Shown: piece by piece, positions 1 to 64,000 of the stretch
Position numbering within the stretch: the first letter of the stretch is position 1
Layout of the letters: every line of letters starts with the position of its first letter
The notes under the pieces: model-generated
What the model saw: only the letters and a program-made list of their open reading frames with translations
What the model was told of the DNA's origin: nothing
Databases searched by the model: none
Source: Cloacibacillus porcorum
Lineage (GTDB): Bacteria; Synergistota; Synergistia; Synergistales; Synergistaceae
Direction of reading: 5' to 3'
DNA: 64,000 nt
NCBI RefSeq assembly: GCF_001701045.1
Contig: NZ_CP016757.1
Span: 1,171,501-1,235,500 of the forward strand
Program-made: the position numbers and the translations under genes

Positions 1-542
1 GCAGCGCCTTCGGTGAGGAGCTTGACAGCCTCGCGGACGCGATCAGCTTCGGCGTCGCCCCCGCCTTCCTCATCTATAACGCCTATATCGGCGTCGAGAG
101 CGGGATATGGGGACCTCTGACTGCCTCCTTCTTCGCCCTCTGCGGCGTTCTGCGCCTTGCGCGCTTCAATGTCACCCACGTTCCGGCGGGTCCCTTCCAG
201 GGGCTGCCGATTCCGGCCGGCGGGCTGGCGCTCGCCTCGGTCGTCATCGCGCGCATACCGATCACGCCGCTCGTCGCGATGTCGGCGATGTGCTTCGTCG
301 GCGCGCTGATGGTGAGCTCCGTGCCCTACTGCAACGCGAAGAAGCTCAAGAAAACAAACGTCAGCCGCGCCAAACTCTACGGCCTTATGACGTTTATCGC
401 CCTTTGTTTCTTCATTTTGCGAGAAAAGGCTTTCCTTGCCGTGGCGGTAATGTATATAATAAGCGGGTTGGTGAAGTTTGACGGAGCGGAGTGGATAATG
501 CTCCACCCGGAGGATGAGCGTTCTGCTCACGAGAAAGACTAG
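1..542 (+). CDS. pssA: CDP-diacylglycerol--serine O-phosphatidyltransferase, 5' end outside window
   Basis: The reading frame is open from the window edge (first full codon at base 3) to the TAG at 540-542, giving the last 179 residues. The visible start, GEELDSLAD, is the G-x3-D-x3-D half of the CDP-alcohol phosphotransferase signature; the DG-x2-AR half lies outside the window. Several hydrophobic segments follow, as expected for this integral membrane enzyme, which joins serine to CDP-diacylglycerol to make phosphatidylserine, the precursor of phosphatidylethanolamine. The motif spacing fits PssA and also the related phosphatidylglycerophosphate synthase. I prefer PssA because of the segment LRLARFNV after the motif, a typical PssA feature. 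A terminator follows directly. Confidence 0.8.
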   Translation, partial: SAFGEELDSLADAISFGVAPAFLIYNAYIGVESGIWGPLTASFFALCGVLRLARFNVTHVPAGPFQGLPIPAGGLALASVVIARIPITPLVAMSAMCFVGALMVSSVPYCNAKKLKKTNVSRAKLYGLMTFIALCFFILREKAFLAVAVMYIISGLVKFDGAEWIMLHPEDERSAHEKD

Positions 543-572
543 ACGCTTATAACCTTTGTCTGGATATCATTC

Positions 573-606
573 TCCCGGCTTCGCCTCAGGCGGAGCCGGG
601 GTTTTT
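573..606 (+). terminator. Rho-independent terminator after pssA
   Basis: A GC-rich hairpin (CCCGGCTTCGCC, loop TCA, GGCGGAGCCGGG, one mismatch) is followed by a TTTTT run. It lies 30 bases past the pssA stop. Confidence 0.85.
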
Positions 607-708
607 AATAGCGCCGTGTCACGCGCCTTCTGGGCGTGGCGGCATTGGTGGTTTTGCTGGGTTCTAAACGGTAATGATTTTATCGTACGTTTATAAGGGG
701 GAAATCTG

Positions 709-2469
709 ATGAAAAAAATTATGACCGGCAACGAGGCGATCGCCCGCGGCGCCTGGGAGGCCGGGCTCCATGTGGCGGCGGCCTATCCTGGCACGCCGTC
801 GACGGAGATACTGGAAAATCTCTCCGAGTATAAGGATGTTTACTCGGAGTGGGCGACGAACGAAAAGGTCGCGCTCGAGGTGGCGGCGGGGGCTTCGATG
901 GCAGGCGCGCGCGCGCTGGCGACGATGAAGCACGTTGGGCTCAACGTGGCCGCGGACCCGCTCTTTACGCTCGCCTACACCGGCGTCAACGGCGGGCTCG
1001 TCGTAGTCTCGGCGGACGACCCGGGACTCTTCAGCTCACAGAACGAGCAGGACAACCGCTTCTACGCCTCGCACGCGAAGCTTGCCATGCTCGAACCCTC
1101 CGACAGCCAGGAGTGCCTCGACTTTATAAAAGAGGCCTTCGAGATATCGGAGAAGTTTGACACGCCGGTGCTCTTCCGCGTCAGCACCCGTATCTGCCAC
1201 AGCAAAACCCTCGTCAGTACGGGAGAGCGCACCGAGATCGCCGTGCGTCCCTATGAGAAAAACAGCGCGAAATATGTGATGGCTCCCGCCAACGCCAAAC
1301 GGCGCAAGTACCTGATGGAGGAGCGGATCGCCGAACTTAAGGCCTTCTCGGAGGCGACGCCGCTCAACCGTGTCGAACGCGGCGGCAGGGTAGGCATCAT
1401 CACGAGCGGTATCTCCTACAACCACGCGAAAGAGGTATTCGGAGAAGATGCCTCATATCTCAAGCTGGGCTTTACCTGGCCGCTGCCGGAGAATAAGATC
1501 CGTGATTTTGCCGCCTCCGTCGATACGATCTACGTCATCGAGGAGAACGAACCCTACATTGAAGACTTCGTGAAAGCTCTCGGCATCGCCTGCGTCGGCC
1601 GCGAGAAACTCCCCTGGGTCGACGAGCTGACGCCGGAGGTCATCCGCCGCGCCTTCTTCCCGGAAGCGGCCGAAAAGGGCGGCTACGCTATCGATGCGAA
1701 CATCCCGCCGCGTCCTCCCGTGCTCTGCGCGGGCTGCACGCACCGCGGCTTCTTCTACGAGGTCGGCAAGTATAAAGATATCGTCGTTACCGGCGATATC
1801 GGCTGCTACACGCTCGGTATGGTGCCGCCGCTCTCGGTGACCGACTCCGTCATCTGCATGGGCGCGGGCGTATCAGCGGGCATCGGCTTCCGCAAGGCCG
1901 TTGAGATAGCGGGGCGCATGGAAAAGGTCTTTGCCGTCATCGGCGACTCGACCTTCTTCCATTCGGGGATCACGGGGCTAATCGACGCGATCGTCAACAA
2001 GGCCCCCATCGTCATCAACATCCTTGACAACCGGATCACGGCGATGACCGGCCACCAGGAGAACCCCGGCACGGGGCGCACCCTGATGGGCGAACCGACG
2101 CATCAGGTGGACCTCAGGGCTCTCTGCGTCGCCTGCGGCGTGAAAGAAGAGAACGTCCGCCTCATCGACCCCTATGACCTCGCCGCGACGAGGGCGGCGG
2201 TGAAGGCGGGCTACAAGGCGACCGAACCCTTCGTCATCATCACCACCTCCCCCTGCGCGCTCATCAAAGAGGTCATCAAAAAACGCGCGAACATGAAATG
2301 CGTCGTCGACGAGGAAAAGTGCGTCAAGTGCAAGCTCTGCCTCAAGGCAGGCTGCCCCGCGGTCAATTTCCGCGGCGGGCGCGTCTACATCGACCGCGCG
2401 TCCTGCAACGGCTGCACGGTCTGTATGCAGATCTGCCCGAAGAAGGCCATCTCACGGGAGGGTGAATAA
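709..2469 (+). CDS. iorA: Indolepyruvate:ferredoxin oxidoreductase, alpha subunit
   Basis: 586 residues, the usual length for IorA. The enzyme oxidatively decarboxylates aryl pyruvates (from Trp, Phe and Tyr transamination) to aryl-acetyl-CoA, reducing ferredoxin; it acts in the cytoplasm during amino acid fermentation. Visible: an N-terminal pyrimidine-binding domain (AAYPGTPSTEI, EWATNEKVALE); a TPP-binding domain with CAGCTHRG near residue 344, GDIGCYTLG and GDSTFFHSG; and a C-terminal two-cluster ferredoxin domain with CVKCKLC and CNGCTVCMQICP. The start is preceded by AAGGGGG at good spacing. iorB follows after 2 bases. A ferredoxin-reducing step fits the hydrogenase and aldehyde:ferredoxin oxidoreductase in the same window. 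Confidence 0.95.
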   Translation: MKKIMTGNEAIARGAWEAGLHVAAAYPGTPSTEILENLSEYKDVYSEWATNEKVALEVAAGASMAGARALATMKHVGLNVAADPLFTLAYTGVNGGLVVVSADDPGLFSSQNEQDNRFYASHAKLAMLEPSDSQECLDFIKEAFEISEKFDTPVLFRVSTRICHSKTLVSTGERTEIAVRPYEKNSAKYVMAPANAKRRKYLMEERIAELKAFSEATPLNRVERGGRVGIITSGISYNHAKEVFGEDASYLKLGFTWPLPENKIRDFAASVDTIYVIEENEPYIEDFVKALGIACVGREKLPWVDELTPEVIRRAFFPEAAEKGGYAIDANIPPRPPVLCAGCTHRGFFYEVGKYKDIVVTGDIGCYTLGMVPPLSVTDSVICMGAGVSAGIGFRKAVEIAGRMEKVFAVIGDSTFFHSGITGLIDAIVNKAPIVINILDNRITAMTGHQENPGTGRTLMGEPTHQVDLRALCVACGVKEENVRLIDPYDLAATRAAVKAGYKATEPFVIITTSPCALIKEVIKKRANMKCVVDEEKCVKCKLCLKAGCPAVNFRGGRVYIDRASCNGCTVCMQICPKKAISREGE

Positions 2470-2471
2470 CG

Positions 2472-3110
2472 ATGAATAAAAACGATACTGCGAACGGCAT
2501 GGCCGCGGGCGCCGCGGAAAATACCGCCGGCGGCGAATGCCGCACCAAAAGCATCCTGCTTGTCGGCGTCGGCGGGCAGGGGACCATCCTCGCCTCGAAG
2601 ATCCTCTCCGAGGGGCTCGTCCGTAAGGGCTACGACGTAAAAATGTCCGAGATACACGGTATGAGCCAGCGCGGCGGCAGCGTTACGACGCATGTCCGCT
2701 ACGGCTCCAAGGTCGCCTCGCCCGTCGTACCCGAGGGGGAGGCCGACGTCCTCGTCGCCTTTGAGAAGGTCGAAGCGGCCCGTTGGCTCAAATACCTCAA
2801 AAAGGGCGGGACGCTCGTCGTCAACAACTTCGAGATATACTCGCTGCCCGTGCTCACGGGCGCGGCGGAGTACCCGGAGGGCGTAATCGAGAAGCTCAAA
2901 GCTGAGGTGCCGAACACCAAGAGCTTCAACGCCGGAGAGATCGCCGAGTCGCTGGGCAACATCAAGGCGCAGAACGTAGTGCTCCTCGGCGCGCTGGTGA
3001 AGGCGATGGGGCTTGAGGATCTCGACTGGCACGCTGTTCTCGCCGAGACTGTGCCGCCCAAACTGCTGGAACTTAATATCAGGGCTTTCGAGGCTGGGCT
3101 GGCCCAGTAG
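2472..3110 (+). CDS. iorB: Indolepyruvate:ferredoxin oxidoreductase, beta subunit
   Basis: 212 residues. The pyruvate:ferredoxin oxidoreductase gamma-type domain begins at about residue 27 (ILLVGVGGQGTILASKIL) and includes EIHGMSQRGGSVTTHVR, typical of IorB. It forms the heterodimer with IorA, encoded 2 bases upstream, so the two are co-translated. The first 25 residues are a low-complexity Ala/Gly/Asn-rich stretch that is longer than usual and may be dispensable; a shorter start is not obvious, because the next Met lies inside the conserved domain. A bidirectional terminator follows. Confidence 0.94.
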   Translation: MNKNDTANGMAAGAAENTAGGECRTKSILLVGVGGQGTILASKILSEGLVRKGYDVKMSEIHGMSQRGGSVTTHVRYGSKVASPVVPEGEADVLVAFEKVEAARWLKYLKKGGTLVVNNFEIYSLPVLTGAAEYPEGVIEKLKAEVPNTKSFNAGEIAESLGNIKAQNVVLLGALVKAMGLEDLDWHAVLAETVPPKLLELNIRAFEAGLAQ

Positions 3111-3150
3111 ACCGGACAGAACCGCTCTGACAGCACTTCGCATAATATAT

Positions 3151-3190
3151 AAAAGAGTCCGTGCGCGGCTGCCGCGCACGGACTCTTTTT
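3151..3190. terminator. Bidirectional terminator between convergent genes
   Basis: A long near-perfect stem (AAAAGAGTCCGTGCGCGG pairing with CCGCGCACGGACTCTTTT) has A-rich and T-rich flanks, so it can stop iorB on the plus strand and the secreted-protein gene on the minus strand. Confidence 0.9.
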
Positions 3191-3221
3191 CGTCCCTTAT
3201 ATTTGCCTCTGCTTCAGCGGT

Positions 3222-4979
3222 TTACCACTTAAGCTCCGTCTCCGTCACCTCGCCGTCGCCCCAGGTGACCGTGAGCAGCAGCTTGCCGGTCTTGGCGCTC
3301 AGCTTGCCGTTGTTCTGCATCAGCAGCTGATAGCTCTTGGTGCCGTTCACGCTGAGCTTGACCGTGCCGTTCGCCGCGTTGAGGAACTTGTTTCCCTCGC
3401 GCACGCCGAGCAGCCATCTGCCGTTGTTGGAGGCCAGCGTATCCCAGCCCGCGCCGCTGCTGTCCGCGAGCACCATTGCCTTGATGACGCCCTTGCCGGT
3501 GGCCTTGACCGTCAGCGCCATGTCCTTCGCGCCGTTCGCGCCCTTCTTCTTATTCTTGCCCACAAGGTCTACCGCTACCGATGCCGGTTTTGTGGATACG
3601 AAGACCACCGAGCGGTCGGCCTTTGACACGGCGCTCTCGTTCTTATCCTTGGCCGCGGAGGCCGTCTTGGCGGATACACCCTCCATCAGGCGTCCGTCGT
3701 CAAAGACGATGGTGGTCTTGTAGGGGCCGGTATTCTGGTCCTTCTCCTCGTCAAAGGCGATATGGAACTCCTCCGTGCCGTTTATATCGATCGCCACGGA
3801 GCCGTCGGCCTTATTCAGCCGCTTTCCTTCGGGAGTCAGCACCACCGCGAGATAGCTCTTGCTGCCGGGTACGGTGTCCCACAGCTGGTTGTTTTTGAGG
3901 TTGGCGACGCGGACGCCGGTTATCCTGCCCTTGGCGTTCACCGAGACCTTGACGAAGCTGTCGGGATTCATGTTGGATTCAAACTTCTTGCTCTGCCCGA
4001 CGAAGTCGTATTTGCTGGCGCCCTTATATTCAACTTCGACTGAATCGGCGGCGACGGCCTTCTTGCCCTCGGTGGCCTTCATCTCCAGCATCCTGCCGTC
4101 GGAGAGCGTCACCATTATCTTTGCCGCCGTCTTGGGCTTTTCAAGTAGGCCCTGCTTATCGTCCACAAAGACCATCGCGCGGACGTCGCCGCCGAAGGAG
4201 AGGCTGCCGTCCGTCTTATTGAGGATATTGCTCGACTCGTCGATGACTACCGCAAGCGGCGCCTTGCTGCTGGGGACCGTATCCCATTCCGTTCTCTGAG
4301 CGCCGTTTTCGGCTACGATCTTGATACCCTTCACCTGCACGCCCTGCGAAAGCTTGAAGTGCGCGTCAAAACGGTAGTCGTTGCGGCCGTTGGCGCCGAC
4401 AGATTTTTTCTCTCCCGCGAAGTCCTGCTCCGAGAGCCCGCGGCTTTCAAAGAGGGATACCTCGTCCTTCTTAGACTCGCCGCTCTTTGGCTCCTCGGCC
4501 TTTGCCGCGCCTACCGCCTTTACCGAGGTGGCTGCGCCGGTCTCGGCCTTGTCGATGAGCGTCGCCGTGGCCGTAAAGTCCGAATCCTTCGGTATCGCGC
4601 CGGCGGCGTCGTTGATTATCAGCGTAAACTGGGCGGCGAGGATGACGGGCGTTATCGTCATTCTTCCCGTCTTATTGAGCGTCTCTCCCTTGGAATTTTT
4701 GACCAGCAGCAGGTTCTTCGTATCGGAGGTGCTCCACACGACGCCGGTGGTGTCGTTTTTGAGCGATATCTCCCTTATGGCCTGAGCGCCGGTCACCGTA
4801 AGAGTGAAGACCGCGTCCGGCTTGCCGTCGGGCGCCGCCGTGCCGGCCCCCATGAGGTCTTCGTTCGCCCCGTTAAATACAAGCGATTCCGCCTTCAGCG
4901 TGACGTCCGCGTAAGAGGCGGTACAGACTGAGAATATGGCGGCTATAACAGCTGTCAATAATATGATGGATCTTCTCAT
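3222..4979 (-). CDS. Secreted protein with four WDT-type repeats, function unknown
   Basis: 585 residues from ATG at 4979, which sits 7-8 bases after AAGGAG; a longer GTG start at 4991 overlaps that ribosome site and is unlikely. A signal peptide is clear (MRRSIILLTAVIAAIFSVCTA, cleavage probably after SYA), so the protein is exported. Four units of about 110-150 residues share a core: W(D/S)T, then 6-9 residues, L-x-V, then a variable strand and LN-(K/A)-x-x-G. Cores seen: VWSTSDTKNLLLV, EWDTVPSSKAPLAVV, LWDTVPGSKSYLAVV, GWDTLASNNGRWLLGV. Lys/Ala/Gly/Ser-rich linkers join them. I do not recognise the family; it looks like a beta-rich extracellular repeat. It stands alone between convergent iorB and a divergent gene. 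Confidence 0.8.
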   Translation of the reverse strand: MRRSIILLTAVIAAIFSVCTASYADVTLKAESLVFNGANEDLMGAGTAAPDGKPDAVFTLTVTGAQAIREISLKNDTTGVVWSTSDTKNLLLVKNSKGETLNKTGRMTITPVILAAQFTLIINDAAGAIPKDSDFTATATLIDKAETGAATSVKAVGAAKAEEPKSGESKKDEVSLFESRGLSEQDFAGEKKSVGANGRNDYRFDAHFKLSQGVQVKGIKIVAENGAQRTEWDTVPSSKAPLAVVIDESSNILNKTDGSLSFGGDVRAMVFVDDKQGLLEKPKTAAKIMVTLSDGRMLEMKATEGKKAVAADSVEVEYKGASKYDFVGQSKKFESNMNPDSFVKVSVNAKGRITGVRVANLKNNQLWDTVPGSKSYLAVVLTPEGKRLNKADGSVAIDINGTEEFHIAFDEEKDQNTGPYKTTIVFDDGRLMEGVSAKTASAAKDKNESAVSKADRSVVFVSTKPASVAVDLVGKNKKKGANGAKDMALTVKATGKGVIKAMVLADSSGAGWDTLASNNGRWLLGVREGNKFLNAANGTVKLSVNGTKSYQLLMQNNGKLSAKTGKLLLTVTWGDGEVTETELKW

Positions 4980-5284
4980 CGTAAATAGCACTCCTTGGAT
5001 TGATGTATTTATATTAGCAATATTTTATAACAAATATTTGCATTTACCAGATTAATAGAGAGTTTTTACGCATAAATCAGTATAAAAACTGATTAAAGTA
5101 TATTTGAGAATTCATATTTAACCGCAGCGTAAAGAAAAACACATCCGCCGCTGGGCGGCGCGGTACGGAGACGGCCGGATGATATCGCCGGCGCGGCGCA
5201 GGCGGCGAAAGCGCGCCTGTCTGGCAGGATGGCGCGGAGAATTTCTTCGCGCCGCCTTGCCGCCGTAGGCCGCGGGCGGAGTTT
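4980..5284. other. Intergenic region between divergent genes
   Basis: The left half (4990-5100) is AT-rich and should hold the promoter of the minus-strand secreted protein; TATAAA-like and TATATT-like boxes are present but no clear -35 box. The right half (5110-5280) is GC-rich and codes for nothing recognisable in any frame. Confidence 0.4.
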
Positions 5285-5293
5285 TGTTATAAA
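5285..5293 (+). promoter_or_regulatory. Extended -10 promoter (TGTTATAAA)
   Basis: TG-n-TATAAA lies 32 bases upstream of the LarC-like gene with no -35 match at the normal distance. The same string, TTGTTATAAAATAG, appears in front of pheA at 34511, supporting it as a real promoter type in this genome. Confidence 0.55.
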
Positions 5294-5324
5294 ATAGAGG
5301 CGGAGAACAAAGGAGTGATCGATC

Positions 5325-5978
5325 ATGGACGGCGGCACCATAAGCGGCGAGGTCTTTGAGATCTGCGCCAATATCGACGACATGACGGGGGAGGACCTCG
5401 GCGCGGCGATGGAGATACTGCTTGGCGAAGGGGCGCTCGACGTCTGGTTTGAGGCGATACAGATGAAGAAAAACCGTCCTGCCGTCAAACTGTCGCTGCT
5501 GGCCGCTCCCGGCGACGAGGCACGGCTCGCGGAGGCGGTGCTGCGCCATACTACTACGCTCGGCGTGCGTATGAATCGCTGTTCCCGCGTAATGCTGGCG
5601 CGCGTGTCCGAGACGGTAGAGACGGAATATGGCGGCGTGCGGATCAAGCGGGGGCTGCTAGGCGGCGAGGTCGTCAAAGAGATGCCCGAATACGAGGACG
5701 TGCGGCGTATCGCCCGGGAGAACGGACAGCCGCTCTCCGCCGTGCGCGCGATGATCGCCGGCGGCTCGGGAGAGGCAAAGCGGCGCTTCCGCCACTACAA
5801 GGGCGGCGAATACGAATACCTTGGCACGGCGCGCCACTCGGAGACGGAGGAGGAGCTTGTCCTCTACCGTCCGCTTTATAACGACAGCGGCCTCTGGGTG
5901 CGTCCGAAAACGATGTTCTTTGAGAACGTGACCGTCGAGGGGAAGAGCGTTCCCCGTTTTGAGGAGATAAAAGATTAA
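5325..5978 (+). CDS. LarC C-terminal (LarC2) domain fused to DUF1653
   Basis: 217 residues. Residues 1 to about 140 match the C-terminal half of LarC, the cyclometallase that puts nickel into the lactate-racemase cofactor: ICANIDDMTGEDLG, GALDVWFEAIQMKKNRP and RHTTTLGVR. The LarC1 half is absent here and none lies next to it. Residues 148-217 form a DUF1653 domain: HYKGGEYEYLGTARHSETEE and LWVRPKTMFFE. I know of no standard protein with these two joined. The start has AAGGAG 9 bases upstream. The sirtuin gene follows after about 20 bases, so they are probably co-transcribed. The role is unknown; metal handling is only an inference from the first domain. Confidence 0.85.
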   Translation: MDGGTISGEVFEICANIDDMTGEDLGAAMEILLGEGALDVWFEAIQMKKNRPAVKLSLLAAPGDEARLAEAVLRHTTTLGVRMNRCSRVMLARVSETVETEYGGVRIKRGLLGGEVVKEMPEYEDVRRIARENGQPLSAVRAMIAGGSGEAKRRFRHYKGGEYEYLGTARHSETEEELVLYRPLYNDSGLWVRPKTMFFENVTVEGKSVPRFEEIKD

Positions 5979-5998
5979 CAGAGGGAGGGATCTGTGTG

Positions 5999-6724
5999 AT
6001 GAGCTTTGAAGAAGAGGCGAAAGGGCTGGCGCGGCTTGTGAAGGCGGGCGGCGTCACCATCTTCAGCGGCGCGGGGCTCAGCACCGAGTCGGGACTGCAG
6101 GATTTCCGTTCCAGGGACGGGATATGGGCCCACGCTGACCCGACGCGGCTGGCCTCGATCGAGGCGCTGGAAGACAACTACGACGAATTTCTTGAATTCT
6201 ACAAGGCGCGGCTCTACGTGCCGGAGGAGATCCAGCCGAATATCGGCCATGAGATTGTCGCCAAATGGGAAAAAGAGGGATATGTCGAGGGCGTGATAAC
6301 GCAGAACGTCGACCGGCTGCATCAGAAGGCCGGTTCCGTGAACGTCTGGGAGCTGCACGGCAGCCTCGAACCAGTACGCTGCCACCGCTGCGGACGCGAG
6401 GGTACGACGGCGGACTTCCTTGCCGGAAAACCCTGCTCATACTGCGGAGGACGCCTGCGTCCGAGCGTCGTCCTCTTTGGTGAAATGCTCCCGCAGAGGC
6501 CCCTTGAGGCGGCGGACGAACTCAGCGACAGATGTAAAACTTTTATCGTGCTCGGCTCATCGCTCGTCGTCTCGCCGGCGAACTACTTCCCGAGACAGGC
6601 TAAGAGCCGCGGCGCGAACCTTGTGATCGTCAACCGCGACCCAACGCCGCTTGACGGTATCGCCGACCTCGTGGTGCAGGAGGGTATCGGCGCCTTCCTC
6701 AGCGAGACGGAAAAATATATGTAG
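5999..6724 (+). CDS. cobB: NAD-dependent protein deacylase, sirtuin family
   Basis: 241 residues. Sirtuins remove acetyl or other acyl groups from lysines using NAD. All key motifs are visible: GAGLSTESGLQDFRSRDGIW near residue 24, QNVDRLHQKAG, the catalytic His in ELHGS, two zinc CxxC pairs (CHRCG, CSYCGG), PSVVLFGE, GSSLVVSPAN and VNRDPTP. The length is normal. Two starts are possible, GTG 5996 and ATG 5999; the ATG lies 10 bases from GGAGG and is used here. It follows the LarC2-DUF1653 gene closely in one probable operon. Confidence 0.93.
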   Translation: MSFEEEAKGLARLVKAGGVTIFSGAGLSTESGLQDFRSRDGIWAHADPTRLASIEALEDNYDEFLEFYKARLYVPEEIQPNIGHEIVAKWEKEGYVEGVITQNVDRLHQKAGSVNVWELHGSLEPVRCHRCGREGTTADFLAGKPCSYCGGRLRPSVVLFGEMLPQRPLEAADELSDRCKTFIVLGSSLVVSPANYFPRQAKSRGANLVIVNRDPTPLDGIADLVVQEGIGAFLSETEKYM

Positions 6725-6763
6725 CGGAGCCTTTACAGTCCACGCGAAAAAATAATTAAATTG

Positions 6764-6801
6764 GGCAGAGGCGTCACGACGGCAGTCGTGACGCCTCTGC
6801 C
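6764..6801. repeat. 17-bp perfect inverted repeat
   Basis: GGCAGAGGCGTCACGAC, loop GGCA, then its exact complement. The plus strand has no T-run after it, whereas the minus strand reads into AATTTAATTATTTTTT. It may end cobB transcription weakly or act as a minus-strand terminator. Confidence 0.7.
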
Positions 6802-6837
6802 AGTCTTCGCCGCTGAATACCAACCCGGAAAATAGGC

Positions 6838-6866
6838 TTGTAAAAAGTCCCATTCCGTACTATAAT
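6838..6866 (+). promoter_or_regulatory. Sigma-70 promoter of the marR-MATE operon
   Basis: TTGTAA at 6838-6843, a 17-base spacer, and TATAAT at 6861-6866. Transcription should begin near 6873, about 34 bases before the marR ATG. Confidence 0.8.
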
Positions 6867-6878
6867 GCCAACGGTCTG

Positions 6879-6894
6879 AAATTGGACTAAATTT
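6879..6894. promoter_or_regulatory. Possible MarR operator
   Basis: An inverted repeat, AAATT-GGACTA-AATTT, lies just past the predicted transcription start. Autoregulation by the adjacent MarR protein is inferred from its position. Confidence 0.3.
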
Positions 6895-6906
6895 GGAGGT
6901 GCGGTG

Positions 6907-7356
6907 ATGTACGGAAAAATCCCCGACGCGGAGCTGCGGCGGTTTTACTCGCTGTGGCGCGATATGACCGTTATTTACGAGGAGTGGTCGAAGGCGCACG
7001 GAATCGGCGGCAGCGCGGTGCTGGTGCTCCATTCGCTCTACTATGACCGGGACGGATGTACTCAAAGGATGATCTGCGACAGGTGGCTCTTTCCCAAGCA
7101 GACGGTCAATACGATACTGAAGGATTTCGAGCGGCGCGGGCTGATAGAGTTTTCTCACCTGAAGTCGGACCGGAGGAATAAGCTGATACACCTTACGCCG
7201 GAGGGCGAGGCGCTGGCCGCCGCCATCATCCCCGAACTCCTGGAGCTGGAGCTGCATGTGATGGAGAGAATGGGAGCGGCCGGACGCGCCGGTCTGATTG
7301 ACGGTATGGCCCGTTTTGCCGCGTATTTCCGCGAGGGGCTGCCGGAGAAAAGATGA
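6907..7356 (+). CDS. MarR-family transcriptional regulator
   Basis: 149 residues from ATG 6907 (GGAGGT 6 bases upstream; GTG at 6904 is the alternative). The winged helix is seen at about 52-105: CTQRMICDRWLFPKQTVNTILKD as the helix-turn-helix, then ERRGLIEF and SDRRNKLIHLTPEG as the wing. Long helices at both ends would form the dimer. Its last four bases (ATGA) overlap the MATE start, so the pair is translationally coupled. In such pairs the MarR protein usually represses the exporter and is released by the exported compound. Confidence 0.9.
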   Translation: MYGKIPDAELRRFYSLWRDMTVIYEEWSKAHGIGGSAVLVLHSLYYDRDGCTQRMICDRWLFPKQTVNTILKDFERRGLIEFSHLKSDRRNKLIHLTPEGEALAAAIIPELLELELHVMERMGAAGRAGLIDGMARFAAYFREGLPEKR

Positions 7357-8660
7357 AGAACGCCAGAGAATTTTTTTCTTATGTGCTGCCCTCTCTCGCG
7401 GCCTTCGCCCTATCCGGCGTCTACGCCGTAGTAGACGGCTTTTTTGTCGGCAACAGCATCGGCGACGCGGGGCTAGCGGCGATCAACTTCGCTTTCCCCG
7501 TCACCGCGCTTTTGCAGGCCGCGGGCACGGGAATCGGCATGGGCGGCGCGATCCGCTTCGCCATCTGCGGCGCTCAGGGGGACGCCGAGGGGGAGCGGCA
7601 CTATTTCAGCTCCGCGCTCCTTCTGCTGCTGCTCTGCGGCGCGCTGCTCTCCCTCATCTTTTTTGTCCTGGCCGGGCCGCTGCTCGAGGCTCTCGGCGCG
7701 GAGGGGGCGACGCTCACGCTCGGCATGGAATATCTGATATTTATCGCCGCGGGCGCTCTGTTCCAGGTCTTTGGAACGGGGCTTATCCCGCTGATAAGGA
7801 ATATGGGCGGTTCTCTTTGTGCGATGTTCGCCATGTCCGCCGGTTTTATCGCCAATATCATCCTGGACTGGCTCTTTATCATGGTCTTTGGCTGGGGCAT
7901 GGCGGGCGCGGCGGCGGCTACGGTGATCGGTCAGGCGGTGACGGCGCTTGGCGCGGTCCTCTATTTTGCCGCAAAGAGATATCCGCTCTCCCTTCCCCCG
8001 GCGCGGCGCATATTGCATCTGTTCTCGGCGATATTGAAGATATCCCTTGCGCCATTCGGAATAACCTTTTCTCCCATGATCGGGATGATCCTCATGAACC
8101 GCTTCGCCGTCCTCTACGGCGGGGAGGGGGCGGTCGCCTGCTACGCCTGCGTAGGATATATAGTTACCATCGTCTATCTGCTGCTGCAGGGGATAGGCGA
8201 CGGCTGCCAGCCGATGATCAGCCGCTACTACGGCAGGGGGCGGCGGGCCGATATGAAACGCACCTGCCGGCTGGCCTATGCGACCGCGGGGGCGCTCAGC
8301 CTCTTATCAGTCTGCCTTCTCTTTCTGACGCGCTGGCGGATAGGCGGCCTCTTCGGAGCGTCGCCGCCGGTGAGCCTCGGCGTTGGCGAGACGCTGCCGC
8401 TCTTTCTCGCCGGAGTCCTCTTTCTGGCCTATACCCGTATCACCGCCGCCGGTTTTTACGCGACGGATGAGAGCCTGCTCTCATATATCCTCGTCTACGC
8501 CGAGCCGCTCCTTCTGCTGGTGTTCCTGTTGCTGCTGCCCGCCTTTCTCGGACTGACCGGCGTCTGGCTCGCGATGCCTGCCTCGCAGATGACGACGGCT
8601 CTGATTGCCGCCGCCGTGAAACGAAGGGCGGATTCGCCGAACGCCTGCCGCGTGGGATAA
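7353..8660 (+). CDS. MATE-family efflux transporter
   Basis: 435 residues, twelve hydrophobic segments in two halves, the normal MATE size. Typical features: an N-terminal segment with VYAVVDGFFVGNSIGDAGLAA and a first-half loop with GGSLCAM. MATE carriers export cationic drugs or metabolites using sodium or protons across the cytoplasmic membrane. It overlaps marR by 4 bases. The substrate cannot be told from sequence. Confidence 0.92.
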   Translation: MKNAREFFSYVLPSLAAFALSGVYAVVDGFFVGNSIGDAGLAAINFAFPVTALLQAAGTGIGMGGAIRFAICGAQGDAEGERHYFSSALLLLLLCGALLSLIFFVLAGPLLEALGAEGATLTLGMEYLIFIAAGALFQVFGTGLIPLIRNMGGSLCAMFAMSAGFIANIILDWLFIMVFGWGMAGAAAATVIGQAVTALGAVLYFAAKRYPLSLPPARRILHLFSAILKISLAPFGITFSPMIGMILMNRFAVLYGGEGAVACYACVGYIVTIVYLLLQGIGDGCQPMISRYYGRGRRADMKRTCRLAYATAGALSLLSVCLLFLTRWRIGGLFGASPPVSLGVGETLPLFLAGVLFLAYTRITAAGFYATDESLLSYILVYAEPLLLLVFLLLLPAFLGLTGVWLAMPASQMTTALIAAAVKRRADSPNACRVG

Positions 8661-8682
8661 AGGGGCGCGCCGTATACAAAAA

Positions 8683-8714
8683 ATGAGGAGGGCTTATCCC
8701 TCCTCATCTCTTTT
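8683..8714. terminator. Bidirectional terminator, MATE / gpsA
   Basis: ATGAGGAGGG, loop CTTAT, CCCTCCTCAT, with CAAAAA before and CTCTTTT after. It serves the MATE gene and, on the other strand, gpsA. Confidence 0.85.
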
Positions 8715-8752
8715 CCCTTTTTACAGCCTGTGTTCCGTATTTTGCCCGCGGA

Positions 8753-9748
8753 CTACAGCCGCATCTCCGGTTTTACCGGCCTTGCGAAGAGCTCCTTCAG
8801 CAGCTCGTGTGGATCCTCATCCTTGTAGAGCACGCGGTAAACCGCGTCGGCGAGGGGCATCTCGACGTCAAATTTTTTGCTGTTTTCGACGACGGCGCGT
8901 ACCGTGTAGGCTCCCTCGGCGACCTGTCCCAGCTCCTCCACCGCCTCGTCCATGCTCATGCCGCTGCCGACGGCGAGGCCGAGACGGAAGTTGCGCGAAT
9001 GCATGCTGTAGCAGGTGACCATGAGGTCGCCGACGCCCGCGAGTCCCGAGAGTGTGAGCGGCGAAGCGCCGAGCTTCGCGCCGAAGCGCATTATCTCGGC
9101 CAGTCCGCGCGAGGCGAGCGCCGCGAGGGCGTTGTCGCCGAGCTGGAGAGCCTTTGAGATGCCGGCCGCGATCGCGTATATATTCTTAGTCGCGCCGCCG
9201 ACCTCAAGGCCGATAACGTCCGTGCTCGTATAGACGCGGAAGTTCCCGCCGTTGAGCAGCTCCTGCCATGACCTGGCCTCAGCCTCGTCTTTGGAGGCGA
9301 GAGCGACGGTCGTCGGGCAGTCGATGAGCACCTCTTCCGCGTGGCTCGGTCCGGAGAGCGCGGAATAGACCATATTGGGGCACAGCTCTTCGTGTACCTT
9401 ATGGAGCAGACTGCCCGTCGATATCTCGATGCCCTTTGCCAGGTTCAGCATATGTCCCGGTGCGGGGGAGAGCGCCGCTATCTTGCCGCAGACCTCCCGT
9501 TCAAACTGTGTCGGTATCGCCATTATATACCGGTCGGAGAAGTCAAGGGCCTCCCGCAGGTCGATGGTCGCCGCGATCTTATCCGGCAGCGCCGTGTCGA
9601 AGAAACAGAAATTATTCCTATGTTCCCTGTTCATAATCTCCGCCTGCTCGGCGTCGATCGTCCACATCTTTACATTATGGCCAAGGGAGGTCAGGTGTAC
9701 CGCCATGGCGGTACCGAAGCTGCCCGCGCCAAGAATCGTCGTGTTCAA
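8753..9748 (-). CDS. gpsA: Glycerol-3-phosphate dehydrogenase [NAD(P)+]
   Basis: 331 residues from a TTG start at 9748, which lies 7 bases after GGAGGA and begins the NAD-binding fold directly (TTILGAGSFGTAMA). A longer ATG at 9793 sits at the predicted transcription start and is unlikely. Further GpsA motifs: AIPTQFEREV, LSGPSHAEEV, the catalytic Lys in GATKNIYAIAAG, and AGVGDLMVTCYS with NFRLG. It makes sn-glycerol-3-phosphate from dihydroxyacetone phosphate for phospholipids. It lies downstream of fdhD on the same strand with its own -10 box. Confidence 0.93.
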   Translation of the reverse strand: MNTTILGAGSFGTAMAVHLTSLGHNVKMWTIDAEQAEIMNREHRNNFCFFDTALPDKIAATIDLREALDFSDRYIMAIPTQFEREVCGKIAALSPAPGHMLNLAKGIEISTGSLLHKVHEELCPNMVYSALSGPSHAEEVLIDCPTTVALASKDEAEARSWQELLNGGNFRVYTSTDVIGLEVGGATKNIYAIAAGISKALQLGDNALAALASRGLAEIMRFGAKLGASPLTLSGLAGVGDLMVTCYSMHSRNFRLGLAVGSGMSMDEAVEELGQVAEGAYTVRAVVENSKKFDVEMPLADAVYRVLYKDEDPHELLKELFARPVKPEMRL

Positions 9749-9799
9749 TATCGTTCCTCCGTTCAATGTTCTCTTACTGCATCTTTCGTGCATTTTGCT

Positions 9800-9805
9800 A
9801 TTATA
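9800..9805 (-). promoter_or_regulatory. -10 box of gpsA
   Basis: TATAAT (minus strand 9805-9800) overlaps the fdhD stop codon. No good -35 box was found. The predicted start near 9793 leaves a leader of about 45 bases before the TTG. Confidence 0.45.
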
Positions 9806-10520
9806 GCTCTTTTTCCCGTAAAACGACCCTGCCGGCGGCGCTGTAAATATTAAAAGCGCCGCCGCGCGCGAAACCGATCATCGTGATGTTAGCCGCGCGC
9901 GCCGCGGCTACGGCGTCGGCCGTGGGGGCGGAGACGCTCGCGATGAAGGGAATACCGGCGCTGACGGCCTTTTGGACCATGTCCTCCGGCATGCGCCCCG
10001 AGATAAAAAGCAGCGACGAACCCGCATCGATGCCGCTGCTCAGAAGCCAGCCGACGGCCTTGTCCACTGCGTTGTGGCGGCTGATATCCTCGGCGGAAAA
10101 GAGCGTCTCTCCCCGTACGGAGGAGAGCAGCGCCACGTGGAGGCAGCCAGTGCGGCGGTAGAGCTCCGCCTCCGCGAGCTCGGCGATCTTCTGTCGCACG
10201 AGAGACGCGCCGACGCTCCACTCCATTGTCAGCGGCCTGAAATCGGCCTCGGGCGGCCTTCTTTTGAGAGTGACCTCCACCCGGCATCCGCCGGACGAGA
10301 TTTTTTCGATATCGCCATAAGATGATATTAGGCCGCGGCAGCGCATATTTCCCGCCGCCCACAGCTCTTCGCCCCCGGCGGAGATCACCGCGGAGCCGTC
10401 ATATCTCCCGTCTATATAAAGGGATACCGCCCTCTCCGAGAGCAGCTCGTCCTCCGCGGCGAGCGGTTCATCCGCGGAATTGACCCTGATTATCTCTATC
10501 TTTCTGATCGGACCCTCCAT
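9801..10520 (-). CDS. fdhD: FdhD-like sulfurtransferase without the CxxC motif
   Basis: 239 residues from ATG 10520, which has GAGGAGGG 8 bases upstream; an upstream frame to 10589 would run through the promoter. FdhD delivers sulfur from IscS to the molybdenum/tungsten cofactor of formate dehydrogenase. The second half fits well: AEDISRHNAVDKAVG, then SSLLFISGRMPEDMV, IPFIASVSAPTADAV and FARGGAFNIYS. The usual CGxCG loop in the middle is missing: the matching segment reads MEWSVGASLVRQ with no cysteine. Either this is a diverged paralogue with another job or sulfur transfer works differently. No formate dehydrogenase gene is in view. Confidence 0.82.
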   Translation of the reverse strand: MEGPIRKIEIIRVNSADEPLAAEDELLSERAVSLYIDGRYDGSAVISAGGEELWAAGNMRCRGLISSYGDIEKISSGGCRVEVTLKRRPPEADFRPLTMEWSVGASLVRQKIAELAEAELYRRTGCLHVALLSSVRGETLFSAEDISRHNAVDKAVGWLLSSGIDAGSSLLFISGRMPEDMVQKAVSAGIPFIASVSAPTADAVAAARAANITMIGFARGGAFNIYSAAGRVVLREKEL

Positions 10521-10523
10521 TTC

Positions 10524-10552
10524 GACGCCCTCCTCTCTTTTTGTAGTATAAT
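10524..10552. promoter_or_regulatory. Divergent promoter between fdhD and queT
   Basis: TAGTATAATA at 10545-10553 reads as TATAAT for the plus strand and TATACT for the minus strand, so one palindromic box probably serves both genes. On the plus strand the expected transcription start falls at about base 10559-10560, exactly the A of the queT ATG, which would make that mRNA leaderless. Confidence 0.5.
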
Positions 10553-10559
10553 ACACCCC

Positions 10560-11042
10560 ATGGAAAATAAAAGATTCTTTACCACGCACAGAATAGCGCT
10601 CTCCGCCCTGATCGCCGCCCTCTATACGGGAATCACCTTCGTCTTGGCGCCGATATCATTCGGACCCGTCCAGTTTAGGGTCTCCGAGGCGCTGACGCTG
10701 CTGCCCTTCTGTCTGCCGGAGGCGGTTCCGGGCCTCTTTATCGGCTGCCTGGTCTCAAATATGCTCGGCGGCTTCGGATTGACCGATATCGTCCTCGGCA
10801 GCGCGGCGACCCTTGCCGCCGCCTGGATGACGGCGAAAATGCCGAACGTTTGGCTCGCGGCCCTGCCGCCGGTCGTCGTCAACGCCGTTGTCGTGGGCGC
10901 CTATATCGCCGTGCTCTCCGCCACGCCGATGCTCCTCTCCATGCTCTACATAGGCGTTAGCCAGGCGGTCATCTGCTACGCGATCGGCATACCCTTGATC
11001 TTATACATCAAACGCTCCAAAATCCTTGAAAAATACCGCTGA
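10560..11042 (+). CDS. queT: QueT-family ECF transporter S component
   Basis: 160 residues with five or six membrane segments. The conserved QueT pattern is clear: ALIAALYTGITFVLAPISFG, then VQFRVSEALTLLPF, VPGLFIGCLVSNMLGG and AYIAVL. Members are substrate-binding subunits of energy-coupling-factor transporters, predicted to import queuosine precursors such as preQ1. The ATPase and EcfT subunits are not in the window and would be shared from elsewhere. No Shine-Dalgarno sequence precedes the ATG and the -10 box is 7 bases away, suggesting leaderless translation. I saw no preQ1 riboswitch and there is no room for one. Confidence 0.85.
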   Translation: MENKRFFTTHRIALSALIAALYTGITFVLAPISFGPVQFRVSEALTLLPFCLPEAVPGLFIGCLVSNMLGGFGLTDIVLGSAATLAAAWMTAKMPNVWLAALPPVVVNAVVVGAYIAVLSATPMLLSMLYIGVSQAVICYAIGIPLILYIKRSKILEKYR

Positions 11043-11110
11043 AACGGACGATAACCCCTCTTATTTACCGTAAATTCATCTATTTTTGACTTAATATTGT
11101 CAGAATATTG

Positions 11111-11119
11111 TGCTATAAT
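11111..11119 (+). promoter_or_regulatory. Extended -10 promoter (TGCTATAAT)
   Basis: A perfect TG-n-TATAAT lies 190 bases upstream of the alpha/beta hydrolase. TTGTCA is present but only 11 bases away, so the extended -10 probably drives transcription. Confidence 0.6.
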
Positions 11120-11125
11120 TATCTT

Positions 11126-11309
11126 GTCCAAAGAATTAGGATGATGTTTTTCAGTTCCTATACGCCCGTGCCGCCGGTTTAGATGGAGTCCCCCGCGAGA
11201 GGGGATATCTCTGGTTCCTGTAATAAAACGCAGTTTGCCTTTTTTGACGGCGCGCATAATCGGCGGTTTCCCAAAAACGGAGCGAAGGTAAAACAAGGAG
11301 GCGATAGTA
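11126..11309 (+). other. Long leader of the alpha/beta hydrolase mRNA
   Basis: About 180 transcribed bases precede the ATG at 11310. They hold a 13-codon ORF at 11141 (MMFFSSYTPVPPV), a small stem TCCCC-cgcgaga-GGGGA near 11179-11195, and a T6 run near 11235. A second frame starts on the stop of the first and runs through the gene start. No known riboswitch was recognised, and neither short ORF has a good ribosome site. Confidence 0.35.
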
Positions 11310-12206
11310 ATGGCTGTCAGTATGAAGACTGAGTACATCAATGTCCCCGGAGGGTTTATCAGCCTTAACATCTATGGTGCGGAGAATAGCCAAAATATTC
11401 CCGTCCTCTATATCCACGGAGGGCCGGGGGGCAACATTGAATCCTTCCGGCCAATGGCGGAGATGCTTGCCGAGGACCGCACGGTTTATCTCTACAACCA
11501 GCTGGGCTGTGACGAACGTTCGCATACGGGAGAGGAATCCCTGTGGACGCCCGAGCGGTATATAGAGTCGCTGGGCAGCCTAATCGCCGCCATTGGAGCT
11601 CCCAAGCTCCACCTTATTGGACGTTCATGGGGCGCCTACCTCGCCGCCGAGCATGTGCTGCGCGTCAGCCCCTCGCCCGTAATATCCATCACGATGATAA
11701 GTCCGCTTATCAGCACTAAAATCTGGATCGCCGACGCGAAGCAGCGCCTCGCCGAGCTTGGTGGAGACTATCTCGAGGCGGTGGAGCAGTGCGAGAGGGA
11801 GCATCATTTCGACGGGCGCTACTACCAGGAGATCATCAAAAAATACAACGATAACTTCCGCTACCGCCTCTCGACCGTTAACCGCGCGGGCCACCGGGCG
11901 ACGCCGCTCAAGCCGAAGACGGCCTCCGGCATGAGGGTCTACCGCCACATGTGGGGCCCCAGCGAATTCACCTGCGAGGGTATCCTGAAAGATATCGACA
12001 TCACCGATAAACTGCACAATATCAAGATCGCGGTGCTGCTGATATGCGGAGAGTTCGACCAGGTTCGCCAGCAGAGCTGCGAATACTACCGCTCGCTGAT
12101 ACCTGGTTCACGCATGGCCGTCATCCCCGACGCCTCCCAGACCTCATATCTCGAGCAGCCGCACATCTTCTATTGGACGCTGCGTAACTTCTACGAGTGT
12201 TTCTAG
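11310..12206 (+). CDS. Alpha/beta hydrolase, proline-iminopeptidase-like (S33), His of the triad replaced
   Basis: 298 residues with AAGGAGGCG before the ATG. It has the S33 peptidase / haloalkane-type fold: oxyanion-hole segment YIHGGPGGN near residue 35, LYNQLGCDERS, nucleophile elbow GRSWGAY near residue 107, and CGEFDQVR for the acid. Proline iminopeptidases release N-terminal proline from peptides, fitting a peptide-fermenting organism. The third member of the triad, the His expected in an S-H-x-x-x-x-E context near the C-terminus, is a Gln here (DASQTSYLEQP; codon CAG). The protein may be inactive or use another residue. No signal peptide, so probably cytoplasmic. Confidence 0.85.
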   Translation: MAVSMKTEYINVPGGFISLNIYGAENSQNIPVLYIHGGPGGNIESFRPMAEMLAEDRTVYLYNQLGCDERSHTGEESLWTPERYIESLGSLIAAIGAPKLHLIGRSWGAYLAAEHVLRVSPSPVISITMISPLISTKIWIADAKQRLAELGGDYLEAVEQCEREHHFDGRYYQEIIKKYNDNFRYRLSTVNRAGHRATPLKPKTASGMRVYRHMWGPSEFTCEGILKDIDITDKLHNIKIAVLLICGEFDQVRQQSCEYYRSLIPGSRMAVIPDASQTSYLEQPHIFYWTLRNFYECF

Positions 12207-12253
12207 CGCGGAACATTAAACGGCCCGGTTACGGTAACCGGCAAAATTGAATA

Positions 12254-12294
12254 AAGAGGAGCCCGGCGCACAAATTTTGCGCCGGGCTCCTTTG
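12254..12294. terminator. Terminator between convergent hydrolase and ykvI genes
   Basis: AGGAGCCCGGCGCA pairs with TGCGCCGGGCTCCT around a short AT loop, with TTT on the plus side and CTCTTTATT on the minus side. A second perfect but T-less dyad, CCGGTTACGGTAACCGG, lies just before it at 12225-12241. Confidence 0.8.
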
Positions 12295-12321
12295 CATGTT
12301 GTTATAGCTGAGGTTTTGTCC

Positions 12322-13410
12322 TTAGGCGGCTTTTTTCATGTTCCTGACCGTCGTCACGATCATGAAGAGGATCAGCATGATGCCGACGTAGCCGTTGATG
12401 CCGTAGATGATATTGACGATACGCTGAAAGGGGAGCAGCAGGCCGACGACGCACCCGGAGACGGCTAGCCCGACCGTGAGCAGATAAAATTTGCGTGTCT
12501 TCTCCTGCGAGAAGCGGGCCGAGACGGACCAGAGAAGCGGCACGGAGGTGGTGTAGATGCCGCCCATGATGATGAGGGAGAAGACGGTGGCGATCGGCGG
12601 ATAAATCCTCTCCGCGAGAATAAGCGAGGGGATATCCGTCATCGCGACGGCATCAAGATTGGCGAGCAGGCCGAGCATCATAATGATGATCCCGACGACA
12701 AAGCCGGTCGCGCCGAGCGTCGTGCCGATGACGGCCTCCTTCGCGGAGTTCGCCTTCTGTCCCATCGCCGCGAGAAAGGCGGCGAGCCAGAGCATTGAAA
12801 AGCCCACATAGGACATGCCGGAGGTGAACCAGTTTGTGCCAACCTTCGTCATCTCGACCTCCGCGGCCTCTATCATCTGCGCTCCGCGGACGATGCCCTC
12901 GGGATTTTTGAAAATGGCGGCCAGGCCGATGCCGATCGCGAACAGGACGATCGCGGGGCCGATAGTCCCGATAACGTCGACGATCCTGCCAAGGCCGAAG
13001 GTGACGGTGAAGGCGGAGACGAAGGCCATTCCGATACAGCCGACGAATGTCGGCAGTCCGTAATACTGCGCGAGGGTCGCGCCGGCGCCGGCCACCATGA
13101 CGATGTATGACATATAGAGAAAGGCGATGGCGAAATAGTCATAGAAGCCGCCGATATACTTACCGCAGTAATATCTGTAAATGTCGTTGGTATTTGAGAA
13201 ACGCTCGCGAAAGCCGGTGACGATGAAATCCCCGCCGACATAGACGAGGCAGACGAGGGTGAAGAGCCCCGCCAGCAGCCCCTTCATGCCATAGGCTGTG
13301 AAATATTGGAGTATCTCCTGTCCCGTTGCGAAACCGGAACCGATAAGAAAGGCGATAAACGCTCCCGCGAACTTAATTACATTGGACCAACTGACCTTTT
13401 CTCTATTCAT
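12322..13410 (-). CDS. YkvI-family membrane protein (putative transporter), copy 2
   Basis: 362 residues, about ten transmembrane segments. The N-terminal pattern KFAGAFIAFLIGSGFATGQE is the first-helix motif of the YkvI group (COG3949), distant relatives of sodium-coupled amino acid carriers with a LeuT-type fold; the small-residue break GSGFATGQE would line the substrate site. The substrate is unknown; amino acid import would suit this organism. It is about two-thirds identical by eye to the product of the next gene upstream on the same strand (13765-14862), so the two arose by duplication. Each has its own terminator, so they are probably separate transcripts. Confidence 0.85.
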   Translation of the reverse strand: MNREKVSWSNVIKFAGAFIAFLIGSGFATGQEILQYFTAYGMKGLLAGLFTLVCLVYVGGDFIVTGFRERFSNTNDIYRYYCGKYIGGFYDYFAIAFLYMSYIVMVAGAGATLAQYYGLPTFVGCIGMAFVSAFTVTFGLGRIVDVIGTIGPAIVLFAIGIGLAAIFKNPEGIVRGAQMIEAAEVEMTKVGTNWFTSGMSYVGFSMLWLAAFLAAMGQKANSAKEAVIGTTLGATGFVVGIIIMMLGLLANLDAVAMTDIPSLILAERIYPPIATVFSLIIMGGIYTTSVPLLWSVSARFSQEKTRKFYLLTVGLAVSGCVVGLLLPFQRIVNIIYGINGYVGIMLILFMIVTTVRNMKKAA

Positions 13411-13705
13411 ATCAACACCACTGTCCCTTCAAGACTTAAGTTAAATTTTTCACAACGATGGTTACTAAAAAAATTGGGAAAAACCCTCCCATTACAGAAT
13501 CATCGAATATTTTGCAGTTTAAGCGTATAAAGTTAAACCGTTGATTCAGAGCTATATGTCATTTATTATATATTTGGCGATTCACCCATCTTTATTAAGT
13601 TTTTTACCTGCAATGGCGTATATTATAAATGATAAAGGCAAAAAAGTCTTTGTGTTTTAATGTTCAAACGACTAAAAATTTTTCTTTTAGCTGTGCCGGC
13701 ACACA
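13411..13705. other. AT-rich region upstream of the first ykvI-like gene
   Basis: No gene is seen. A minus-strand TATAAT-like box lies near 13620-13632, which would give a leader of about 200 bases. No known riboswitch motif was recognised. Confidence 0.3.
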
Positions 13706-13742
13706 AAAAGGCGGGAAGAGCATCGCTCCTCCCGTCTTTTTA
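13706..13742. terminator. Terminator of the second ykvI-like gene
   Basis: GGCGGGAAGAGC, loop ATC, GCTCCTCCCGTC with AAAAA before and TTTTT after; usable in both directions. Confidence 0.85.
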
Positions 13743-13764
13743 CATTTTTTAGATATATCAGCTG

Positions 13765-14862
13765 TTACTTCTGCTTTGCGAGTTTTTTCGTTATGCCGCA
13801 GGTCTTGGCGAGCATGAAGAAGATCAGGAGGATGCCGACGTAGCCGTTTACTCCGTAGATAACGTTGACGATCTTACGGAAGGGCAGCTCGAGGGCGACG
13901 AAACAGGCGACCACCGCGAGTCCGGCTGTGAGCCCGTAAAACTTTGTCGTCTTTTCCTGCGCGAACCTCGCCGAGACCGACCAGAGAAGGGGGACGGCCG
14001 TCGTGTAGATACCGGCGATGATTATGACCGAAAAGACCGTGGCAAGGGGCGGCCAAATCTTTTCAGCGATGATGAGCGAAGGGATGTCTGAGGTATAGAG
14101 ATCCTGCAGGCTTGAGAGAAGACCGAGCATGAGGATGATCGCGCCTAACACAAAGCCAAGGGCGCCCAGCGTGGTGCCGATGACGGCCTCTTTCTTGCTG
14201 TTGGCTTTCGTGCCCATCGCCGCGAGGAAGGCCGCGAGCCAGAGCATACAGAAGCCTACGTATGAGGTACCCGACATGAACCAGTTGCTGCCGACCCTTG
14301 TGATATCAAGCTCTCCCGAGGCGATCAGCCGCGCGCCCTCGGCGATGCCGCCTGGGTTTGTGACGATGGCCGCGAGTCCGACGCCGATGGCGATAATGAC
14401 GATCAGGGGGCCGATAGAGCCGATGACGTCAACTATTTTGCCGAGGCCGAAGACGACGGTTCCCACTGAGAGGACCATCATGAGGATGGCGCCGACGACC
14501 GGCGAAAGGTGATAATACTGGTTGACCGTCGCGCCGGCGCCGCCGAGCATGACGATATACGACATGTAGATGAAGGCGATCGAGAAATAGTCGTAAAAGC
14601 CTCCGATGTACTTGCCGCAGTAGTAACGGTAAATGTCATTCGTGTTTTGAAAATGCTCGTTGAAACCCGCGACGATAAAATCCCCGCCGACGTAGACGAA
14701 ACAGATAAGAACGAAGAGTCCGACCAAGAAGCCCTCGTAACCATAAGCGGCGAAATACTGGAAAACTTCCTGCCCTGTTGCGAAACCGGCGCCGATCAAG
14801 AACGCGATAAACGCACCCGCGAACTTTACCACATTGAGCCAGCTAACTTTGTTCCCACTCAT
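13765..14862 (-). CDS. YkvI-family membrane protein (putative transporter), copy 1
   Basis: 365 residues, about ten transmembrane segments. It starts at ATG 14862 with GAAAGG upstream. The first helix carries KFAGAFIAFLIGAGFATGQE. Long stretches match the downstream paralogue nearly exactly, for example NTNDIYRYYCGKYIGGFYDY and LWLAAFLAAMG. Differences gather in the loops and in the helix after residue 120, possibly reflecting a change of substrate. The family has no firmly assigned substrate, so amino acid transport is only an inference from the fold. Confidence 0.85.
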   Translation of the reverse strand: MSGNKVSWLNVVKFAGAFIAFLIGAGFATGQEVFQYFAAYGYEGFLVGLFVLICFVYVGGDFIVAGFNEHFQNTNDIYRYYCGKYIGGFYDYFSIAFIYMSYIVMLGGAGATVNQYYHLSPVVGAILMMVLSVGTVVFGLGKIVDVIGSIGPLIVIIAIGVGLAAIVTNPGGIAEGARLIASGELDITRVGSNWFMSGTSYVGFCMLWLAAFLAAMGTKANSKKEAVIGTTLGALGFVLGAIILMLGLLSSLQDLYTSDIPSLIIAEKIWPPLATVFSVIIIAGIYTTAVPLLWSVSARFAQEKTTKFYGLTAGLAVVACFVALELPFRKIVNVIYGVNGYVGILLIFFMLAKTCGITKKLAKQK

Positions 14863-15470
14863 AAGATAGCACGACCTTTCCGTAATGTGAAATTTCTAAC
14901 ATCTGCACCATATCATAATTTTAGTCACTAGTAAAAAGGTAAATGGTTATTTAAAAAATTTTTATTCATCCCAACAATTATAGCGCCCCTTTCACAACTA
15001 AAAATTTATGCTTAAAAATAAATGGAAATTTTAGGTTTTTTAACGCCTGCCGGTAGAGACTCACCCTCTGTCTTTGGGATGGGGGATATAAAATGGGGGT
15101 ATTTTGTTATCTGTATGTCAGATGAACAGACTAAACGATCAGTGGGAGAACTAGGTTCGACGACGAAAGTAAAAAGATTTTCTGTCTCACCTATCGCGCA
15201 AAAGACAAAATCAGAGTTTTTGTTCTCTGCTTATAAACGCCGATTTTCTTCGGGTATTGAAAGAGGTAAATTACGGTTTAGCTTTTACCATATCGATGAT
15301 AAACAGCGGTTTTTTCTTAAAGCCTTCCTCTCTGAGGAAGGTGGATCGCCGCCGCTTTTGCGGCGAGACGGAAGGAGTGTTTCTCTGTTTAGCGCGGAAA
15401 CCGCGCCAAACAGAGCCCGCGGCAAAAGCTGCGGGAGAACCTAAGGTCAACTCTCCCTCACCCCGCTTCG
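14863..15470. other. Intergenic region with degenerate dispersed-repeat DNA
   Basis: The left part should hold the promoter of the ykvI-like gene. From about 15260 the sequence contains palindromic pieces (CCTTCCTCTCTGAGGAAGG; CCGCCGCTTTTGCGGCG; CCCGCGGCAAAAGCTGCGGG) and a copy of GGTAAATTACGGTTTAGC, a motif recurring at 16961, 17134 and 22977. Open frames here have no gene-like features. Confidence 0.4.
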
Positions 15471-15510
15471 TGAACAGCATCCCGAAAATCGGACAGCCAA
15501 ATAAAGCCCC
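15471..15510 (+). repeat. Left arm of an imperfect inverted repeat flanking the IS3 element
   Basis: The 40 bases starting TGAACAGCATCCCGAAAATC match, with a few changes, the complement of 16878-16919. It ends where the IS element seems to begin. It may be two copies of the dispersed repeat rather than the IS ends. Confidence 0.5.
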
Positions 15511-15552
15511 TGGATTATAATAAAACTAAATACATATAAAGGGGGATCTTCT

Positions 15553-15996
15553 ATGCGTAAACGTAAAACGGAAGAAAGAATAAGAGCAATTGAGATGCAC
15601 AAACAGGGAATTCCACGAAGGCGGATTGCTGAAGAACTTGGTGTTAGTCCTGATTCTATTAAAACATGGATATCTTTATATAAGAGCGGACAGAAGGACT
15701 TACTGGATGATACAAGGAAAAAAAGAACCTACAGCAAGGCTGTAAAACTTGAAGCTGTTTCGGCTCATTTAGAAGAGGGACGTACTATGGTAGATGTTAC
15801 CTCATCTTTTAACATTTCAAGTCCCTCTCTTTTAAGACGATGGTGTAAGGAATTTATCGAACAAGGGGATATTTCTAGTTCAAAACGTGACTGTCCAGAT
15901 AAGAAATTGGAAGTTACAAATAGCATAGAAAAGATCAAAGAGCTGGAAATGCAGGTCGACGTATTAAAAAAAGCCTTAGAGCTGCAAAGGTGGTGA
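15553..15996 (+). CDS. IS3-family transposase OrfA
   Basis: 147 residues after GGGGG 7-8 bases upstream of the ATG. Two helix-turn-helix units are seen: residues 8-45 (IPRRRIAEELGVSPDSIKTW) and about 63-100 (MVDVTSSFNISSPSLLRRW), the double-HTH form of IS150-type OrfA, followed by a coiled coil (KIKELEMQVDVLKKALEL). It recognises the IS ends. It overlaps orfB by 7 bases; a -1 slip at the A7 run would give an OrfAB fusion, the active transposase in this family. Confidence 0.88.
   Translation: MRKRKTEERIRAIEMHKQGIPRRRIAEELGVSPDSIKTWISLYKSGQKDLLDDTRKKRTYSKAVKLEAVSAHLEEGRTMVDVTSSFNISSPSLLRRWCKEFIEQGDISSSKRDCPDKKLEVTNSIEKIKELEMQVDVLKKALELQRW
15966..15973 (+). promoter_or_regulatory. Programmed -1 frameshift site of the IS3 element
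   Basis: A-AAA-AAA-G sits in the orfA frame as tta-aaa-aaa-gcc. The -1 frame stays open from here into orfB, as needed for an OrfAB fusion. Confidence 0.65.
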
Positions 15997-16862
15997 TAGA
16001 AAGAAATATTAAATACAGAATCATTTTTGAATTTTCAACAAAACATTCTGTCTGTGGAATGTGTAGATTTTTGTCCGTATCACGCTCTGCATACTACAGT
16101 TGGCTAAAGCGGCGTGGAATGGAAGATAAAGACGGTCCTCTCATAGAAGCAATAAGAACGGGACAGGATATCAACAAAAACACTTATGGGTACAGGCGAA
16201 TGACTCTGTGGCTCAACAACTTCATTGGCATTCATGTAAACAATAAGAGGGTAAGGCGTGTTATGAAAAAAGCGGGACTTCAAGCGGAAATAAGAAAAAA
16301 GAAAAAGTTTAAAGTGATGTCAGGAAATATCCACAGCTATGAGAATATCCTGAACAGAGAATTTCGTTCCGACAGACCAAACCAGAAACTGGTTACTGAT
16401 ATCACATATATACGAACAAAAAAGGGTAATATATTCCTCTCCATGATAAAAGATCTCTTTGATAATTCCATACAGGGATATCAAATCAGTCGTAATAATA
16501 ATATTAAGTTAGTAACCGATACATTGAAGAAAGCATTTGAAAATAATAATAAGGTGGTCGCTGATGGACCAATCCTCCACAGCGACCAGGGGTTTCAATA
16601 TACAAGCCATGCATATTTCAACCTGACACAAAGATACGGACTCAAGGTCTCAATGTCAAGGAAAGGAAATTGTTTGGATAATGCATGTGCAGAAAACTTC
16701 TTTAGTCACATTAAATCAGAACTCGTCAACCGAGTAAAATGGGAGAACTACGAGGAGGCCAAAGATGCCATAGACGAATATATAAGGTATTATAATAACG
16801 ACAGGATACAGATAAAATTGAAAAAGGCTCCGATGCAATATCGAAGTCTCTTTATTGAATAA
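15990..16862 (+). CDS. IS3-family transposase OrfB (DDE integrase core)
   Basis: 290 residues, GTG start inside the end of orfA. It has the N-terminal HTH_21 region (MCRFLSVSRSAYYSWLKR) and the rve integrase core with the DDE triad: KLVTDITYIR (first Asp), HSDQGFQYTS (second Asp), and ENFFSHIKSEL (Glu), then YYNNDRIQIKLKKAPMQYR at the end. It carries out strand transfer. No stop or frameshift breaks it. Confidence 0.92.
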   Translation: MVIERNIKYRIIFEFSTKHSVCGMCRFLSVSRSAYYSWLKRRGMEDKDGPLIEAIRTGQDINKNTYGYRRMTLWLNNFIGIHVNNKRVRRVMKKAGLQAEIRKKKKFKVMSGNIHSYENILNREFRSDRPNQKLVTDITYIRTKKGNIFLSMIKDLFDNSIQGYQISRNNNIKLVTDTLKKAFENNNKVVADGPILHSDQGFQYTSHAYFNLTQRYGLKVSMSRKGNCLDNACAENFFSHIKSELVNRVKWENYEEAKDAIDEYIRYYNNDRIQIKLKKAPMQYRSLFIE

Positions 16863-16877
16863 ATTTTTGATACCCTT

Positions 16878-16919
16878 GGGAGCTTTTATAGCGCTGTGCG
16901 GTTTTCGGGACTCTGTTCA
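16878..16919 (-). repeat. Right arm of the imperfect inverted repeat flanking the IS3 element
   Basis: GGGAGCTTTTATAGCGCTGT and the bases up to CTGTTCA are the inverted partner of 15471-15510. The repeat then runs into GCGGGGAGCTCCCTCGGAGAGGG, itself partly palindromic. Confidence 0.5.
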
Positions 16920-17292
16920 TCGCGGGGAGCTCCCTCGGAGAGGGCGCCAAAATCTTTGGTAAACCGCAATTTATCGTTTAGCATATTGAAACTATTACGC
17001 CGTTTGCCCTTGTCCTGTCTCTCCGGCCTCTGAGCCGGAGACCAGCGGCCCTGGGGCTGATCCCACGTCATGCTGAAAAACAAAACCCCAAGCCCCTGGA
17101 TTCCGGGTCAAGCCCGGAATGACAACATAAAGGCAAAATCGCAATTTATCGTTTACCCTGTCGAAGCTAAATCACTATTTATCCTTTTCCTGCCAATATA
17201 TAAATAACGTCTTGCCTTTATTCCGTCTCCCCGGGCTTGACCCGGGGACCAGCGGCTTTGGGGTTTGGGTTTTGCGCAGCGGGCTGTACGTA
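16920..17292. repeat. Cluster of dispersed palindromic repeats
   Basis: No gene. Holds several copies of a short family: CTCCGGCCTCTGAGCCGGAG plus ACCAGCGGCC (17020-17050), GGATTCCGGGTCAAGCCCGG (17098 on, to 17123), CCCCGGGCTTGACCCGGGG plus ACCAGCGG (17229-17255), and two copies of CCGCAATTTATCGTTTA / TCGCAATTTATCGTTTA near 16965 and 17136. Related copies are at 22930 and 35776. Confidence 0.65.
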
Positions 17293-17330
17293 TGAAAAGG
17301 GCGCGGCTCTTTTGCCCCGCGCCCTTTTCA
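17293..17330. terminator. Terminator after the first surface-protein gene
   Basis: TGAAAAGGGCGCGG, loop CTCTTTTGCC, CCGCGCCCTTTTCA. It is symmetrical, so on the minus strand it ends the gene at 17383-19899. Confidence 0.85.
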
Positions 17331-17382
17331 TTGGCTTTTATCTGTCCTTTTTTCTTACTTTATCCTGTCTTTTAATCCTGTA

Positions 17383-19899
17383 TTACCTTTTCCTTCTTCT
17401 CATCCAGAGCGGTATCAGCGCGAAGAGCGCCAGCGCTCCCACGCCCGCGGCGCAGCCGCTGCCGCTGGTGTAGACCCTGTTAACGGAGACGGTGGCCTCG
17501 GTGGTCTTAAGACCGTCGTCGGTCGTGACGGTGATGGTGGCGAAGCCGACCGCGAGGGCGGTAACTTTGCCGTTAGCGTCCACGGAGGCGATCTTCTCGT
17601 CACTGCTCTTCCAGGTGACGCCCTTATTGTCGGCGTTGGCCGGCAGTATTTCGGCGGTGAACCGGATGGTATCGCCGATCTTCAGCGTCGCGCCCTCGGG
17701 GGATATCTTCACCGATTCTACCGGCACCGGGGGAGCGGTGACGGTGAGGGAGCAGGAGGCGCTTACATTAGCGTCATCCTTTGCGCCGCTCGCGGTGGCG
17801 GTGATGAGGACGGGGCCGCCCGGATTATGGGCGAAGACCTCGCCGTTTTCGCTGACGGCGGCGATATTTTCGTCGTCGCTCTTCCATCTTACGCTCTTGT
17901 CGGTGGCCTTCTCCGGGCCGACCAGAGCGGAGAGTTTCGCGCTTTTGCCCGCCTCAAGCGTGAGCAGGTCGGGCGAGACCGTTACGCTCTCGGCCCAGAC
18001 GGGGATGACGGTGACAACGCAGGGAACGCTCGTCAGATCGCCGACGCTCGCCGTGATCTTCGTCTCGCCTTTGCCGACCGGCGTGACGTATGCTGTTAGT
18101 GCCTTCGCGTCGCTCTTGTCAGGCGACACAGTGGCGACCTCCTCGTTTGAACTCGTCCAGTCAACCTGGCCGTAGTCGGCGTTATCGGGGGAGACGGTGG
18201 CCGTGAGTTCGTATGTCCGTACCTCGTCGTTCATGTCGATGGATAAGCTCTTTTGCGAAATGTCGACGGAGGAGGCGTTTACGGGCTTGACCGTCACCGT
18301 GCGGGTATCCGTGCGCTGTCGCCCGTCATCGTCGGTATCTTCGGTGGTCACGGTTATATCGGCGCTGCCCACGGCGATTGCCCGCATTTCGCCCGACTCC
18401 TTGTCGATCGAGACGACGTCGGAGTCGCCGCTAGACCAGAAGACCTTCAGGTTGGCCGCTTCGGGAGGCTCCACGGTGGCTGTGAGCCGCGCCCCTTCGC
18501 CCTTATAGATGTTGATATCGTGGCTTGTGATGGCGACGCCGCTGACCTTTGTCGTATTTGTGACCGTGACGCCGAAGGTGAATTTCAACTGTGTAGATTC
18601 GCCTAACGGCGGCAGATTATTTGTATCACTGGAATCCGTCGGGTCAAGGTTTGCGGATAGGGTTATGGCGGCGGCGGTCCGCTTTGTACCGCCCTTGGCC
18701 TTAGCGGTGAGCCGGATTTTTCCGCTTGTCTGGTCGACGTCGGCGGAGAGTATATCGGTGTCGGATACCGCCACGTCGATGCTGGTCACGTAATCGCCGA
18801 ATTTGTTCGGGTCTCCAAACAGGGTGGAGAGGCTGATATCCGCCGTCTCTCCGTTATTGAGGGCGTAACTTGTGAGTGCGGCGCTGAGTGCGGCGACGCT
18901 TTTGTCTACCTTATCCTCATCGTTGAGTATGAAGGTGCCTTCGTCACTGCCATTTCCTACACCGTTGATATCTTTATTGATTTCATTCGTTTTCAGCCAG
19001 CCGCAGTTTGATATCGTGCCGCCGCCGTTGTTTCCCACGACGCCGCCGGAGTATCCGCCGCCGGCGATATCGCCGCAGTTGAGGCAGTTTGATATCGTGC
19101 CACTGCTTTGTGTGTGTGCCGCGATGCCGCCAGCTTGTCTGTTGCCGGTAATATTGCCGCTGTTGATGCAGTTTGACATCGTGGATAATTCGATGTTTCC
19201 TGCGATGCCGCCAGCTCGTATGTTGCTGGTAATATCGCCGCTGTTTACGCAGTTTGATATCCTGCTGTATTTGCAGCCTCCAACTATGCCGCCCATGGTG
19301 ATGCTATCTGTTCTGGTAATCAAGGGGCCGGCGTTTACGCAGTCCTCTATCGTGCCGTAGCATCTTCCCGCGACGCCGCCCGCCTGGGCACCATCGCCGC
19401 CCGTATCGGTGATATTAATATCGCCGCTGACGGTGAGCCCACGCACCATGCCGTCGCCCTCGCTGCCGACGACACCGAAGAACCCCATGAAGGCGGTTCG
19501 TGTCGTTATCCGGTAGCCCTTGACGGTATGGCCCGCGCCGTCGAAGGTGCCGGTGTAGCTGTTGTTTGCTTTGCCGATGGGCGTCCACTCCATAGCCTTG
19601 CCATCCATGTCGGTGAGGTCGATGTCGGCGGTGAGGCGTGCTTTGGCGGAGACGAGGTCGCCGCTGTTTACGCCGTCGCGGAAGTCACAGAGGTCTTTGG
19701 AGGTGGCGATGATATAATAGCCGTCCTCGTCCTGTTTCAGTTCGGCGCGTGCCGGTCCGGGGGCGGCGAGGATGAAGAGGGTCAAAACAAAGAGGAGCAG
19801 CAGCCGCGCGCGGCTGCTTAAATGAACATGGGTAAATTTATGGGGGGGTGAGTCAAAGTTAAATAATTTCAATTGCTGACGGCTCTCACACGGCGACAT
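17383..19899 (-). CDS. Surface protein: GLUG-like repeats, four Ig-like (BIG2) domains, Synergist-type C-terminal sorting tail
   Basis: 838 residues from ATG 19899 (GGAGGG 9 bases upstream). A 30-residue lead, unusual for a signal peptide, precedes the hydrophobic stretch LLLLFVLTLFILAAPGPARA. Residues about 130-310 carry GLUG-like repeats (GGVAGRCYGTIEDCVNAG, GGIAGNIELSTMSNCINSG), probably a beta-helix. Four BIG2 domains follow from about 455 to 810. The tail GCAAGVGALALFALIPLWMRR matches the Synergist-CTERM pattern: Cys-Gly motif, hydrophobic helix, basic end. The protein is probably exported and processed or anchored at the cell surface, with adhesion as an inferred role. A tract of seven C at 19842-19848 lies inside the lead and is in frame here. 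A paralogue follows upstream. Confidence 0.88.
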   Translation of the reverse strand: MSPCESRQQLKLFNFDSPPHKFTHVHLSSRARLLLLFVLTLFILAAPGPARAELKQDEDGYYIIATSKDLCDFRDGVNSGDLVSAKARLTADIDLTDMDGKAMEWTPIGKANNSYTGTFDGAGHTVKGYRITTRTAFMGFFGVVGSEGDGMVRGLTVSGDINITDTGGDGAQAGGVAGRCYGTIEDCVNAGPLITRTDSITMGGIVGGCKYSRISNCVNSGDITSNIRAGGIAGNIELSTMSNCINSGNITGNRQAGGIAAHTQSSGTISNCLNCGDIAGGGYSGGVVGNNGGGTISNCGWLKTNEINKDINGVGNGSDEGTFILNDEDKVDKSVAALSAALTSYALNNGETADISLSTLFGDPNKFGDYVTSIDVAVSDTDILSADVDQTSGKIRLTAKAKGGTKRTAAAITLSANLDPTDSSDTNNLPPLGESTQLKFTFGVTVTNTTKVSGVAITSHDINIYKGEGARLTATVEPPEAANLKVFWSSGDSDVVSIDKESGEMRAIAVGSADITVTTEDTDDDGRQRTDTRTVTVKPVNASSVDISQKSLSIDMNDEVRTYELTATVSPDNADYGQVDWTSSNEEVATVSPDKSDAKALTAYVTPVGKGETKITASVGDLTSVPCVVTVIPVWAESVTVSPDLLTLEAGKSAKLSALVGPEKATDKSVRWKSDDENIAAVSENGEVFAHNPGGPVLITATASGAKDDANVSASCSLTVTAPPVPVESVKISPEGATLKIGDTIRFTAEILPANADNKGVTWKSSDEKIASVDANGKVTALAVGFATITVTTDDGLKTTEATVSVNRVYTSGSGCAAGVGALALFALIPLWMRRRKR
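19842..19848 (-). repeat. Poly-C tract (C7) inside the 5' coding region, in frame
   Basis: Seven C on the coding strand encode part of Ser-Pro-Pro-His at codons 17-20. The same position in the paralogue has eight C (22711-22718) and is out of frame. Confidence 0.85.
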
Positions 19900-20011
19900 A
19901 ATCTATCGCCCTCCTTTCTATCTTGTGAAGCTGTGTATCACATACTGTGGATAGGGGCCGCGAAAGAATATCCGCGGCCCGTTCCTATTTTTCTTTATGC
20001 CCTGTTTTTGT

Positions 20012-22769
20012 CTATTTCGCTGGCCGTCTCTTTTTCAGGAGCAGCGGGATCAGCGCGAAGAGCGCCATCGCACCTACGCCCGCGGAGCAGCCGTTGTGGA
20101 CTACTGTGCCAATCATGTCTCCTAAGACTGGGTCTGGAGATACCATCACGCTGGTGCTGGCCTCTTTTCCGCCGTCGTCGGTCGTGACGGTGATTGTGGC
20201 ATTGCCGATACTGACAGTTGTTACTTTGCCGTCGGCGTCCACGGTGGCGATCTTTTCGTCGCTGCTCTTCCAGCTAACGCCCTTATTGGTCGCGTCTCTT
20301 GGCAGTACCGTGGCTGTGAGTTGGTATGTCTTGTCGGGTTTGATTTTCACGGCTTTGTCGCCGGGCTCGAGCGAAATCTTCACCGACTGCACCCGTATGG
20401 GGGAGGCGGTGACGGTGACGAAGCAGCCTGCGGCCACGGTCGTACCCTCTTCCGCGCCGATGGCTTTGGCGGTGACGACGGCCTGGCCGGGGTTATGGGC
20501 GACGACCTCGCCATTTTCGCCGACGGAGGCGACATTCTCGTCGCTGCTCTTCCATTCGACTCTTTTGTCACTGGCGTCCGCCGGGAAGAGGGTGGCGGTT
20601 AGTTTCTCGTGCTCTCCCGTTTCCAGCTGCGCCGCCCCCTTTGAGAGCTCAATGCCGGTGACCCAGACCGCCGGTTTGAGCACGGTGATCTCAAGCGTTG
20701 GCCTGCCTTCGACGCTGCCGTCCTCAGTCTTGACGTTGACGGTGGTGGTTTCGCCGGCCTTGAGCGCCGTGAAGGTCGCCGCTTCGCCCTTCTCTATCTC
20801 TTCCACCCTGTCGAGCGAGATGACGGAGGAGTCTCCTATGAGCCAATCTAACTTCCTGTTTGTGGCGTTGGCGGGGAGGAATAGTGCGGAGGCTGTGAAC
20901 TGTTCTCCTGCATAGAGTGATTTTTTGCCATCCTTGGAATCCTCGATATTGAGTAAGATGCTCAGTGTCTTTTCCTCGCTGACGGTCACTCTGCAGTCGT
21001 CGGAGATGCTTTGGTTCTCAGAGGCGGCGGCCCATATTGTGGCTGTGCCGGGGCTCTTTGAGGTCACTTTGCCGTTCTCGTCTACCTCGGCGATGCCGGG
21101 GGCGCTGCTGCTCCAGACGATTTTCGTGTTCGTAGCCTCGTCCGGTATCACGTGGGCCGAGAGCTGTGCCGTATCGCCGAAACCTTTGAGTGTGACGTCC
21201 TTGCTCGATGTCATCTCCACGCCGGTGACGTGGATGGGTTCCACAACCTCGATGGCGCGCGTGAAGGAGCAGGTTAGCGGGGGCGGAGGAAGAATAATAT
21301 TCTTGGGATGCTCGAAGTCGCTCGCGTAGAGGTCGGCGGAGAGCGCCACGGCGGCGTCTCCAGTCTTGTCCTTGGCGGTGACCTTTACCTGGCTGTCGCC
21401 GATCGTGCCGACGGTGATGATATCGCTGCTGGTACTCGCCCTCAACCTTCTAACATTTTGGGAGTCTGCCGGAGTTCCGGGGAGGGTGATGAGCGGGATT
21501 GTCGTCGAACCGCCGTTGACGGGGATACGGCGCTTGTCGGTCTGCGCGGTGAGGGTGGTGACGGCATTTTTCATCGCGTTTTCGTCAAGTTTTTTCGTGT
21601 TATCCGTACCAGTACCGCTGCCGACGCCATGTTCGGCCGTTCCTTCCAGCCAGGCGCAGTTTTCTATCGTGGCATTTCCGCCGGTGTCTTTGCCGAGCAC
21701 GCCGCCTCTGAATGCGTCGAGTTGGACTTCACCGCTGACGGCGAGGGTGACACGGCCTCTATTGGCACAGCTGCCTATCTCCGGAGTCCCGCCGCCGCTG
21801 CTGCCCGAGGTATTTCCCACGATGCCGCCAGCGTAGTTGGGTTGGTTATCATTTGTCTCAATTGCCGAGATGGAGACCCCTCCGAGGTTTGCGCAGTTGT
21901 ATACTTTGCCGCTGCTCTGTGCCGCGATGCCGCCCGCAAAGTTTTGCTCGCCGTCAGAGGCGGAGGTTGGGGCGGTGGCGCGGCTGGCGCAGTTATATAT
22001 CGTGCCGCCATTTATTCCAACGATGCCGCCTGCGTAGTTGGATGAGGATTGCCCGTCGCCCTTGGCGGCGACGGGGCCGTCGTTGAGGCAGCTTGTGATA
22101 GTTCCGCTGAGCGTGTTCTGTCCCGCGATGCCACCCGCGTGGTTGAAGTAAAGGTCCGTAGAGACGATAACGGCGGCGGCGCTCCGGCAGTCTTCTATCG
22201 TGCCGTCGTTCAAGCCGGCGACAGCGCCGGCATTGACGGTGGTGCCTGTGGCGGAGGTGATATTCACCCCGCCCTCTACGGTGAGTCCGCGCACGACGCC
22301 TTTTTTGCCGTCTTTTTCGCCGATATAGCAGAAGAAGCCGGCGTGGCCGTCTCCGACCGTTTTCGTTATCTCATAGCCTTTGACGGAATGGCCCGCGCCG
22401 TCGAAGGTGCCGGTGTAGGGGGTGTCGTAGTCGCCGCTGATGGGCGTCCAGTCCATGAGTTTGCCGTTCGCGTCCGCGAGGTCGATGTCGGCGGTGAGCA
22501 GCGCGTCGGCGGAGAGCGGTATAGGTTCGCCCTTGATGCCGTTGATTCTTTCGTTGAATTCGATGAGGTCCGCCGAAGTGGCGATCTGATAGACGCCGCC
22601 CTCCTGCGTCAGGGCGCAGGCATACTGGGGCGAAGCGAGGATAAAGAGGGTTAGTAAAAAGAGAGTTAGCGGGAGTACAAGTTTATTTGTGAACCTTAAT
22701 AAACTCACTTGGGGGGGGTGCATCAAAGTTAAATGTTGATAGGTGTTGATTAGCGTTGTGTGACGACAT
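20012..22769 (-). CDS. Surface protein paralogue, GLUG-like and four BIG2 domains, sorting tail; out of frame at a C8 tract
   Basis: The natural start is ATG 22769, with AAGGAG 10 bases upstream, matching the paralogue's start (MS, then FNFD-(S/A)-PP). Read as given, this frame stops at 22683 after 29 codons, because the tract at 22711-22718 has eight C. With seven C it joins the long frame (about 918 residues) exactly at the point equivalent to the paralogue. Without the slip the only starts are TTG/ATG at 22726/22723 with no ribosome site. After the hydrophobic signal (LPLTLFLLTLFILASPQYACA) come GLUG-like repeats (GGIAGQNTLSGTITSCLNDG), four BIG2 domains and the tail GCSAGVGAMALFALIPLLLKK. 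It is probably a surface protein switched off in this sequence. Confidence 0.85.
22711..22718 (-). repeat. Poly-C tract (C8), shifts the surface-protein frame
   Basis: Eight C after GAT GCA on the coding strand. Loss of one C, or gain of two, restores the frame into the 900-residue protein. This is the classic layout of a slipped-strand phase-variable gene. Confidence 0.85.
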
Positions 22770-22826
22770 AAGGTATCAGGCTCCTTTTCAATATGATTTA
22801 AAATACTGAAAATACGAAATAGAATA

Positions 22827-22844
22827 ATAGGTAAAAATACCTAT
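22827..22844. promoter_or_regulatory. Inverted repeat upstream of the second surface gene
   Basis: ATAGGTA-AAAA-TACCTAT, 7-bp perfect arms, 58 bases upstream of ATG 22769 in AT-rich DNA. It may be an operator; no regulator is identified. Confidence 0.4.
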
Positions 22845-23037
22845 GATACACAATATAGTTTATGTTTGTGATTTGTCAAGCGGCTTTGCCATGTTTTTGC
22901 GCTTCGCAGGACAAGAACATAACCGGACGCCGCTGGATGCCGGGTCAAGCCCGGCATGACAAACCAAAGAAAATATAAATCGTAATTTACCGCTTTCCCT
23001 GCCCGATTTATTGCCGACGCGTTTGTCCCGGCCTTTA
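22845..23037. other. Intergenic region with a dispersed repeat copy
   Basis: No gene seen. Holds CCGCTGGATGCCGGGTCAAG plus CCCGGCATGAC (22930-22960) and, at 22977, TCGTAATTTACCGCTTTCCC, both related to the 17.0-17.2 kb repeats. Confidence 0.55.
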
Positions 23038-23066
23038 TTGTTTTGCCGTGGTACGTTTGCTATACT
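23038..23066 (+). promoter_or_regulatory. Probable promoter of the hybrid histidine kinase
   Basis: TTGTTT, 17-base spacer, TATACT. The start would be near 23073, about 100 bases before the ATG. Confidence 0.5.
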
Positions 23067-23171
23067 TACGGAGGTGTTATCTGCGCAAAGTTGTTATAAA
23101 TAATATTTATGCCAGCGGCCTCCGTATATTGCTCAGGCGCTGTATATACCCGGAAAAAGGAGCCTGTAGCG

Positions 23172-26100
23172 ATGGATGGACAAACATATATCTCCCCACT
23201 GGCCCTGCTGAAACGTTTTTGCGTGAATGTTTTTTGCCGCGGGGATATCGGCGGCTCGCTGGACTATCTCAGTAAAGATATACACTGGTATGGGACCGCC
23301 GATGGCGGAGATATCCATAGTATAGAGGAGGCGCGGGGCTGTCTGGAACGGGAGATCGCCGCCCACCCTCTCTCCCGCGCGCTGGAGTTTTCCGACGAGG
23401 ACGAGGCCCTCTCGGGCGAATTCGGAACGGCGGGCGCGAGGCTGCTGCCGGCGGCGGGGGCTCTGCATGTGCCCTGCCGCGTCTCGGTAAGCTGTCTTCC
23501 CGAAGACGGCGGACTGAAGATACGTTCTCTGCATATGTCTTTTGACAGTCCGCGCAAAAGTAAGGACAAATCTTCTCCCTCAGAATATACGAATGAATAC
23601 GAGCCAAAGCTGCTCTACGATTTTCTTAACAGCTCGCTGCGCGGAGGGCTCTTCGGCGGTTATATAGACAGGCCGGAGGTGCCGTTTTATTTTATGAGCG
23701 AACAGATGCTCAAGTATCTGGGCTACGGCACGAAGGAGGAGTTTATCGAGGCCACGGGCGGCAGCATTGCGAACTGTGTGCATCCCGACGACCGCGGGGC
23801 GGTGATGGGCTCGCTCTTTGCGCAGCTTGAATCTTCCTGCGAGTATATGCTCGCTCCATACCGCATGCTGAAAAGAGACGGCGGCTTTGTCTGGGTCCGT
23901 GAAAACGGCAGAAGGGTCACCGCCGGTAACGGCAGGCCGGCGGTGATATGTCTATGCCTAGACGTCTCCGATATGGTGGAGGCGCAGGAGCAGCTTCGTT
24001 TGGGTAAAAAGAAGATGGAAAATATATTGAACGCCATCCCCGGAGGCGTCGCCATCTATAAGGTGTCGGACCGCTTTGACACCGTCTATTTTTCCGACGG
24101 CGTCCCCTCTCTCTCCGGCCACACGGTGGAGGAGTACCACGAGCTGATAAAGCGGGACGCGGCGGAGATGGTCTACAGCGGCGATGTTGAACGCGTTCTC
24201 GCCGCCATTCGGGAGGGGCTGGCGAATGATACGCCGATAGACGTCACCTTTAGAAAGCAGCACGCCAGCGGCAGTCTGGTATGGGTGCATCTGCAGGGGA
24301 AAAAGATCGGCGAGGCCGACGGCTTTCCGCTGATGCACGCTGTTTTTCACAACATCTCCAAAGAGACGGAGCTTTACCGCGACATCCTTAATGAAAACAA
24401 CACGATTATTCAGGTCAGTGACCTAAAGACGCGTGAGGTGCTGTACGCTAACAGGGCCGCCGCTGAATTTTCAGGCAATGCCGAGGGCGATTTTGTCGGG
24501 CGCAGCTGCTACGAGTATATGATGCACAGGGAGGCCCCCTGCGCCTTCTGCCATGTGCCGCTGCTGACGAAGGGCAGCTTCTTTGAGGCCGAGCAGTATC
24601 TGCCCTCCAAGGACCGTTGGTTTTCCGTGAAGGGCAAGCTCATAGAGTGGAACGGACGCGACGCCTCCGTTGAGTATGTGACCGACATTACCGATTCAAA
24701 GCGGCTTCAGCAGCGGCTTGAGACGGAGAGGTCATCGCTTGAGCGCATCATAAATTCCATTCCCTCGGGAATCGGCGTCTACCGCCTGAAGGACGATGAG
24801 GTGAGCCTCATCGCGGTCAACTCGACGATCAGCGATATGCTCGGCATGACGCATGAGGAGCTGAAGCGCAAGATATCCGAAGATATTTTTCAGAACATCC
24901 ACCCCGACGACGTGGCGCTGCTGAAGGAAAAGATGGCGGAGTCATACGGCGGTTCTTTCCGTATGGAGTGCGCCTACCGGCTGCGGAATGAAAATACGGG
25001 GGATTACAGGTGGATATATCATACGGGCATCTCCATTCCTCAGCCGGACGGCAGCCAGACGGCCTATGTCTGCTATACGGATATCTCCGCGCAGAAGGCG
25101 GCGGAGGAGAAGCTCAAACGCCAGGCCGAATATTTGCAGAGGCTTTATGATACGATGCCCTGCGGGATATCGCAGTATTCCGTAAACGACCTCGGCGGCG
25201 CCAAACCTTACCATTATGTGAACCGCCGCGGCCGTGAAATTTACGGCGTCGGCGAAGCGGAGGAAAAGTATGCCTCCTACGCGCGCATCCACCCCGACGA
25301 CAGGGGCAAGTATATCGATATGCTCAACAGGGTGGCGGAAGGGGGGCAGTCGAGTCCGTATGAGCTCCGCTTCGTCCGCCATGACGGTAAGGTTTTCTGG
25401 ATCAGCGGCATCGTCGAGCGGATAAGGGATGTCGAAGGCAATGAGATATATCAGAGCGTATATAACGATATTACGGAGCTCAAGGAGGCGCAGCTGCGCG
25501 CGGAGGATGAGTATGAGCTTCTCTCGCGCCGCTACGAGGATGAGCTTAACAGTCTAAAGGATGTATCCGCCGCCGATTATGCCTCGATAATGCGCGTAAA
25601 CATGACGAAGGACCTTGTTGAGGACCTCGTTGAGACCGGTCGGGATATTGACATTTTCCACAGCGGAATGTCGCTCTCCGAAATAGTGGAGAAGATGGAG
25701 CCCTTCTTTGTCAGCGCGGAGTCGAAGGCGGAGTTTTTGAACAGGATAGATTACCGCAGCCTGACGAGGGAATTTGAACTCGGCAACGACCGGCTCACCT
25801 TTGAGCAGCCATTCCTGGGCCGTGACGGCAGCCTGATATGGGCGGAGATGCAGATCACCGTCAGGAAGCATCCAGACAGCGGCGATCTCATCGCCTTCTT
25901 CTGCGAGCGGGATATTACGACGAGGAAACAGCTCGCCGATACCTTCAAAATGGTCGTCGCGCAGGACTATGACTCTATCATCCGTCTCGACGGCAGGCAC
26001 AACCGTTATATACTTTTTATCGCCGACAGTTCTGGGGAACAGCCCGCCTATGAGGGGTTGAATTACAGCGGCGATATCGCCAGGTTCACGAAACGGTTTA

Positions 26101-27533
26101 TCGTGCCGGAGGACCGTGAACGGGCGCTGCGCGAGATGGAATATTCAAATGTCATGGCCGGTCTGGAGAGACACGATGTTTATCAGGTGCTCTTTGACAT
26201 ACGGGACAGTTCCGGTGAGAGATGCCGGAAATCGATAAAGTATTCTTACATAGACAGGGAGAACCAGATCATTCTAATGACGCGGCAGGATATCACCGAA
26301 GTTGTCGCTGCCGAGAAGAGGGCTAAGGACGAGATCGAGGCGGCGCTTAAACGCGCGGAGCAGGCGAGCCTCGCCAAGGGCGAGTTCCTCGCGCGCATGA
26401 GCCACGAGATGCGCACGCCGATGAACGCCATCATGGGCATGACGGTGCTGCTGAAGGACGCGCTTGGCGATCCGGCGGCGGTGGACGACTATATCGGCAA
26501 GATAAACTCATCGAGCCATTTCATGCTCGGCCTTATCAACGACGTGCTTGATATGGCGAAGATCGAGAGCGGCGAGTTCGCGCTTTATCCCTCGCGCTAT
26601 GAATATAAGGAGTTCGCGGGCGCGATCGACGCGATGATACGTCCCCTCTGCCGCCAGAAGGGCGTCGAGTTCGTCTTTGACAGCAAGTGGCCCGTTGCCG
26701 CCGTGTGGGTTGACAAGGTGCGCCTGAATCAGATATTTCTCAATCTCCTCTCTAACGCCGTGAAGTTCACGCCCCCCGGCGGCAGGGTGGAATACCTGAT
26801 GCCGGAGGCTGAGGTCCGCGGAGACCGTATATGCTGTGACTTTATCGTCAGGGATAACGGTATCGGGATGAGCGAGGAGTTCCAGAGGCATCTCTTCGAG
26901 CCTTTTGTGCAGGAGAACGCCGCCGAGGGCGGGAACTGCGGCACGGGGCTGGGGCTCGCGATCTCCAAGAGCATCGTTGATAAGATGGGCGGCTGCTTTG
27001 AGATAAGGAGCGAAGAGGGTAAGGGCACTGAGATTCTGCTGCATCTGGAGCTGGAGATCGCGGGTGATGAGAGACCGGCCGCGGCGCAGACGGAATGCGC
27101 GGCCCGCGGCGGCGTGAAGGCGCTTAAGGGACGCCGTGTGCTGCTCGCGGAGGATCATCCTCTCAACACTGAGATAGCCCGCAAATTGCTGGCGAAGGTG
27201 GGGACGACCGTTATCTCCGCCGCCAACGGAGTGATCGCCGTCAAGACTTTCACCGCTTCACCCGTGGGTTATTTTGACGCCGTGCTGATGGATATCCGTA
27301 TGCCGGAGATGGACGGCCTGACGGCGGCGCGAAAGATCCGAGAGCTGCCGCGCGCGGACGCGAAGGCGGTGCCGATCATCGCGATGACGGCGAACGCCTT
27401 TGACGACGACCGCCGGAAGTCCGAAGAGGCCGGCATGAACGGCCATCTGGCAAAGCCGATAGAGCCCGAGCTGCTTTACAGAACGCTGGCCGGGGCGGTC
27501 TCGCCCCGGGAAAAGCCGGATGCGGAAATGTAA
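23172..27533 (+). CDS. Soluble hybrid histidine kinase with SnoaL-like and about seven PAS modules
   Basis: 1453 residues from ATG 23172 (AAGGAG 10 bases upstream; the frame opens earlier at 23109 but without a ribosome site). Order: an N-terminal SnoaL/NTF2-like domain (1-125; [14 protein letters not shown]); about seven PAS-type modules (about 160-1050), several with the PAS/PAC signature HPDD...WV or DITE; HisKA with [15 protein letters not shown] (phospho-His); HATPase with [17 protein letters not shown] and GTGLGLAIS; a receiver domain with phospho-Asp in [14 protein letters not shown] and KP at the end. There is no transmembrane segment, so it senses internal signals, possibly redox or small ligands. 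An OmpR-type regulator follows but has its own promoter; whether they are partners is unknown. Confidence 0.93.
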
Positions 27534-27561
27534 TGTTCGATATTTTATCTTTTGTTTTGAT

Positions 27562-27589
27562 GAGCGGGGTGATTACCCGCTCTTTTTTT
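27562..27589 (+). terminator. Terminator after the hybrid kinase
   Basis: GAGCGGG-GTGATTA-CCCGCTC followed by TTTTTTT. Confidence 0.9.
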
Positions 27590-27652
27590 ATTTACGCGAA
27601 GGAATATTATCAATTATAAAATTATATCTAATTTAATAAAAATATCACAAAA

Positions 27653-27681
27653 TTGACAGCCATATCTTTGAAATATATAAT
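27653..27681 (+). promoter_or_regulatory. Full-consensus sigma-70 promoter of the response regulator
   Basis: TTGACA, exactly 17 bases, TATAAT, in AT-rich DNA. Predicted start near 27688, leader about 110 bases. Confidence 0.9.
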
Positions 27682-27799
27682 TTTCAGATAATATTTATTG
27701 TTTTACATGTAAGAATATCCGGTCTGCCGTAATCTGCGGTTCGCTGGGAGGGTATTGTCGTTTTGGGGTGAAATTTTAATCTTATTGGCGGAGCGGACT

Positions 27800-28477
27800 A
27801 TGGAAAGATCATCTCTCTTAATAGCGGACGGTAATCGGGACGTCTGTTCTCATCTGAAGCTTCTTTTCAGTGAGATGTTTGGCAGTATCGACTGCGCGGC
27901 GGACGGTATAGCGGCGATAAAGCTCTTCCGCCGCCATGTGTATCATCTGGTCATACTTGACGCGATGCTTCCCGTCGCGGACGGCCGTACCGTCTGCCGC
28001 CAGATATGCAAAATGTCAGATGTGCCGGTGGTCATAATCTCCGAGCGTTCCGCTCTGCCGGAGCGGCTGAGCGCCTATCGTTCGGGCGCGGAGGATTATA
28101 TTGTAAAGCCCTTTGAGGGCGACGAACTGCTGGCGCGCATGAATATCATCCTGCGCCGCCGTGAGCACGTTCCTGCCAAGCCGCCGCGCGCGCTGATTTT
28201 TTTCGGGCTCTATATCGATACGCGCTCCCGTACGGTCTATGTTAATGATATTCCCGTGCCGCTCACTCCGAAAGAATATGATTTGCTGCTGCTTCTGTCG
28301 CGTAACCCCGGGCAGGTGTATACGCGCGAGATGCTGATCGACATCGTCTGGGGCGATGATTTTTTTGGGAGCCCCCGGACGGTGGATACCCATATCAAGA
28401 CGCTGAGAAACGCGATCCGCCCCTATCACGAACATATCGTCACGATCAGGGGCGTGGGATACCGTTTCGACGAATAG
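27800..28477 (+). CDS. OmpR/PhoB-family response regulator
   Basis: 225 residues from ATG 27800, where GGCGGAG lies upstream; a TTG 45 bases earlier is less likely. The receiver domain (1-115) shows LVILDAMLPVADG (phospho-Asp), SER near the conserved Ser/Thr, and DYIVKPF (Lys). The C-terminal winged helix (about 135-225) shows VPLTPKEYDLLLLL, NPGQVYTREMLIDIVWG, RTVDTHIKTLR and IRGVGYRFDE. It binds DNA when phosphorylated. Its consensus promoter suggests steady high expression. The nearby hybrid kinase could feed it, though that kinase has its own receiver and would need a phosphotransfer step. Confidence 0.93.
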   Translation: MERSSLLIADGNRDVCSHLKLLFSEMFGSIDCAADGIAAIKLFRRHVYHLVILDAMLPVADGRTVCRQICKMSDVPVVIISERSALPERLSAYRSGAEDYIVKPFEGDELLARMNIILRRREHVPAKPPRALIFFGLYIDTRSRTVYVNDIPVPLTPKEYDLLLLLSRNPGQVYTREMLIDIVWGDDFFGSPRTVDTHIKTLRNAIRPYHEHIVTIRGVGYRFDE

Positions 28478-28501
28478 TTGGCTTTGCCGCTTACGACGAC
28501 A

Positions 28502-28533
28502 AAAAATGGAGAGGGGGAGGCCTCTCCATTTTT
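28502..28533. terminator. Bidirectional terminator, response regulator / hydA
   Basis: AAAATGGAGAGG, GGGAGG loop, CCTCTCCATTTT with an extra T; A-rich on the other side. Confidence 0.9.
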
Positions 28534-28566
28534 GTTGTCTCCCATACCGCGGATGCGGTGGCGCTG

Positions 28567-30588
28567 TCAGCGGTCGGGATTACTGTAATCGGCGACGATG
28601 TTGCGCAGGATCTCGATCGTCTCCTTGGAATCTTTCAGTTCGTTTTTAAGCCGCGTATTCTCGGATACCAGGGCCATCGCGCGTTCCGAATCGCCGCTGG
28701 GCTGGATGGCGGGGCTGGCTTTGAGCCTCGCGTCCATGGTGTTCTGGCGTTCGCGGGAGTCGACGGAGACCTTGCGGCTGTCGACGGGAATTTCGATGAC
28801 CGCCGTCTCATCGGTGAATTCGTTGTATTTACCGCGTTTTACGTAGCTAGTGTGCAGCAGTTTGTGGCTGAGAGGTCCGTTCGGCTCTCCCAGGAACTCG
28901 CCGTAGATGGCCATGACCGCCGGATTTTCGTGGCTCTTGCGCAGCTTTTTGTGTTCGTCCTCCCACAGGAGCGCGCCGCGCCGTTTTTCCCTGATCTCGC
29001 CGTCAGTGTTGCGCGGCTGTCCGCCGCCGACGATGCAGCCGCCGGCGCATCCCATCACCTCGATGAAATGGTAGGGGGAGTTTCCCTCCTTGACCTGTTT
29101 CATCAGCGTCTTTGCGTTCTTTGTTCCGCTGGTGACCGCCACTTTCAGCTCCACGCCGTCGAGGCCGGCATATTCAGGCAGCGGCGACTCTATCAGGATA
29201 GAGGCCTCTTTGACGTCCTCCAGGCCGATGATGGGAGTAACGTGGAGGTTGTCTCCCGGAAGTTCGCGTCCGGTGATCACCTCGTAGGCGGTGCGCAGCG
29301 CGGCCTCCATGACGCCGCCTGAGAAGCCGAAGATATCGGCCGCGCCCGTCGAGAAGCCGAGCGGATCGTGGAATTTGCTGTCAGGCAGGTTGGCGAAGTC
29401 GATGCCGGCGGAGTTTATCATCTCGCCCAGCTCTCTCGTCGTCAGCACCGCGTCGACGTTCCGCAGGCCGTAGTTCATCATTTCGGCGCGTGTTATCTCG
29501 AATTTTTTCGCCGTGCAGGGCATCACGGAGACGACGAACATGTCCTCCGGGGCGATGCCGAGCCGCTGGGCGTAATAGGTCTTTATTATCGCGCCGGTCA
29601 TCATGTGCGGCGATTTGCAGGTGGACAGATGGGGCAGCATCTCGGGGAAGGTATGTTCAATATATTTGATCCATCCCGGAGAGCAGCTGGTAACCATCGG
29701 CAGGGAGACTTTCTCGCCCTTCGCAAAGAGTTTGAGGCGCGAGAGCAGCTCCGTGCCCTCCTCCATTATGGTCAGGTCGGCGCCCCAGTTTGTGTCGAAT
29801 ACGTGGTCGAAGCGGAGCTCTTTGAGGGCGGAGGCCAGCTTGCCGGTGCAGGGCGTTCCCGCCGGGATGCCGAAGAGTTCGCCGACGGCGGCGCGCACGG
29901 CGGGGGCGGTCTGTACGATCACACAGCGCTTCGGGTCGTGGATCGCCTCCCATACGGCGTCCACCGAGGATGTCTCCTTCAGCGCCCCTACCGGGCAGAC
30001 GACGGTGCATTGTCCGCAGAAGGTGCAGTTCACGGCGCCGAGCGGCTGGCAGAGCGGCGGCGCTATCTCGGTCTTGAAGCCCCTGTTCTGCGGGCCGATG
30101 ATGCCCGTGCCCTGTCTCTCGTGGCAGACTGTGACGCAGCGGCGGCAGAGCACGCATTTGCTCATGTCGCGTGTGATGGAGATCGAGGCGTCGATGTTTT
30201 TGTTGCTCTGAGCGCCCTTGAAGCGGGCGTTTTCGACGCCGAGCACTCTGCCGAGCTCCTGCATCTCGCAAGATTGGTTACGTTTGCAGCTGAGGCATTC
30301 CACGTTGTGGTTGGAGACCATCAGCTCGTAGAGGACCTTGCGCGCATTGCGCACGCGCCCGGTGTTCGTCCTGACGACCATACCCTCGCGGGCTTTGGTG
30401 ATACAGGAGGCCATCAGCGTCTTGGCTCCCTCCACCTCCACCACGCAGATGCGGCAGGCGCCGATATTGTGTATCCCCTCCATATTGCAGAGGCTGGGGA
30501 TGTGGATGTCGTTTGTCTTTGCCGCCTCCATAATGGTGCAGCCTTCGGGAACGCTTACCTGCTTATCGTTGATAGTTAGAGTCAGCAT
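28567..30588 (-). CDS. hydA: NAD-linked [FeFe] hydrogenase, catalytic subunit
   Basis: 673 residues from ATG 30588, with AGGAGGTGA 5 bases upstream; the GTG at 30597 overlaps that site. Domains in order: 2Fe-2S ferredoxin (CNMEGIHNIGACRIC); His-Cys3 4Fe-4S site (HNVECLSCKRNQSC); two 4Fe-4S sites (CVLCRRCVTVC, CTFCGQCTVVC); the H-cluster domain with all three signatures, TSCSPGW, MPCTAKKFE and GCAGGCIVGGGQP; the small-subunit-like C-terminal part; and an extra tail of about 70 residues ending in a predicted coiled coil (LVSENTRLKNELKDSKETIE). Third signature: the usual Pro after the first Cys is Ala. It makes or oxidises H2 in the cytoplasm with HydB and HydC, disposing of electrons from amino acid oxidation. 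Confidence 0.94.
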   Translation of the reverse strand: MLTLTINDKQVSVPEGCTIMEAAKTNDIHIPSLCNMEGIHNIGACRICVVEVEGAKTLMASCITKAREGMVVRTNTGRVRNARKVLYELMVSNHNVECLSCKRNQSCEMQELGRVLGVENARFKGAQSNKNIDASISITRDMSKCVLCRRCVTVCHERQGTGIIGPQNRGFKTEIAPPLCQPLGAVNCTFCGQCTVVCPVGALKETSSVDAVWEAIHDPKRCVIVQTAPAVRAAVGELFGIPAGTPCTGKLASALKELRFDHVFDTNWGADLTIMEEGTELLSRLKLFAKGEKVSLPMVTSCSPGWIKYIEHTFPEMLPHLSTCKSPHMMTGAIIKTYYAQRLGIAPEDMFVVSVMPCTAKKFEITRAEMMNYGLRNVDAVLTTRELGEMINSAGIDFANLPDSKFHDPLGFSTGAADIFGFSGGVMEAALRTAYEVITGRELPGDNLHVTPIIGLEDVKEASILIESPLPEYAGLDGVELKVAVTSGTKNAKTLMKQVKEGNSPYHFIEVMGCAGGCIVGGGQPRNTDGEIREKRRGALLWEDEHKKLRKSHENPAVMAIYGEFLGEPNGPLSHKLLHTSYVKRGKYNEFTDETAVIEIPVDSRKVSVDSRERQNTMDARLKASPAIQPSGDSERAMALVSENTRLKNELKDSKETIEILRNIVADYSNPDR

Positions 30589-30593
30589 GCCTC

Positions 30594-33500
30594 TCACCTC
30601 CTGTTGCAGTGCAGACAGCGCATCGCTTCCGCGATTGCGTTCAGCTTGTGATAGCCGCGGATGACCTCCTCGAAGGAGTGTCTATCCTCAAGCGGCAGGA
30701 TCTCCTTCTCGAACCGCTCGTGGGAGATGATCTCGTCGTCATCCTCCAGAAGCGGGATATCTATCTCCTGGCCTTTGTTGAGTTTGCCCTCGCCTCCAAG
30801 ATAGAGGTCGATCGATATCGCGGCGTTCTTGCCGTCCGAGATGGCCCTGATAACCTCGTCAGGGCCGCGCGCCACGTCGCCTCCCGCGAAGACGCCCTCT
30901 TCCGTCGTCATATAGGTATCCTCGTCGATGATGAAGGTACCCCACTTTGTGACTCCGATCTCGCCTCTGGGGATGAAGGGCAGGTCGGCGTACTGGCTCA
31001 CCGCCGGTATGACGACGTCGATGTCGACAAAGAAGTTGCTGTTGGGGATATCTTTGATCTCACGCCGTCCGCGGTTGTCGAATTGCCCCGTCTCGCATCT
31101 GATGCATTCTACCTTGGCCACCGAGCCGTGCTTGTCGGAGATGAAACGTACCGGTTTTACCAGCTCCATGATCTCGACGCCCTCATGCAGGGCCTCTTCG
31201 ACCTCCTGGCGATAGGCGGGCATCGCCTCCGCCGTCCGGCGGTAGAGGACGATGACCTTCGCCGCTCCCAGGCGCAGGGCGCTGCGCGCCGAGTCGATCG
31301 CCGTATTGCCGCCGCCGATCACCGCCACGGTCTGTCCCTCAAGGTTGATGCTCTTGTAGAGCTTCACATTTTTCAGGAAGGTAACTCCGTGGATGATCCC
31401 CTTCAGATTTTCGCCTGGGATGTTCACGCGCTGCGGGAACTGGGTGCCGGTGGCGATGTAGACGGCGTCGTGGCCGTTCCTGACGTCACGGAATTCGATG
31501 TCCTTGCCGACAGTGGTGTTGAGGTGAAGGTGGACGCCCTCTTTAAGGATCGTATTGACCTCGTGCTGCAGTACGTCGGAGGGCAGGCGGTATTCCGGGA
31601 TGCCGAAGGCGAGTACGCCGCCCGCGACCGCCTCCGCCTCGTAGATGTCCACCTCGTAGCCGATACGCGAGAGGTAGTAGCCGCAGGTCAGCCCGGAAGC
31701 GCCCGCGCCCACGATCGCCACCGATTTGCCGTTGCGCGGGAATACGACGTCGTGCACATAGGCCGGTTCGTTTTTGAAGGCATAGTCCGCGACGAAGCGT
31801 TTGAGGTCGCAGATCGCCACCGGTTCGTCTACGCTGCCGCGGCGGCAGCGGCCCTCGCAGGGCCTCGTGCAGATGCGTCCGCAGATCGCGGGCAGCGGGT
31901 TTTCCTGCCGGATCAGGTTGTAGGCATCCATGAAGCGTCCCGTGGCTATGAGCGAGAGATAGCCGGGGATGTTGACGTTGGCGGGGCAAGTGTTTTCGCA
32001 GGGGGAGATGAAGAGGTCCGCGCAGACGCTGGCCCGGCAGTATTTGTTCCGTATATGCTCCTCATATTCCTTGCGGAAGTAGCGGATTGTGCTCAGCACG
32101 GGATTCGGGGCGGTCTGTCCCAGACCGCACATCGCGGTGTCCTTGATGGTGTTGCCGAGCTCTTCGAGCAGTTCGATGTCGCCCTCTTCGCCGCGTCCCT
32201 GGGTGATGTTTTCCAATATCTCCAGCATACGCTTTGTGCCGACGCGGCAGGCGAGGCATTTGCCGCAGGACTCCTCCTGAATAAATTCCATAAAATAGCG
32301 GGCCGTATCCACCATGCAGGTCTCTTCGTTCATGGAGATGAGGCCGCCGGAGCCCATGATGGCCCCCAGCAGCGTCAGCGATTCGTAATCGGTGGGGGCG
32401 TTAAGGTTGTCCTCCGTGATGCAGCCGCCGGAGGGGCCGCCGATCTGGGCCGCCTTGAACTTTTTATCGTTCTGCATGCCGCCGCCAATGCGGAAGATTA
32501 TCTCGCCGATGGGCATGCCGATGGGGACCTCTACGATACCGGTATTGACGATGTCGCCCGCCAGGGCGAATACCTTTGTGCCCTTGGCCTGCTCCGTGCC
32601 GAAACCGGCGTACCAGTCGCCGCCGTTCAGCAGGATCGGCGGGATGCTGGCGAGCGTCTCCACGTTGTTGATAATCGTCGGCGCGCCGAAGAGGCCGTTT
32701 TCAAATGGGAAGGGCGGCTTGGGGCGCGGTTCGCCGCGTTTGCCTTCGATGGAATTCAAAAGGGCCGTCTCTTCACCGCAGACGAAGGCCCCGGCGCCGA
32801 TGCGTATTTCGAGGTCAAAGTCAAAACCCGAGCCGAGGATGTCTTTGCCAAGCAGCCCATATTCGCGGGCCTGTTCGATGGCGGCTTTGAGCCGTTCCAC
32901 CGCGATGGGATATTCGGCGCGGACGTAAACATATCCCATATTGGCGCCGATCGCGCGGCCTCCGATCAGCATTCCCTCGATCACCGTATGCGGGTCTCCC
33001 TCAAGGATGCTGCGGTCCATGAAGGCCCCGGGGTCGCCTTCGTCCGCGTTGCAGACGATATATTTTTCTTCGCTTTGGGCGCGGCGTCCCGCCTCCCACT
33101 TGACGGCGGTCGGGAAGCCCGCGCCGCCGCGTCCGCGGATGCCGGATTTCTTTATCTCCGCGATAACGCCGCTGCCGTCCATCTCAAGGAGGGCCTTCGC
33201 CGCCGCCATATAGCCGCTTTTTGCGATATAGGCGCGGATGTCGTCATAGGCGATGACTCCGCAGTTGCGCAGAGCGATCCGCAGCTGTTCCTTGAAAAAG
33301 GTGATATCCTCCATCTTCGGAACGTGGGTCCTGAGGACGTTGTCGTAAAAGGTGTGCTCTTCCAGCACCCGCCCCTCGGCGATGTGAGCCTTGATAATTT
33401 CCCGCGTGCTCTGCGGCGTGAGTTTTGTATAGAAGATGCCCTCCGGCATGATGAGCATTACGGGGCCGACCGCGCAGGTACCCATGCAGCCCGTCTCTTT

Positions 33501-33695
33501 CAGCGCCGTGCTCTCCGCGAGTCCCAGCTCCTCTATCGTCTCGGCCGCCGCTTCACTTATGGCGCGGCAGTCCGAAGAGACGCAGCCCGCGCCGCCGCAG
33601 ACCAGTACCTGATGGCTGAAACGCCACTCTTCCCGTTCGTAATCCTCACGGATTTTGATCAGGTCTTTTATTGAATTGACATGATTGTGTTCCAT
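30594..33695 (-). CDS. hydB: Hydrogenase subunit HydB (NuoF-like) fused to a GltD-like FAD/NAD(P) oxidoreductase
   Basis: 1033 residues from ATG 33695 (AGGAGG upstream), far longer than the usual 570-630. Order: thioredoxin-like 2Fe-2S domain (CGGAGC, CMGTCAVGP); NuoF FMN/NADH domain (GRGGAGFPTAVKWE, CNADEGDPGAFMDRS); SLBB; the 4Fe-4S site (ESCGKCLACRVGTKR). From about residue 565 a second protein continues: the GltD/NfnB-type cysteine-rich lead (CGRICTRPCEGRCRRG), FAD fold VAIVGAGASGLTCGY, NAD(P) fold VAVIGGGNTAIDSAR with LYRRTAEAMPA, and a C-terminal RCLHC. HydB oxidises or reduces NAD. The extra half could add an NADP or second flavin site, allowing electron sharing among NAD(P)H, ferredoxin and H2. 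Confidence 0.92.
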   Translation of the reverse strand: MEHNHVNSIKDLIKIREDYEREEWRFSHQVLVCGGAGCVSSDCRAISEAAAETIEELGLAESTALKETGCMGTCAVGPVMLIMPEGIFYTKLTPQSTREIIKAHIAEGRVLEEHTFYDNVLRTHVPKMEDITFFKEQLRIALRNCGVIAYDDIRAYIAKSGYMAAAKALLEMDGSGVIAEIKKSGIRGRGGAGFPTAVKWEAGRRAQSEEKYIVCNADEGDPGAFMDRSILEGDPHTVIEGMLIGGRAIGANMGYVYVRAEYPIAVERLKAAIEQAREYGLLGKDILGSGFDFDLEIRIGAGAFVCGEETALLNSIEGKRGEPRPKPPFPFENGLFGAPTIINNVETLASIPPILLNGGDWYAGFGTEQAKGTKVFALAGDIVNTGIVEVPIGMPIGEIIFRIGGGMQNDKKFKAAQIGGPSGGCITEDNLNAPTDYESLTLLGAIMGSGGLISMNEETCMVDTARYFMEFIQEESCGKCLACRVGTKRMLEILENITQGRGEEGDIELLEELGNTIKDTAMCGLGQTAPNPVLSTIRYFRKEYEEHIRNKYCRASVCADLFISPCENTCPANVNIPGYLSLIATGRFMDAYNLIRQENPLPAICGRICTRPCEGRCRRGSVDEPVAICDLKRFVADYAFKNEPAYVHDVVFPRNGKSVAIVGAGASGLTCGYYLSRIGYEVDIYEAEAVAGGVLAFGIPEYRLPSDVLQHEVNTILKEGVHLHLNTTVGKDIEFRDVRNGHDAVYIATGTQFPQRVNIPGENLKGIIHGVTFLKNVKLYKSINLEGQTVAVIGGGNTAIDSARSALRLGAAKVIVLYRRTAEAMPAYRQEVEEALHEGVEIMELVKPVRFISDKHGSVAKVECIRCETGQFDNRGRREIKDIPNSNFFVDIDVVIPAVSQYADLPFIPRGEIGVTKWGTFIIDEDTYMTTEEGVFAGGDVARGPDEVIRAISDGKNAAISIDLYLGGEGKLNKGQEIDIPLLEDDDEIISHERFEKEILPLEDRHSFEEVIRGYHKLNAIAEAMRCLHCNRR

Positions 33696-33710
33696 TATGC
33701 CCACCTCCTT

Positions 33711-34211
33711 TTAAAGCCGCGACAGTACGGCGTCGACCTTGTTGGGGGTCATCTGCTTGTAGATGACGTCGTCTATCATCAGTGCGGGAGCCAACCCGCA
33801 GGAGCCGATACACCGCGCGATCTCAAGCGTGAAGCGCCCGTCTTCGGTGGTGTCGCCAAGATCCACATTCAGCGTCTTCAGCAGGTGGTCGACGATCCTC
33901 TTGCCGCCTCTGACGTAGCAGGCGGTTCCCATACAGACACGGATCGTATGTTCCCCGCGGGGGGTTACGGAGAAGAATGAATAGAATGAGACGACCCCCG
34001 AGACCTCCGAGAGCGTTATATCCAGCGAATCAGCGATGAAACGCTGCAGTTCAAGCGGCACGCAGCCGAAGATCGTCTGCGCGGCATGGAGGATCTGGAT
34101 CAGATTCTCCGGTTTGTAGCCATACAGGTCCATTACGTTGTCGACCTTCTCATAGAGCTCGTAATCCTCCATTTGGGATATATACCGCTCTATGGCAGAA
34201 TGTTCTTTCAT
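33711..34211 (-). CDS. hydC: Hydrogenase subunit HydC (NuoE-like, 2Fe-2S)
   Basis: 166 residues from ATG 34211 (GGAGGTG 9 bases upstream; GTG 34214 is the alternative). A thioredoxin-like 2Fe-2S protein with the four-Cys pattern CMGTACYVRGG and CIGSCGLAP, preceded by a helical lead with VPLELQRFIADSLDITLSEV, as in NuoE and HydC. It passes electrons between HydB and HydA. First gene of the hydCBA operon; HydB starts 15 bases later. Confidence 0.93.
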   Translation of the reverse strand: MKEHSAIERYISQMEDYELYEKVDNVMDLYGYKPENLIQILHAAQTIFGCVPLELQRFIADSLDITLSEVSGVVSFYSFFSVTPRGEHTIRVCMGTACYVRGGKRIVDHLLKTLNVDLGDTTEDGRFTLEIARCIGSCGLAPALMIDDVIYKQMTPNKVDAVLSRL

Positions 34212-34511
34212 CACGCCACACCTCCGTTTTTCTTGTAATATAAAGTTTCAAAAAAAGTGCCTTATGAAATCTTCTGACGAAAGTATAAAATATTGATGTG
34301 AAGGCAGCGTGACGGACGGGGGCCGCTGAAAAACTATTTTTTTATCACTTTTGAGTACGGCCTCTTTCCGGGAACACAAAAACTTCACAAAAGGCGGCCG
34401 GTGAAGGTATGGCCTACGGGTGGAAGGAGTGATTTTAATTACCGGCACGGCGTGCGGCGCGTGGCCCGAAGGAGGAACGGCAGATATTAATGTATCTTAC
34501 AGCGGGGAAAT
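34212..34511. other. Intergenic region between divergent hydCBA and pheA
   Basis: AT-rich next to hydC, GC-rich later. TATATT-like and TATACT-like boxes lie on the minus strand, but no convincing -35 element. No gene or known RNA was recognised. Confidence 0.35.
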
Positions 34512-34520
34512 TGTTATAAA
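34512..34520 (+). promoter_or_regulatory. Extended -10 promoter of pheA (TGTTATAAA)
   Basis: The same TTGTTATAAAATAG string as in front of the LarC2-DUF1653 gene; 32 bases upstream of the pheA ATG. Confidence 0.55.
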
Positions 34521-34551
34521 ATAGAGCCCTGAAGAGCGGAGGTAAGATGCG

Positions 34552-35697
34552 ATGGATCACGAAGAGCTAAAAAAAATACGCGATGAGATAGACGTTACGA
34601 ACCAGTCTTTGATCTCCCTGTTTGAGCGCCGCATGGAGCTTGTCAACCGGGTCGCTGAATATAAAAGAGAGCGCGGTCTGCCCGTTTTCGACGGGGCGCG
34701 CGAAAAAGAGGTCCTTGAAAAATGCGCGGCATGGGTGAAGGCACCCCACTACCGCGAGAGCTGTCTCTGGATGATGGCGCGCGTGATAGAGGCGAGCCGC
34801 CGCTACGAAAATAAAAAGATAGCGGAGCAAAAAGAGGCGGAGCCCCGCGTAACAGCAGCCTCCGCGCCCTGCCGCCGTGTCGGCTATCAGGGCGTCCCCG
34901 GCTCATACAGCCACCAGGCCCTGCGGAGCTATTTCGCGGGACGTGATGTCAGCGAGCGTAACTTCAAGCTCTTTGGCGACGTCGTCTCCGCCGTCATGAG
35001 CGGCGAGGTCGACTGCGGCGTACTGCCGATCGAAAATTCCTCCACCGGCGGGATACTCGAGGTCTACGACCTGCTGCGTAAGAACGACTGCCACATCGTC
35101 GGCGAAAAGATCGTGAAGGTGGATCACAACCTGATGGCGGTCAGGGGCGCGAATATGGCGGACATCCGCAGGGTCTACTCGCATCCCCAGGGATTCAGCC
35201 AGTGCGCGGAATTCTTCGCCCAACACCGTGATTGGGAGCTGATTCCCTACTTCAACACCGCGAAGAGCGCGGAGATGGTGGCGCTTGAGGGGGACCTCTC
35301 GAAGGCCGCCGTCGCGAGCCGCGAGGCTGCGGAGCTCTACGGCCTTGAGATACTGGCCCCGAACATAAATTCCAGCGCCAGCAACTACACCCGCTTCGTC
35401 GTTATCGCCGCCGCCGCGGAACGCGACGAAGAGGCCGATAAGATAACCGTCGTCATCGGGCTCCGCCACGAACCGGGGGCGCTGTGCAGGGCGCTATCCT
35501 GCTTCTGCGGCAACGGCCTCAATCTGACCAACATCGAGTCGCGACCGCTTGAGGGCGGCTCATGGGAATACTTCTTCCACCTTGATTTCAGCGGCCACCT
35601 GCGCGAGAAGAACGTCGAGAGGGCGGTGGCCGAGCTTGAGAAAAATACCAGCTATCTGAAGATTCTCGGCAACTACCGCGCGGACCGCGCGGGTTAA
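34552..35697 (+). CDS. pheA: Bifunctional chorismate mutase / prephenate dehydratase (P-protein)
   Basis: 381 residues, GGAGGTAAGATGCG before the ATG. Three parts: AroQ-type chorismate mutase (1-90; RDEIDVTNQSLISLFERRMELVNRVAEY); prephenate dehydratase (about 105-285) with GYQGVPGSYSHQA, the active-site PIENSSTGGILEVYDL, SHPQGFSQC and the catalytic Thr in NYTRFVVI; and an ACT domain (about 297-375; LRHEPGALCRAL, NLTNIESRP) that binds Phe for feedback inhibition. It turns chorismate into phenylpyruvate. All catalytic motifs are intact, unlike the second copy across the intergenic region. Confidence 0.95.
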   Translation: MDHEELKKIRDEIDVTNQSLISLFERRMELVNRVAEYKRERGLPVFDGAREKEVLEKCAAWVKAPHYRESCLWMMARVIEASRRYENKKIAEQKEAEPRVTAASAPCRRVGYQGVPGSYSHQALRSYFAGRDVSERNFKLFGDVVSAVMSGEVDCGVLPIENSSTGGILEVYDLLRKNDCHIVGEKIVKVDHNLMAVRGANMADIRRVYSHPQGFSQCAEFFAQHRDWELIPYFNTAKSAEMVALEGDLSKAAVASREAAELYGLEILAPNINSSASNYTRFVVIAAAAERDEEADKITVVIGLRHEPGALCRALSCFCGNGLNLTNIESRPLEGGSWEYFFHLDFSGHLREKNVERAVAELEKNTSYLKILGNYRADRAG

Positions 35698-35775
35698 AGG
35701 AGCTATATCCTGTATTAACTGCCGGATCGCCTCAAACGGGGCTGGACTTATAAAGATATAAACGGCGTTTTAGCT

Positions 35776-35810
35776 TTGTCATGCAGGGCTTGATCCGGCA
35801 TCCAGCGGCC
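35776..35810. repeat. Dispersed repeat copy
   Basis: TTTGTCATGCAGGGCTTGAT then CCGGCATCCAGCGGCC: the reverse-strand form of the repeat at 22930. Confidence 0.6.
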
Positions 35811-35893
35811 TCAAAAGCCCTGGGCTCCGGCGCGGAGGCCGGAGCGGCGTGGCAGAGGCCGATTTACCATTTTTAGACGCGTTTTCCCTGTTT

Positions 35894-35930
35894 CGCGCCC
35901 CGTGCCGGATGGCTGCGGGGCGCGTTTTTT
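35894..35930 (+). terminator. Terminator between pheA and the aro operon
   Basis: CGCGCCCCG pairs with CGGGGCGCG around a 13-base loop, followed by TTTTTT on the plus strand. It is about 200 bases past pheA. The minus strand has no T-run, so it does not clearly end the aro operon. Confidence 0.7.
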
Positions 35931-35946
35931 GCCGCGTGGGTGTATT

Positions 35947-37599
35947 TTAGACTGCGCGGTAGCCGCCCTTGAGCAGCTCTATTATCGAATCGAGGGCGTT
36001 TACCACCTGGCTCAGCTCTCCGTCGTTGCGCACCTCGTAGTCCGCGACGGCGCGGTAGGTGGGCAGGCGGTCGGCGTAGAGTTTGTATATCTGTTTTGGG
36101 TCGCCCGCGAGCAGCGGCCTGTTCGAGAGGTCGACGCTCTCCAGTATCTCCTCTACGGGGCGGTTGACGAAGAAGACGTAGCCGGTGCGCCGCAGCGCAC
36201 GCGCGTTTTCCGGGCGCATCATCGTACCGCCGCCGGTGGAGATGACCGCGCCGCCGAGCGACGAGACCTTTTTCGACATCTCCGTCTCGGCGTCGCGGAA
36301 GTATTTTTCGCCGTTTTCCGCGAAGATCCTCGTGGTGTCTTTGCCCTCCTGCTCTTCGATGAGGGCGTCTGTATCGTAGTATTCCATGCCGATCTGAAGC
36401 GCGAGCGCCTTTCCGACGGCGTTTTTGCCGCTGCCCGGCATCCCCACGAGGACGATGTTGCGGCGCTTGCTCTTGTAGTTGCCGAGGATGCGCAGGAAGT
36501 CGCACTCCTGTTCGACGAGCGCGAGCGCCTTTTGGGTGTTGGCCTGCGCGATGTCTCCCGTGAAGTCGGTGAAGAATAGGTATTCAAAGTCCGCGCCGCC
36601 GACGGGGACGGATTCTATCTTGGAGAGGTTCAGGTGGTAGTCGGCGAAGATGCCGAGGACGCGCTGAAGCGCCCCCGCGCGGTGGCGGACGGTGAACGCC
36701 ATGCTGACCTTGTCCCCGCCGGGGGATATCTCGAATTTATCCGTGAGGATCACGAAGCGCGTACAGCTGCCGGGGTTGTCGCTGATGTAGGGGGCGATCA
36801 CCTCAAGCCCGTTCAGTTCGGCGGCGAAGCCCGAGGTGATGACCGCCTTGTGCGGCGAGTTTTCCTCGGCGATTTTTTTTACGCATTTAGAGGAGCTGAG
36901 GCTGGGAACGGCCTTGATTTCTGGATGGTCTTCAAGGAAGGCGCTGCAGCGCGCGAGCACCTGTTCGTGCGCGTGTATCTCCGTGATATCTTCAAGTCTT
37001 GCCCCTTTGGGGGCGGCGAGGCAGTCGTCAAGGCGGACGTTCTGTTCGCCCGCGATGTAGAGGCCGTATTTGTTTATCAGTTCGCGGACGCCGGGCATCG
37101 CCCCAGCGGTGTTTGATTCGAGGGGCAGCACGGCGTAATCAGCGTCGCCGTTTTTGACGGTGCGGCAGACTTTTTCGTAGGTGGAGCAGCCGCCGAAGCC
37201 GCCCGTGCCGAAGTAGGCCGCGGCGGCCTCGTGGCCGTAGGAGCCCTCGCCGCCCTTGTAGACGACGCGCGGGTTTTCCTTTCTCTTTGCCGCGCTGCGT
37301 ATCATTTCGCGCAGCCATAACCCCGTGATGTTGTCGCCGGTGACCACTTTATGCTGCACGGCGCGGCTGTTTTCGAGCATCATACGCCAAAAGCGGCGGA
37401 TGTACGGCACGTCGTCCTCGCGTTTCGCGAGCGATACCACGTGGTCGATTACGTTTTCTTCCTGCGCGGCGTCGGTGACGGGGATGTCCCTGTCCATTTT
37501 ATATTCGGCGATCGTGCGCGCTATCTCCAGCCGCCGCTCTATCAGCTCCAGGATTTTTTCGTCAAGTTCTCGTATCTCTTCTCTGTATTCTTTCAGCAT
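35947..37599 (-). CDS. Four-domain fusion: chorismate mutase - prephenate dehydratase-like - ACT - shikimate kinase
   Basis: 550 residues. 1-85: AroQ-type mutase (REIRELDEKILELIERRLEIARTIAEYKMDRD). About 110-290: prephenate dehydratase-like, but diverged: KGGEGSYGHEA, ESNTAGAMPG where ENSSTGG is expected, AHEQVLARC for SHPQALAQC; CTRFVIL is kept. About 300-375: ACT (VRHRAGALQRVL, NLSKIESVP). About 383-545: shikimate kinase with DTDALIEE, EKYFRDAE, STGGGTM and NRPLL; its Walker A reads GMPGSGKNAVG, with Asn where Ser/Thr is normal. It is the last gene of the tyrA-aroA-aroC operon, so it supplies the kinase step that comes before aroA. The dehydratase half may be weak or regulatory, since a normal pheA lies next door. 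Confidence 0.9.
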   Translation of the reverse strand: MLKEYREEIRELDEKILELIERRLEIARTIAEYKMDRDIPVTDAAQEENVIDHVVSLAKREDDVPYIRRFWRMMLENSRAVQHKVVTGDNITGLWLREMIRSAAKRKENPRVVYKGGEGSYGHEAAAAYFGTGGFGGCSTYEKVCRTVKNGDADYAVLPLESNTAGAMPGVRELINKYGLYIAGEQNVRLDDCLAAPKGARLEDITEIHAHEQVLARCSAFLEDHPEIKAVPSLSSSKCVKKIAEENSPHKAVITSGFAAELNGLEVIAPYISDNPGSCTRFVILTDKFEISPGGDKVSMAFTVRHRAGALQRVLGIFADYHLNLSKIESVPVGGADFEYLFFTDFTGDIAQANTQKALALVEQECDFLRILGNYKSKRRNIVLVGMPGSGKNAVGKALALQIGMEYYDTDALIEEQEGKDTTRIFAENGEKYFRDAETEMSKKVSSLGGAVISTGGGTMMRPENARALRRTGYVFFVNRPVEEILESVDLSNRPLLAGDPKQIYKLYADRLPTYRAVADYEVRNDGELSQVVNALDSIIELLKGGYRAV

Positions 37600-37642
37600 G
37601 ATTTTTCCCCGTTTCGCATCTGGTATGGATTTTCCCGTAAGG

Positions 37643-38746
37643 TCACTGCCGCCGCCCGCACAGGCCGCGTATCCCGTATAGTTTCTGGACTGCCTCCAGC
37701 AGCGCGAGCGCGGCGGCGGCCTCGATCACCGGTACGGCGCGGTGGACGATGCAGGGGTCGTGGCGTCCGGGAACGACGAGTTTCGCGTTTACGCGCTCTT
37801 CCATGTCGACGGTGTCCTGCTCGCGGGCGATCGAGGAGGTGGGGCGCAGCGCGGCGCGGAAGAGCAGCGGCGCGCCCGTCGAGATGCCGCCGCTGACGCC
37901 GCCGTTGTTGTTCGTCCTCATCGACACCCTGCCGTCCGCCATTTCCATGGGGTCGTTGGCCGCGCTTCCCCGCATCTCCGCAAAGGCGAAGCCGGCTCCG
38001 AATTCGATGCCCTTCACGCCGGGGACGGCGAAGCAGGCGCGCGAGATGAGGCTCTCAAGCGAGTCGGCGCCGGGCTCGCCGATACCGGCCTCCAGGCCGA
38101 GGGCGGCGCATTCTATCAGGCCGCCGAGAGAATCGCCCTCTCTTTTGGCCGCGGCGATCGCCTCGCGCATTTTCTCTCCCGCGCCGTCGTCGATCACCGG
38201 CAGCTCTTTGCGCGCCGCCGCCCGTAATACCGTTTCGGCGGTTTTGTCTTTCAGGAAGCCACCATCCGTAAGCGGGATGTCGCGGATTCCGCCGATCGCG
38301 GCGATATGCGCTCCCACGAAGATACCGCGGGCCGCCAGCAGCTGCTTTGCCACCGCGCCCGCAAAGACGAGCGGCGCGGTGAGGCGTCCCGAGAACTGGC
38401 CGCTGCCGCGCATGTCCGCGAAACCGTCGTAACGCGCGGCGGCGGTGTAGTCGGCGTGGCCGGGGCGCGGAAAGCGTTTGAGCAGCGAATAGTCGCCGGA
38501 GCGCGCGTCGGTGTTTTTTATCATCGCGCAGAGCGGCGCGCCGGTGGTGAAACCGCCGCAGAGCCCGCTGAGCACCTCGGGAACGTCGGCCTCTTTACGC
38601 GCCGTGGAGATGGCGCTTTTGCCGGGGGCTCTGCGCCCCATCTCGAGGGATATCTCCTCCATGTCCAGCGTAACGCCGGCGGGGATGTCGTTCAGCAGGA
38701 CGCCGATCGCCGGCCCGTGCGATTCTCCGAAGATTGAATATTTCAT
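37643..38746 (-). CDS. aroC: Chorismate synthase
   Basis: 367 residues; the ATG shares one base with the aroA stop (TAATG) and has AAGGAGG 8 bases upstream. Motifs: FGESHGPAIGVLLNDIPAG at the N-terminus, the RPGHADYTAAARY region, RGSGQFSGRLTAP, RTNNNGGVSGGISTG and RPTSSIA. It needs reduced FMN and makes chorismate from EPSP. Third gene of the operon. Confidence 0.95.
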   Translation of the reverse strand: MKYSIFGESHGPAIGVLLNDIPAGVTLDMEEISLEMGRRAPGKSAISTARKEADVPEVLSGLCGGFTTGAPLCAMIKNTDARSGDYSLLKRFPRPGHADYTAAARYDGFADMRGSGQFSGRLTAPLVFAGAVAKQLLAARGIFVGAHIAAIGGIRDIPLTDGGFLKDKTAETVLRAAARKELPVIDDGAGEKMREAIAAAKREGDSLGGLIECAALGLEAGIGEPGADSLESLISRACFAVPGVKGIEFGAGFAFAEMRGSAANDPMEMADGRVSMRTNNNGGVSGGISTGAPLLFRAALRPTSSIAREQDTVDMEERVNAKLVVPGRHDPCIVHRAVPVIEAAAALALLEAVQKLYGIRGLCGRRQ

Positions 38747-40029
38747 TATTGTGCCTCCTTATCCATTACAAAGCTGCCGCCCATCGCGCGGTATTCCTTC
38801 CAAAAGCCGGGGGCGCTCTTTTTCACGCAGTTTGCGTCGTCTATCGTAAGCTCCCCGCCGCATGCCGAGGCGGCGACGGCCAGGCTCATCGCGATACGGT
38901 GGTCGTTGTGGGCGCTTGCCGCGCCGCCGCGCAGGCCGCCGCCTCCGGCGACGGTGAGCGAGTCCGTACCCTCTTTTACCTCCGCTCCCAGCGCGGCCAG
39001 TTCGGCGGCCATCGCCGCCAGACGGTCGCTCTCTTTGATGCGCAGACGGGCCGCGTTGATAAGCCGCGTTTCGCCCTCCGCGCAGGCGGCGAGCACGGCG
39101 AGTATCGGAAAGAGGTCCGGGGTCTGCGAGACGTCGATCTCCGTGCCGCGCAGCTTTGAGGGGACGGCGTGGAGTTTATCGCCGGACCATTCCACGGTTG
39201 CCCCCATCCGGCGCAGCAGCTCCGCGATCTTTGCGTCTCCCTGTTTGCTCTCTTTTTTCAGGCCGGAGAGCGCCGCGCCGCCGCCGAGCGTTCCCGCCGC
39301 GAGCCAGAAGGCCGCGTGGCTGAAATCTCCCTCGACGGAGACGGCGGCGGGGGAGAAGCGCTGGTTTCCGGGAATGTTCAGCGCGCAGCCGCGTTTATTT
39401 TCCTCCCATTCGGCGCTGACGCCGAACTCCGCGAGCGCCGCGAGGGTGAGGTCTATGTAGCTTCGGCTCTCAAGCCGCGTGGTAATCTCTATGCGGGAGT
39501 CTCCGCCCAGCGTCGGGAGGGCGAAGAGCAGTCCCGAGATGAACTGGCTTGAGACGTCGCCGCGTATTTTAAAGAGGCCGGGGCGCAGCCGCCCGCACAG
39601 TTCGATATAGTCTTCTTTTTGGATAAATTCGATCTCCCGCTCCGCGAAGAGGCGCGCGTATTCCTCCTGAGGGCGGCTCAGCAGCCGTCCCCGCCCCGTG
39701 AACCGCCGCCGCCTTCCGTCGAGCGCCAGCGGGATGAGAAAGCGCAGGGTGCTTCCCGATTCGCCGCAGTCAAGGGGCGCCGTATCATTTGATACGCTTT
39801 TTTTTGAGCGTGTTGCGAGCATGTCGCCCTTCAGCTCCATTTCGCAGCCCAGCCCCCGCAGCGCGCGGCAGGTCGCCATTATGTCCTCGCTGAGCCCCAG
39901 GAAGCGGACCCGCGAATCTCCCGCGAGCGCCGCGCAGATCGCCAGCCGGTGCGACATGCTTTTGCTCGGCATGATCTTTATCTCTCCGGAGAGGGGCTTG
40001 GGGGTTATCGTCACGCTAACATTTTTCAT
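38746..40029 (-). CDS. aroA: 3-phosphoshikimate 1-carboxyvinyltransferase (EPSP synthase)
   Basis: 427 residues, start overlapping the tyrA stop (ATGA). Motifs: MPSKSMSHRLAICAALA (phosphate and PEP binding), LDCGESGSTLRFLIPLAL, SRPQEEY, GDVSSQFISGLLFALP, and near the C-terminus RIKESDRLAAMAAEL and HNDHRIAMSLAVAA. It condenses shikimate-3-phosphate with PEP. The active-site loop has Gly-Glu-Ser-Gly-Ser as in normal enzymes. Confidence 0.95.
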   Translation of the reverse strand: MKNVSVTITPKPLSGEIKIMPSKSMSHRLAICAALAGDSRVRFLGLSEDIMATCRALRGLGCEMELKGDMLATRSKKSVSNDTAPLDCGESGSTLRFLIPLALDGRRRRFTGRGRLLSRPQEEYARLFAEREIEFIQKEDYIELCGRLRPGLFKIRGDVSSQFISGLLFALPTLGGDSRIEITTRLESRSYIDLTLAALAEFGVSAEWEENKRGCALNIPGNQRFSPAAVSVEGDFSHAAFWLAAGTLGGGAALSGLKKESKQGDAKIAELLRRMGATVEWSGDKLHAVPSKLRGTEIDVSQTPDLFPILAVLAACAEGETRLINAARLRIKESDRLAAMAAELAALGAEVKEGTDSLTVAGGGGLRGGAASAHNDHRIAMSLAVAASACGGELTIDDANCVKKSAPGFWKEYRAMGGSFVMDKEAQ

Positions 40030-40910
40030 CGGGCCGCCTCCTTTGCCGCCGTGTAAGGCGTTTTCAGATATTCTTCTTTGCGCCGTGTGGAGGAGGCGAG
40101 CGCCGCCGCCAGCTCACTTTGGTCTCCCGCCTCTACGAGTCTTCTCAGCACCGCAATGTTATCTTCCAGCTCCGCGAGGACGCCGCCCAGCGGGGCCGCG
40201 TTCATGGAGAAGAGCTCGCTCCACATCTCGGGGTTAAGCGTGCCGACCCGGGTGAGGTCGCGAAAGGAGCCGCCCTCGAATCCTTTGCTCTCAAAGAGCA
40301 GCCCGCTGTTCAGGATGGCGGCGGCGAGCACGTGCGCCATCTGGCTGGTGTAGGCGATCATCCGGTCGTGTATCTCCGGCGTCGTCTCGATGACGCGCGC
40401 CGCCCCCGCGTAGGCCGCCATCTCACGGAGCAGGGAGAGCGCCTCGCGCGAGTTTTTCTCATGCGGCGTGATGATAAAGTTGCAGCCCGTAAAAAGTTTT
40501 CCGTCGGAGGCCGCGTAGCCGGAACTCTCGCGTCCCGCCATCGGGTGCGCGCCAAGGAACTCCGCGCCTGCCGGCATTGACCTGCGCGCCTCTTCTATCA
40601 AGGGACCCTTGATGCCGGTCAGGTCGCTCCAGAGCGCGCCCTCTTTGGCGCGGCGGGCGCAGCCGCGCAGGAAGTCCAGCGCGGCGCGCGGATAGAGGGC
40701 GATCACGACGAGGTCGGCGTCGAGCGCCTCCTCAGCGTTTGTTTCATCCAGCACGTATCCGCTGTCTATCACGCCTTCGGCCAGCGCTCTCTCAAGCACC
40801 GCGGCGTTGGTCTCGACGCCGCAGATAGCGGCGTTCCGCCAGCCGCGCAGGGCCTTCGCGAGCGAGGCTCCCATCAGTCCCAGACCCGCGATGGTAATTT
40901 TGAACCCCAT
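40026..40910 (-). CDS. tyrA: Prephenate dehydrogenase
   Basis: 294 residues from ATG 40910, with AGAGGCGG upstream; the longer frame to 40958 runs into the attenuator hairpin. NAD-binding ITIAGLGLMGASLAKAL at the N-terminus, LVVIALYPRAALDFL, WSDLTGIKGPLIEE, FLGAHPMAGRESSGY (with the catalytic His), and SQMAHVLAAAI. It forms 4-hydroxyphenylpyruvate for tyrosine. No ACT domain, so feedback control may rest on the leader-peptide attenuator immediately upstream. First gene of the operon. Confidence 0.94.
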   Translation of the reverse strand: MGFKITIAGLGLMGASLAKALRGWRNAAICGVETNAAVLERALAEGVIDSGYVLDETNAEEALDADLVVIALYPRAALDFLRGCARRAKEGALWSDLTGIKGPLIEEARRSMPAGAEFLGAHPMAGRESSGYAASDGKLFTGCNFIITPHEKNSREALSLLREMAAYAGAARVIETTPEIHDRMIAYTSQMAHVLAAAILNSGLLFESKGFEGGSFRDLTRVGTLNPEMWSELFSMNAAPLGGVLAELEDNIAVLRRLVEAGDQSELAAALASSTRRKEEYLKTPYTAAKEAAR

Positions 40911-40945
40911 AAGTACCGCCTCTTTCCAGTTGCCGTCTTCCTCGT

Positions 40946-40980
40946 AAAATAAAATCACCCGGGGCCTTCGCTCCGGGTGA
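40946..40980 (-). terminator. Attenuator terminator in front of tyrA
   Basis: On the minus strand, TCACCCGG-AGCGAAGGCC-CCGGGTGA is followed by TTTTATTTT, 36 bases before the tyrA ATG and 42 bases after the leader-peptide stop. It can end transcription before the aro genes. Confidence 0.85.
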
Positions 40981-41021
40981 GATATCTTTTAAGACGGTTT
41001 TTATATATCACACAAAAGAGC

Positions 41022-41111
41022 TCAAGCCATAACAAATTGACTGCGGCTAAAATAATAGTCCCAGTTCCAGCCTGTAAAGTAAAAATAGGAGCTCTTAAGG
41101 TTTGTTGCCAT
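41022..41111 (-). CDS. Aromatic leader peptide of the tyrA-aroA-aroC operon (29 codons)
   Basis: ATG at 41111 with GGAG 8 bases upstream, TGA ending at 41022. The peptide has 10 aromatic residues of 29: the first twelve are MATNLKSSYFYF; then Trp at 15 and 17, Tyr at 19 and 20, Phe at 21 and 26. It lies between a promoter (41150-41179) and the terminator before tyrA. AAGAGCTC in codons 6-8 (41096-41089) is the exact complement of GAGCTCTT just over the stop (41023-41016), so ribosome position can change RNA folding. This is the layout of trp- and pheA-type attenuators: shortage of charged Tyr, Phe or Trp tRNA stalls the ribosome and should let transcription go on. Found by reading the strand. 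Confidence 0.88.
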   Translation of the reverse strand: MATNLKSSYFYFTGWNWDYYFSRSQFVMA

Positions 41112-41149
41112 CGATTTTTCTCCGTTTCCGCAAAAATCATTTCCCGTGT

Positions 41150-41179
41150 ATTTAACACCCGAAAATATATTTTTGTCAA
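41150..41179 (-). promoter_or_regulatory. Promoter of the aro operon leader
   Basis: Minus strand TTGACA (41179-41174), 18-base spacer, TTAAAT (41155-41150). Start near 41143, about 32 bases before the leader ATG. Confidence 0.75.
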
Positions 41180-41214
41180 TGCTGTGGCTGATTTTCCACT
41201 CTCCGGCAAAGAAA

Positions 41215-41243
41215 ATGGCGGGTGCAGAATGCGCCCGCCATTT
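41215..41243 (-). terminator. Terminator after the ThiS/MoaD-like gene
   Basis: AAATGGCGGG, 11-base loop, CCCGCCATTTTC on the minus strand. Confidence 0.85.
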
Positions 41244-41271
41244 AGATACTACGATGTCTCCCCGGCGGGAT

Positions 41272-41475
41272 TTAACCGCCGCTGATGTTGTGGATCACCT
41301 GCACATTTGCTCCGTCTGGAATCTTCGCCTCCGAATAGCGGCTCTTGTCAACGACATTGTCGTCGACCCATACGGCGAGCATCTTGAAGGTGAAATTCTT
41401 GTCGTCAAGAAGCTGCTGTACCGTGAGCCCCTCTCTCCAAGGCGATTTTTCTCCGTTGACGGTTATCATGCGCAT
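41272..41475 (-). CDS. ThiS/MoaD-like sulfur carrier protein
   Basis: 67 residues ending in Gly-Gly (NISGG), the end that is adenylated and turned into a thiocarboxylate. Small beta-grasp pattern: MITVNG, LTVQQLLDDKNF, LAVWVDDNVV, IPDGANVQVIHNISGG. It follows the aldehyde:ferredoxin oxidoreductase gene by 15 bases, so a role in making the tungstopterin (the MoaD role) is more likely than thiamine. AAGGAG is close to the first ATG; ATG 41469 is the alternative start. Confidence 0.82.
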   Translation of the reverse strand: MRMITVNGEKSPWREGLTVQQLLDDKNFTFKMLAVWVDDNVVDKSRYSEAKIPDGANVQVIHNISGG

Positions 41476-41490
41476 AACTCTCCTTCAATA

Positions 41491-43677
41491 TTAATCTTCG
41501 AATTCGTCCTCGGGCTTCAGATGCTTCTCAAGAAGCGCCACCACGTCGGGATAGTCTATACCAAGACGCTTCACCGTCGCAAGGGTGGGAATGCCGTTCT
41601 TGTTCCAGCCGCGGCGCTTGTAGACGGCCATCTTGAGCATGTGCCACTGTTCGCGGCGGTGCTTCTGGAGCAGATCGATCTTCTCCTTCACGGAGAGGCC
41701 GCTGATATCGACGCCGAATTCTTTGAGTTTCTCGTCAAAGTATTCGGGACGCGCGTTCCACTCGTCCTCCCACACGGGGCCGAGGCCGCGGTCCGGCGCT
41801 TCGTGGTACTTCGCCGTGCCCTTGCCCATGCGAAGGTTGAAGATGCGCTCGAAGTTGTAGACCTTCTCCGACTGTTCGATGAGGCCGTCGCGCGTCAGGT
41901 GTTTGCCGGTGATCGCCTCAAAGATGTCAAGGTAGTTCTGAAGGTGTTCGGGCACGCGGGCCGCCTCGATACCCTTGTACTTCATGCCGTTGTCGGCGGG
42001 TTCGATGTCGTTCCACGGCAGCTTGCAGAGGCCCTGCAGCGAGAACCAGAGACGGAAGTTCGGGAAGAAGAAGAGCGCCTCCGCCTTATCTTCGTATGTC
42101 GGGAGCTGCTTGTTGACCATGTCCATGAAGATGAGCCACGCCTCGTCGTGCTGCGGTCCCTTGAGGGTGAGGAAGTAGCCGCCCCACTGGGCGATCGATT
42201 CCTGGCAGCGGTACTCGGAGGCCTCGAGTCCCTGGCAGACCATGCCGATCTTCATCATTTTTTCCATGTCCGCGCCGTAATGCTCGGCGAAGTATTCACG
42301 CGCCACCTCGATGCCCTTGCCGCAGGCGATCGCGAATTCGTCTTTGCCGTATGCGATGCGGTGGATGAGCTCCATGATGTCGGCCTTCTGTCCGAAGTTG
42401 AGGTCCAGGCCGTGCGTGTGTTCCTTGTTGATCAGTCCCAGCTCGAAGCATTCGCAGACAAAGGCGATGCCGGTGCCGAGGGAGATGGTGTCAAGGCCGT
42501 AGTGGTCGGCGTAGAAGTTGGCCTCGATCGTCCAGAGCGGATCGAAGATGCCGAGGTTGGAGCCGAGCCCCGCCGCGGTCTCATATTCGGGGCCGTCGAC
42601 GATGACCTCTTTGCCCTTCCAGGGACCGGTCTGGAGCGGGAAATGGTCAACCGCCTTCGCGCAGGCGAGCGAGCAGCCGTACCAGCAGCCGTCCGCCATT
42701 CCCTGCGTGAAGAGCTTTATGTAGGATTCGGAGCTGATGTTGTTGATATCCTTGTGACGGCCGAACTTATAGTTGTTGACCGGCAGCAGCGTATAGTCGT
42801 CCATGATCTCGGTAAGGTGGGCCGTACCGGCGGAACGCATCTTGCACTGTTTGTCGTCGAGGTCGTGGATACGCTTGTGGAGGCTTGCGCCGGCGCGCTG
42901 GATCGCCTTGATGTCCACGGGATCGTTTTCCAGCCCCGTGAAGTGCGTGCGCTTCACGACGAGCGCGATGACGCCCTTGTTGTGGAGAACCGTACCGCCG
43001 CCGCCGCGCCCGGCCTGCTTCAGACGCACGGCCTTGCGGCGCACGTCGTAGAAGCTGAAGTTCATGCCGGCCCAGTAGCTTGTGCGAGCGCCGATGCCGC
43101 TTGAAACTACGGAGATGGTGCGCTTGTCGGCCTCGTCCTTCGCGAAGTACTCGTGGAGCTCCTCCGAGACGGCGTAGGCGTTGATATCCTCAAGCGTGGA
43201 CTCGAATATCTGTACCTTGTTGTTGTCGCCGTCGATAAAGACGACTACGGGACGGTCGGCCTTGCCCTGCAGCTCAAGCGCGTCGAAGCCCGAGAACTTG
43301 AGGAAGGGGGCGAAATAGCCGCCGGCGTTGCTGTTATAGGTCTGCTTGGTGGCGGGGGAGAGGAACACGGAGTAGCATTTGCCCGCGCCGGGATACTGCG
43401 TGATGCCGCAGAAGGGGCCGCCGGCGATGACGATCTCGTTCTCCGGGTCGTCCCACTTTGTCTTTTCCGTTACCGCGTCCCAGAGCAGCTTGAGGCCGAA
43501 GCCGCGGCCGCCGGTGAATTTTTCTATCATATCCTCGGAGACGGGGCGTTTCTCAAACTTATAGTTGCCGTCTTTATTGCCGAGGCCGATGTAAAGTGTC
43601 TCTTTTGAATAGCCGTGGTGTATCTTTGCGGGCTCGAATGACCACTCCGCCAGAAGTTTCATCGGTGCGTTTGCCAT
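41491..43677 (-). CDS. aor: Aldehyde:ferredoxin oxidoreductase family, tungstopterin enzyme
   Basis: 728 residues, longer than the usual 600-620. AOR family: the N-terminal domain that binds the bis-pterin (GGRGFGLKLLWD, YPGAGKCYSVFLSPATKQ, NAGGYFAPFLKFSGFDALEL), GRGGGGTVLHNKGV, and the Fe-S ligand loop GCWYGCSLACAK (C-x3-C-x3-C). These enzymes oxidise aldehydes to acids, or run backwards, with ferredoxin. In an amino acid fermenter the aldehydes would come from 2-oxo acids. Operon: ferredoxin, AOR, ThiS/MoaD-like protein. The sequence resembles the group that works with a separate multi-cluster ferredoxin; the true substrate is unknown. Confidence 0.9.
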   Translation of the reverse strand: MANAPMKLLAEWSFEPAKIHHGYSKETLYIGLGNKDGNYKFEKRPVSEDMIEKFTGGRGFGLKLLWDAVTEKTKWDDPENEIVIAGGPFCGITQYPGAGKCYSVFLSPATKQTYNSNAGGYFAPFLKFSGFDALELQGKADRPVVVFIDGDNNKVQIFESTLEDINAYAVSEELHEYFAKDEADKRTISVVSSGIGARTSYWAGMNFSFYDVRRKAVRLKQAGRGGGGTVLHNKGVIALVVKRTHFTGLENDPVDIKAIQRAGASLHKRIHDLDDKQCKMRSAGTAHLTEIMDDYTLLPVNNYKFGRHKDINNISSESYIKLFTQGMADGCWYGCSLACAKAVDHFPLQTGPWKGKEVIVDGPEYETAAGLGSNLGIFDPLWTIEANFYADHYGLDTISLGTGIAFVCECFELGLINKEHTHGLDLNFGQKADIMELIHRIAYGKDEFAIACGKGIEVAREYFAEHYGADMEKMMKIGMVCQGLEASEYRCQESIAQWGGYFLTLKGPQHDEAWLIFMDMVNKQLPTYEDKAEALFFFPNFRLWFSLQGLCKLPWNDIEPADNGMKYKGIEAARVPEHLQNYLDIFEAITGKHLTRDGLIEQSEKVYNFERIFNLRMGKGTAKYHEAPDRGLGPVWEDEWNARPEYFDEKLKEFGVDISGLSVKEKIDLLQKHRREQWHMLKMAVYKRRGWNKNGIPTLATVKRLGIDYPDVVALLEKHLKPEDEFED

Positions 43678-43693
43678 ATCTTTATTCTCCCTT

Positions 43694-44092
43694 CTATGCC
43701 TTTGCCGGTACGTTTACAAGCTCAAGAGCTCCCGTGGGGCACTTGCGCGCACATATGCCGCAGGCGATGCACTTGAAAGGCTCCGTCTGCTTGTCTCCGT
43801 CGAAGAACATCGAGGCTGACGGGCAGAAGCCGACGCACATCAGGCAGGAGGTGCACTTGTCCTTGCGGACCTGAACCACTCCGTTGGCGTCGCGCTCAAG
43901 CGCCTGTGTCGGGCAGACGCCGATGCAGGCGCCGCACTGCGAGCAGATATTGATATTGGCAAAGCCAGCCATGTTATCGACTTTGACCCTCGACAATTCC
44001 GGTGAGTTTTCCTTGAAATATGCTTTTGAGCACGCCTCAGTACATGCGCCGCACTGGACGCACTTCTCAGCGTTGACTTGCATGATTTTCAC
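43694..44092 (-). CDS. Polyferredoxin, four 4Fe-4S clusters, partner of AOR
   Basis: 132 residues from GTG 44092 (GGAGGG 7 bases upstream); the first internal ATG, 44083, lies too far from that site, and the frame further upstream has none. Four cluster motifs: CVQCGACTEAC, CSQCGACIGVCP, CTSCLMCVGFCP, CIACGICARKCP. No signal peptide or membrane part. It is 16 bases upstream of the AOR gene, so it is the likely electron carrier between AOR and other ferredoxin enzymes. Confidence 0.9.
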   Translation of the reverse strand: MKIMQVNAEKCVQCGACTEACSKAYFKENSPELSRVKVDNMAGFANINICSQCGACIGVCPTQALERDANGVVQVRKDKCTSCLMCVGFCPSASMFFDGDKQTEPFKCIACGICARKCPTGALELVNVPAKA

Positions 44093-44337
44093 ACAAAATC
44101 CCTCCACTATATTCAATTTTTTTAAGACCGCCAAAAGCCGAAGAGACCTTTGACAATCTTCCCCAATATGAAAATTTTATCACAACCCCACCCTCTTTTG
44201 GGTGATATTGCTCACTTTTGTTCACGCTAAAATTTGTAAAATTGAGACAAGAGCGCCGGATTTGCCGCCAACACCGCGATATGCCGGCCACGGGCAGCCA
44301 CGCATGACGAAATTTACCGGAAAAATGCCGAAAAGCC

Positions 44338-44366
44338 TTGCCAAATTCGGGGATTATTGATAGAAT
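44338..44366 (+). promoter_or_regulatory. Promoter of tRNA-Leu(CAG)
   Basis: TTGCCA, 17 bases, TAGAAT; predicted start about 15 bases before the tRNA. Confidence 0.65.
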
Positions 44367-44387
44367 CACCTACGTTGTACGAAATGA

Positions 44388-44474
44388 GTCAGGGTGGCGG
44401 AACTGGTAGACGCGCTAGATTCAGGATCTAGTGAGCATTAGCTCATAGGGGTTCAATTCCCCTCCTTGACACCA
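44388..44474 (+). tRNA. tRNA-Leu (anticodon CAG)
   Basis: 87 bases with CCA encoded. Acceptor GTCAGGG/CCTTGAC, long variable arm (GAGCATTAGCTC), T-loop GGTTCAATTCC, anticodon loop TTCAGGA. Confidence 0.95.
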
Positions 44475-44488
44475 ACTTTATACAAACC

Positions 44489-44515
44489 GACGACGCTTTT
44501 AGCGTCGTTTTTTTG
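44489..44515 (+). terminator. Terminator after tRNA-Leu(CAG)
   Basis: ACGACGC, TTTTA loop, GCGTCGT then TTTTTT. Confidence 0.88.
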
Positions 44516-44555
44516 TTGTATTTGAACGGGAGCGGGGGCATCTATCGTAAGGTAA

Positions 44556-44969
44556 GGTAAGCGTCAACACTACTGTTTCTCGGAGATCGGCGAGAACGGC
44601 AATGTCGTTGAAACGCCAGCTCCATTGACTCGCGCAAGTAAAGACGGACAGGTTTTTGATCGGTTGGACTTTACGCAATGGTTTGAGTCCCTGAGCGGAG
44701 CAGGTCAGGAAAAGTACCTCGGTGTCGGTTGGTGGAATCTATACAAAGACGGCAAGATAATATTTTTTAGCCTCATAAACCAGAACGGGCGAGGGCTGAC
44801 GATAAAAGAGCTCTATCAGATGTTAGCCAAGGACTTGACTTTACAAAATATAAGATTACAGAATGAAAAGTTTACTCAATATTTGCTCTCGACAGAAAAC
44901 AAAGTCGGCAAGAACAAAGCACGGGTATTCAGCACCGCGCTGGGGTATAATATTATTGGCAAGAGTTGA
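44556..44969 (+). pseudogene. Fragment of an unknown protein, start missing
   Basis: The frame is open from 44556 with protein-like sequence (CFSEIGENGNVVETPAPLTR) before any normal start; the TTG at 44625 has no ribosome site. The rest reads DRLDFTQWFESLSGAGQEKY and GVGWWNLYKDGKIIFF. I do not recognise the family; it looks like the remnant of a gene cut at its 5' end, lying between two tRNA genes, a common landing site of mobile DNA. Confidence 0.5.
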
Positions 44970-45182
44970 AGAAGGCTATACAACGCGGGTTGGATGAAAA
45001 TCCAACGATGAAAAGATACACTAATACGATGGAGTATGGCGATAAGTACAACGCAGCAATCAGTATCACATGGCCGAATCGAATGGCGCGACAAAATAGT
45101 CACTACAGCTTGGATAAAGAGATTCGGAGAGATCCATTTTGATTTCATCCAAGGCCATTTTAGAAAAGGAGGCGAAGAAGCA

Positions 45183-45401
45183 ATGAAAATCAACCTGTAC
45201 GATGAAGTAGAGCTAGACGATGGCCGTACTGTTGTTGTAGTTGCAAATGACGTCCCCGGGTTTCTTTTGTGCGAAGATGAATCAAGGGCGGAAGAAGAGA
45301 CGGAAGCCGGCGAAGATCGAGATTGGGTTGTCAGCGTGCCCATTTCCGCCGTGAAGCGAGTGTTGGGCAGGCAGCTCATTGCTGGGGATTTGTTTGTATG
45401 A
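45183..45401 (+). CDS. Small hypothetical protein
   Basis: 72 residues from ATG 45183, which has AAAAGGAGG 10 bases upstream; the frame opens earlier but without support. Acidic centre (CEDESRAEEETEAGEDRD) between two short beta-rich parts: INLYDEVELDDGRTVVVVAN and DWVVSVPISAVKRVLG. Resembles small DUF-type beta-barrel proteins found near toxin-antitoxin or phage genes, but I cannot assign it. A short frame at 45008-45121 (MKRYTNTMEYGDKY...) may be another remnant. Confidence 0.55.
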   Translation: MKINLYDEVELDDGRTVVVVANDVPGFLLCEDESRAEEETEAGEDRDWVVSVPISAVKRVLGRQLIAGDLFV

Positions 45402-45436
45402 TGTTGTTGCGAGCCCTTGGCACAATCTAAAATGAC

Positions 45437-45463
45437 AGGCCCGGCTTTGGCCGGGCTTTTTGT
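45437..45463 (+). terminator. Terminator after the small hypothetical gene
   Basis: GCCCGGC-TTTG-GCCGGGC followed by TTTTTG. Confidence 0.88.
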
Positions 45464-45516
45464 CTGCCTTTAAGCGGGTAAGCGGCGGCGACGCCGCGGC
45501 GGTTTTCACCAGAGTA

Positions 45517-45544
45517 TTGACGGAAGAAAAAAAGATGGTATAAT
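45517..45544 (+). promoter_or_regulatory. Promoter of the tRNA cluster
   Basis: TTGACG, 16 bases, TATAAT; start near 45551, just before tRNA-Leu(UAA). Confidence 0.85.
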
Positions 45545-45555
45545 ACCTTCTGTTG

Positions 45556-45641
45556 GCCGGGGTGGCGGAAAGGTAGACGCACGGGACTTAAAATCCTGCG
45601 AACGCAAGTTCGTGCGGGTTCAAATCCCGCTCTCGGCACCA
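45556..45641 (+). tRNA. tRNA-Leu (anticodon UAA)
   Basis: 86 bases with CCA. Anticodon stem CGGGA/TCCTG with loop CTTAAAA; long variable arm CGAACGCAAGTTCGT. Confidence 0.95.
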
Positions 45642-45653
45642 CAATTTTAACGT

Positions 45654-45730
45654 CGCGGGGTGGAGCAGTACGGAAGCTCGTCGGGCTCATAACCCGAAGG
45701 TCATAGGTTCAAATCCTATCCCCGCAACCA
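45654..45730 (+). tRNA. Initiator tRNA-fMet (anticodon CAU)
   Basis: 77 bases with CCA. C1 opposite A72 is unpaired and three G-C pairs (GGG/CCC) border the anticodon loop CTCATAA: both are initiator marks. Confidence 0.95.
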
Positions 45731-45737
45731 TTTTTTT

Positions 45738-45814
45738 GGCGCTGTAGCTCAGTTGGCTAGAGCATTCGGTTCATACCCGACAGGTCACTGGTTCAAGTCC
45801 AGTTAGCGCCACCA
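45738..45814 (+). tRNA. tRNA-Met, elongator (anticodon CAU)
   Basis: 77 bases with CCA. Acceptor GGCGCTG/TAGCGCC, anticodon loop TTCATAC. CAU could also be tRNA-Ile2 (lysidine-modified); the arm CGGTTCATACCCG is closer to elongator Met. Confidence 0.9.
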
Positions 45815-45824
45815 GAAATAATCG

Positions 45825-45848
45825 GCCTCTCAGAGATGAGAGGCTTTT
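45825..45848 (+). terminator. Terminator after tRNA-Met
   Basis: GCCTCTC-AGAGAT-GAGAGGC then TTTT. Confidence 0.85.
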
Positions 45849-45862
45849 ATATCAAAAATTTT

Positions 45863-45940
45863 CGGGGCGTAGCGCAGTCTGGTTAGCGCGCTTGGTTCGG
45901 GACCAAGAGGTCGGAAGTTCAAATCTTCTCGCCCCGACCA
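45863..45940 (+). tRNA. tRNA-Pro (anticodon CGG)
   Basis: 78 bases with CCA. Acceptor CGGGGCG/CGCCCCG, anticodon stem CTTGG/CCAAG, loop TTCGGGA. The AT-rich island starts right after this gene. Confidence 0.95.
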
Positions 45941-45950
45941 GTAATTTCAA

Positions 45951-45981
45951 GGGTTCAGACGTTTTCGGCTGAGCCCTTTTT
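45951..45981 (+). terminator. Terminator after tRNA-Pro
   Basis: GGGTTCAG, 11-base loop, CTGAGCCC then TTTTT. Confidence 0.85.
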
Positions 45982-46083
45982 GTGTGCCTGTATCCTCTAT
46001 GTATCCTAGAAGATTATAAAACTAAAAAATCACGGACGATATAATCGATGAGACGGGCTATCGAGAAAAAGGGACTCAATGTA

Positions 46084-48675
46084 TTAAAGATTAAAGAGAA
46101 ACTCCTCCGATAAATTTATTGGTGTACTTGAAGTACAAGGAACTTCGTTCCCTTCTTGATTGCTGCTTTGGTAAACACTTAGTACGAACTTTTCCGAATC
46201 AGTTTTAGGAGGGTGCTCTCTGATGAACCTATCGATATCAATGCCATTTAATAAAAGATTATATGTATCCTTCGAAATATAGTAATTATAATTATTGCCG
46301 ATATTAAAACTTATGGCATCTCCTAGTACTCGATATATGTTTCTGGTAGAAATAATATTTAGCATGTAATCCTTTATAATTTTTGTTGATTTCTCGTAAT
46401 GAGCTAATAGTCCTATAATGTTATGAAAGTGATAATTTTCATTCAAGTATAAATCTATTTTTTTAGAGACAATAGTATCACACATATTTTTATATAACTC
46501 TTGTATTCGCGTAAGATGAGTACCATTATCTCTTTCCATATTTCGTAGAATTTGGTAAATAATCGCTATTTTTGAATATGCCTGGCTTACCTTTAGAATA
46601 AAATCTTCTATCTCTGTTAAATTAAGTTTATTTAATAAATTAGAAATAATTAAAATGGCACGTCTTCTTGCGCTAAAATAAAAAAATCCGCTAGAATCAT
46701 CAACATAATACATGCACTTAAAAAAAGTAATAGCTGTTGATAGTCTTTTTTGGGGAGATATCTTTTCGATAAAAAGATGAAAGTATTCAAAATAAAGCTT
46801 TTGCTTGTCGCTGTTCATATCACTAATGTTAATGTCGGGAAAAATAGCGTCATTGTTTATTTTATAAATATAATTAATTACATTATTTCTTATGTCTATA
46901 AAATCGTTGGTTAAATACGAAAAATAAAGGTCGAAATACCTTGCACTACATATTCGTACATTTTCTGCAACCTCCTCAGTATCACGCTCTGGCTGGACTC
47001 GATCGAATTGACTGTTCGCGGAAAAATCTTTGCTGGTATTAGGAAACATATCACTCAGAAGATTTATATATAACTTGTTTTCTGATTTGTTATTCAAATC
47101 AGCAAAAAAAGTTGAAGCGTCTTCTTGAAATTCCTCTGATGCTAATTGAGCGCTATATATTTCTTGATCATCAATACCATCATGAGAAACAAAGAATATT
47201 TTATGCTCGTAAATTTTTTGGTACAATTCTCTATTGCAATATTTTATATACTCTAGCCCTAGTAGATCTGGTTTATACAGATGTGTTTCATTAACCATAG
47301 GTGTATATAGTATGGAGTTGATAAGTCTTTTGAAATTTCGCATATTGTTGATATTGCTACTGATACAGTTTATCAGCAAATCGTAGTTTTCCATTTTTTC
47401 AGGTTTGTTTTCATAGGCAGACAATATATTTCTTAGACAAGTAGAATAAATACCCTTTAGATTATTGGTATTAGGTGTATCAAGTTTAACTATCATATTA
47501 ATGATTTTTTCAATATATCTTTTGTCGATTTTTAATTCACACTCAAATATCTTTGATATTTGTTCTGGGTCATATGATAATACGTAAATAGTCCTTTTGA
47601 AGTCAAGAATAAGACTCAATGCTTTAAATAAAAAAACAATATTTTCTGGTTCAGATCGATCTAGATCATCTATAAAAAAAACAATTACTTTATTATTGTT
47701 TTCTAAGTACCTGTTGATTTCTGCTTTTATATCATTAATTCTATTGCTGAGCCCATGTTGTGAGCAAAATAGTGTTTTTATAATGCTACTTGTCCTATTA
47801 GAGGACAAAAATTCGCTAATATTTGCTATAGACTTTCTGCTTTGCAAAAAACTATAATTTATACCAGAAGCTTCTAGAATAGAGTCGAACATCCCTAATA
47901 AAAATGCTTCTTGATTTTCATAAAGCCATGGAGAAAATTTATCAACGATAACATATTCATAATGTTCGCTATTATTTTCTTTTATCCCGTCTTTAACAAT
48001 ATTTATGATTGTTGTCTTTCCACTTCCCCATTCCCCTTCTAAACCAATTACATATGAAAGGTCTGGCTTACTATATGTAATTGCGTTAAATAGGCTGTCT
48101 ATGATATGTCCACGGTTTAGTAAATCATAATGCACATCTCTCTCTTCCACTAAAATAGGAACGTTCGTATTATCTGCCTTTATAAAATTATTCCTGTATA
48201 TATCACATATATCATAGAAAGTTGATTTATATTCTTCTGACTGCATTCTAGTAAAATAAAATGCTATGATTCTTGCGAGTATCACTAATGCTAATAAAAT
48301 AATGAGAACAATTACAATATATATTTTACACCCTTGATATCCTATAAATTTTAGTAATATGGAATATTCGACTAAAACTAAGCATAAAACAAAGAGATAA
48401 TAGTCTATCAGAACAATAGATGTGACAGACAGTGCCTTTATAACTTGATGTTTAACAAGTAGAATTACTATGATGGAAAAGGTAATAATAAGTAATATTA
48501 TCTGTATATTTAAGGAAAAAATTGCAATATAATGAAAATATAACCTTGAGAGTAGGTTTAATTCATCGGCTATAATTAATAATGCAAAGAATGTTAAAGA
48601 TGTCATTATGCATGAAAGCTTCTTATTTTTAAATGTTAATGAAAAATAATTTTTAATTGAGCTGATGGAATACAT
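46084..48675 (-). CDS. KAP-family P-loop NTPase with N-terminal membrane segments
   Basis: 863 residues, clearly AT-richer than the host genes, so acquired. Residues 18-145 hold about four transmembrane helices. The KAP NTPase domain (about 190-530) has Walker A GEWGSGKTT and Walker B VIVFFIDDLDRSEP, then LSYDPEQISKIFE and LDTPN, all typical for KAP proteins. The C-terminal 330 residues are helical and unrecognised. KAP NTPases are membrane-linked; the known member PifA of the F plasmid blocks phage T7, and others lie in defence islands, so an antiphage or membrane-surveillance role is possible but unproven. It stands alone next to the tRNA-Pro end of the island, facing it. Confidence 0.85.
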   Translation of the reverse strand: MYSISSIKNYFSLTFKNKKLSCIMTSLTFFALLIIADELNLLSRLYFHYIAIFSLNIQIILLIITFSIIVILLVKHQVIKALSVTSIVLIDYYLFVLCLVLVEYSILLKFIGYQGCKIYIVIVLIILLALVILARIIAFYFTRMQSEEYKSTFYDICDIYRNNFIKADNTNVPILVEERDVHYDLLNRGHIIDSLFNAITYSKPDLSYVIGLEGEWGSGKTTIINIVKDGIKENNSEHYEYVIVDKFSPWLYENQEAFLLGMFDSILEASGINYSFLQSRKSIANISEFLSSNRTSSIIKTLFCSQHGLSNRINDIKAEINRYLENNNKVIVFFIDDLDRSEPENIVFLFKALSLILDFKRTIYVLSYDPEQISKIFECELKIDKRYIEKIINMIVKLDTPNTNNLKGIYSTCLRNILSAYENKPEKMENYDLLINCISSNINNMRNFKRLINSILYTPMVNETHLYKPDLLGLEYIKYCNRELYQKIYEHKIFFVSHDGIDDQEIYSAQLASEEFQEDASTFFADLNNKSENKLYINLLSDMFPNTSKDFSANSQFDRVQPERDTEEVAENVRICSARYFDLYFSYLTNDFIDIRNNVINYIYKINNDAIFPDINISDMNSDKQKLYFEYFHLFIEKISPQKRLSTAITFFKCMYYVDDSSGFFYFSARRRAILIISNLLNKLNLTEIEDFILKVSQAYSKIAIIYQILRNMERDNGTHLTRIQELYKNMCDTIVSKKIDLYLNENYHFHNIIGLLAHYEKSTKIIKDYMLNIISTRNIYRVLGDAISFNIGNNYNYYISKDTYNLLLNGIDIDRFIREHPPKTDSEKFVLSVYQSSNQEGNEVPCTSSTPINLSEEFLFNL

Positions 48676-49046
48676 AATTATATCGCCTTTCTAAATAGAA
48701 ATATAGTTTGCCTAAGTAAACGGCAGGCGTGGAACCTTTTATAAAACCGATTTTATCAGATCATTTTACCATTTTGTCATGAAAGATGATTTGTTGGAGG
48801 ACGATAAATGCGGAGTCGGTTTCGGTTTTTCTTGTGAGGTGTATAAGATACGGAGATAGATCTGGGCGTGCAGTAAACGGAAATTGCTTGATTCCCATAG
48901 TTCTTGTCGCTCCTTTTTGAGTATACAGGTTTCTGGCTACGTGTTTCCGTTATTTTACTAGGTCCGGTTATTTTTATATTTTGGGGGTGCTTTTATCATC
49001 TGATTGTTATTTATCAGACGTGGCACTATGGCTACAATACCAATGT
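48676..49046. other. Gap in the island with no clear gene
   Basis: AT-rich. A plus-strand frame 48904-49095 would give a 63-residue protein with two hydrophobic stretches (FWLRVSVILLGPVIFIFWG), but it has a TTG start and no ribosome site, so I do not call it. The promoter of the KAP gene should lie near 48680-48780. Confidence 0.3.
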
Positions 49047-49519
49047 CTATATCGCCTTTATTCTTTCGCTGGGCTCGCTATTCACAGCTCGCTGACAGGC
49101 AGCTAGAATGTTTAAGAGCATTCTGCGGTCGTAGTCTAGGATAGGTTTCTTTATATTGTCCAGATAAACTCTTATCTGTGCCTGGAGGACGATGATCTCT
49201 GGAAATGACATGTGCTCGATATTGGTGATCTGGAGCTTAGTAGGCTGATCTTGACTGCCTTTTGTTAAAGACAACATATCAGTCGATATCGCTTTTGTAT
49301 TTATGGGCAGATCTCCGCCTTCAGGAGTAAACCAATAGGAAATATCGACTCCCTTTTTTTCAACAAGCAACAGCAACAAAGAAATAGTAGGCTCCCTTTT
49401 GCCGTTTTCCAAGTAGCTCAAGTGATTTTGCGAAATGCCTATAATACTTGCAAAGTCTTTTTGAGATACCTTTTCACGTATTTTTTAAAGTAATCTCCGA
49501 ATTTCAAAATCCTCATCAT
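49047..49519 (-). pseudogene. cI-like XRE repressor, frameshifted near its start
   Basis: The natural start is ATG 49519 (MMRILKFGDYFKK), but a run of six A (49486-49481 on the coding strand) puts the next part in another frame. With seven A the product joins IREKVSQKDFASIIGISQNH, then LSYLENGKREPTISLLLLL: a full helix-turn-helix of the XRE type. The rest (about 110 residues) is a short C-terminal regulatory part. As written, the HTH half has no normal start codon, so the repressor is probably not made. It faces a cro-like gene with an operator between, as in phage or ICE switch regions. Confidence 0.7.
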
Positions 49520-49554
49520 ACTTAAGAGTATATATTTCTTTACCAAAATTCCTA

Positions 49555-49569
49555 ATCACTATTTGTGAT
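49555..49569. promoter_or_regulatory. Operator-like dyad between the divergent XRE genes
   Basis: ATCAC-TATTT-GTGAT between the two regulator starts; a likely binding site for one or both. Confidence 0.5.
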
Positions 49570-49595
49570 ATATATTTCGTATTGGGGGTGATCAA

Positions 49596-49826
49596 ATGGC
49601 TTTTAATTTTGTTCGACTTAAAAACTGGCAGAGGGAAAACAGATATACACAAGTTATCGCATCTCAGGTATTGGGGATGTCACAGAGCTATTATGCAACA
49701 TTGATCGCAGGAGGAAAGTCACCTAGTTTTAAAACATTAGAAAAGATATGTTCTAAAACAGGCTATAACCTTAACGATTTCTATATCTCAGACGAAGAAG
49801 CCTTGAGGCTTAAGGCAAAGATGTAG
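49596..49826 (+). CDS. Small XRE-family (Cro-like) DNA-binding protein
   Basis: 76 residues, GGGGGTG 6 bases before the ATG. The helix-turn-helix is seen at 12-62: NWQRENRYTQVIASQVLGMS, QSYYATLIAGGKSPS, LEKICSKTGYNLNDFY. Size and divergent position facing the cI-like gene suggest the Cro role of a mobile-element switch. Confidence 0.8.
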   Translation: MAFNFVRLKNWQRENRYTQVIASQVLGMSQSYYATLIAGGKSPSFKTLEKICSKTGYNLNDFYISDEEALRLKAKM

Positions 49827-49888
49827 AGCGAGAGGCCTATCCGAAAAGGGAGATCCGATAGTGTTTTGTCCGGAGAGAAGGGGCGTTG

Positions 49889-50095
49889 ATGGGAATTGAA
49901 GAGATATGCGCTGAAGCTGTTGCACGGGAGGTTAAGACGGCGATGCCTGAGATCCTTTGTGCTATCGAAAACGCGATAAGGGAGGAGGCTCGCGCCCACC
50001 TCCTGGAGAAGCAGAAGGATGACGAGCCGCCGGAGGTTTATTACTCTACGTCTAGCATAAGTAAAGTAGCAAGACGTTGGTATTACTGTAATTAA
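49889..50095 (+). CDS. Short island protein, possibly cut at its C-terminus
   Basis: 68 residues from ATG 49889; GGAGAGAAGGGG lies upstream. Helical and acidic (EEICAEAVAREVKTAMPEIL, ENAIREEARAHLLEK) and ends in PPEVYYSTSSISKVARRWYY, which looks like the start of a MerR/excisionase-type HTH stopped early by the IS66 remnant. I cannot assign a function. Confidence 0.45.
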   Translation: MGIEEICAEAVAREVKTAMPEILCAIENAIREEARAHLLEKQKDDEPPEVYYSTSSISKVARRWYYCN

Positions 50096-50121
50096 GGCGT
50101 ATTTTCCTGTATCATAATCTT

Positions 50122-51362
50122 ATGAAAGAGCTTATACGGGAACTGGAAGGGTTGAAGAATAAATATGCGGAGCTGGAGAAGAAGGTCGCTTATTATGAAG
50201 AGTGCCTTAGGCTGAGTCGTCACAGGCAGTATGCGAGTTCAAGCGAGAAGAGCGATGCTGATTCCCGTCAGCTTCTTCTTTTTGACTAGACGGAAAATGA
50301 GTCTGGCGTCAAAAAGCCAGAACCCACAATTTGTGAGATAACATATACAAGAAGAAGCTATAGAGACAGATCAAAGCCGGATGATGATTTTGAGGGTCTT
50401 CCCTCAGAGAAAGTGGAATGCACTCTTTTGGAAGATGAGCAGCATGTCCGGAATGCGGCAGCAAAATGCATCTTATAGGATACGATGAAAGACGCGAGAT
50501 AGAGATCACCCCAGCCAGCGTAAAGATCGTGGTCCATGCTCAGGGAATATACGGCTGCCGCTGATGAGAGAGAAACACGCACATTCCGATAAAAAAAGCT
50601 GAAATTCCTGCTTCCGTGATAAAGAGAAGCATCTCCTCCGCGTCGTCTATAGCGCACATCATGACACAGAAATACATGCAGGGAGTACTATTCGCCAGGA
50701 GCTCTCGTTCATGAATAAGGGAATAAAGCTGAGCAGACAGACGATGGCAAACTGGATTCTTCGTGCTGGAAAAGAGTGGCTGTACCCCTATATAATCAAA
50801 TGCGCCGTAAACTTCTGGAAGAAGAGATACTCCATGCGGACAAAACTAAGATACAGGCGCTGCGGGAACTTTAAAAGGCCTCATGTACCAAATCCTACAT
50901 GTGGCTGTACCGTACCGGAAAATACTCCGCTTATCCCGTGTCTTATTTCAATACCGGAGATCTGTTCAAGCTCACACCCCATAAAATGCCTCAATGGTTT
51001 CAGAAGCTATTTACACACAGACGGCTATGCAGGATATGGCAAACTCGGTGCAGATATTCGCCGCTGTGGCTGCTGGGCTCATGTGAGAAGAAAATTTCAC
51101 GAAGGGATACAGGCGGTCCCACAAGAAGAACAACCGACATGCGCATCACATAAAGGACTTGAATACTGCGACAGACTCTTCGCTCTTGAACGTGACTATG
51201 CAAAACTGACGCCGGAAGAGCGCCGTGTCAAAAGGCTTGAACAAAACAAGGCAATAACGGAAGCTTTCTTAGCGTGGGCCTCGAACACCCCTGCCCTTCC
51301 AAAATCTGTCCTCGGAAGGGCTTTGTACTATGCCATTGAACAGAGGCCGTTACTTGAGACCT
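50122..51362 (+). pseudogene. Decayed IS66-family transposase (tnpC)
   Basis: Pieces in several frames line up with IS66 TnpC: RQYASSSEKSD and QLLLFD with an early stop at 50287, LPSEKVECTLL, IGYDERREIEITPASVKIVV, LSRQTMANWILRAGKEWLYP, MWLYRTGKYSAYP, YLHTDGYAGYGKL, RRCGCWAHVRRKF, and VLGRALYYAIEQRPLLET, after which homology ends. Multiple stops and frameshifts make it inactive. The 3' end is missing; an IS256 element lies about 100 bases beyond. Confidence 0.88.
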
Positions 51363-51465
51363 CAAACTTGGCGCGTTATGTAATCTTTTTTGTTGTGCTG
51401 AACTACGATAAAATATGGAATTTTCAGAGGATTGGGGATTGTAAAGTTTTCTGTCTTCAATTTTA

Positions 51466-52940
51466 GAGATTATCCCCGATTCTGTGTAACCCACGAAGAA
51501 GTCGTAGAATATATCTAAGACAAACGGAGGGTTACATATGACGAGAAGAAACCGCACACCTGAAGAGAACGAAAGAAGGAAAAGGATACGTGAACTGCTT
51601 CAGATTGCCGACATCGGGAGTATGCAGGATATTCAGGAGCTTTTCAAAGAGACAATAGCCGAGTTCATGGAAAACGGCCTTGAAGCAGAACTCGACGAAG
51701 AGCTCGGCTATTCCAAGTACGACTACAAAAACAAGAATACCGACAACAGCAGGAACGGGCACAGCTCCAAGACTCTGCGCACAAGCTGCGGCAGCGTTGA
51801 AGTCTCTGCACCCAGGGATAGGAAGGGCGAGTTTGAGCCACAGATACTCAAGAAGAACCAGACCAGCATAAGCCAGGATATCGAAGAGAAGATAATCTCC
51901 ATGTACGCAAAAGGCATGAGCACGGATGACATATCAGACCACGTTCAGGACATATACGGCATAGCCGTATCTGACACGACGGTAAGCCGTATAACGGACA
52001 AGATACTTCCCCTGGCCAAGGAATGGCAGCAGCGACCACTTGAAACCATATACGCAGTAGTATTCCTTGACGCCATTCATTACCACGTCAGGAGTGAAGG
52101 CCAGATAGTCAAGAAGGCAGTCTACATCGCTCTGGCCATAGACCTTGACGGGCATAATGACGTGCTCGGTATGTGGGTAGGGGAGAACGAGAGCGCCAAA
52201 TACTGGGCTTCCGTATTGAACAGCCTTAGAAACCGCGGAGTCGAAGACATACTTATCGCCTGCACAGACAACCTAAGAGGCTTCGACTCTGCTATAAACG
52301 CTGTATTCCCCAAGACGGAGATACAGAGCTGTGTCATACACCAGCTTCGCAATTCTGGGCGGTACGTTTCATATAAAGATATAAAAGAGCTCATGAAAGA
52401 CTTGAAGGCCGTATATACCGCTCCAGACGAAGCATCCGCGCTGGAAGCTCTCGACGCCTTCGGTGAGAAATGGGACAAGAAATACGCCTATATAACCAAG
52501 TCCTGGAGGGAGAACTGGGCGAACCTCAGCACATACTTCAAGTACCCGTATGAGATAAGAAAGCTGATATACACGACAAATGCGATAGAGGGGTTCAACA
52601 GGCAGCTGCGAAAAGTTACCAAGTCCAAGTCCGTATTCCCGACAGATGACAGTCTGTTAAAAATGCTCTACCTGGCAATGATGGACATAACTAAGAAATG
52701 GACGGGGCGCCGCATAGACTGGGGACAGATACTCGCCCAGCTCTACGTATACTTCGAGGGCAGAATCCCGGAATAACCCCCTGGCAATAACTAAAAACAA
52801 GCCGGACGCCATTGACATCCGGCTATGGTGAAGCTATGTTTTACGTACAGAGCAGAGCCAAATCGCACGATTGAAACGCGCAGGGGCATTAGTCTCGAAC
52901 TACAGACTTAGGATGTTTACACAGAATTAGGGACTGCCCA
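51466..52940 (+). mobile_element. IS256-family insertion sequence with 8-bp target duplication
   Basis: 1475 bases. The ends form 24-bp imperfect inverted repeats sharing TCCC and ATTCTGTGTAA: GAGATTATCCCCGATTCTGT at left, the complement of the right end being TGGGCAGTCCCTAATTCTGT. CAATTTTA is directly repeated at 51458-51465 and 52941-52948: a fresh target-site duplication. One intact transposase. Confidence 0.92.
51538..52776 (+). CDS. IS256-family (mutator-type) transposase
   Basis: 412 residues, GGAGGG 6 bases before the ATG. Typical: ELDEELGYSKYDY, GHSSKTLRTSCGSVEVSAPRD, MYAKGMSTDDI; catalytic VFLDAIHYHVR, CTDNLRGFDSAI and TTNAIEGFNRQLRK. Full length with no breaks, so probably functional. 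Confidence 0.95.
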   Translation: MTRRNRTPEENERRKRIRELLQIADIGSMQDIQELFKETIAEFMENGLEAELDEELGYSKYDYKNKNTDNSRNGHSSKTLRTSCGSVEVSAPRDRKGEFEPQILKKNQTSISQDIEEKIISMYAKGMSTDDISDHVQDIYGIAVSDTTVSRITDKILPLAKEWQQRPLETIYAVVFLDAIHYHVRSEGQIVKKAVYIALAIDLDGHNDVLGMWVGENESAKYWASVLNSLRNRGVEDILIACTDNLRGFDSAINAVFPKTEIQSCVIHQLRNSGRYVSYKDIKELMKDLKAVYTAPDEASALEALDAFGEKWDKKYAYITKSWRENWANLSTYFKYPYEIRKLIYTTNAIEGFNRQLRKVTKSKSVFPTDDSLLKMLYLAMMDITKKWTGRRIDWGQILAQLYVYFEGRIPE

Positions 52941-52948
52941 CAATTTTA

Positions 52949-53251
52949 ATATCTTTCGTCTGCTCTGTATCTTTTGAATCTTCCAGTTAGCCATAGAATG
53001 TCACTTCATTCTCATCGCTGATACTATCCTTCTCGAAAAGAAGCTAATAAATAGTACCGGAGGCGTGCAGTGTAAAGCGACTCTAAAATCTTCATCAGTG
53101 AAATAGAATCTTTCATGAGCTAGTACTTCCCCCTTAACGGTACTTTTTGCTAGAATAAAATTAAGCAATGTGTACTTTATCGGTATATTCGAAAAGATAC
53201 ATCCTTGCACCTTGCGTATTGTTGCCAATAGTTATTCAGCATATCAGCCAG
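52949..53251. other. Gap between IS256 and the YrbL-like gene
   Basis: A minus-strand frame 53001-53228 (75 residues, TTG start, no ribosome site) is present but has no recognisable features. I see nothing else. Confidence 0.3.
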
Positions 53252-53875
53252 TCATCTTAGTCTTACTTTTACTAATACAGAGCTGAACATTTTTTCGCGG
53301 CACAGAATTTCAAACGGGAATGTTAGGCCAATTTCACGATAGAATCTGCGTATTCTTCGAAACATTATGATTCGTGCTAACGGGGCGATGCTACGCTCCA
53401 TTTTCAAGTAGCCAAGATAGCCGTTTTTATGTAAACCTTTCAGATCTATGAAGAAAAATCTTTTTGCCTTTTCGCAGTTTCTAACAACAAAATTACCCCA
53501 GTTGAAGTCATAAAAAAAGAGGCCACATGATATGATTGTGCTCATTAGATTGTCTATCTCATCTTTGATATCTGTGATGTTACCACCAGAATGCAAATAT
53601 TTTATAAGTGGCTGCGCGGGGAGACCGTCATCATCGTTTTTAACAAGGCCGCAGACAAGTCCTGCCCCTTTATTGGTATCGGTAAGACTATCTTCATAGT
53701 CAACGATAAATTCTTTAAGAAAGGGGTATACGAGTTTCGCTATTTTTATTTCTCTTTCAAGCTCTGGAAGATTAGACTGTTTTTTCACAACTTTAACACA
53801 TTTATTTTGATCGCATGGCTGTAGATAACAATCTCGTACACTACCACTACCGATTAATTCTTTTAGATATAACAT
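53252..53875 (-). CDS. YrbL-family protein-kinase-like protein
   Basis: 207 residues, AAGGAGGTC upstream of the ATG. Pattern of the PhoP-regulated YrbL family: LIGSGSVRDCYLQPCDQNKC, CVKVVKK with the ATP-site Lys, EREIKIAK, TNKGAGLVCGLVKNDDDG, then the catalytic-loop-like FYDFNWGNFVV and metal-site FFIDLKGL. It is a small kinase-fold protein related to LPS/InaA-type kinases; in enterobacteria it responds to low magnesium or iron, but the substrate is unknown. AT-rich and isolated on the island. Confidence 0.78.
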   Translation of the reverse strand: MLYLKELIGSGSVRDCYLQPCDQNKCVKVVKKQSNLPELEREIKIAKLVYPFLKEFIVDYEDSLTDTNKGAGLVCGLVKNDDDGLPAQPLIKYLHSGGNITDIKDEIDNLMSTIISCGLFFYDFNWGNFVVRNCEKAKRFFFIDLKGLHKNGYLGYLKMERSIAPLARIIMFRRIRRFYREIGLTFPFEILCREKMFSSVLVKVRLR

Positions 53876-54485
53876 AAAACAAGACCTCCTTATAAAGTAG
53901 CAATATATATGTCAATGTCTTTGATATATGGCACGGGGAAAAATTCTTTATCGTTTCAGACATACACAATCAAAACATTTACATACTTTTATCTTTGTTT
54001 TGTTCAAATAAATACGATAATATTAAACTTTTTCATAAAAATAGTATATATATTAAAAGTAAACCTCCAATATCTCATATCAACTTTTTATTTTAATACG
54101 TTTTCCAATAAAACGAAAGCCTCTCTAACAAAAGTACAAATTTCTCTGCCTTTTGACAAAGATGTAGCAATGTACTGTCCCATTCGTTATAACGAAAGTA
54201 GTATGTGGCGTATGGAAACCTACGTAGTATCATTACGTGTTTTTATGGCAACGTTTTGTAAGAAGATTGAAAAGCTCCCTTTGTACCGCAATATATTCAA
54301 ACTCACGTGGTATAGGTTACAGGATGCTTTGTGCTGAATATTAATTTGATAATTTCTTAGACTATGTGTTATAGCTTTCTATTGTATATTCAGTTGTTTC
54401 ATTTTTCTCGCTGGTACTATTTCTCCTGAAAAGAAGCTTAAGCATATATTGTCCTGTAGGAAATGCTTAACTATTATGGCATGGG
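53876..54485. other. AT-rich gap in the island
   Basis: No convincing gene. A frame at 53909-54337 gives 142 residues, but it is rich in Tyr/Phe/Ile from AT bias and has no ribosome site. The YrbL promoter should be near 53885-53950. Confidence 0.3.
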
Positions 54486-54623
54486 ATGATGTTAGCCGTT
54501 AAAGAACAATCATTATCTGTCTACGCAGATGTGGCGTTAATCAACTTTATAGTGTCTGTTGTGGCAAGTGTGGCTGGTCACTTCATTTGCAAATGGCTAG
54601 ACAGGCATTCAGGCGACAGCTAG
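54486..54623 (+). CDS. Small single-span membrane protein, toxin-like
   Basis: 45 residues from ATG 54486 (second ATG 54489). One hydrophobic helix (ALINFIVSVVASVAGHFIC) followed by KWLDRHSGDS, a layout shared by many small hydrophobic proteins of type I toxin or regulatory kind. A strong terminator starts 12 bases after the stop, supporting a real short transcript. The ribosome site is weak. Confidence 0.5.
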   Translation: MMLAVKEQSLSVYADVALINFIVSVVASVAGHFICKWLDRHSGDS

Positions 54624-54634
54624 CCAGCAAAAAG

Positions 54635-54662
54635 ATACCCCGGATCTGGCCATCCGGGGTAT
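54635..54662 (+). terminator. Terminator after the small membrane protein
   Basis: ATACCCCGGAT-CTGGCC-ATCCGGGGTAT followed by TTGTGTT. It lies within any longer start of the next gene. Confidence 0.75.
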
Positions 54663-54670
54663 TTGTGTTC

Positions 54671-55051
54671 ATGACGCTAATCACCTTGGTTAGCTATATT
54701 GTAGCACATCACGTTGCGCCGTCAAGGCGGTCTTCCGTTGCAATACTTAGTGGAACATATTATGATATTCTAACAGAAGATACTTCTGGAATGAGGGCGA
54801 AAGAGATGCGTTATGCTGAATATGATGAAAAATATGGCTGTATTCCCCTTCGTAATATAGATAAAGAAATAGAAAATATCGAACGCGAGATGGCAAGAGT
54901 AAAGGCTGAACATGACAAGTGGTTCAAAAAACTTCCTTTCGAAAAACAGCAAGCCTTAGAGAGAATGAGCTGGTGGGACAATGTCTGGGATAACGTCATA
55001 GTAATCGGCGTTCTCTTTGGGCCTCCTGTCGTGTTTTTCCTTATGAATTAA
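54671..55051 (+). CDS. Hypothetical membrane protein with coiled coil
   Basis: 126 residues from ATG 54671; the frame is open back to 54587 but would overlap the preceding small gene and terminator, and neither start has a clear ribosome site. One membrane helix near the start (MTLITLVSYIVAHHVA), a charged coiled coil (RNIDKEIENIEREMARVKAE) and a second helix at the end (VIVIGVLFGPPVVFFLM). Function unknown; could be part of a phage or defence module. Confidence 0.45.
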   Translation: MTLITLVSYIVAHHVAPSRRSSVAILSGTYYDILTEDTSGMRAKEMRYAEYDEKYGCIPLRNIDKEIENIEREMARVKAEHDKWFKKLPFEKQQALERMSWWDNVWDNVIVIGVLFGPPVVFFLMN

Positions 55052-55075
55052 AACTACGCAAGGGATTGACCGCTA

Positions 55076-55104
55076 AAAGGGGCCGACCCGCCGTCAGCCC
55101 CTTT
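55076..55104. terminator. Bidirectional terminator at the right end of the island
   Basis: AAAAGGGGC, loop, GCCCCTTTT; usable for topB on the minus strand and the hypothetical gene on the plus strand. Confidence 0.85.
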
Positions 55105-55111
55105 TACTTAT

Positions 55112-57229
55112 TTATTTTGGAACTACCAGCTTTCCCCGGTTGTCCTCAAAGGTCTTTTTGCATTTCTGGTTTCTGCAGAGCCAGAAGTAGCCGCGCGTTC
55201 CCTTTATGCGCACGCTCAGATGGCCGCAGATGGGGCAGACGGCAGTTTTCTGGGGTTTGCCGCGTTCGTTGGAGAGTATCAGGCCGCAGTCGCTGCAGGC
55301 CCAGAATTTATTTTTCTTGTCTCTGCCGATGCGCAGCAGCATGCGGTTTCCCTGGCATCCGGGGCATTGGGTTCCCTGCGGCTCCTCTCTTTGAGGCGAC
55401 GCGGGGATGTATTCTCTGGCGGTTTTTTTGCGCTGTTCGGTCATTTTTTTGACGGTATCCGATATTTCGCCGATGAAGGAGTCGATATCCCTTTCACCTC
55501 TCTGGATGTCGCGCAGGGCCGCCTCCCAGAGCGCCGTCATGTCGGGATTGCGCAGCATGTCGTCGATCTCCGCGATGAGTTTGCGCCCCTTAGGCGTCGA
55601 GATGAGCGCCTTTTTATCTTTGACGATGAACTGCCGCTGCTGAAGCGTCTCAATGATCTTTGCCTGCGTGGCGGCCGTTCCGATACCGGAGGTCTCTTTG
55701 AGGATTTTCTTTACCTCCGGGTCTCCGACATAAAGGTGAATGTGGTTCATGGCGTCAAGTAGCGTAGATTCCGTAAAACGTTTAGGCGGCGTGGTCTTTC
55801 TCTCCGAGATCATCAGCTCGCGGATGCCGACCGGCTCGCCGGTCACGGCGTCGGGGATCCTGGTCTCCGGCTCCCTTTCGTCCTCTTCGCCGTCCCTCTC
55901 TTTGCCGTACAGCAGGTGCCAGCCCTCTTTGGTGCATTGACGGCTCGTGGCTTTGAAAAATTCTTCTTCGATGTCGTATTCGATCGAGACGACGGCGAAC
56001 TCCTGCGGAGGGAGGAACTGGGCCGCGTACCGTCTTGCTATGAGGTCGAAGATGAGCTGTTCCTCTTCGCTTAAATTCCGCGGTATTTCGCCTGTGGGGA
56101 CGATAGCGAAGTGTTCTTCGATTTTGCCGGTGTTCCATGCCGCCGATTTGAGGGCCGCGTCAAAGTTATAGGTCTCGTACTCCGGGCTGCTCTTTTTTAT
56201 CACGCCGAGAACGCGCGCCCTGTTTTCGTAGAGCGATTCCGGGAGATATTGGCAGTCGGAGCGCGGATAGGTGGTATATTTCAGTTCGTAGAGGCGCTGT
56301 GCGATCTTCAGCGTATCGGCGGGGGAGATGTCGTATTTTTTCGCCGCCTCGCTTTGCAGCGTAGGCAGGGAGTGCGGCAGCGGAGGCTGCGCCAGCGAGC
56401 TCTTTTTCTCAAAGTTAGAGACGCGGCCTACCTTGCCGGCGAGCTTTTTTTCAAGCTTGGAGATGGCCCCGCGGTCGACGACGCGCCCCTCTTCGTCGAG
56501 CCCCTCCTGGTCTTCTTTCGGCTTCCAGGAGGCGGTAAATTCCCCGTTTTTGATGACGCTGCGTGCCTTGACGTCGTAGAAGGGTTTGGAGATGAAATTT
56601 TCTATCAGCAGGTCGCGGTTTACCACGAGCGCAAGCGTGGGCGTCTGAACCCTGCCGACGGAGATGATCTCGCCCCTGCCTCTTTCGGTGGTGCAGGTAA
56701 AGAGCCTTGTAAGGTTGAAGCCGAATATCCAGTCTGCCCGATGACGCGCCTCCGCCGAGCTTGAAAGGTTTTTGTATTCCAGGTTGGGACGCATCTCATT
56801 TATCGCCGCCCGTATTGCGGAGGCGTTCAGATCGGTTATGAGCAGACGCTTTACCTCGCCTTTGAATTTGAAATATTGGAGTATTTCGTCTACGAGCAGC
56901 TGCCCCTCTCTGTCGGCGTCGCCGGCGTGGACGACGCTCTCGGCCTCTTTGAGCAGTCTGCCGATGTTTGCCAGCAGATCTTTTTTCTCCTGATCCGGAA
57001 GTTTCGGCCATTCCCGCGGAATTATCGGCAGCGGCGCGACGCGCCATCTTTTATATTCGGCGTCGATCATATCCGGCGTGCGCATCGTTAAAATATGTCC
57101 GGCCGACCAGCAGACGGTGTCTCCGTTATCCATTGTCACAGACAGTCTGTCACGTGATTTTATCTTACCAGGATGAGCCTCGATGATGGCCTTTGCCAGC
57201 GAGGCTTTTTCTGCGATGAAGAGTCTCAT
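55112..57229 (-). CDS. topB: DNA topoisomerase III (type IA)
   Basis: 705 residues, GGAGGAAGAAC before the ATG. TOPRIM domain at the start (RLFIAEKASLAKAII, HAGDADREGQLLVDEIL), the central type IA fold with the active-site Tyr in TYPRSDCQYLPE, QAKIIETLQQR, and two C-terminal zinc-ribbon units (CPGCQGNRMLLRIG, CPICGHLSVRIKG). It relaxes negative supercoils and decatenates DNA. TopB copies often travel with mobile elements; this one sits at the border of the AT-rich island but has host-like base composition. Confidence 0.94.
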   Translation of the reverse strand: MRLFIAEKASLAKAIIEAHPGKIKSRDRLSVTMDNGDTVCWSAGHILTMRTPDMIDAEYKRWRVAPLPIIPREWPKLPDQEKKDLLANIGRLLKEAESVVHAGDADREGQLLVDEILQYFKFKGEVKRLLITDLNASAIRAAINEMRPNLEYKNLSSSAEARHRADWIFGFNLTRLFTCTTERGRGEIISVGRVQTPTLALVVNRDLLIENFISKPFYDVKARSVIKNGEFTASWKPKEDQEGLDEEGRVVDRGAISKLEKKLAGKVGRVSNFEKKSSLAQPPLPHSLPTLQSEAAKKYDISPADTLKIAQRLYELKYTTYPRSDCQYLPESLYENRARVLGVIKKSSPEYETYNFDAALKSAAWNTGKIEEHFAIVPTGEIPRNLSEEEQLIFDLIARRYAAQFLPPQEFAVVSIEYDIEEEFFKATSRQCTKEGWHLLYGKERDGEEDEREPETRIPDAVTGEPVGIRELMISERKTTPPKRFTESTLLDAMNHIHLYVGDPEVKKILKETSGIGTAATQAKIIETLQQRQFIVKDKKALISTPKGRKLIAEIDDMLRNPDMTALWEAALRDIQRGERDIDSFIGEISDTVKKMTEQRKKTAREYIPASPQREEPQGTQCPGCQGNRMLLRIGRDKKNKFWACSDCGLILSNERGKPQKTAVCPICGHLSVRIKGTRGYFWLCRNQKCKKTFEDNRGKLVVPK

Positions 57230-57258
57230 GTTCTTCCTCCGTTCTTTTGTCCTATTTT

Positions 57259-57286
57259 ATAATATATATGGGAGGTATGCGCTCAA
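57259..57286 (-). promoter_or_regulatory. Promoter of topB
   Basis: Minus strand TTGAGC, 16 bases, TATTAT; start near 57252. Confidence 0.6.
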
Positions 57287-57404
57287 TATTTAACGCCTAT
57301 TTTTCAGACAAACTTCAATATTTCCCGCGGCCCAGGGGTATCTCTTTCAGTTCATTTATCCTCGCGGCAGCCGTGAAGGTATAGAGCGTTAACAGCGCCA
57401 GGCG

Positions 57405-57438
57405 GAAACAAACAGCGGCAGCGGTACAGGCCGCTGCC
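57405..57438 (-). terminator. Terminator after the IclR gene
   Basis: GGCAGCGG-CCTGTA-CCGCTGCC then TGTTTGTTT on the minus strand. Confidence 0.75.
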
Positions 57439-57504
57439 GTCTTATAAAGCTATGTCCGCGCCGCCGGAGAGGCGGTGTTTACCGGGAAGGGGACGACTGC
57501 AGTT

Positions 57505-58221
57505 TTAAGCGGTGAACCCCATACGTTTTGATAATTCTTCGGCGACCCGGCATAGTTCGGGTTTCACCTGATCGGAGATGAAATCGTCCGTCATTTTTTC
57601 CACGGAGGAGAAGCAGCTTGTGGCGGCGACTATCTTGCCGAAGGAATCGCGGACCGGATAGGCGATGCAGCGCAGCCCTAACTCGCACTCTTCGTTGTCC
57701 GTCGCGTAGCCCTTTTCTTTTACATCCGCTATCTCACGGTCCAGCAATTCCCGCGTGGTGATGGTGTTGTCCGTGAGTTTTGCCAGGCCCTTTTCCTTGA
57801 TGAGACTATCCAGCTCGTCTTTGGAGAACTCCGTCAGGAACAGCTTGCCGGAGCTGGTCGTGTGCATCGGCGTCTGTTTGCCGATCCTTTGCAGGCTGAA
57901 GTCCATCCGGCCCGGTTCGTAAACGCAGTCCAGGTAGATACATTCCATATTATGCTGAACAGAGAGAGAGGCCCCCACGGAAAGTTTAGTCGACAGGCCG
58001 CTGATCATCTCGCCGGCAAGGCTTCTTATGGTGACGCGCGAACGCAGCATGTCCGCCACGCCGCAAATTTTAAGCGTTAAGGCGTACCGCCCCAAATGTT
58101 CCTCCTGGTAGCAATATCCTTCCTGAATGAGGCCGTTCAAATGCCTAAGCGCGGTGGCCTGGGATATTTTCAGCCTTTTGGAAAGGTCCAGCAGGCGCAG
58201 CGGCGCTCCCGCCTCCGCCAT
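57505..58221 (-). CDS. IclR-family transcriptional regulator, true start uncertain
   Basis: 238 residues from ATG 58221, but this cuts off the first helix of the DNA-binding domain. In frame upstream, KPTNQSLSKFLQLISVM fits IclR helix 1, and the frame is open to about 58317, yet contains no ATG, GTG or TTG. ATC codons at 58311-58306 follow GAGAGG. Then come the HTH (LRLLDLSKRLKISQATALRH), wing, and effector domain (GASLSVQHNMECIYLDC, MHTTSSGKLFL, YPVRDSFGKIVAATSC). It probably controls the adjacent catabolic cluster, responding to an acid intermediate. Confidence 0.85.
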   Translation of the reverse strand: MAEAGAPLRLLDLSKRLKISQATALRHLNGLIQEGYCYQEEHLGRYALTLKICGVADMLRSRVTIRSLAGEMISGLSTKLSVGASLSVQHNMECIYLDCVYEPGRMDFSLQRIGKQTPMHTTSSGKLFLTEFSKDELDSLIKEKGLAKLTDNTITTRELLDREIADVKEKGYATDNEECELGLRCIAYPVRDSFGKIVAATSCFSSVEKMTDDFISDQVKPELCRVAEELSKRMGFTA

Positions 58222-58353
58222 AACGGAGATCAGCTGCAGGAACTTTGAGAGGGACTGGTTAGTCGGTTTGTCCTTTGTCTGTTCAGTTTTTAGGGCCGAG
58301 TGTCTGATGATAAAAACCTCTCAATCTGAAATCGCATCCATAAATTTATCAGT

Positions 58354-58362
58354 ATTATATCA
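58354..58362 (-). promoter_or_regulatory. Extended -10 promoter of the IclR gene
   Basis: Minus strand TGATATAAT, a perfect TG-n-TATAAT; start near 58347. Confidence 0.6.
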
Positions 58363-58496
58363 CGTTTGTAATATCGTTGTTATTTATTGCAATTACAATA
58401 TGGATTTTAACTATCACTGTTGTATAAATAGCGTTAATAGTCCGGTATTAACGCTATTCGTACTGAAGTGTTTCAAATATTGGAACTACAATGATA

Positions 58497-59267
58497 TTAC
58501 TGATTCCGGTATAATTCCTTAAAGCGCTTGACGGCGGCCTGCGCCGCGTTTGCGACGGCACCGACGTCGGAGAGGAAGTAGACCAGGGAATATCCCCTGT
58601 CGTAGAGGGCCGCCGCGGCGTCGATATTCGGCGCGATCGTGGCGAGGAATTTGCCCTTTTCCTTTACAACGCATTCAACTTTATGGATGGCCTCCTGCAC
58701 CTCCGGGGCCTTTGGGTTAAAGAAATGTCCCATTGAGGTCGACAGGTCCGAGGGGCCGATGAAGATCCCGTCCAGGCCGTCGACGGAGGCTATTTTGTCT
58801 ATATTTTCCACACCCTCGGGCGTTTCAATCGCGGTCATCACTATAATGTCCCTATTTGCGGCCGCGAAATATTCCTGCTTCTTCATTCCGTAGCAGGTCG
58901 CGCGCTGGCTGCTGGCCAGCCCGCGTATCCCCTGCAGCGGGTATTTACAGCATTTGACGGCGTATTCCGCCTCTTCGGCGGTGGAGACATAGGGTACGTG
59001 GACGCCGTGCGCACCGCAGTCAAGGATCTGCTTTATCAGCACGGCGTCGTTCCAGGGAGCCCGTACCATCGCGAAGCAGTCGTTGGCCTTAATTGCCTGC
59101 AGCACCGAGACCAGGCTCTCCAGCGTGTAGGGTGCATGTTCCATATCCGGGACGATCACCTCGAATCCGGCTTCCGCCAGTATCTCAGCGCTCATATTGC
59201 TTGTCAGCTGCGCCCATGCGGCGCTTATTTTTTCACATTTACGCAGACGTTCCGCCACTGTAGACAT
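58497..59267 (-). CDS. HpcH/HpaI-family aldolase
   Basis: 256 residues. Class II pyruvate aldolase of the HpcH/HpaI type: IVPDMEHAPYTLESL, MVRAPWND, GAHGVHVPYVSTAEEAEYAV, TAIETPEGVENIDKI (metal-site Glu), GIFIGPSDLSTSMGH. It splits 2-keto-3-deoxy or 4-hydroxy-2-oxo acids into pyruvate and an aldehyde. It follows the enolase-superfamily gene by 33 bases, so the dehydratase product is probably its substrate, as in acid-sugar pathways (for example 2-keto-3-deoxyrhamnonate). Confidence 0.9.
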   Translation of the reverse strand: MSTVAERLRKCEKISAAWAQLTSNMSAEILAEAGFEVIVPDMEHAPYTLESLVSVLQAIKANDCFAMVRAPWNDAVLIKQILDCGAHGVHVPYVSTAEEAEYAVKCCKYPLQGIRGLASSQRATCYGMKKQEYFAAANRDIIVMTAIETPEGVENIDKIASVDGLDGIFIGPSDLSTSMGHFFNPKAPEVQEAIHKVECVVKEKGKFLATIAPNIDAAAALYDRGYSLVYFLSDVGAVANAAQAAVKRFKELYRNQ

Positions 59268-59300
59268 AATTTAATCCCTCTCTCATATAGATGTAGATGA

Positions 59301-60383
59301 TCAGCGCTGATAGTTATAGGCGTTGATGTAGTCGTGATTTAATTTAATTCCCAATCCGGGAATGTCCAAAAGTTTAAGTTCCCCAGCCTTTGCCACGGGA
59401 GCGAGCTCAAAGGCGCCCGCCCACCAATCGGGGATGTTTTCCAACAGCCCGCCCGTGGGGGAGGCCGCCATTACATGCGCGCTCACCTCCATCAGCACAT
59501 GCGCCGTAACGGGCACGCGGAAGGCGCCGGCCAGGGAGCAGACCTCGATGAATTCGGTGACGCCGCCGCAGCGCATAAGGTCCGGGTTAATTATATCCGC
59601 TCCCCGCAGACGCAGCAGTTCAAAGATTTCGCGGGTTGTGAAGAGGCATTCTCCCGAACATATCCGCATCGAGGTGCTCTGAACGAGCTCCGCGTTGCCC
59701 TTGTAGTCCTGGCAGTGCAGAGGCTCCTCCAGGTAATTTATACCCAGCCTCTGCAGTTCGGGGATGATCTCCAAGGCCAGCTTAACGTTCCAGCCCTGGT
59801 TTACGTCGACCATGATCTCAAAATCATCTCCGACCGCCTCACGCAGGGCGGTCAGGCGTGATATATCTTTTTCCCAGTCGGGGAATCCTAATTTGAGCTT
59901 GTACTTTGTATAACCTTCGCGTTTAAATTCAAGCGCCTCTTCGATCATCTCTTCCAGCGGCACCAGCCAGCCGCCGCTGCCGTAGACGGGCAGGATGTCT
60001 GTCTTCGCGCCAAGCAGCTGGTACAGCGGCTTGCCGGCCTCCTGAGCCAGCAGGTCCCACAGCGCGGTGTCTACGACGGCATAGGCCGACATCGGCAGTC
60101 CGGTCTGGCCGCAGCCGCCCATCGTGCCCTGTGCCTGCTGCCAGTATTTCCGAATATATGTGGAGTCTTTGCCGACTAAATTTCGGCAGTAGCCCTCAAC
60201 GAGGATTTTCATCGCTTCTGCCTGGTCGGGGTTAAAGGTATAGGCCATGCCTACGCCGGTAAATTCTCCGGTGTCGAGCTCCAAAAACACATGCTCGATA
60301 TATTCCAGGGCATATACCGCGTTCGGCAGCGGCTTGCTCAGCTTTTTCGATACGTGATGGACCTTATAGCCTCGTATGATCAA
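59301..60383 (-). CDS. Enolase-superfamily (mandelate racemase / muconate lactonizing) enzyme, probable acid-sugar dehydratase
   Basis: 360 residues from TTG 60383, which has AAGGAGG 8 bases upstream. The catalytic set is readable: KYKLKLG (Lys acid/base), MVDVNQGW and YLEEPL (metal ligands Asp, Glu), ICSGECLFTT (third metal Glu), and ADIINPDLMRCGG (Asp) with the His in PVTAHVLMEV. It removes a proton next to a carboxylate, here probably to dehydrate a sugar acid. Followed by the aldolase and preceded by a TRAP importer. Confidence 0.9.
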   Translation of the reverse strand: MIIRGYKVHHVSKKLSKPLPNAVYALEYIEHVFLELDTGEFTGVGMAYTFNPDQAEAMKILVEGYCRNLVGKDSTYIRKYWQQAQGTMGGCGQTGLPMSAYAVVDTALWDLLAQEAGKPLYQLLGAKTDILPVYGSGGWLVPLEEMIEEALEFKREGYTKYKLKLGFPDWEKDISRLTALREAVGDDFEIMVDVNQGWNVKLALEIIPELQRLGINYLEEPLHCQDYKGNAELVQSTSMRICSGECLFTTREIFELLRLRGADIINPDLMRCGGVTEFIEVCSLAGAFRVPVTAHVLMEVSAHVMAASPTGGLLENIPDWWAGAFELAPVAKAGELKLLDIPGLGIKLNHDYINAYNYQR

Positions 60384-60435
60384 TTCCTTGACCTCCTTGT
60401 TTTTATATAGTAGGTTTTTATCCGGTTTGAGAACG

Positions 60436-61716
60436 CTACCGGCTGATGAGGAACAGGGAAAGCTGAGGAAAAGCGCATATCACGAACAGCGTTACCAGCA
60501 TCGCGATAAGATATGGCGCTACATTCTTTAGCAGCGGCATCAGCTTGACTTTCGCGATATCGCTGATGACGAAGAGGCAGAGCCCGAACGGCGGAGTCAC
60601 CATGCCGATGGCCAGGTTGGTGATCATCATCACGCCAAAATGGTAGGGGGTTATCCCAAAGGCCAGGGCCGCCGGCAGCAGCAGGGGGGTCAGGATTATC
60701 ACAGAGGCGCTGATTTCCATGAACATTCCCATTATTATCCATATGATATTGACGATGACCAGATACAGCGTCTTGTTGGCGACGACACTCATCATCAGCG
60801 CCGTGATCTTTGTCGGTATCTGCTCTCTCGTAAGCAGCATGGCGAAGACCGCCGCGCAGGATATTATCAGCAGCACGCCCGCCGCGGCGACGGCAGACTC
60901 GATGAATATCTTTGCCATATCGGCAAGCTTCAATTCCTTGTATACCAAACCGCCGACTATCAGTCCGTAGACGACGGCGACGCAGGCCGCCTCGGTGGCG
61001 GTGAATATTCCTCCGTAGATACCGCCGAGGATTATAACCGGCATCATTAGAGCTGGCAGCGCGTCAAAAAAGGCGCGCGCCTTTTCCCGCATCGAGTAGC
61101 GTCTCCCGTCCGTGCCATAACCGTTGCGCCCGCAGACGAAGTACGCCACCACCATCAGCGCCGCGCCGAACAAAATTCCGGGGATCATACCTGCCATGAA
61201 GGCGTCGCCGACGGAGACGCTGGCGGCGATACAGAAGAGTATCATCGGGACGCTCGGCGGAATGATTATGCCGATGCTGGAACCGCTGGCGACGGTCGCC
61301 GCGGCAAAATTTTTGTCATATCCCTTGTTCAGCATGCCGGGGATGAGCACCGCGCCGACAGCCGCGCAGACGGCGGCGCAGGAGCCGCAGATCGCCGCGA
61401 AAAACATGGAGGCGAGTATCGCGACCAGCGCCAATCCCCCTTTAAGACGGCCCAGAACCGTTGTGGCAAAGGTGATCATACGGTCGGAGATGCCTCCGCT
61501 GGCCATCAGGTTACCCGCCAGTATAAAGAAGGGCAGGGCGAGGTAGGGAAAGGAGTTGATCCCCTGGAACATGCGCTGGCAGACTATTACCATATTTGAG
61601 CTGCCGTTGAGCAGCATCGCCAGCGCCGACGCGCCTCCCAGCGCGAACGGAACGGGAACCCCGACTATAAAGAAGGCGAGAAGCAGCCCGGCCGCTAAAG
61701 ATCCCATACTAATCAT
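60436..61716 (-). CDS. dctM: TRAP transporter large permease (DctM)
   Basis: 426 residues from ATG 61716, which overlaps the DctQ stop (ATGA); a longer frame starts within dctQ and is unlikely. About 12 membrane helices; GGASALAMLL, AAICGSCAAVCAAVGAVLIPGM, IIIPPSVPMILFCIA, LPALMMPVIILGGIYGGIFTATEAA, and MVTPPFGLCLFVISDIAKV are standard DctM segments. It carries the solute with sodium. Confidence 0.94.
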   Translation of the reverse strand: MISMGSLAAGLLLAFFIVGVPVPFALGGASALAMLLNGSSNMVIVCQRMFQGINSFPYLALPFFILAGNLMASGGISDRMITFATTVLGRLKGGLALVAILASMFFAAICGSCAAVCAAVGAVLIPGMLNKGYDKNFAAATVASGSSIGIIIPPSVPMILFCIAASVSVGDAFMAGMIPGILFGAALMVVAYFVCGRNGYGTDGRRYSMREKARAFFDALPALMMPVIILGGIYGGIFTATEAACVAVVYGLIVGGLVYKELKLADMAKIFIESAVAAAGVLLIISCAAVFAMLLTREQIPTKITALMMSVVANKTLYLVIVNIIWIIMGMFMEISASVIILTPLLLPAALAFGITPYHFGVMMITNLAIGMVTPPFGLCLFVISDIAKVKLMPLLKNVAPYLIAMLVTLFVICAFPQLSLFLISR

Positions 61717-62198
61717 TTTACCAGCCCCCATCTTTCAAAACTTGCGGCGAACCAATTAAGCAGCATCAAAACTACGCTGACGGGAATGATCATATAGACG
61801 ATCCACATCGGCAGTCCTGTGCCGGGGGCCGTCTGCATCATTCCCAAGCTGACAAATCTATTGCAGGCTGACAGCACGATCAACAGGAACATCAGCGACA
61901 GTATCTGTGCCACTTCGACGATAATTTTTTTAGAGATGCCGTGCAATAGCTCGGGGACGGCGTCGACGCAGGTCAGCTTCCATTTCTTCCCTCTCACCAG
62001 AAGGGAACCGGAGAAGTACGCCACGCTGATCATCATGAACCGGGATATCTCTTCCAGCATGGAAGTTTTAAAATTCAGAAAGGGCAGGCGCGACAGTATC
62101 TGCAAGGTGACGGCCGCGACCAGGATGATCATGAATATCAGTAACAAATATTCGATTACACGGTTGATTTTATCTATAAACAGCACGTAGTTTTTCAA
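61713..62198 (-). CDS. dctQ: TRAP transporter small permease (DctQ)
   Basis: 161 residues from a TTG start at 62198 (AAGGGG 9 bases upstream; no other start in frame after the preceding stop). Four membrane helices with the DctQ pattern ISRFMMISVAYFSGSLLVRG and PMWIVYMIIPVSVVLMLL. It helps DctM in the complex. Confidence 0.9.
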   Translation of the reverse strand: MKNYVLFIDKINRVIEYLLLIFMIILVAAVTLQILSRLPFLNFKTSMLEEISRFMMISVAYFSGSLLVRGKKWKLTCVDAVPELLHGISKKIIVEVAQILSLMFLLIVLSACNRFVSLGMMQTAPGTGLPMWIVYMIIPVSVVLMLLNWFAASFERWGLVK

Positions 62199-62221
62199 TT
62201 TTACGATCCCCTTCTATTTAT

Positions 62222-62272
62222 CAGGCCCGGCAGATGACCTGGGAAGAATTTCCGCGATCATTTGCCGGGCCT
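62222..62272 (-). promoter_or_regulatory. Intercistronic hairpin between dctP and dctQ
   Basis: AGGCCCGGCA and TGCCGGGCCT form a stem around a 31-base loop. It lacks a T-run. Such stems often keep the binding-protein mRNA at a higher level than the permease part. Confidence 0.55.
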
Positions 62273-62283
62273 CTGTTCGTTGC

Positions 62284-63291
62284 TTAATACTCTTTTTTGA
62301 GTATCCGATCTATTTTGTTGCCATAGACTTTGCTGTATTTCTTATAAAGGGGTTTGACCGCGTCGCGGAAGGCCTGCAGATTTATTTTATTCACCTTCAC
62401 GCCGGCCTTTTCCAGGAACTTCAAGTCCTCGGCCGTTCTGTCGTCCAGATGCTTTCCGCTGGCGCGGGCCGCTTTCTCAACGCCCTCTTTGACGATCGCC
62501 AGCTGCTTGGGCGTAAGCTTCGAGGCTACCGCGTTGCTTACGGGCAGAATGTAGAGGCTGAAGGTGTGTCCTGTCAGGGACATGTACTTCTGCACTTCGT
62601 AGAAGCTGTTTGATTTGATCGCGGTGATCGGGTTTTCCTGTCCGTCGATGACGCCGGTCTGCAGGGCGCTGAAGACCTCGCCGACGTTCATGGAGACGAC
62701 GTTCGCCCCCAGCAGCTCCCAGGTCTCGACCGGAAGGTTTGCCACCATCGTGCGGATGGTCAGCCCTTTAACGTCGGCCGGTACGGTGACGGGGCGGACG
62801 TTGTTCGTCAGCATTCTAGCTCCGAGCGCGGCCGCGCCGTAGGGCTCCATGCCCAGCGCGCGGATCTGCTTCTTCATGGGCTCGCAGATATCGCTGTTCC
62901 AAATGGCGGAGGCGGCGTCAAAGTTTTCTATGATAAAAGGAATGTCAAAGAGCCCCGTTTCACTGCACCAGTTCTGGAAGACGGAGATGGTGATCAGCGC
63001 CATGTCTATCGTACCGGCCTGCAGCCCTTCAACATAGTCCGTTTCGCCGCCGAGGGACGAAGAGGGGTAGATGTCGATCTTTATCTCGCCGTTTGATTTC
63101 TTTTCAACATAATTCTTCACGTCGCGGGCGATGTCCTGCGCGATCGAATTTTCGGACATAACATGGGCGAAGCTAAGGGTTACCGGCTTTGCCGCGCAGA
63201 ATGCCGGTTTGCACACGCCCAAAATACCGACGCAGGCTATGGACATTATCATCAGAGCCGCCGCGAATGATTTTTTACTGCTTTTACTCAT
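62284..63291 (-). CDS. dctP: TRAP transporter substrate-binding protein (DctP)
   Basis: 335 residues from ATG 63291; the GTG at 63300 overlaps the ribosome site. Signal peptide SFAAALMIMSIACVGILGVC, so periplasmic. DctP pattern: LSFAHVMSENSIAQDIA, YPSSSLGGETDYVEGLQAGT, GAARMLTNNVRPV-like segment, LKGLTIRTM with the carboxylate-binding Arg, FSALQTGVIDGQENP. It binds an organic acid and passes it to DctQM. The ligand is probably an acid sugar, judged from the enzymes downstream. Confidence 0.92.
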   Translation of the reverse strand: MSKSSKKSFAAALMIMSIACVGILGVCKPAFCAAKPVTLSFAHVMSENSIAQDIARDVKNYVEKKSNGEIKIDIYPSSSLGGETDYVEGLQAGTIDMALITISVFQNWCSETGLFDIPFIIENFDAASAIWNSDICEPMKKQIRALGMEPYGAAALGARMLTNNVRPVTVPADVKGLTIRTMVANLPVETWELLGANVVSMNVGEVFSALQTGVIDGQENPITAIKSNSFYEVQKYMSLTGHTFSLYILPVSNAVASKLTPKQLAIVKEGVEKAARASGKHLDDRTAEDLKFLEKAGVKVNKINLQAFRDAVKPLYKKYSKVYGNKIDRILKKEY

Positions 63292-63300
63292 TTTTACCAC

Positions 63301-63463
63301 TCCCTATTTAGATGTAAACTAATCGATCTACGGATTAGAATTGCCGCCTCCAAAAAGATTCCGATACCGCTTCATGTCAATCGCCGGCAAAAGAAGCTAA
63401 GTCAAAGATATCCCTCCCGCCTTTCAAATCATTGTTGGGACGAGCGCCGGAGGCCCGGCCGCG
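63301..63463. other. Gap upstream of dctP
   Basis: No gene and no clear promoter or terminator; transcription may pass through from the hydratase gene. Confidence 0.3.
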
Positions 63464-64000
63464 TCAGGATACGAATGAGACCATAAGATCTCCGATGTTG
63501 TCGCTGAATACCGCGTGATAATTCTCACCGGGGGCGATGGGATGCATGAGGCATATCGAACCCGTCATTATTACTTCGCCCTCATAGAGGCCGACTCCGA
63601 ACTGCGCCAGTTTATTTGCGAGCCACGCGACGGACATGATGGGCGTCCCTAACACGGTCGCGCAGCAGGCGCTGTCGATCAGGCTCCCATTCTTCTCCAA
63701 ATAGACGCCGATGCTCTTTAGATTAAGATTTTCTATGGGAGTGAGCTTGCTTCCGAGGACGATCTTCCCGCAGGCGGCGTTGTCGCATACGCTTTCTTCT
63801 ATAGTCTTGGAGAGCGGGTACATACGGCGTTCCACTATCTCAAAGGCCGGCAGGATCCCCTCCACCGCGTGATACGCCTTCGCTACGGTGACGCCGGGGC
63901 CGATCAGGTCACGGCGCATGACAAAGGCCAGCTCGACTTCAATGACCGGATGGACCATCAGCGACGCGATACTGATGGGGTCTCCCTCGGGGATGATGTT
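63464..64000 (-). CDS. MhpD/FAH-type hydratase (2-keto-4-pentenoate hydratase family), start outside window
   Basis: The last 178 residues are visible; the frame is open to the window edge. MhpD/HpaH-type pattern: HPVIEVELAFVMRRDLIGPG (metal-site Glu residues), AVEGILPAFEIVERRM, DNAACGKIVLGS, VLGTPIMSVAWLANKLAQFG, LYEGEVIMTGSICLMHPIAPG. It adds water to 2-oxo-4-enoic acids or breaks C-C bonds as in FAH relatives. Placed before the TRAP genes on the same strand, it likely belongs to the same pathway. Confidence 0.85.
   Translation of the reverse strand, partial: NIIPEGDPISIASLMVHPVIEVELAFVMRRDLIGPGVTVAKAYHAVEGILPAFEIVERRMYPLSKTIEESVCDNAACGKIVLGSKLTPIENLNLKSIGVYLEKNGSLIDSACCATVLGTPIMSVAWLANKLAQFGVGLYEGEVIMTGSICLMHPIAPGENYHAVFSDNIGDLMVSFVS

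Follow-up and report, generated by a model that had tools for sequence, protein, structure and literature searches.

How can a gene of Cloacibacillus porcorum CL-84T (G000; closed genome, 3,585,187 bp) with a long, otherwise intact reading frame be out of frame with its own start codon at a run of eight cytosines? The gene lies on the minus strand of the window, which is the whole 64,000-nucleotide stretch analysed here (G000:C1:1171501-1235500; positions without the G000 prefix refer to the window unless a genome position is stated). From ATG 22769, with AAGGAG upstream, 51 nt of leader precede the C8 tract, and translation across it gives MSSHNANQHLSTFNFDAPPPSEFIKVHK followed by a stop, a product of 28 aa. 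With C7 the frame reopens into 918 aa, and with C10 into 919 aa; C6 or C9 closes it after 20-21 aa. The homopolymer is located inside the ORF, between the start codon and the signal peptide, and the gain or loss of one C shifts the frame of the whole gene, both of which are properties of a contingency locus. The neighbouring paralogue carries C7 at the matching place and is in frame from ATG 19899, and C6, C8 and C9 each close it. On the frame relations that it stated (closed at C8, open at C7, the C7 neighbour in frame), the sequence-only reading, made before any search, proved accurate.

Table 1. Features of the two tract-bearing genes in the window, and tract length and frame state of the 12 genes of the C. 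porcorum genome (G000) that share the leader layout.
Feature	Position	Strand	Tract	State or remark
C8 tract (G8 on the + strand), proposed switch	22711..22718	-	C8	gene out of frame by +1
Leader ORF with C8, MSSHNANQHLSTFNFDAPPPSEFIKVHK then stop	22683..22769	-
AAGGAG ribosome-binding site, 11 nt 5' of ATG 22769	22781..22786	-		paralogues: same motif, similar spacing
Promoter-like TTGACA-16-TATATT, 11/12, ~80 nt upstream of ATG 22769	22852..22879	-		consensus match only
Long ORF 3' of the tract: end of signal-peptide n-region, hydrophobic core, GLUG-like repeats, four Big_2, sorting tail	20012..22708	-
Synerg-CTERM sorting tail (TIGR04564)	20024..20092	-		27.3 bits, cut-off 22.5
Internal ATG, in frame with the long ORF at C8	22721..22723	-		without Shine-Dalgarno
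Neighbouring paralogue, 838 aa	17383..19899	-		in frame (ON)
Tract of neighbouring paralogue	19842..19848	-	C7	ON at C7 or C10
AAGGAGG ribosome-binding site of neighbouring paralogue	19910..19916	-
Layout gene	G000:46715		C9	ON
Layout gene	G000:489109		C9	OFF
Layout gene	G000:525128		C8	OFF
Layout gene	G000:583808		C9	OFF
Layout gene, neighbouring paralogue in the window	G000:1191342		C7	ON
Layout gene, the C8 gene	G000:1194211		C8	OFF
Layout gene	G000:1429295		C9	OFF
Layout gene	G000:1531456		C9	ON
Layout gene	G000:1782540		C7	OFF; decayed copy, own frame lost
Layout gene	G000:1896760		C7	OFF
Layout gene	G000:3251112		C10	OFF
Layout gene	G000:2838792		G9 in gene sense	OFF

These two tracts are the only C/G runs of at least 7 in the 64-kb window. 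About 6.4 such runs are expected from its dinucleotide make-up, so that the position of the tracts, not their existence, is improbable by chance. Just past the end of the neighbouring paralogue, two adjacent ORFs (15553-16862) resemble, by eye, an IS3-type transposase pair.

The protein encoded beyond the C8 tract consists of a signal-peptide-like N-terminus (judged by eye), a GLUG-like repeat region, four Big_2 stretches found with Pfam (E 2.5e-39), and a C-terminal tail that exceeds the NCBIfam Synerg-CTERM cut-off. The four Ig-like domains and the sorting tail proposed from the bare sequence are thereby borne out. The proposed GLUG-like repeats hold in part: in this protein GLUG (PF07581) stays below the threshold (E 0.56, 11.2 bits against a gathering score of 20.5), and it passes in the neighbour (30.6 bits), in four of seven paralogues scanned and in most of the related GLUG-type ones tested. 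In an AF2 model (mean pLDDT 73.8, pTM 0.45), the N-terminal repeat region is strand-rich and is accompanied by Ig-like domains, an arrangement that fits a surface adhesin or an S-layer-like protein without proving either. Foldseek matches are generic multi-domain Ig-like proteins and some S-layer proteins with low TM-scores, and no function is therefore assigned from them. From the agreement of the Big_2 domains, the Synerg-CTERM tail and the signal-peptide-like N-terminus, we infer that the products are exposed at the surface.

The layout is shared by 12 genes of the genome, each with a Shine-Dalgarno sequence, a start codon (ATG, but TTG in two), 40-55 nt, the tract and then a signal peptide. 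The tract is C7-C10 in eleven of them, including three C7 copies, and G9 in one. All 12 end in a Synerg-CTERM-type sorting tail, ten above the cut-off and two (genome positions 489109 and 3251112) just under it. Counted from the starts that are homologous among the leaders, three genes are in frame and nine, the G9 gene among them, are out; of the eleven poly-C genes, 3 are ON, 5 are shifted by +1 and 3 by -1. All but one of the nine OFF genes keep 587-1922 open codons past the tract. Only 25 C/G runs of at least 8 are present in the whole genome, and nine of these are within such leaders (eight poly-C). Elsewhere in the genes tested, runs of more than six C are absent, and the tract stays pure C although proline has four codons. 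Among 36 other Synerg-CTERM candidates whose 5' regions were read, the G9 gene alone has a tract and the rest mostly have ordinary signal peptides; the tract marks a subset of this protein class, with ~35 other candidates lacking it. The C7 paralogue at 1896760 is out of frame because the sequence after its tract differs by two bases in number; no single tract length is therefore correct for all genes, and C7 fails as a general rule for the right length.

Several further observations were made at these and similar loci. The ON copy at 46715 contains an in-frame TGA further downstream, and two DUF6273-like Synerg-CTERM genes, this one (L096:1027-1722) and that at 3139343 (L243), have it at the same place, in the context WWLRSPGG[GS]VY-TGA-AS, after which the frame continues to the sorting tail. 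The organism has been reported to possess 18 selenoprotein genes (PMC12013277), and the shared TGA may reflect read-through, selenocysteine or a common lesion. Several C-tract loci (G000:C1 near 1632886, L102; 2314754, L104; 3033714, L109; 3251112, L043) are preceded by a repeat whose longest form is TTTTACCCCCTATATGTACAGGATTAGTTTAGCAGTGCA; this repeat is absent from the window and is possibly the end of a mobile element. An intergenic sequence occurs twice, at G000:C1:3033714 and 3085917 (L109, L110); the tract is C9 in one of the copies but C10 in its duplicate, a few bases differ just past it, and it is perhaps of promoter type. At G000:C1:1484408 and 3157350 (L101, L111), C11 follows an SD-ATG leader, with no long ORF in the stretch read.

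The layout extends beyond this genome. The pattern SD-ATG-N30-58-C8 is present in 30 of 188 Synergistota genomes, with 7 distinct tracts in G000 (six of them before layout genes) and 11 in the Synergistaceae MAG G020; the reversed control pattern has no match in either, and the single matches of most other genomes are within background. Poly-G leaders were rejected as a general device, as the poly-G version of the pattern has no match in G000 or G020 and is not enriched, though one G000 gene uses G9. In viral contigs, a single distant match to the Ig domains was seen, and the pattern matched at 16 scattered sites. The layout recurs in relatives, where the tracts are C7-C13. Ten genes of G020 (frames of at least 218 codons) carry the leader with C9-C12, two of them ON (C12) and eight OFF. 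Two paralogues of this MAG, L049 (C10, off) and L050 (C12, on), are identical in sequence on either side of the tract, over the final leader codons and the 20 bases that follow it; on sequence comparison, this pair indicates most clearly that the length of the tract itself changes. Another G020 paralogue (L053:1814-2467) has a second homopolymer, G9 in gene sense (run 1827-1835), within GLUG glycine codons and near an early frame end; slippage may be possible at this run as well. Elsewhere in the order Synergistales, in another family, C11-C13 occurs inside or just after signal peptides and is followed by 537-984 open codons; some of these genes have Synerg-CTERM-like tails, and none of the six that have long frames is in frame.

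Across 33 genes of several genomes, ~6 are ON, ~18 are at +1 and ~9 at -1. These counts use the start homologous to the other leaders and differ slightly from the script's own tally (7/19/7) because the choice of start is ambiguous for L037 and L060. The excess of the +1 frame was dropped as a signal, since near-identical G020 copies inflate it: after near-identical copies are collapsed by hand, the +1 class is ~14/28, not clearly different from chance.

The reading that we favour, at a probability of roughly 85%, is that the locus belongs to a slipped-strand translational contingency family of about 12 phase-variable genes for sorted surface proteins in one Cloacibacillus genome. The sequence-only reading had recognized the layout of a contingency locus in one gene and its neighbour, and the 12 like genes with mixed frames, together with the recurrence in other Synergistaceae and in another family, strengthen that claim considerably and independently. 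Translation would begin at the SD-ATG leader and proceed through the C tract, set immediately ahead of the signal-peptide core. During replication, slipped-strand mispairing would add or remove one C. One tract length in three would join the leader to the signal peptide, leading to export and to sorting by the Synerg-CTERM tail; at the other lengths translation would end after 20-30 codons, and the OFF state would presumably abolish the protein. Since each gene has its own tract, cells of one population would differ, mosaic-like, in their surface repertoires, with a putative role in adhesion or in evasion of phage or host recognition.

As switches, the tracts would have to change reversibly and often enough in growing cells. 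Several points weigh against this reading. Tracts of C7 or C8 are short if a homopolymer is to switch fast and, since MutS (MutS1) and MutL are both encoded in the genome, a fast rate is not to be assumed for them. The decayed copy at 1782540, the in-frame TGA of the ON copy at 46715 and two young G020 pairs with dN/dS near 1 count on the same side. The excess of OFF (+1) over ON copies is unexplained, though many copies are of recent common ancestry.

A sequencing or assembly error at 22711-22718, with a true tract of C7 and a gene in frame in the sequenced culture, is rather unlikely but deserves weight, as long-read assemblies err at G/C homopolymers and C7 would bring this gene into frame. 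Against it, tracts recur at one position in 12 genes of the genome as well as in further assemblies, and each of the three frame relations is represented. The gene at 1896760 has C7 and is nevertheless out of frame, and the C run stays pure despite the freedom of proline codons. Because many genes in several assemblies carry the tract, an error cannot explain the class. An error at the C8 tract is compatible with the family-level explanation, and individual lengths elsewhere could also be errors. Ribosomal or transcriptional slippage would leave OFF copies dim and not silent, through a programmed +1 frameshift on CCC-C or through slippage of the transcript. CCC-C is known to be prone to +1 shifts, and in the 33-gene count given above no other offset is as common as +1. 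We nonetheless regard this explanation as improbable: ON, +1 and -1 copies coexist, and identical flanks are found with C10 or C12. Programmed frameshifting calls for one constant offset and is disfavoured for that reason; a conserved site at a constant offset was not what these genes presented. Programmed slippage may coexist with genetic switching. In that form, the tract would double as a genetic switch and a CCC-C slippage site in several Synergistota lineages, giving three levels of expression from a single tract (bright in frame, dim at +1, silent at -1), which is a speculative and doubtful extension.

Translation from the internal ATG 22723 (or TTG 22726) would make 903-904 aa constitutively at C8 and render the tract incidental. 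At C8 this ATG is indeed in frame and is followed by a usable signal peptide, MHPPQVSLLRFTNKLVLPLTLFLLTLFILA. It has no Shine-Dalgarno sequence, in contrast to ATG 22769, which has AAGGAG placed as in the paralogues. The codon arises from GAT-GCA in this copy alone; related leaders have something other than ATG at the corresponding site. Near the tract, none of the OFF copies offers an in-frame start linked to a Shine-Dalgarno sequence, and many lack any in-frame start there, all of which makes an internal start very unlikely. Least credible is the view that the OFF copies are decaying pseudogenes, dead members of the family, to which the copy at 1782540, having lost its frame, and leaders that precede remnants (1632886 in G000, 993114 in genome G001) lend some colour. 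Most OFF copies retain long open frames of the size given above, domains and the sorting tail, and in the intact ones the tract is the sole break of the frame. The L040/L043 pair, both OFF, has a dN/dS of 0.29. Most other pairs give 0.46-0.73; two young G020 pairs are near 1, so that selection on them is not demonstrable and the argument is not valid for every pair.

If the contingency reading is true, a commensal from a phylum that inhabits the animal and human gut and mouth would have a dozen independently switchable surface proteins, and neither one genome nor a bulk culture would represent its surface correctly. Annotation may label switchable genes as broken, and comparisons of strains or of phage resistance would have to read tract lengths.

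The type of switch is already known elsewhere, and we rate the phylum and the protein family as new for such switches. The sequence-only reading knew of no case in the Synergistota, and a search of the open-access literature on phase variation or slipped-strand mispairing in Synergistetes, Synergistota or Cloacibacillus likewise found none described. The closest comparison is with Neisseria, where homopolymeric-tract contingency loci include the autotransporters NalP and MspA (PMC3723659) and a meningococcal set of phase-variable genes (PMC5084427). In Neisseria as in the proposed family, a homopolymer lies in the reading frame of genes for surface or secreted proteins, slippage would switch the frame here as it does there, and many loci occur per genome. 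Unlike in Neisseria, the tract here follows the start codon and precedes the signal-peptide core in a set of paralogues, the phylum is different, the proteins are of the Synerg-CTERM, Big_2/GLUG kind, and the switching is predicted from sequence. Campylobacter and Helicobacter have poly-G/C contingency genes for surface features (PMC8355987, PMC2823697), with C/G tracts about as long as these, whereas here one paralogous family of sorted proteins has a common leader and layout, and both MutS and MutL are encoded. In Bordetella pertussis, homopolymeric tracts have likewise been studied as sites of phase variation (PMC1891110), in contrast to the multigene family with one common layout described here. 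The tail of the C8-gene protein, above the curated cut-off, is like that of the Synerg-CTERM family (NCBIfam TIGR04564); the family definition is silent on tracts, and the trait separates the 12 genes from the many other candidates of the same genome.

Follow-up and report, generated by a model that had tools for sequence, protein, structure and literature searches.

The window analysed here is a stretch of 64,000 nt from Cloacibacillus porcorum (contig NZ_CP016757.1, positions 1,171,501 to 1,235,500). Its minus strand carries an operon that, according to family matches, covers the pathway from shikimate through the prephenate products:

40026–40910, minus strand: tyrA, prephenate dehydrogenase, the first gene of the operon (PF02153, PF20463)
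38746–40029, minus strand: aroA, EPSP synthase (TIGR01356, above cut-off)
37643–38746, minus strand: aroC, chorismate synthase (TIGR00033, above cut-off)
35947–37599, minus strand: chorismate mutase, prephenate dehydratase, ACT and shikimate kinase domains in one frame (PF01817, PF00800, PF01842, PF01202)

Translation of tyrA most likely starts at the ATG at 40910; an alternative, longer start (GTG at 40958) falls within the terminator described below. The fusion gene is adjoined by a second chorismate mutase–prephenate dehydratase gene (34552–35697, plus strand). On the other side, five tRNA genes (44388–44471 and 45556–45937, plus strand) lie near aldehyde ferredoxin oxidoreductase genes that adjoin the operon, and five tRNA genes are also found near the corresponding leader of the congener considered below.

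Upstream of tyrA, all elements of a putative transcription attenuator could be located on the minus strand by reading the sequence:

41174–41179, minus strand: −35 hexamer TTGACA, 6/6 to consensus, unchanged in the congener G134
41150–41155, minus strand: −10-like hexamer TTAAAT, 4/6 to consensus, spacer of 18 nt, unchanged in the congener
41120–41123, minus strand: Shine-Dalgarno sequence GGAG, 8 nt upstream of the leader ATG, conserved in the congener
41022–41111, minus strand: leader ORF starting with ATG, 29 amino acids, MATNLKSSYFYFTGWNWDYYFSRSQFVMA, with the frame kept in the congener and analogous ORFs across the phylum
41089–41096, minus strand: region 1, AAGAGCTC, codons 6–8, pairing with 41023–41016 in the fold, identical in the congener
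41049–41087, minus strand: codons 9–21, holding nine of the ten aromatic codons (F26 lies outside), the proposed stall region
41040–41065, minus strand: predicted hairpin P1, which has Tyr-Tyr-Phe codons at the loop and a position similar to that of the hairpin that covaries in the commonest leader type
41005–41027, minus strand: region 2, spanning the leader stop codon, able to pair with region 1 or region 3
40964–40985, minus strand: region 3, comprising the terminator's 5' side and loop, with which region 2 can form the antiterminator
40955–40980, minus strand: G+C-rich intrinsic terminator stem-loop (pairing 3:4), −18.4 kcal/mol, stem unchanged in the congener
40946–40954, minus strand: T tract of the terminator; the hairpin is followed by TTTTATTTT

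The preliminary description of this region, which gave no strand, had named a promoter, an ORF of 29 codons with ten Tyr, Phe and Trp codons, and a terminator with a T run before tyrA. These elements are all present, albeit with a weak −10 hexamer, which was missed by the promoter scanner since that program requires A at position 2. We infer that the TTGACA/TTAAAT pair is used as a promoter. The aromatic codons are Y9, F10, Y11, F12, W15, W17, Y19, Y20, F21 and F26, and the TGA stop codon (41024–41022) lies within region 2. With nine aromatic residues in 15 codons, the leader has the highest aromatic density among ORFs of 15–60 amino acids in the window; eight other ORFs reach a density of 7 or 8, so that density alone proves little. 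A terminator scan of positions 40700–41400 returned one terminator-like site, listed for the plus strand, where a T run follows too; shuffled sequences average 0.9 such sites. Position and conservation, rather than density or terminator count, carry the case for the leader.

Searches against Rfam 15 gave no family match at the leader and just two chance matches, below threshold and not in the leader ORF, while 18 loci of relatives yielded tRNAs only. The T-box family (RF00230), whose members likewise read tRNA charging and control termination, has no match at the leader or anywhere in the 64-kb window. A riboswitch or T-box reading of the leader was dropped on the lack of an Rfam match there. 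A plus-strand reading was also dropped, with a fold z-score of −1.2 and the leader ORF on the minus strand.

The minus-strand leader RNA folds, with no ribosome present, at −50.4 kcal/mol (z −2.2), a value equalled or bettered by 7 of 200 shuffles. The 8-base complementary segments previously noted on both sides of the aromatic codons, AAGAGCTC (41096–41089) and GAGCTCTT (41023–41016), do pair in this fold. The preliminary description had spoken of a complete attenuator but had named no antiterminator; we can now place one, in which 41027–41005 pairs with the 5' side and loop of the terminator at 40985–40964 through the pieces GCTT/AGGC, GCTCT/GGAGC, GTG/CAC and GATAT/ATATC. The three pairings are mutually exclusive in the predicted folds, with computed energies of −23.7 kcal/mol for the 1:2 region (including a nested hairpin), −17.2 kcal/mol for 2:3 and −18.4 kcal/mol for the terminator. 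Of 200 shuffles, 12 equal the 2:3 duplex, which is only marginally better than chance and on its own no strong evidence; hairpin P1 (−8.2 kcal/mol) is equalled by 4 of 300. For the RNA made ahead of the terminator 3' arm, the computed energy is −24.7 to −11.7 kcal/mol with a ribosome modelled on codons 9–26 and −2.5 kcal/mol with a ribosome at the stop codon. Folding with and without a ribosome had been proposed as a check; in the equilibrium model the terminator prevails at all eleven ribosome positions tried. Any attenuator switch must therefore be kinetic.

In attenuators of the trpL, pheL and pheST type, control follows from competing 1:2, 2:3 and 3:4 pairings, and a ribosome that has finished translation covers region 2 from the stop codon. 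The C. porcorum leader shares the trp-type layout in having its stop codon within region 2, and we propose that it would operate as follows. RNA polymerase would start near 41143, and a ribosome would begin translating the leader of 29 codons. A shortage of charged tRNA-Tyr, tRNA-Phe or possibly tRNA-Trp would make the ribosome stall within codons 9–21. A stall on the first of these codons would cover region 1 (41096–41089), which otherwise holds region 2. The freed region 2 (41027–41005) could then pair with region 3 (40985–40964) before the terminator is complete, and the resulting antiterminator would permit read-through into tyrA, aroA, aroC and the chorismate mutase–prephenate dehydratase–shikimate kinase gene, provided that the kinetics are suitable. 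With an ample supply of charged tRNA, the ribosome would proceed to the stop codon (41024–41022) and cover region 2, and the terminator (40980–40955) would form. If the leader is not translated at all, pairing 1:2 and the terminator would form.

Several features of the leader correspond to what such an attenuator comprises: a short ORF with a ribosome-binding site between promoter-like hexamers and the operon, clustered Tyr and Phe codons ahead of genes that make the precursors of Tyr and Phe, a terminator between the ORF and tyrA, a stop codon inside region 2, and aromatic leaders that precede similar genes in relatives. As for the antiterminator, that of C. porcorum is kept in the congener but matched by 12 of 200 shuffles; in the commonest leader type it is strong, and its helix covaries. 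Points against attenuation are the weak shuffle results for 2:3 in C. porcorum and its congener, the advantage of the terminator at equilibrium, the weak −10 hexamer, the prospect that stalls at codons 17–21 would leave region 1 uncovered, the lack of a match of either leader to the covariance model described below, and the 20 of 82 scanned genomes that show neither a dense ORF nor a match to that model. Taking anatomy and comparison together, we conclude that the C. porcorum tyrA leader is very probably a ribosome-mediated transcription attenuator. The comparative support is good for the attenuator family and moderate for the particular switch in C. porcorum.

The within-genus comparison involves two genomes, as G134 is the only other member of the genus in the phylum search; the TyrA proteins of the two are 80% identical. 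The leader regions align closely, with identical −35, −10 and GGAG elements. The congener leader likely starts at GTG and encodes the peptide VAINFKSSSFYFTCWNWDYYFSLSQFAMV, which retains nine of the ten aromatic codons: Y9 is replaced by Ser, eight of the nine aromatic codons within codons 9–21 and also F26 are unchanged, and Phe is now encoded at codon 6. The congener shares region 1, the GAGCTCTT segment and the terminator stem with C. porcorum without change, and two differences within 2:3 preserve pairing (C-G to U-G and U-G to U-A). The congener 2:3 duplex is matched by 37 of 200 shuffles, and its P1 (−8.9 kcal/mol) by 2 of 300. The earlier proposal had been staked on conservation of the aromatic codons in relatives, and this check did not refute it: the leader is conserved in the congener, and comparable leaders recur across the phylum.

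We searched 185 genomes of the Synergistota for TyrA, which was matched in 79, and likewise for DAHP synthase. The 100 loci around these matches and the window locus made up a set of 101, of which 94 were scored and seven skipped for lack of a hit or because of a contig end. Sense ORFs of 10–60 amino acids in the 400 nt before aroF or tyrA were scanned for aromatic residues per 15 codons. A density of at least 7 was reached in 33 of the 94 upstream regions, whereas the antisense strand gave 1 of 94 and dinucleotide shuffling predicts 0.40; for a density of at least 6, the corresponding values are 44, 4 and 3.15. These counts refer to places and not to events, and related genomes are not independent. 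The dense ORFs precede aroF-tyrA or tyrA-aroA operons. Among 80 tyrA loci of other phyla, with titles that include Clostridiales, Oscillospiraceae and Bacteroidaceae, the 600 nt upstream contained an ORF with a density of at least 6 in a single case and with at least 7 in none. Because gene starts were called by rule, the 400 nt scanned do not include every real leader (those of G021, G023, G112 and G120, for example, fall outside).

By sequence, the Synergistota leaders fall into several types. Our script called a terminator after 40 of 44 leaders and none for L122, L132, L138 and L141; in L122 and L132 a hairpin with a T run is visible by eye but falls below the script's rules. Ranked against 200 shuffles, the duplex of regions 2 and 3 came among the best 5 for 23 of the 40 leaders with a called terminator. 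Two listed peptides should be read with care: that of L186 (genome G013) is probably in the wrong frame, as the covariance model described below (R2) puts a related leader there, as in its relative G011, and that of L113 begins at a non-start codon. Counting either a dense ORF or an R2 match, a leader was found in 62 of 82 scanned genomes and neither in the other 20. In seven of these 20 (G100, G142, G146, G150, G151, G156 and G159), the region before tyrA does contain an aromatic ORF of shorter length or a pairing that resembles an antiterminator.

In the commonest type, 18 leaders from several families share a peptide core close to YYFTxGQWRYYASGxxxRGNP, in which the GQWR and ASG codons build P1 and the RGNP codons form the 5' strand of the antiterminator. 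The antiterminator helix is paired in 187 of 197 alignment cells, with five positions changed on both sides, in an alignment whose strands were picked by hand, in which the second part of L191 was entered by hand, and which omits L201 (identical there to L196) and L145 (anchored at the wrong place). Sliding this helix by one or two positions lowers pairing to 32–60%. P1 is paired in 94.4% of 180 cells (24–48% when slid), with three pairs changed on both sides, a number reached by 2 of 500 shuffles.

The covariance model R2, built from P1 and the antiterminator 5' strand and applied with a cut-off of E ≤ 0.001, matches 38 of the 185 Synergistota genomes, 20 of which contributed no training sequence. 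Its 46 places comprise 34 before DAHP synthase (within 900 nt upstream of the match, on the same strand), eight before aroA, one before aroE and three at contig ends. The places before aroA or aroE are the second in their genome, except in G102, where it is the sole place. One family (f6, L278–L286) has a leader copy before aroA-aroC in eight genomes and before aroE in one; in these extra copies the Trp codon is mostly replaced and the hairpin around the Tyr codons is retained. R2 does not match C. porcorum (G000) or its congener. The resemblance of YFYFTGWNWDYYFS to YYYFTGGQWRYYAS, the P1 hairpin and the gene context are only suggestive of kinship between the leaders of this genus and the commonest type, and the C. 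porcorum leader may share common descent with the other leader types.

The stop codon of the commonest type (L185, L210, L216 and L235) lies roughly 20–35 nt beyond the antiterminator strand, so that it is doubtful whether a ribosome halted there would mask this strand; masking would need ribosomes translating through it. We see about an even chance that the Synergistota hold an old, phylum-wide attenuator family in which a single leader reads the charging of tRNA-Tyr, tRNA-Phe and often tRNA-Trp, with a commonest type unlike the textbook layout and, in some genomes, two copies, one before aroF and one before aroA or aroE. In that type the covarying hairpin would sit on Trp and Tyr codons with Tyr codons in its loop, and the antiterminator strand would lie inside the leader ORF, so that a ribosome passing along this strand during translation would itself switch the RNA.

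One such leader is located on a plasmid. In Thermovirga lienii, aroF-tyrA-aroA and a leader lie on the 31.9-kb plasmid pTLIE01 (L294, CP003097.1, 12800–19500), to which the G179 locus corresponds over 6,701 of 6,701 bases at 100% identity. The leader ORF is annotated as a 'hypothetical protein' (Tlie_1900), and the leader reading would account for this orphan. A search of plasmids with the operon as query gave three short matches, of which the annotated one is aroC.

The commonest type conserves its core GQWRYYASG..RGNP beyond what aromatic codons alone would need, and this favours a different explanation, in which the nascent peptide itself stalls the ribosome, for instance on binding a free aromatic amino acid, and tRNA charging is irrelevant. 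TnaC is an arrest peptide of this kind. We consider such arrest very unlikely: the conserved residues fall where the RNA forms its covarying helices, the peptide is altered (DQGYYYYPLV) in the second copies, those ahead of aroA, with a stable hairpin kept at the same place, and C. porcorum has just part of the conserved core.

Attenuation by tRNA charging in C. porcorum must also be seen against the rest of its pathway. Family searches of the C. porcorum genome found no TrpE (PF00425; found in 14/14 known genomes used as a control), no type II DAHP synthase (PF01474; 2/14) and no dehydroquinate synthase (PF01959 and PF01761; 3/14 and 11/14), and for type I DAHP synthase no match beyond one kdsA-like gene. 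The latter is the single PF00793 match; it adjoins a KpsF-like gene, and we take it to be kdsA from this context. TrpC (PF00218) is present in what is presumably a trpDCFBA run (L244, G000:C1:2026000–2036500) without trpE or trpG. This run lies directly behind a T-box: RF00230 has eight matches in the genome, one of which (2033833–2034072) is directly upstream of trpD. It thus seems that tRNA charge is sensed differently in the two aromatic branches, by a T-box ahead of the trp genes and by a leader peptide ahead of tyrA. The genome also encodes three AroE-type proteins, whose genes presumably lie near transporter genes, as their neighbours resemble TRAP and Tct components. Since the operon is complete from shikimate and the entry steps were not found, C. 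porcorum may start aromatic synthesis from imported shikimate or quinate. These absences also bear on the earlier claim that the leader senses all three products: the charging of tRNA-Trp can still be read by it, but since searches found neither the entry steps nor TrpE, Trp cannot simply be called the product sensed and is not a demonstrated product of the controlled branch.

The same absences would suit a leader that works in relatives and has become a weakened relic in C. porcorum, where the pathway entry steps and trpE are lost and control is partial or gone, and the antiterminators of C. porcorum and its congener are indeed weak beside those of relatives. Such decay is, in our judgement, highly improbable, because codons, pairing segments and terminator are kept between species whose TyrA proteins differ at one residue in five, and because control still makes sense for an operon spanning shikimate to the prephenate products. 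A chance aromatic ORF beside an ordinary terminator that ends upstream transcripts or lowers operon expression, as the eight other dense ORFs of the window and the 0.9 terminator sites expected by chance might suggest, is an extremely remote prospect given that the leader is conserved in the congener and that leaders recur at the same place in other genera.

If the tyrA leader is a ribosome-mediated attenuator, it would give a phylum of anaerobes RNA-level control of the common aromatic pathway. Within the C. porcorum genome, two tRNA-charge sensors of different kinds, a T-box and a translated leader, would serve neighbouring branches of one pathway. The commonest type would represent a testable variant of the attenuation layout. 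Ribosome-mediated attenuation is known in principle; its place in Synergistota aro operons is new, apparently phylum-wide and not in Rfam 15. We found no aromatic leader described for these operons in open PMC papers. The earlier statement on novelty needs correcting in that AroR and aromatic uORF candidates from one RNA-discovery pipeline, discussed below, are already in print. The accessible text of PMC11109978 holds nothing on Synergistota aromatic leaders, that of PMC9413887 describes HisR control of histidine genes in Synergistetes and leader peptides in Firmicutes lineages, and that of PMC1262725 reports that, in Actinobacteria, conserved RNA structures were not seen upstream of the operons for phenylalanine or tyrosine.

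Among candidates found by comparison, uORFC-13-1 (PMC8632094) is, in the portion of that paper available, a short Phe-codon ORF before an intrinsic terminator and aroF, known from 24 representatives in Acholeplasma and environmental sequences only; like the leaders described here, it was discovered by comparison alone. Stav et al. 2019 (PMC6429828) list two shikimate-associated Phe/Tyr uORF candidates from a set of five genomes that includes Thermovirga lienii; the part of the text at hand gives no genome of origin, and the T. lienii accession is NC_016148.1, whereas the leader found here lies on the plasmid. The E. coli leaders trpL, pheL and pheST, as presented in sections of a review (PMC11802643), sense a single amino acid and control a terminal branch, unlike the C. 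porcorum leader. A further counterpart, located upstream of aroF in C. glutamicum, is the leader AroR with its codons Phe-Tyr-Phe (Neshat et al. 2014, as cited in the same sections of PMC11802643). Like the proposed C. porcorum attenuator, it acts by ribosome-mediated attenuation of a common-pathway operon through a leader with Phe and Tyr codons. By its description there, AroR is set apart by its phylum and by its codons, given as Phe-Tyr-Phe only, in contrast to the nine or ten, including Trp, of the leaders in C. porcorum and its congener.
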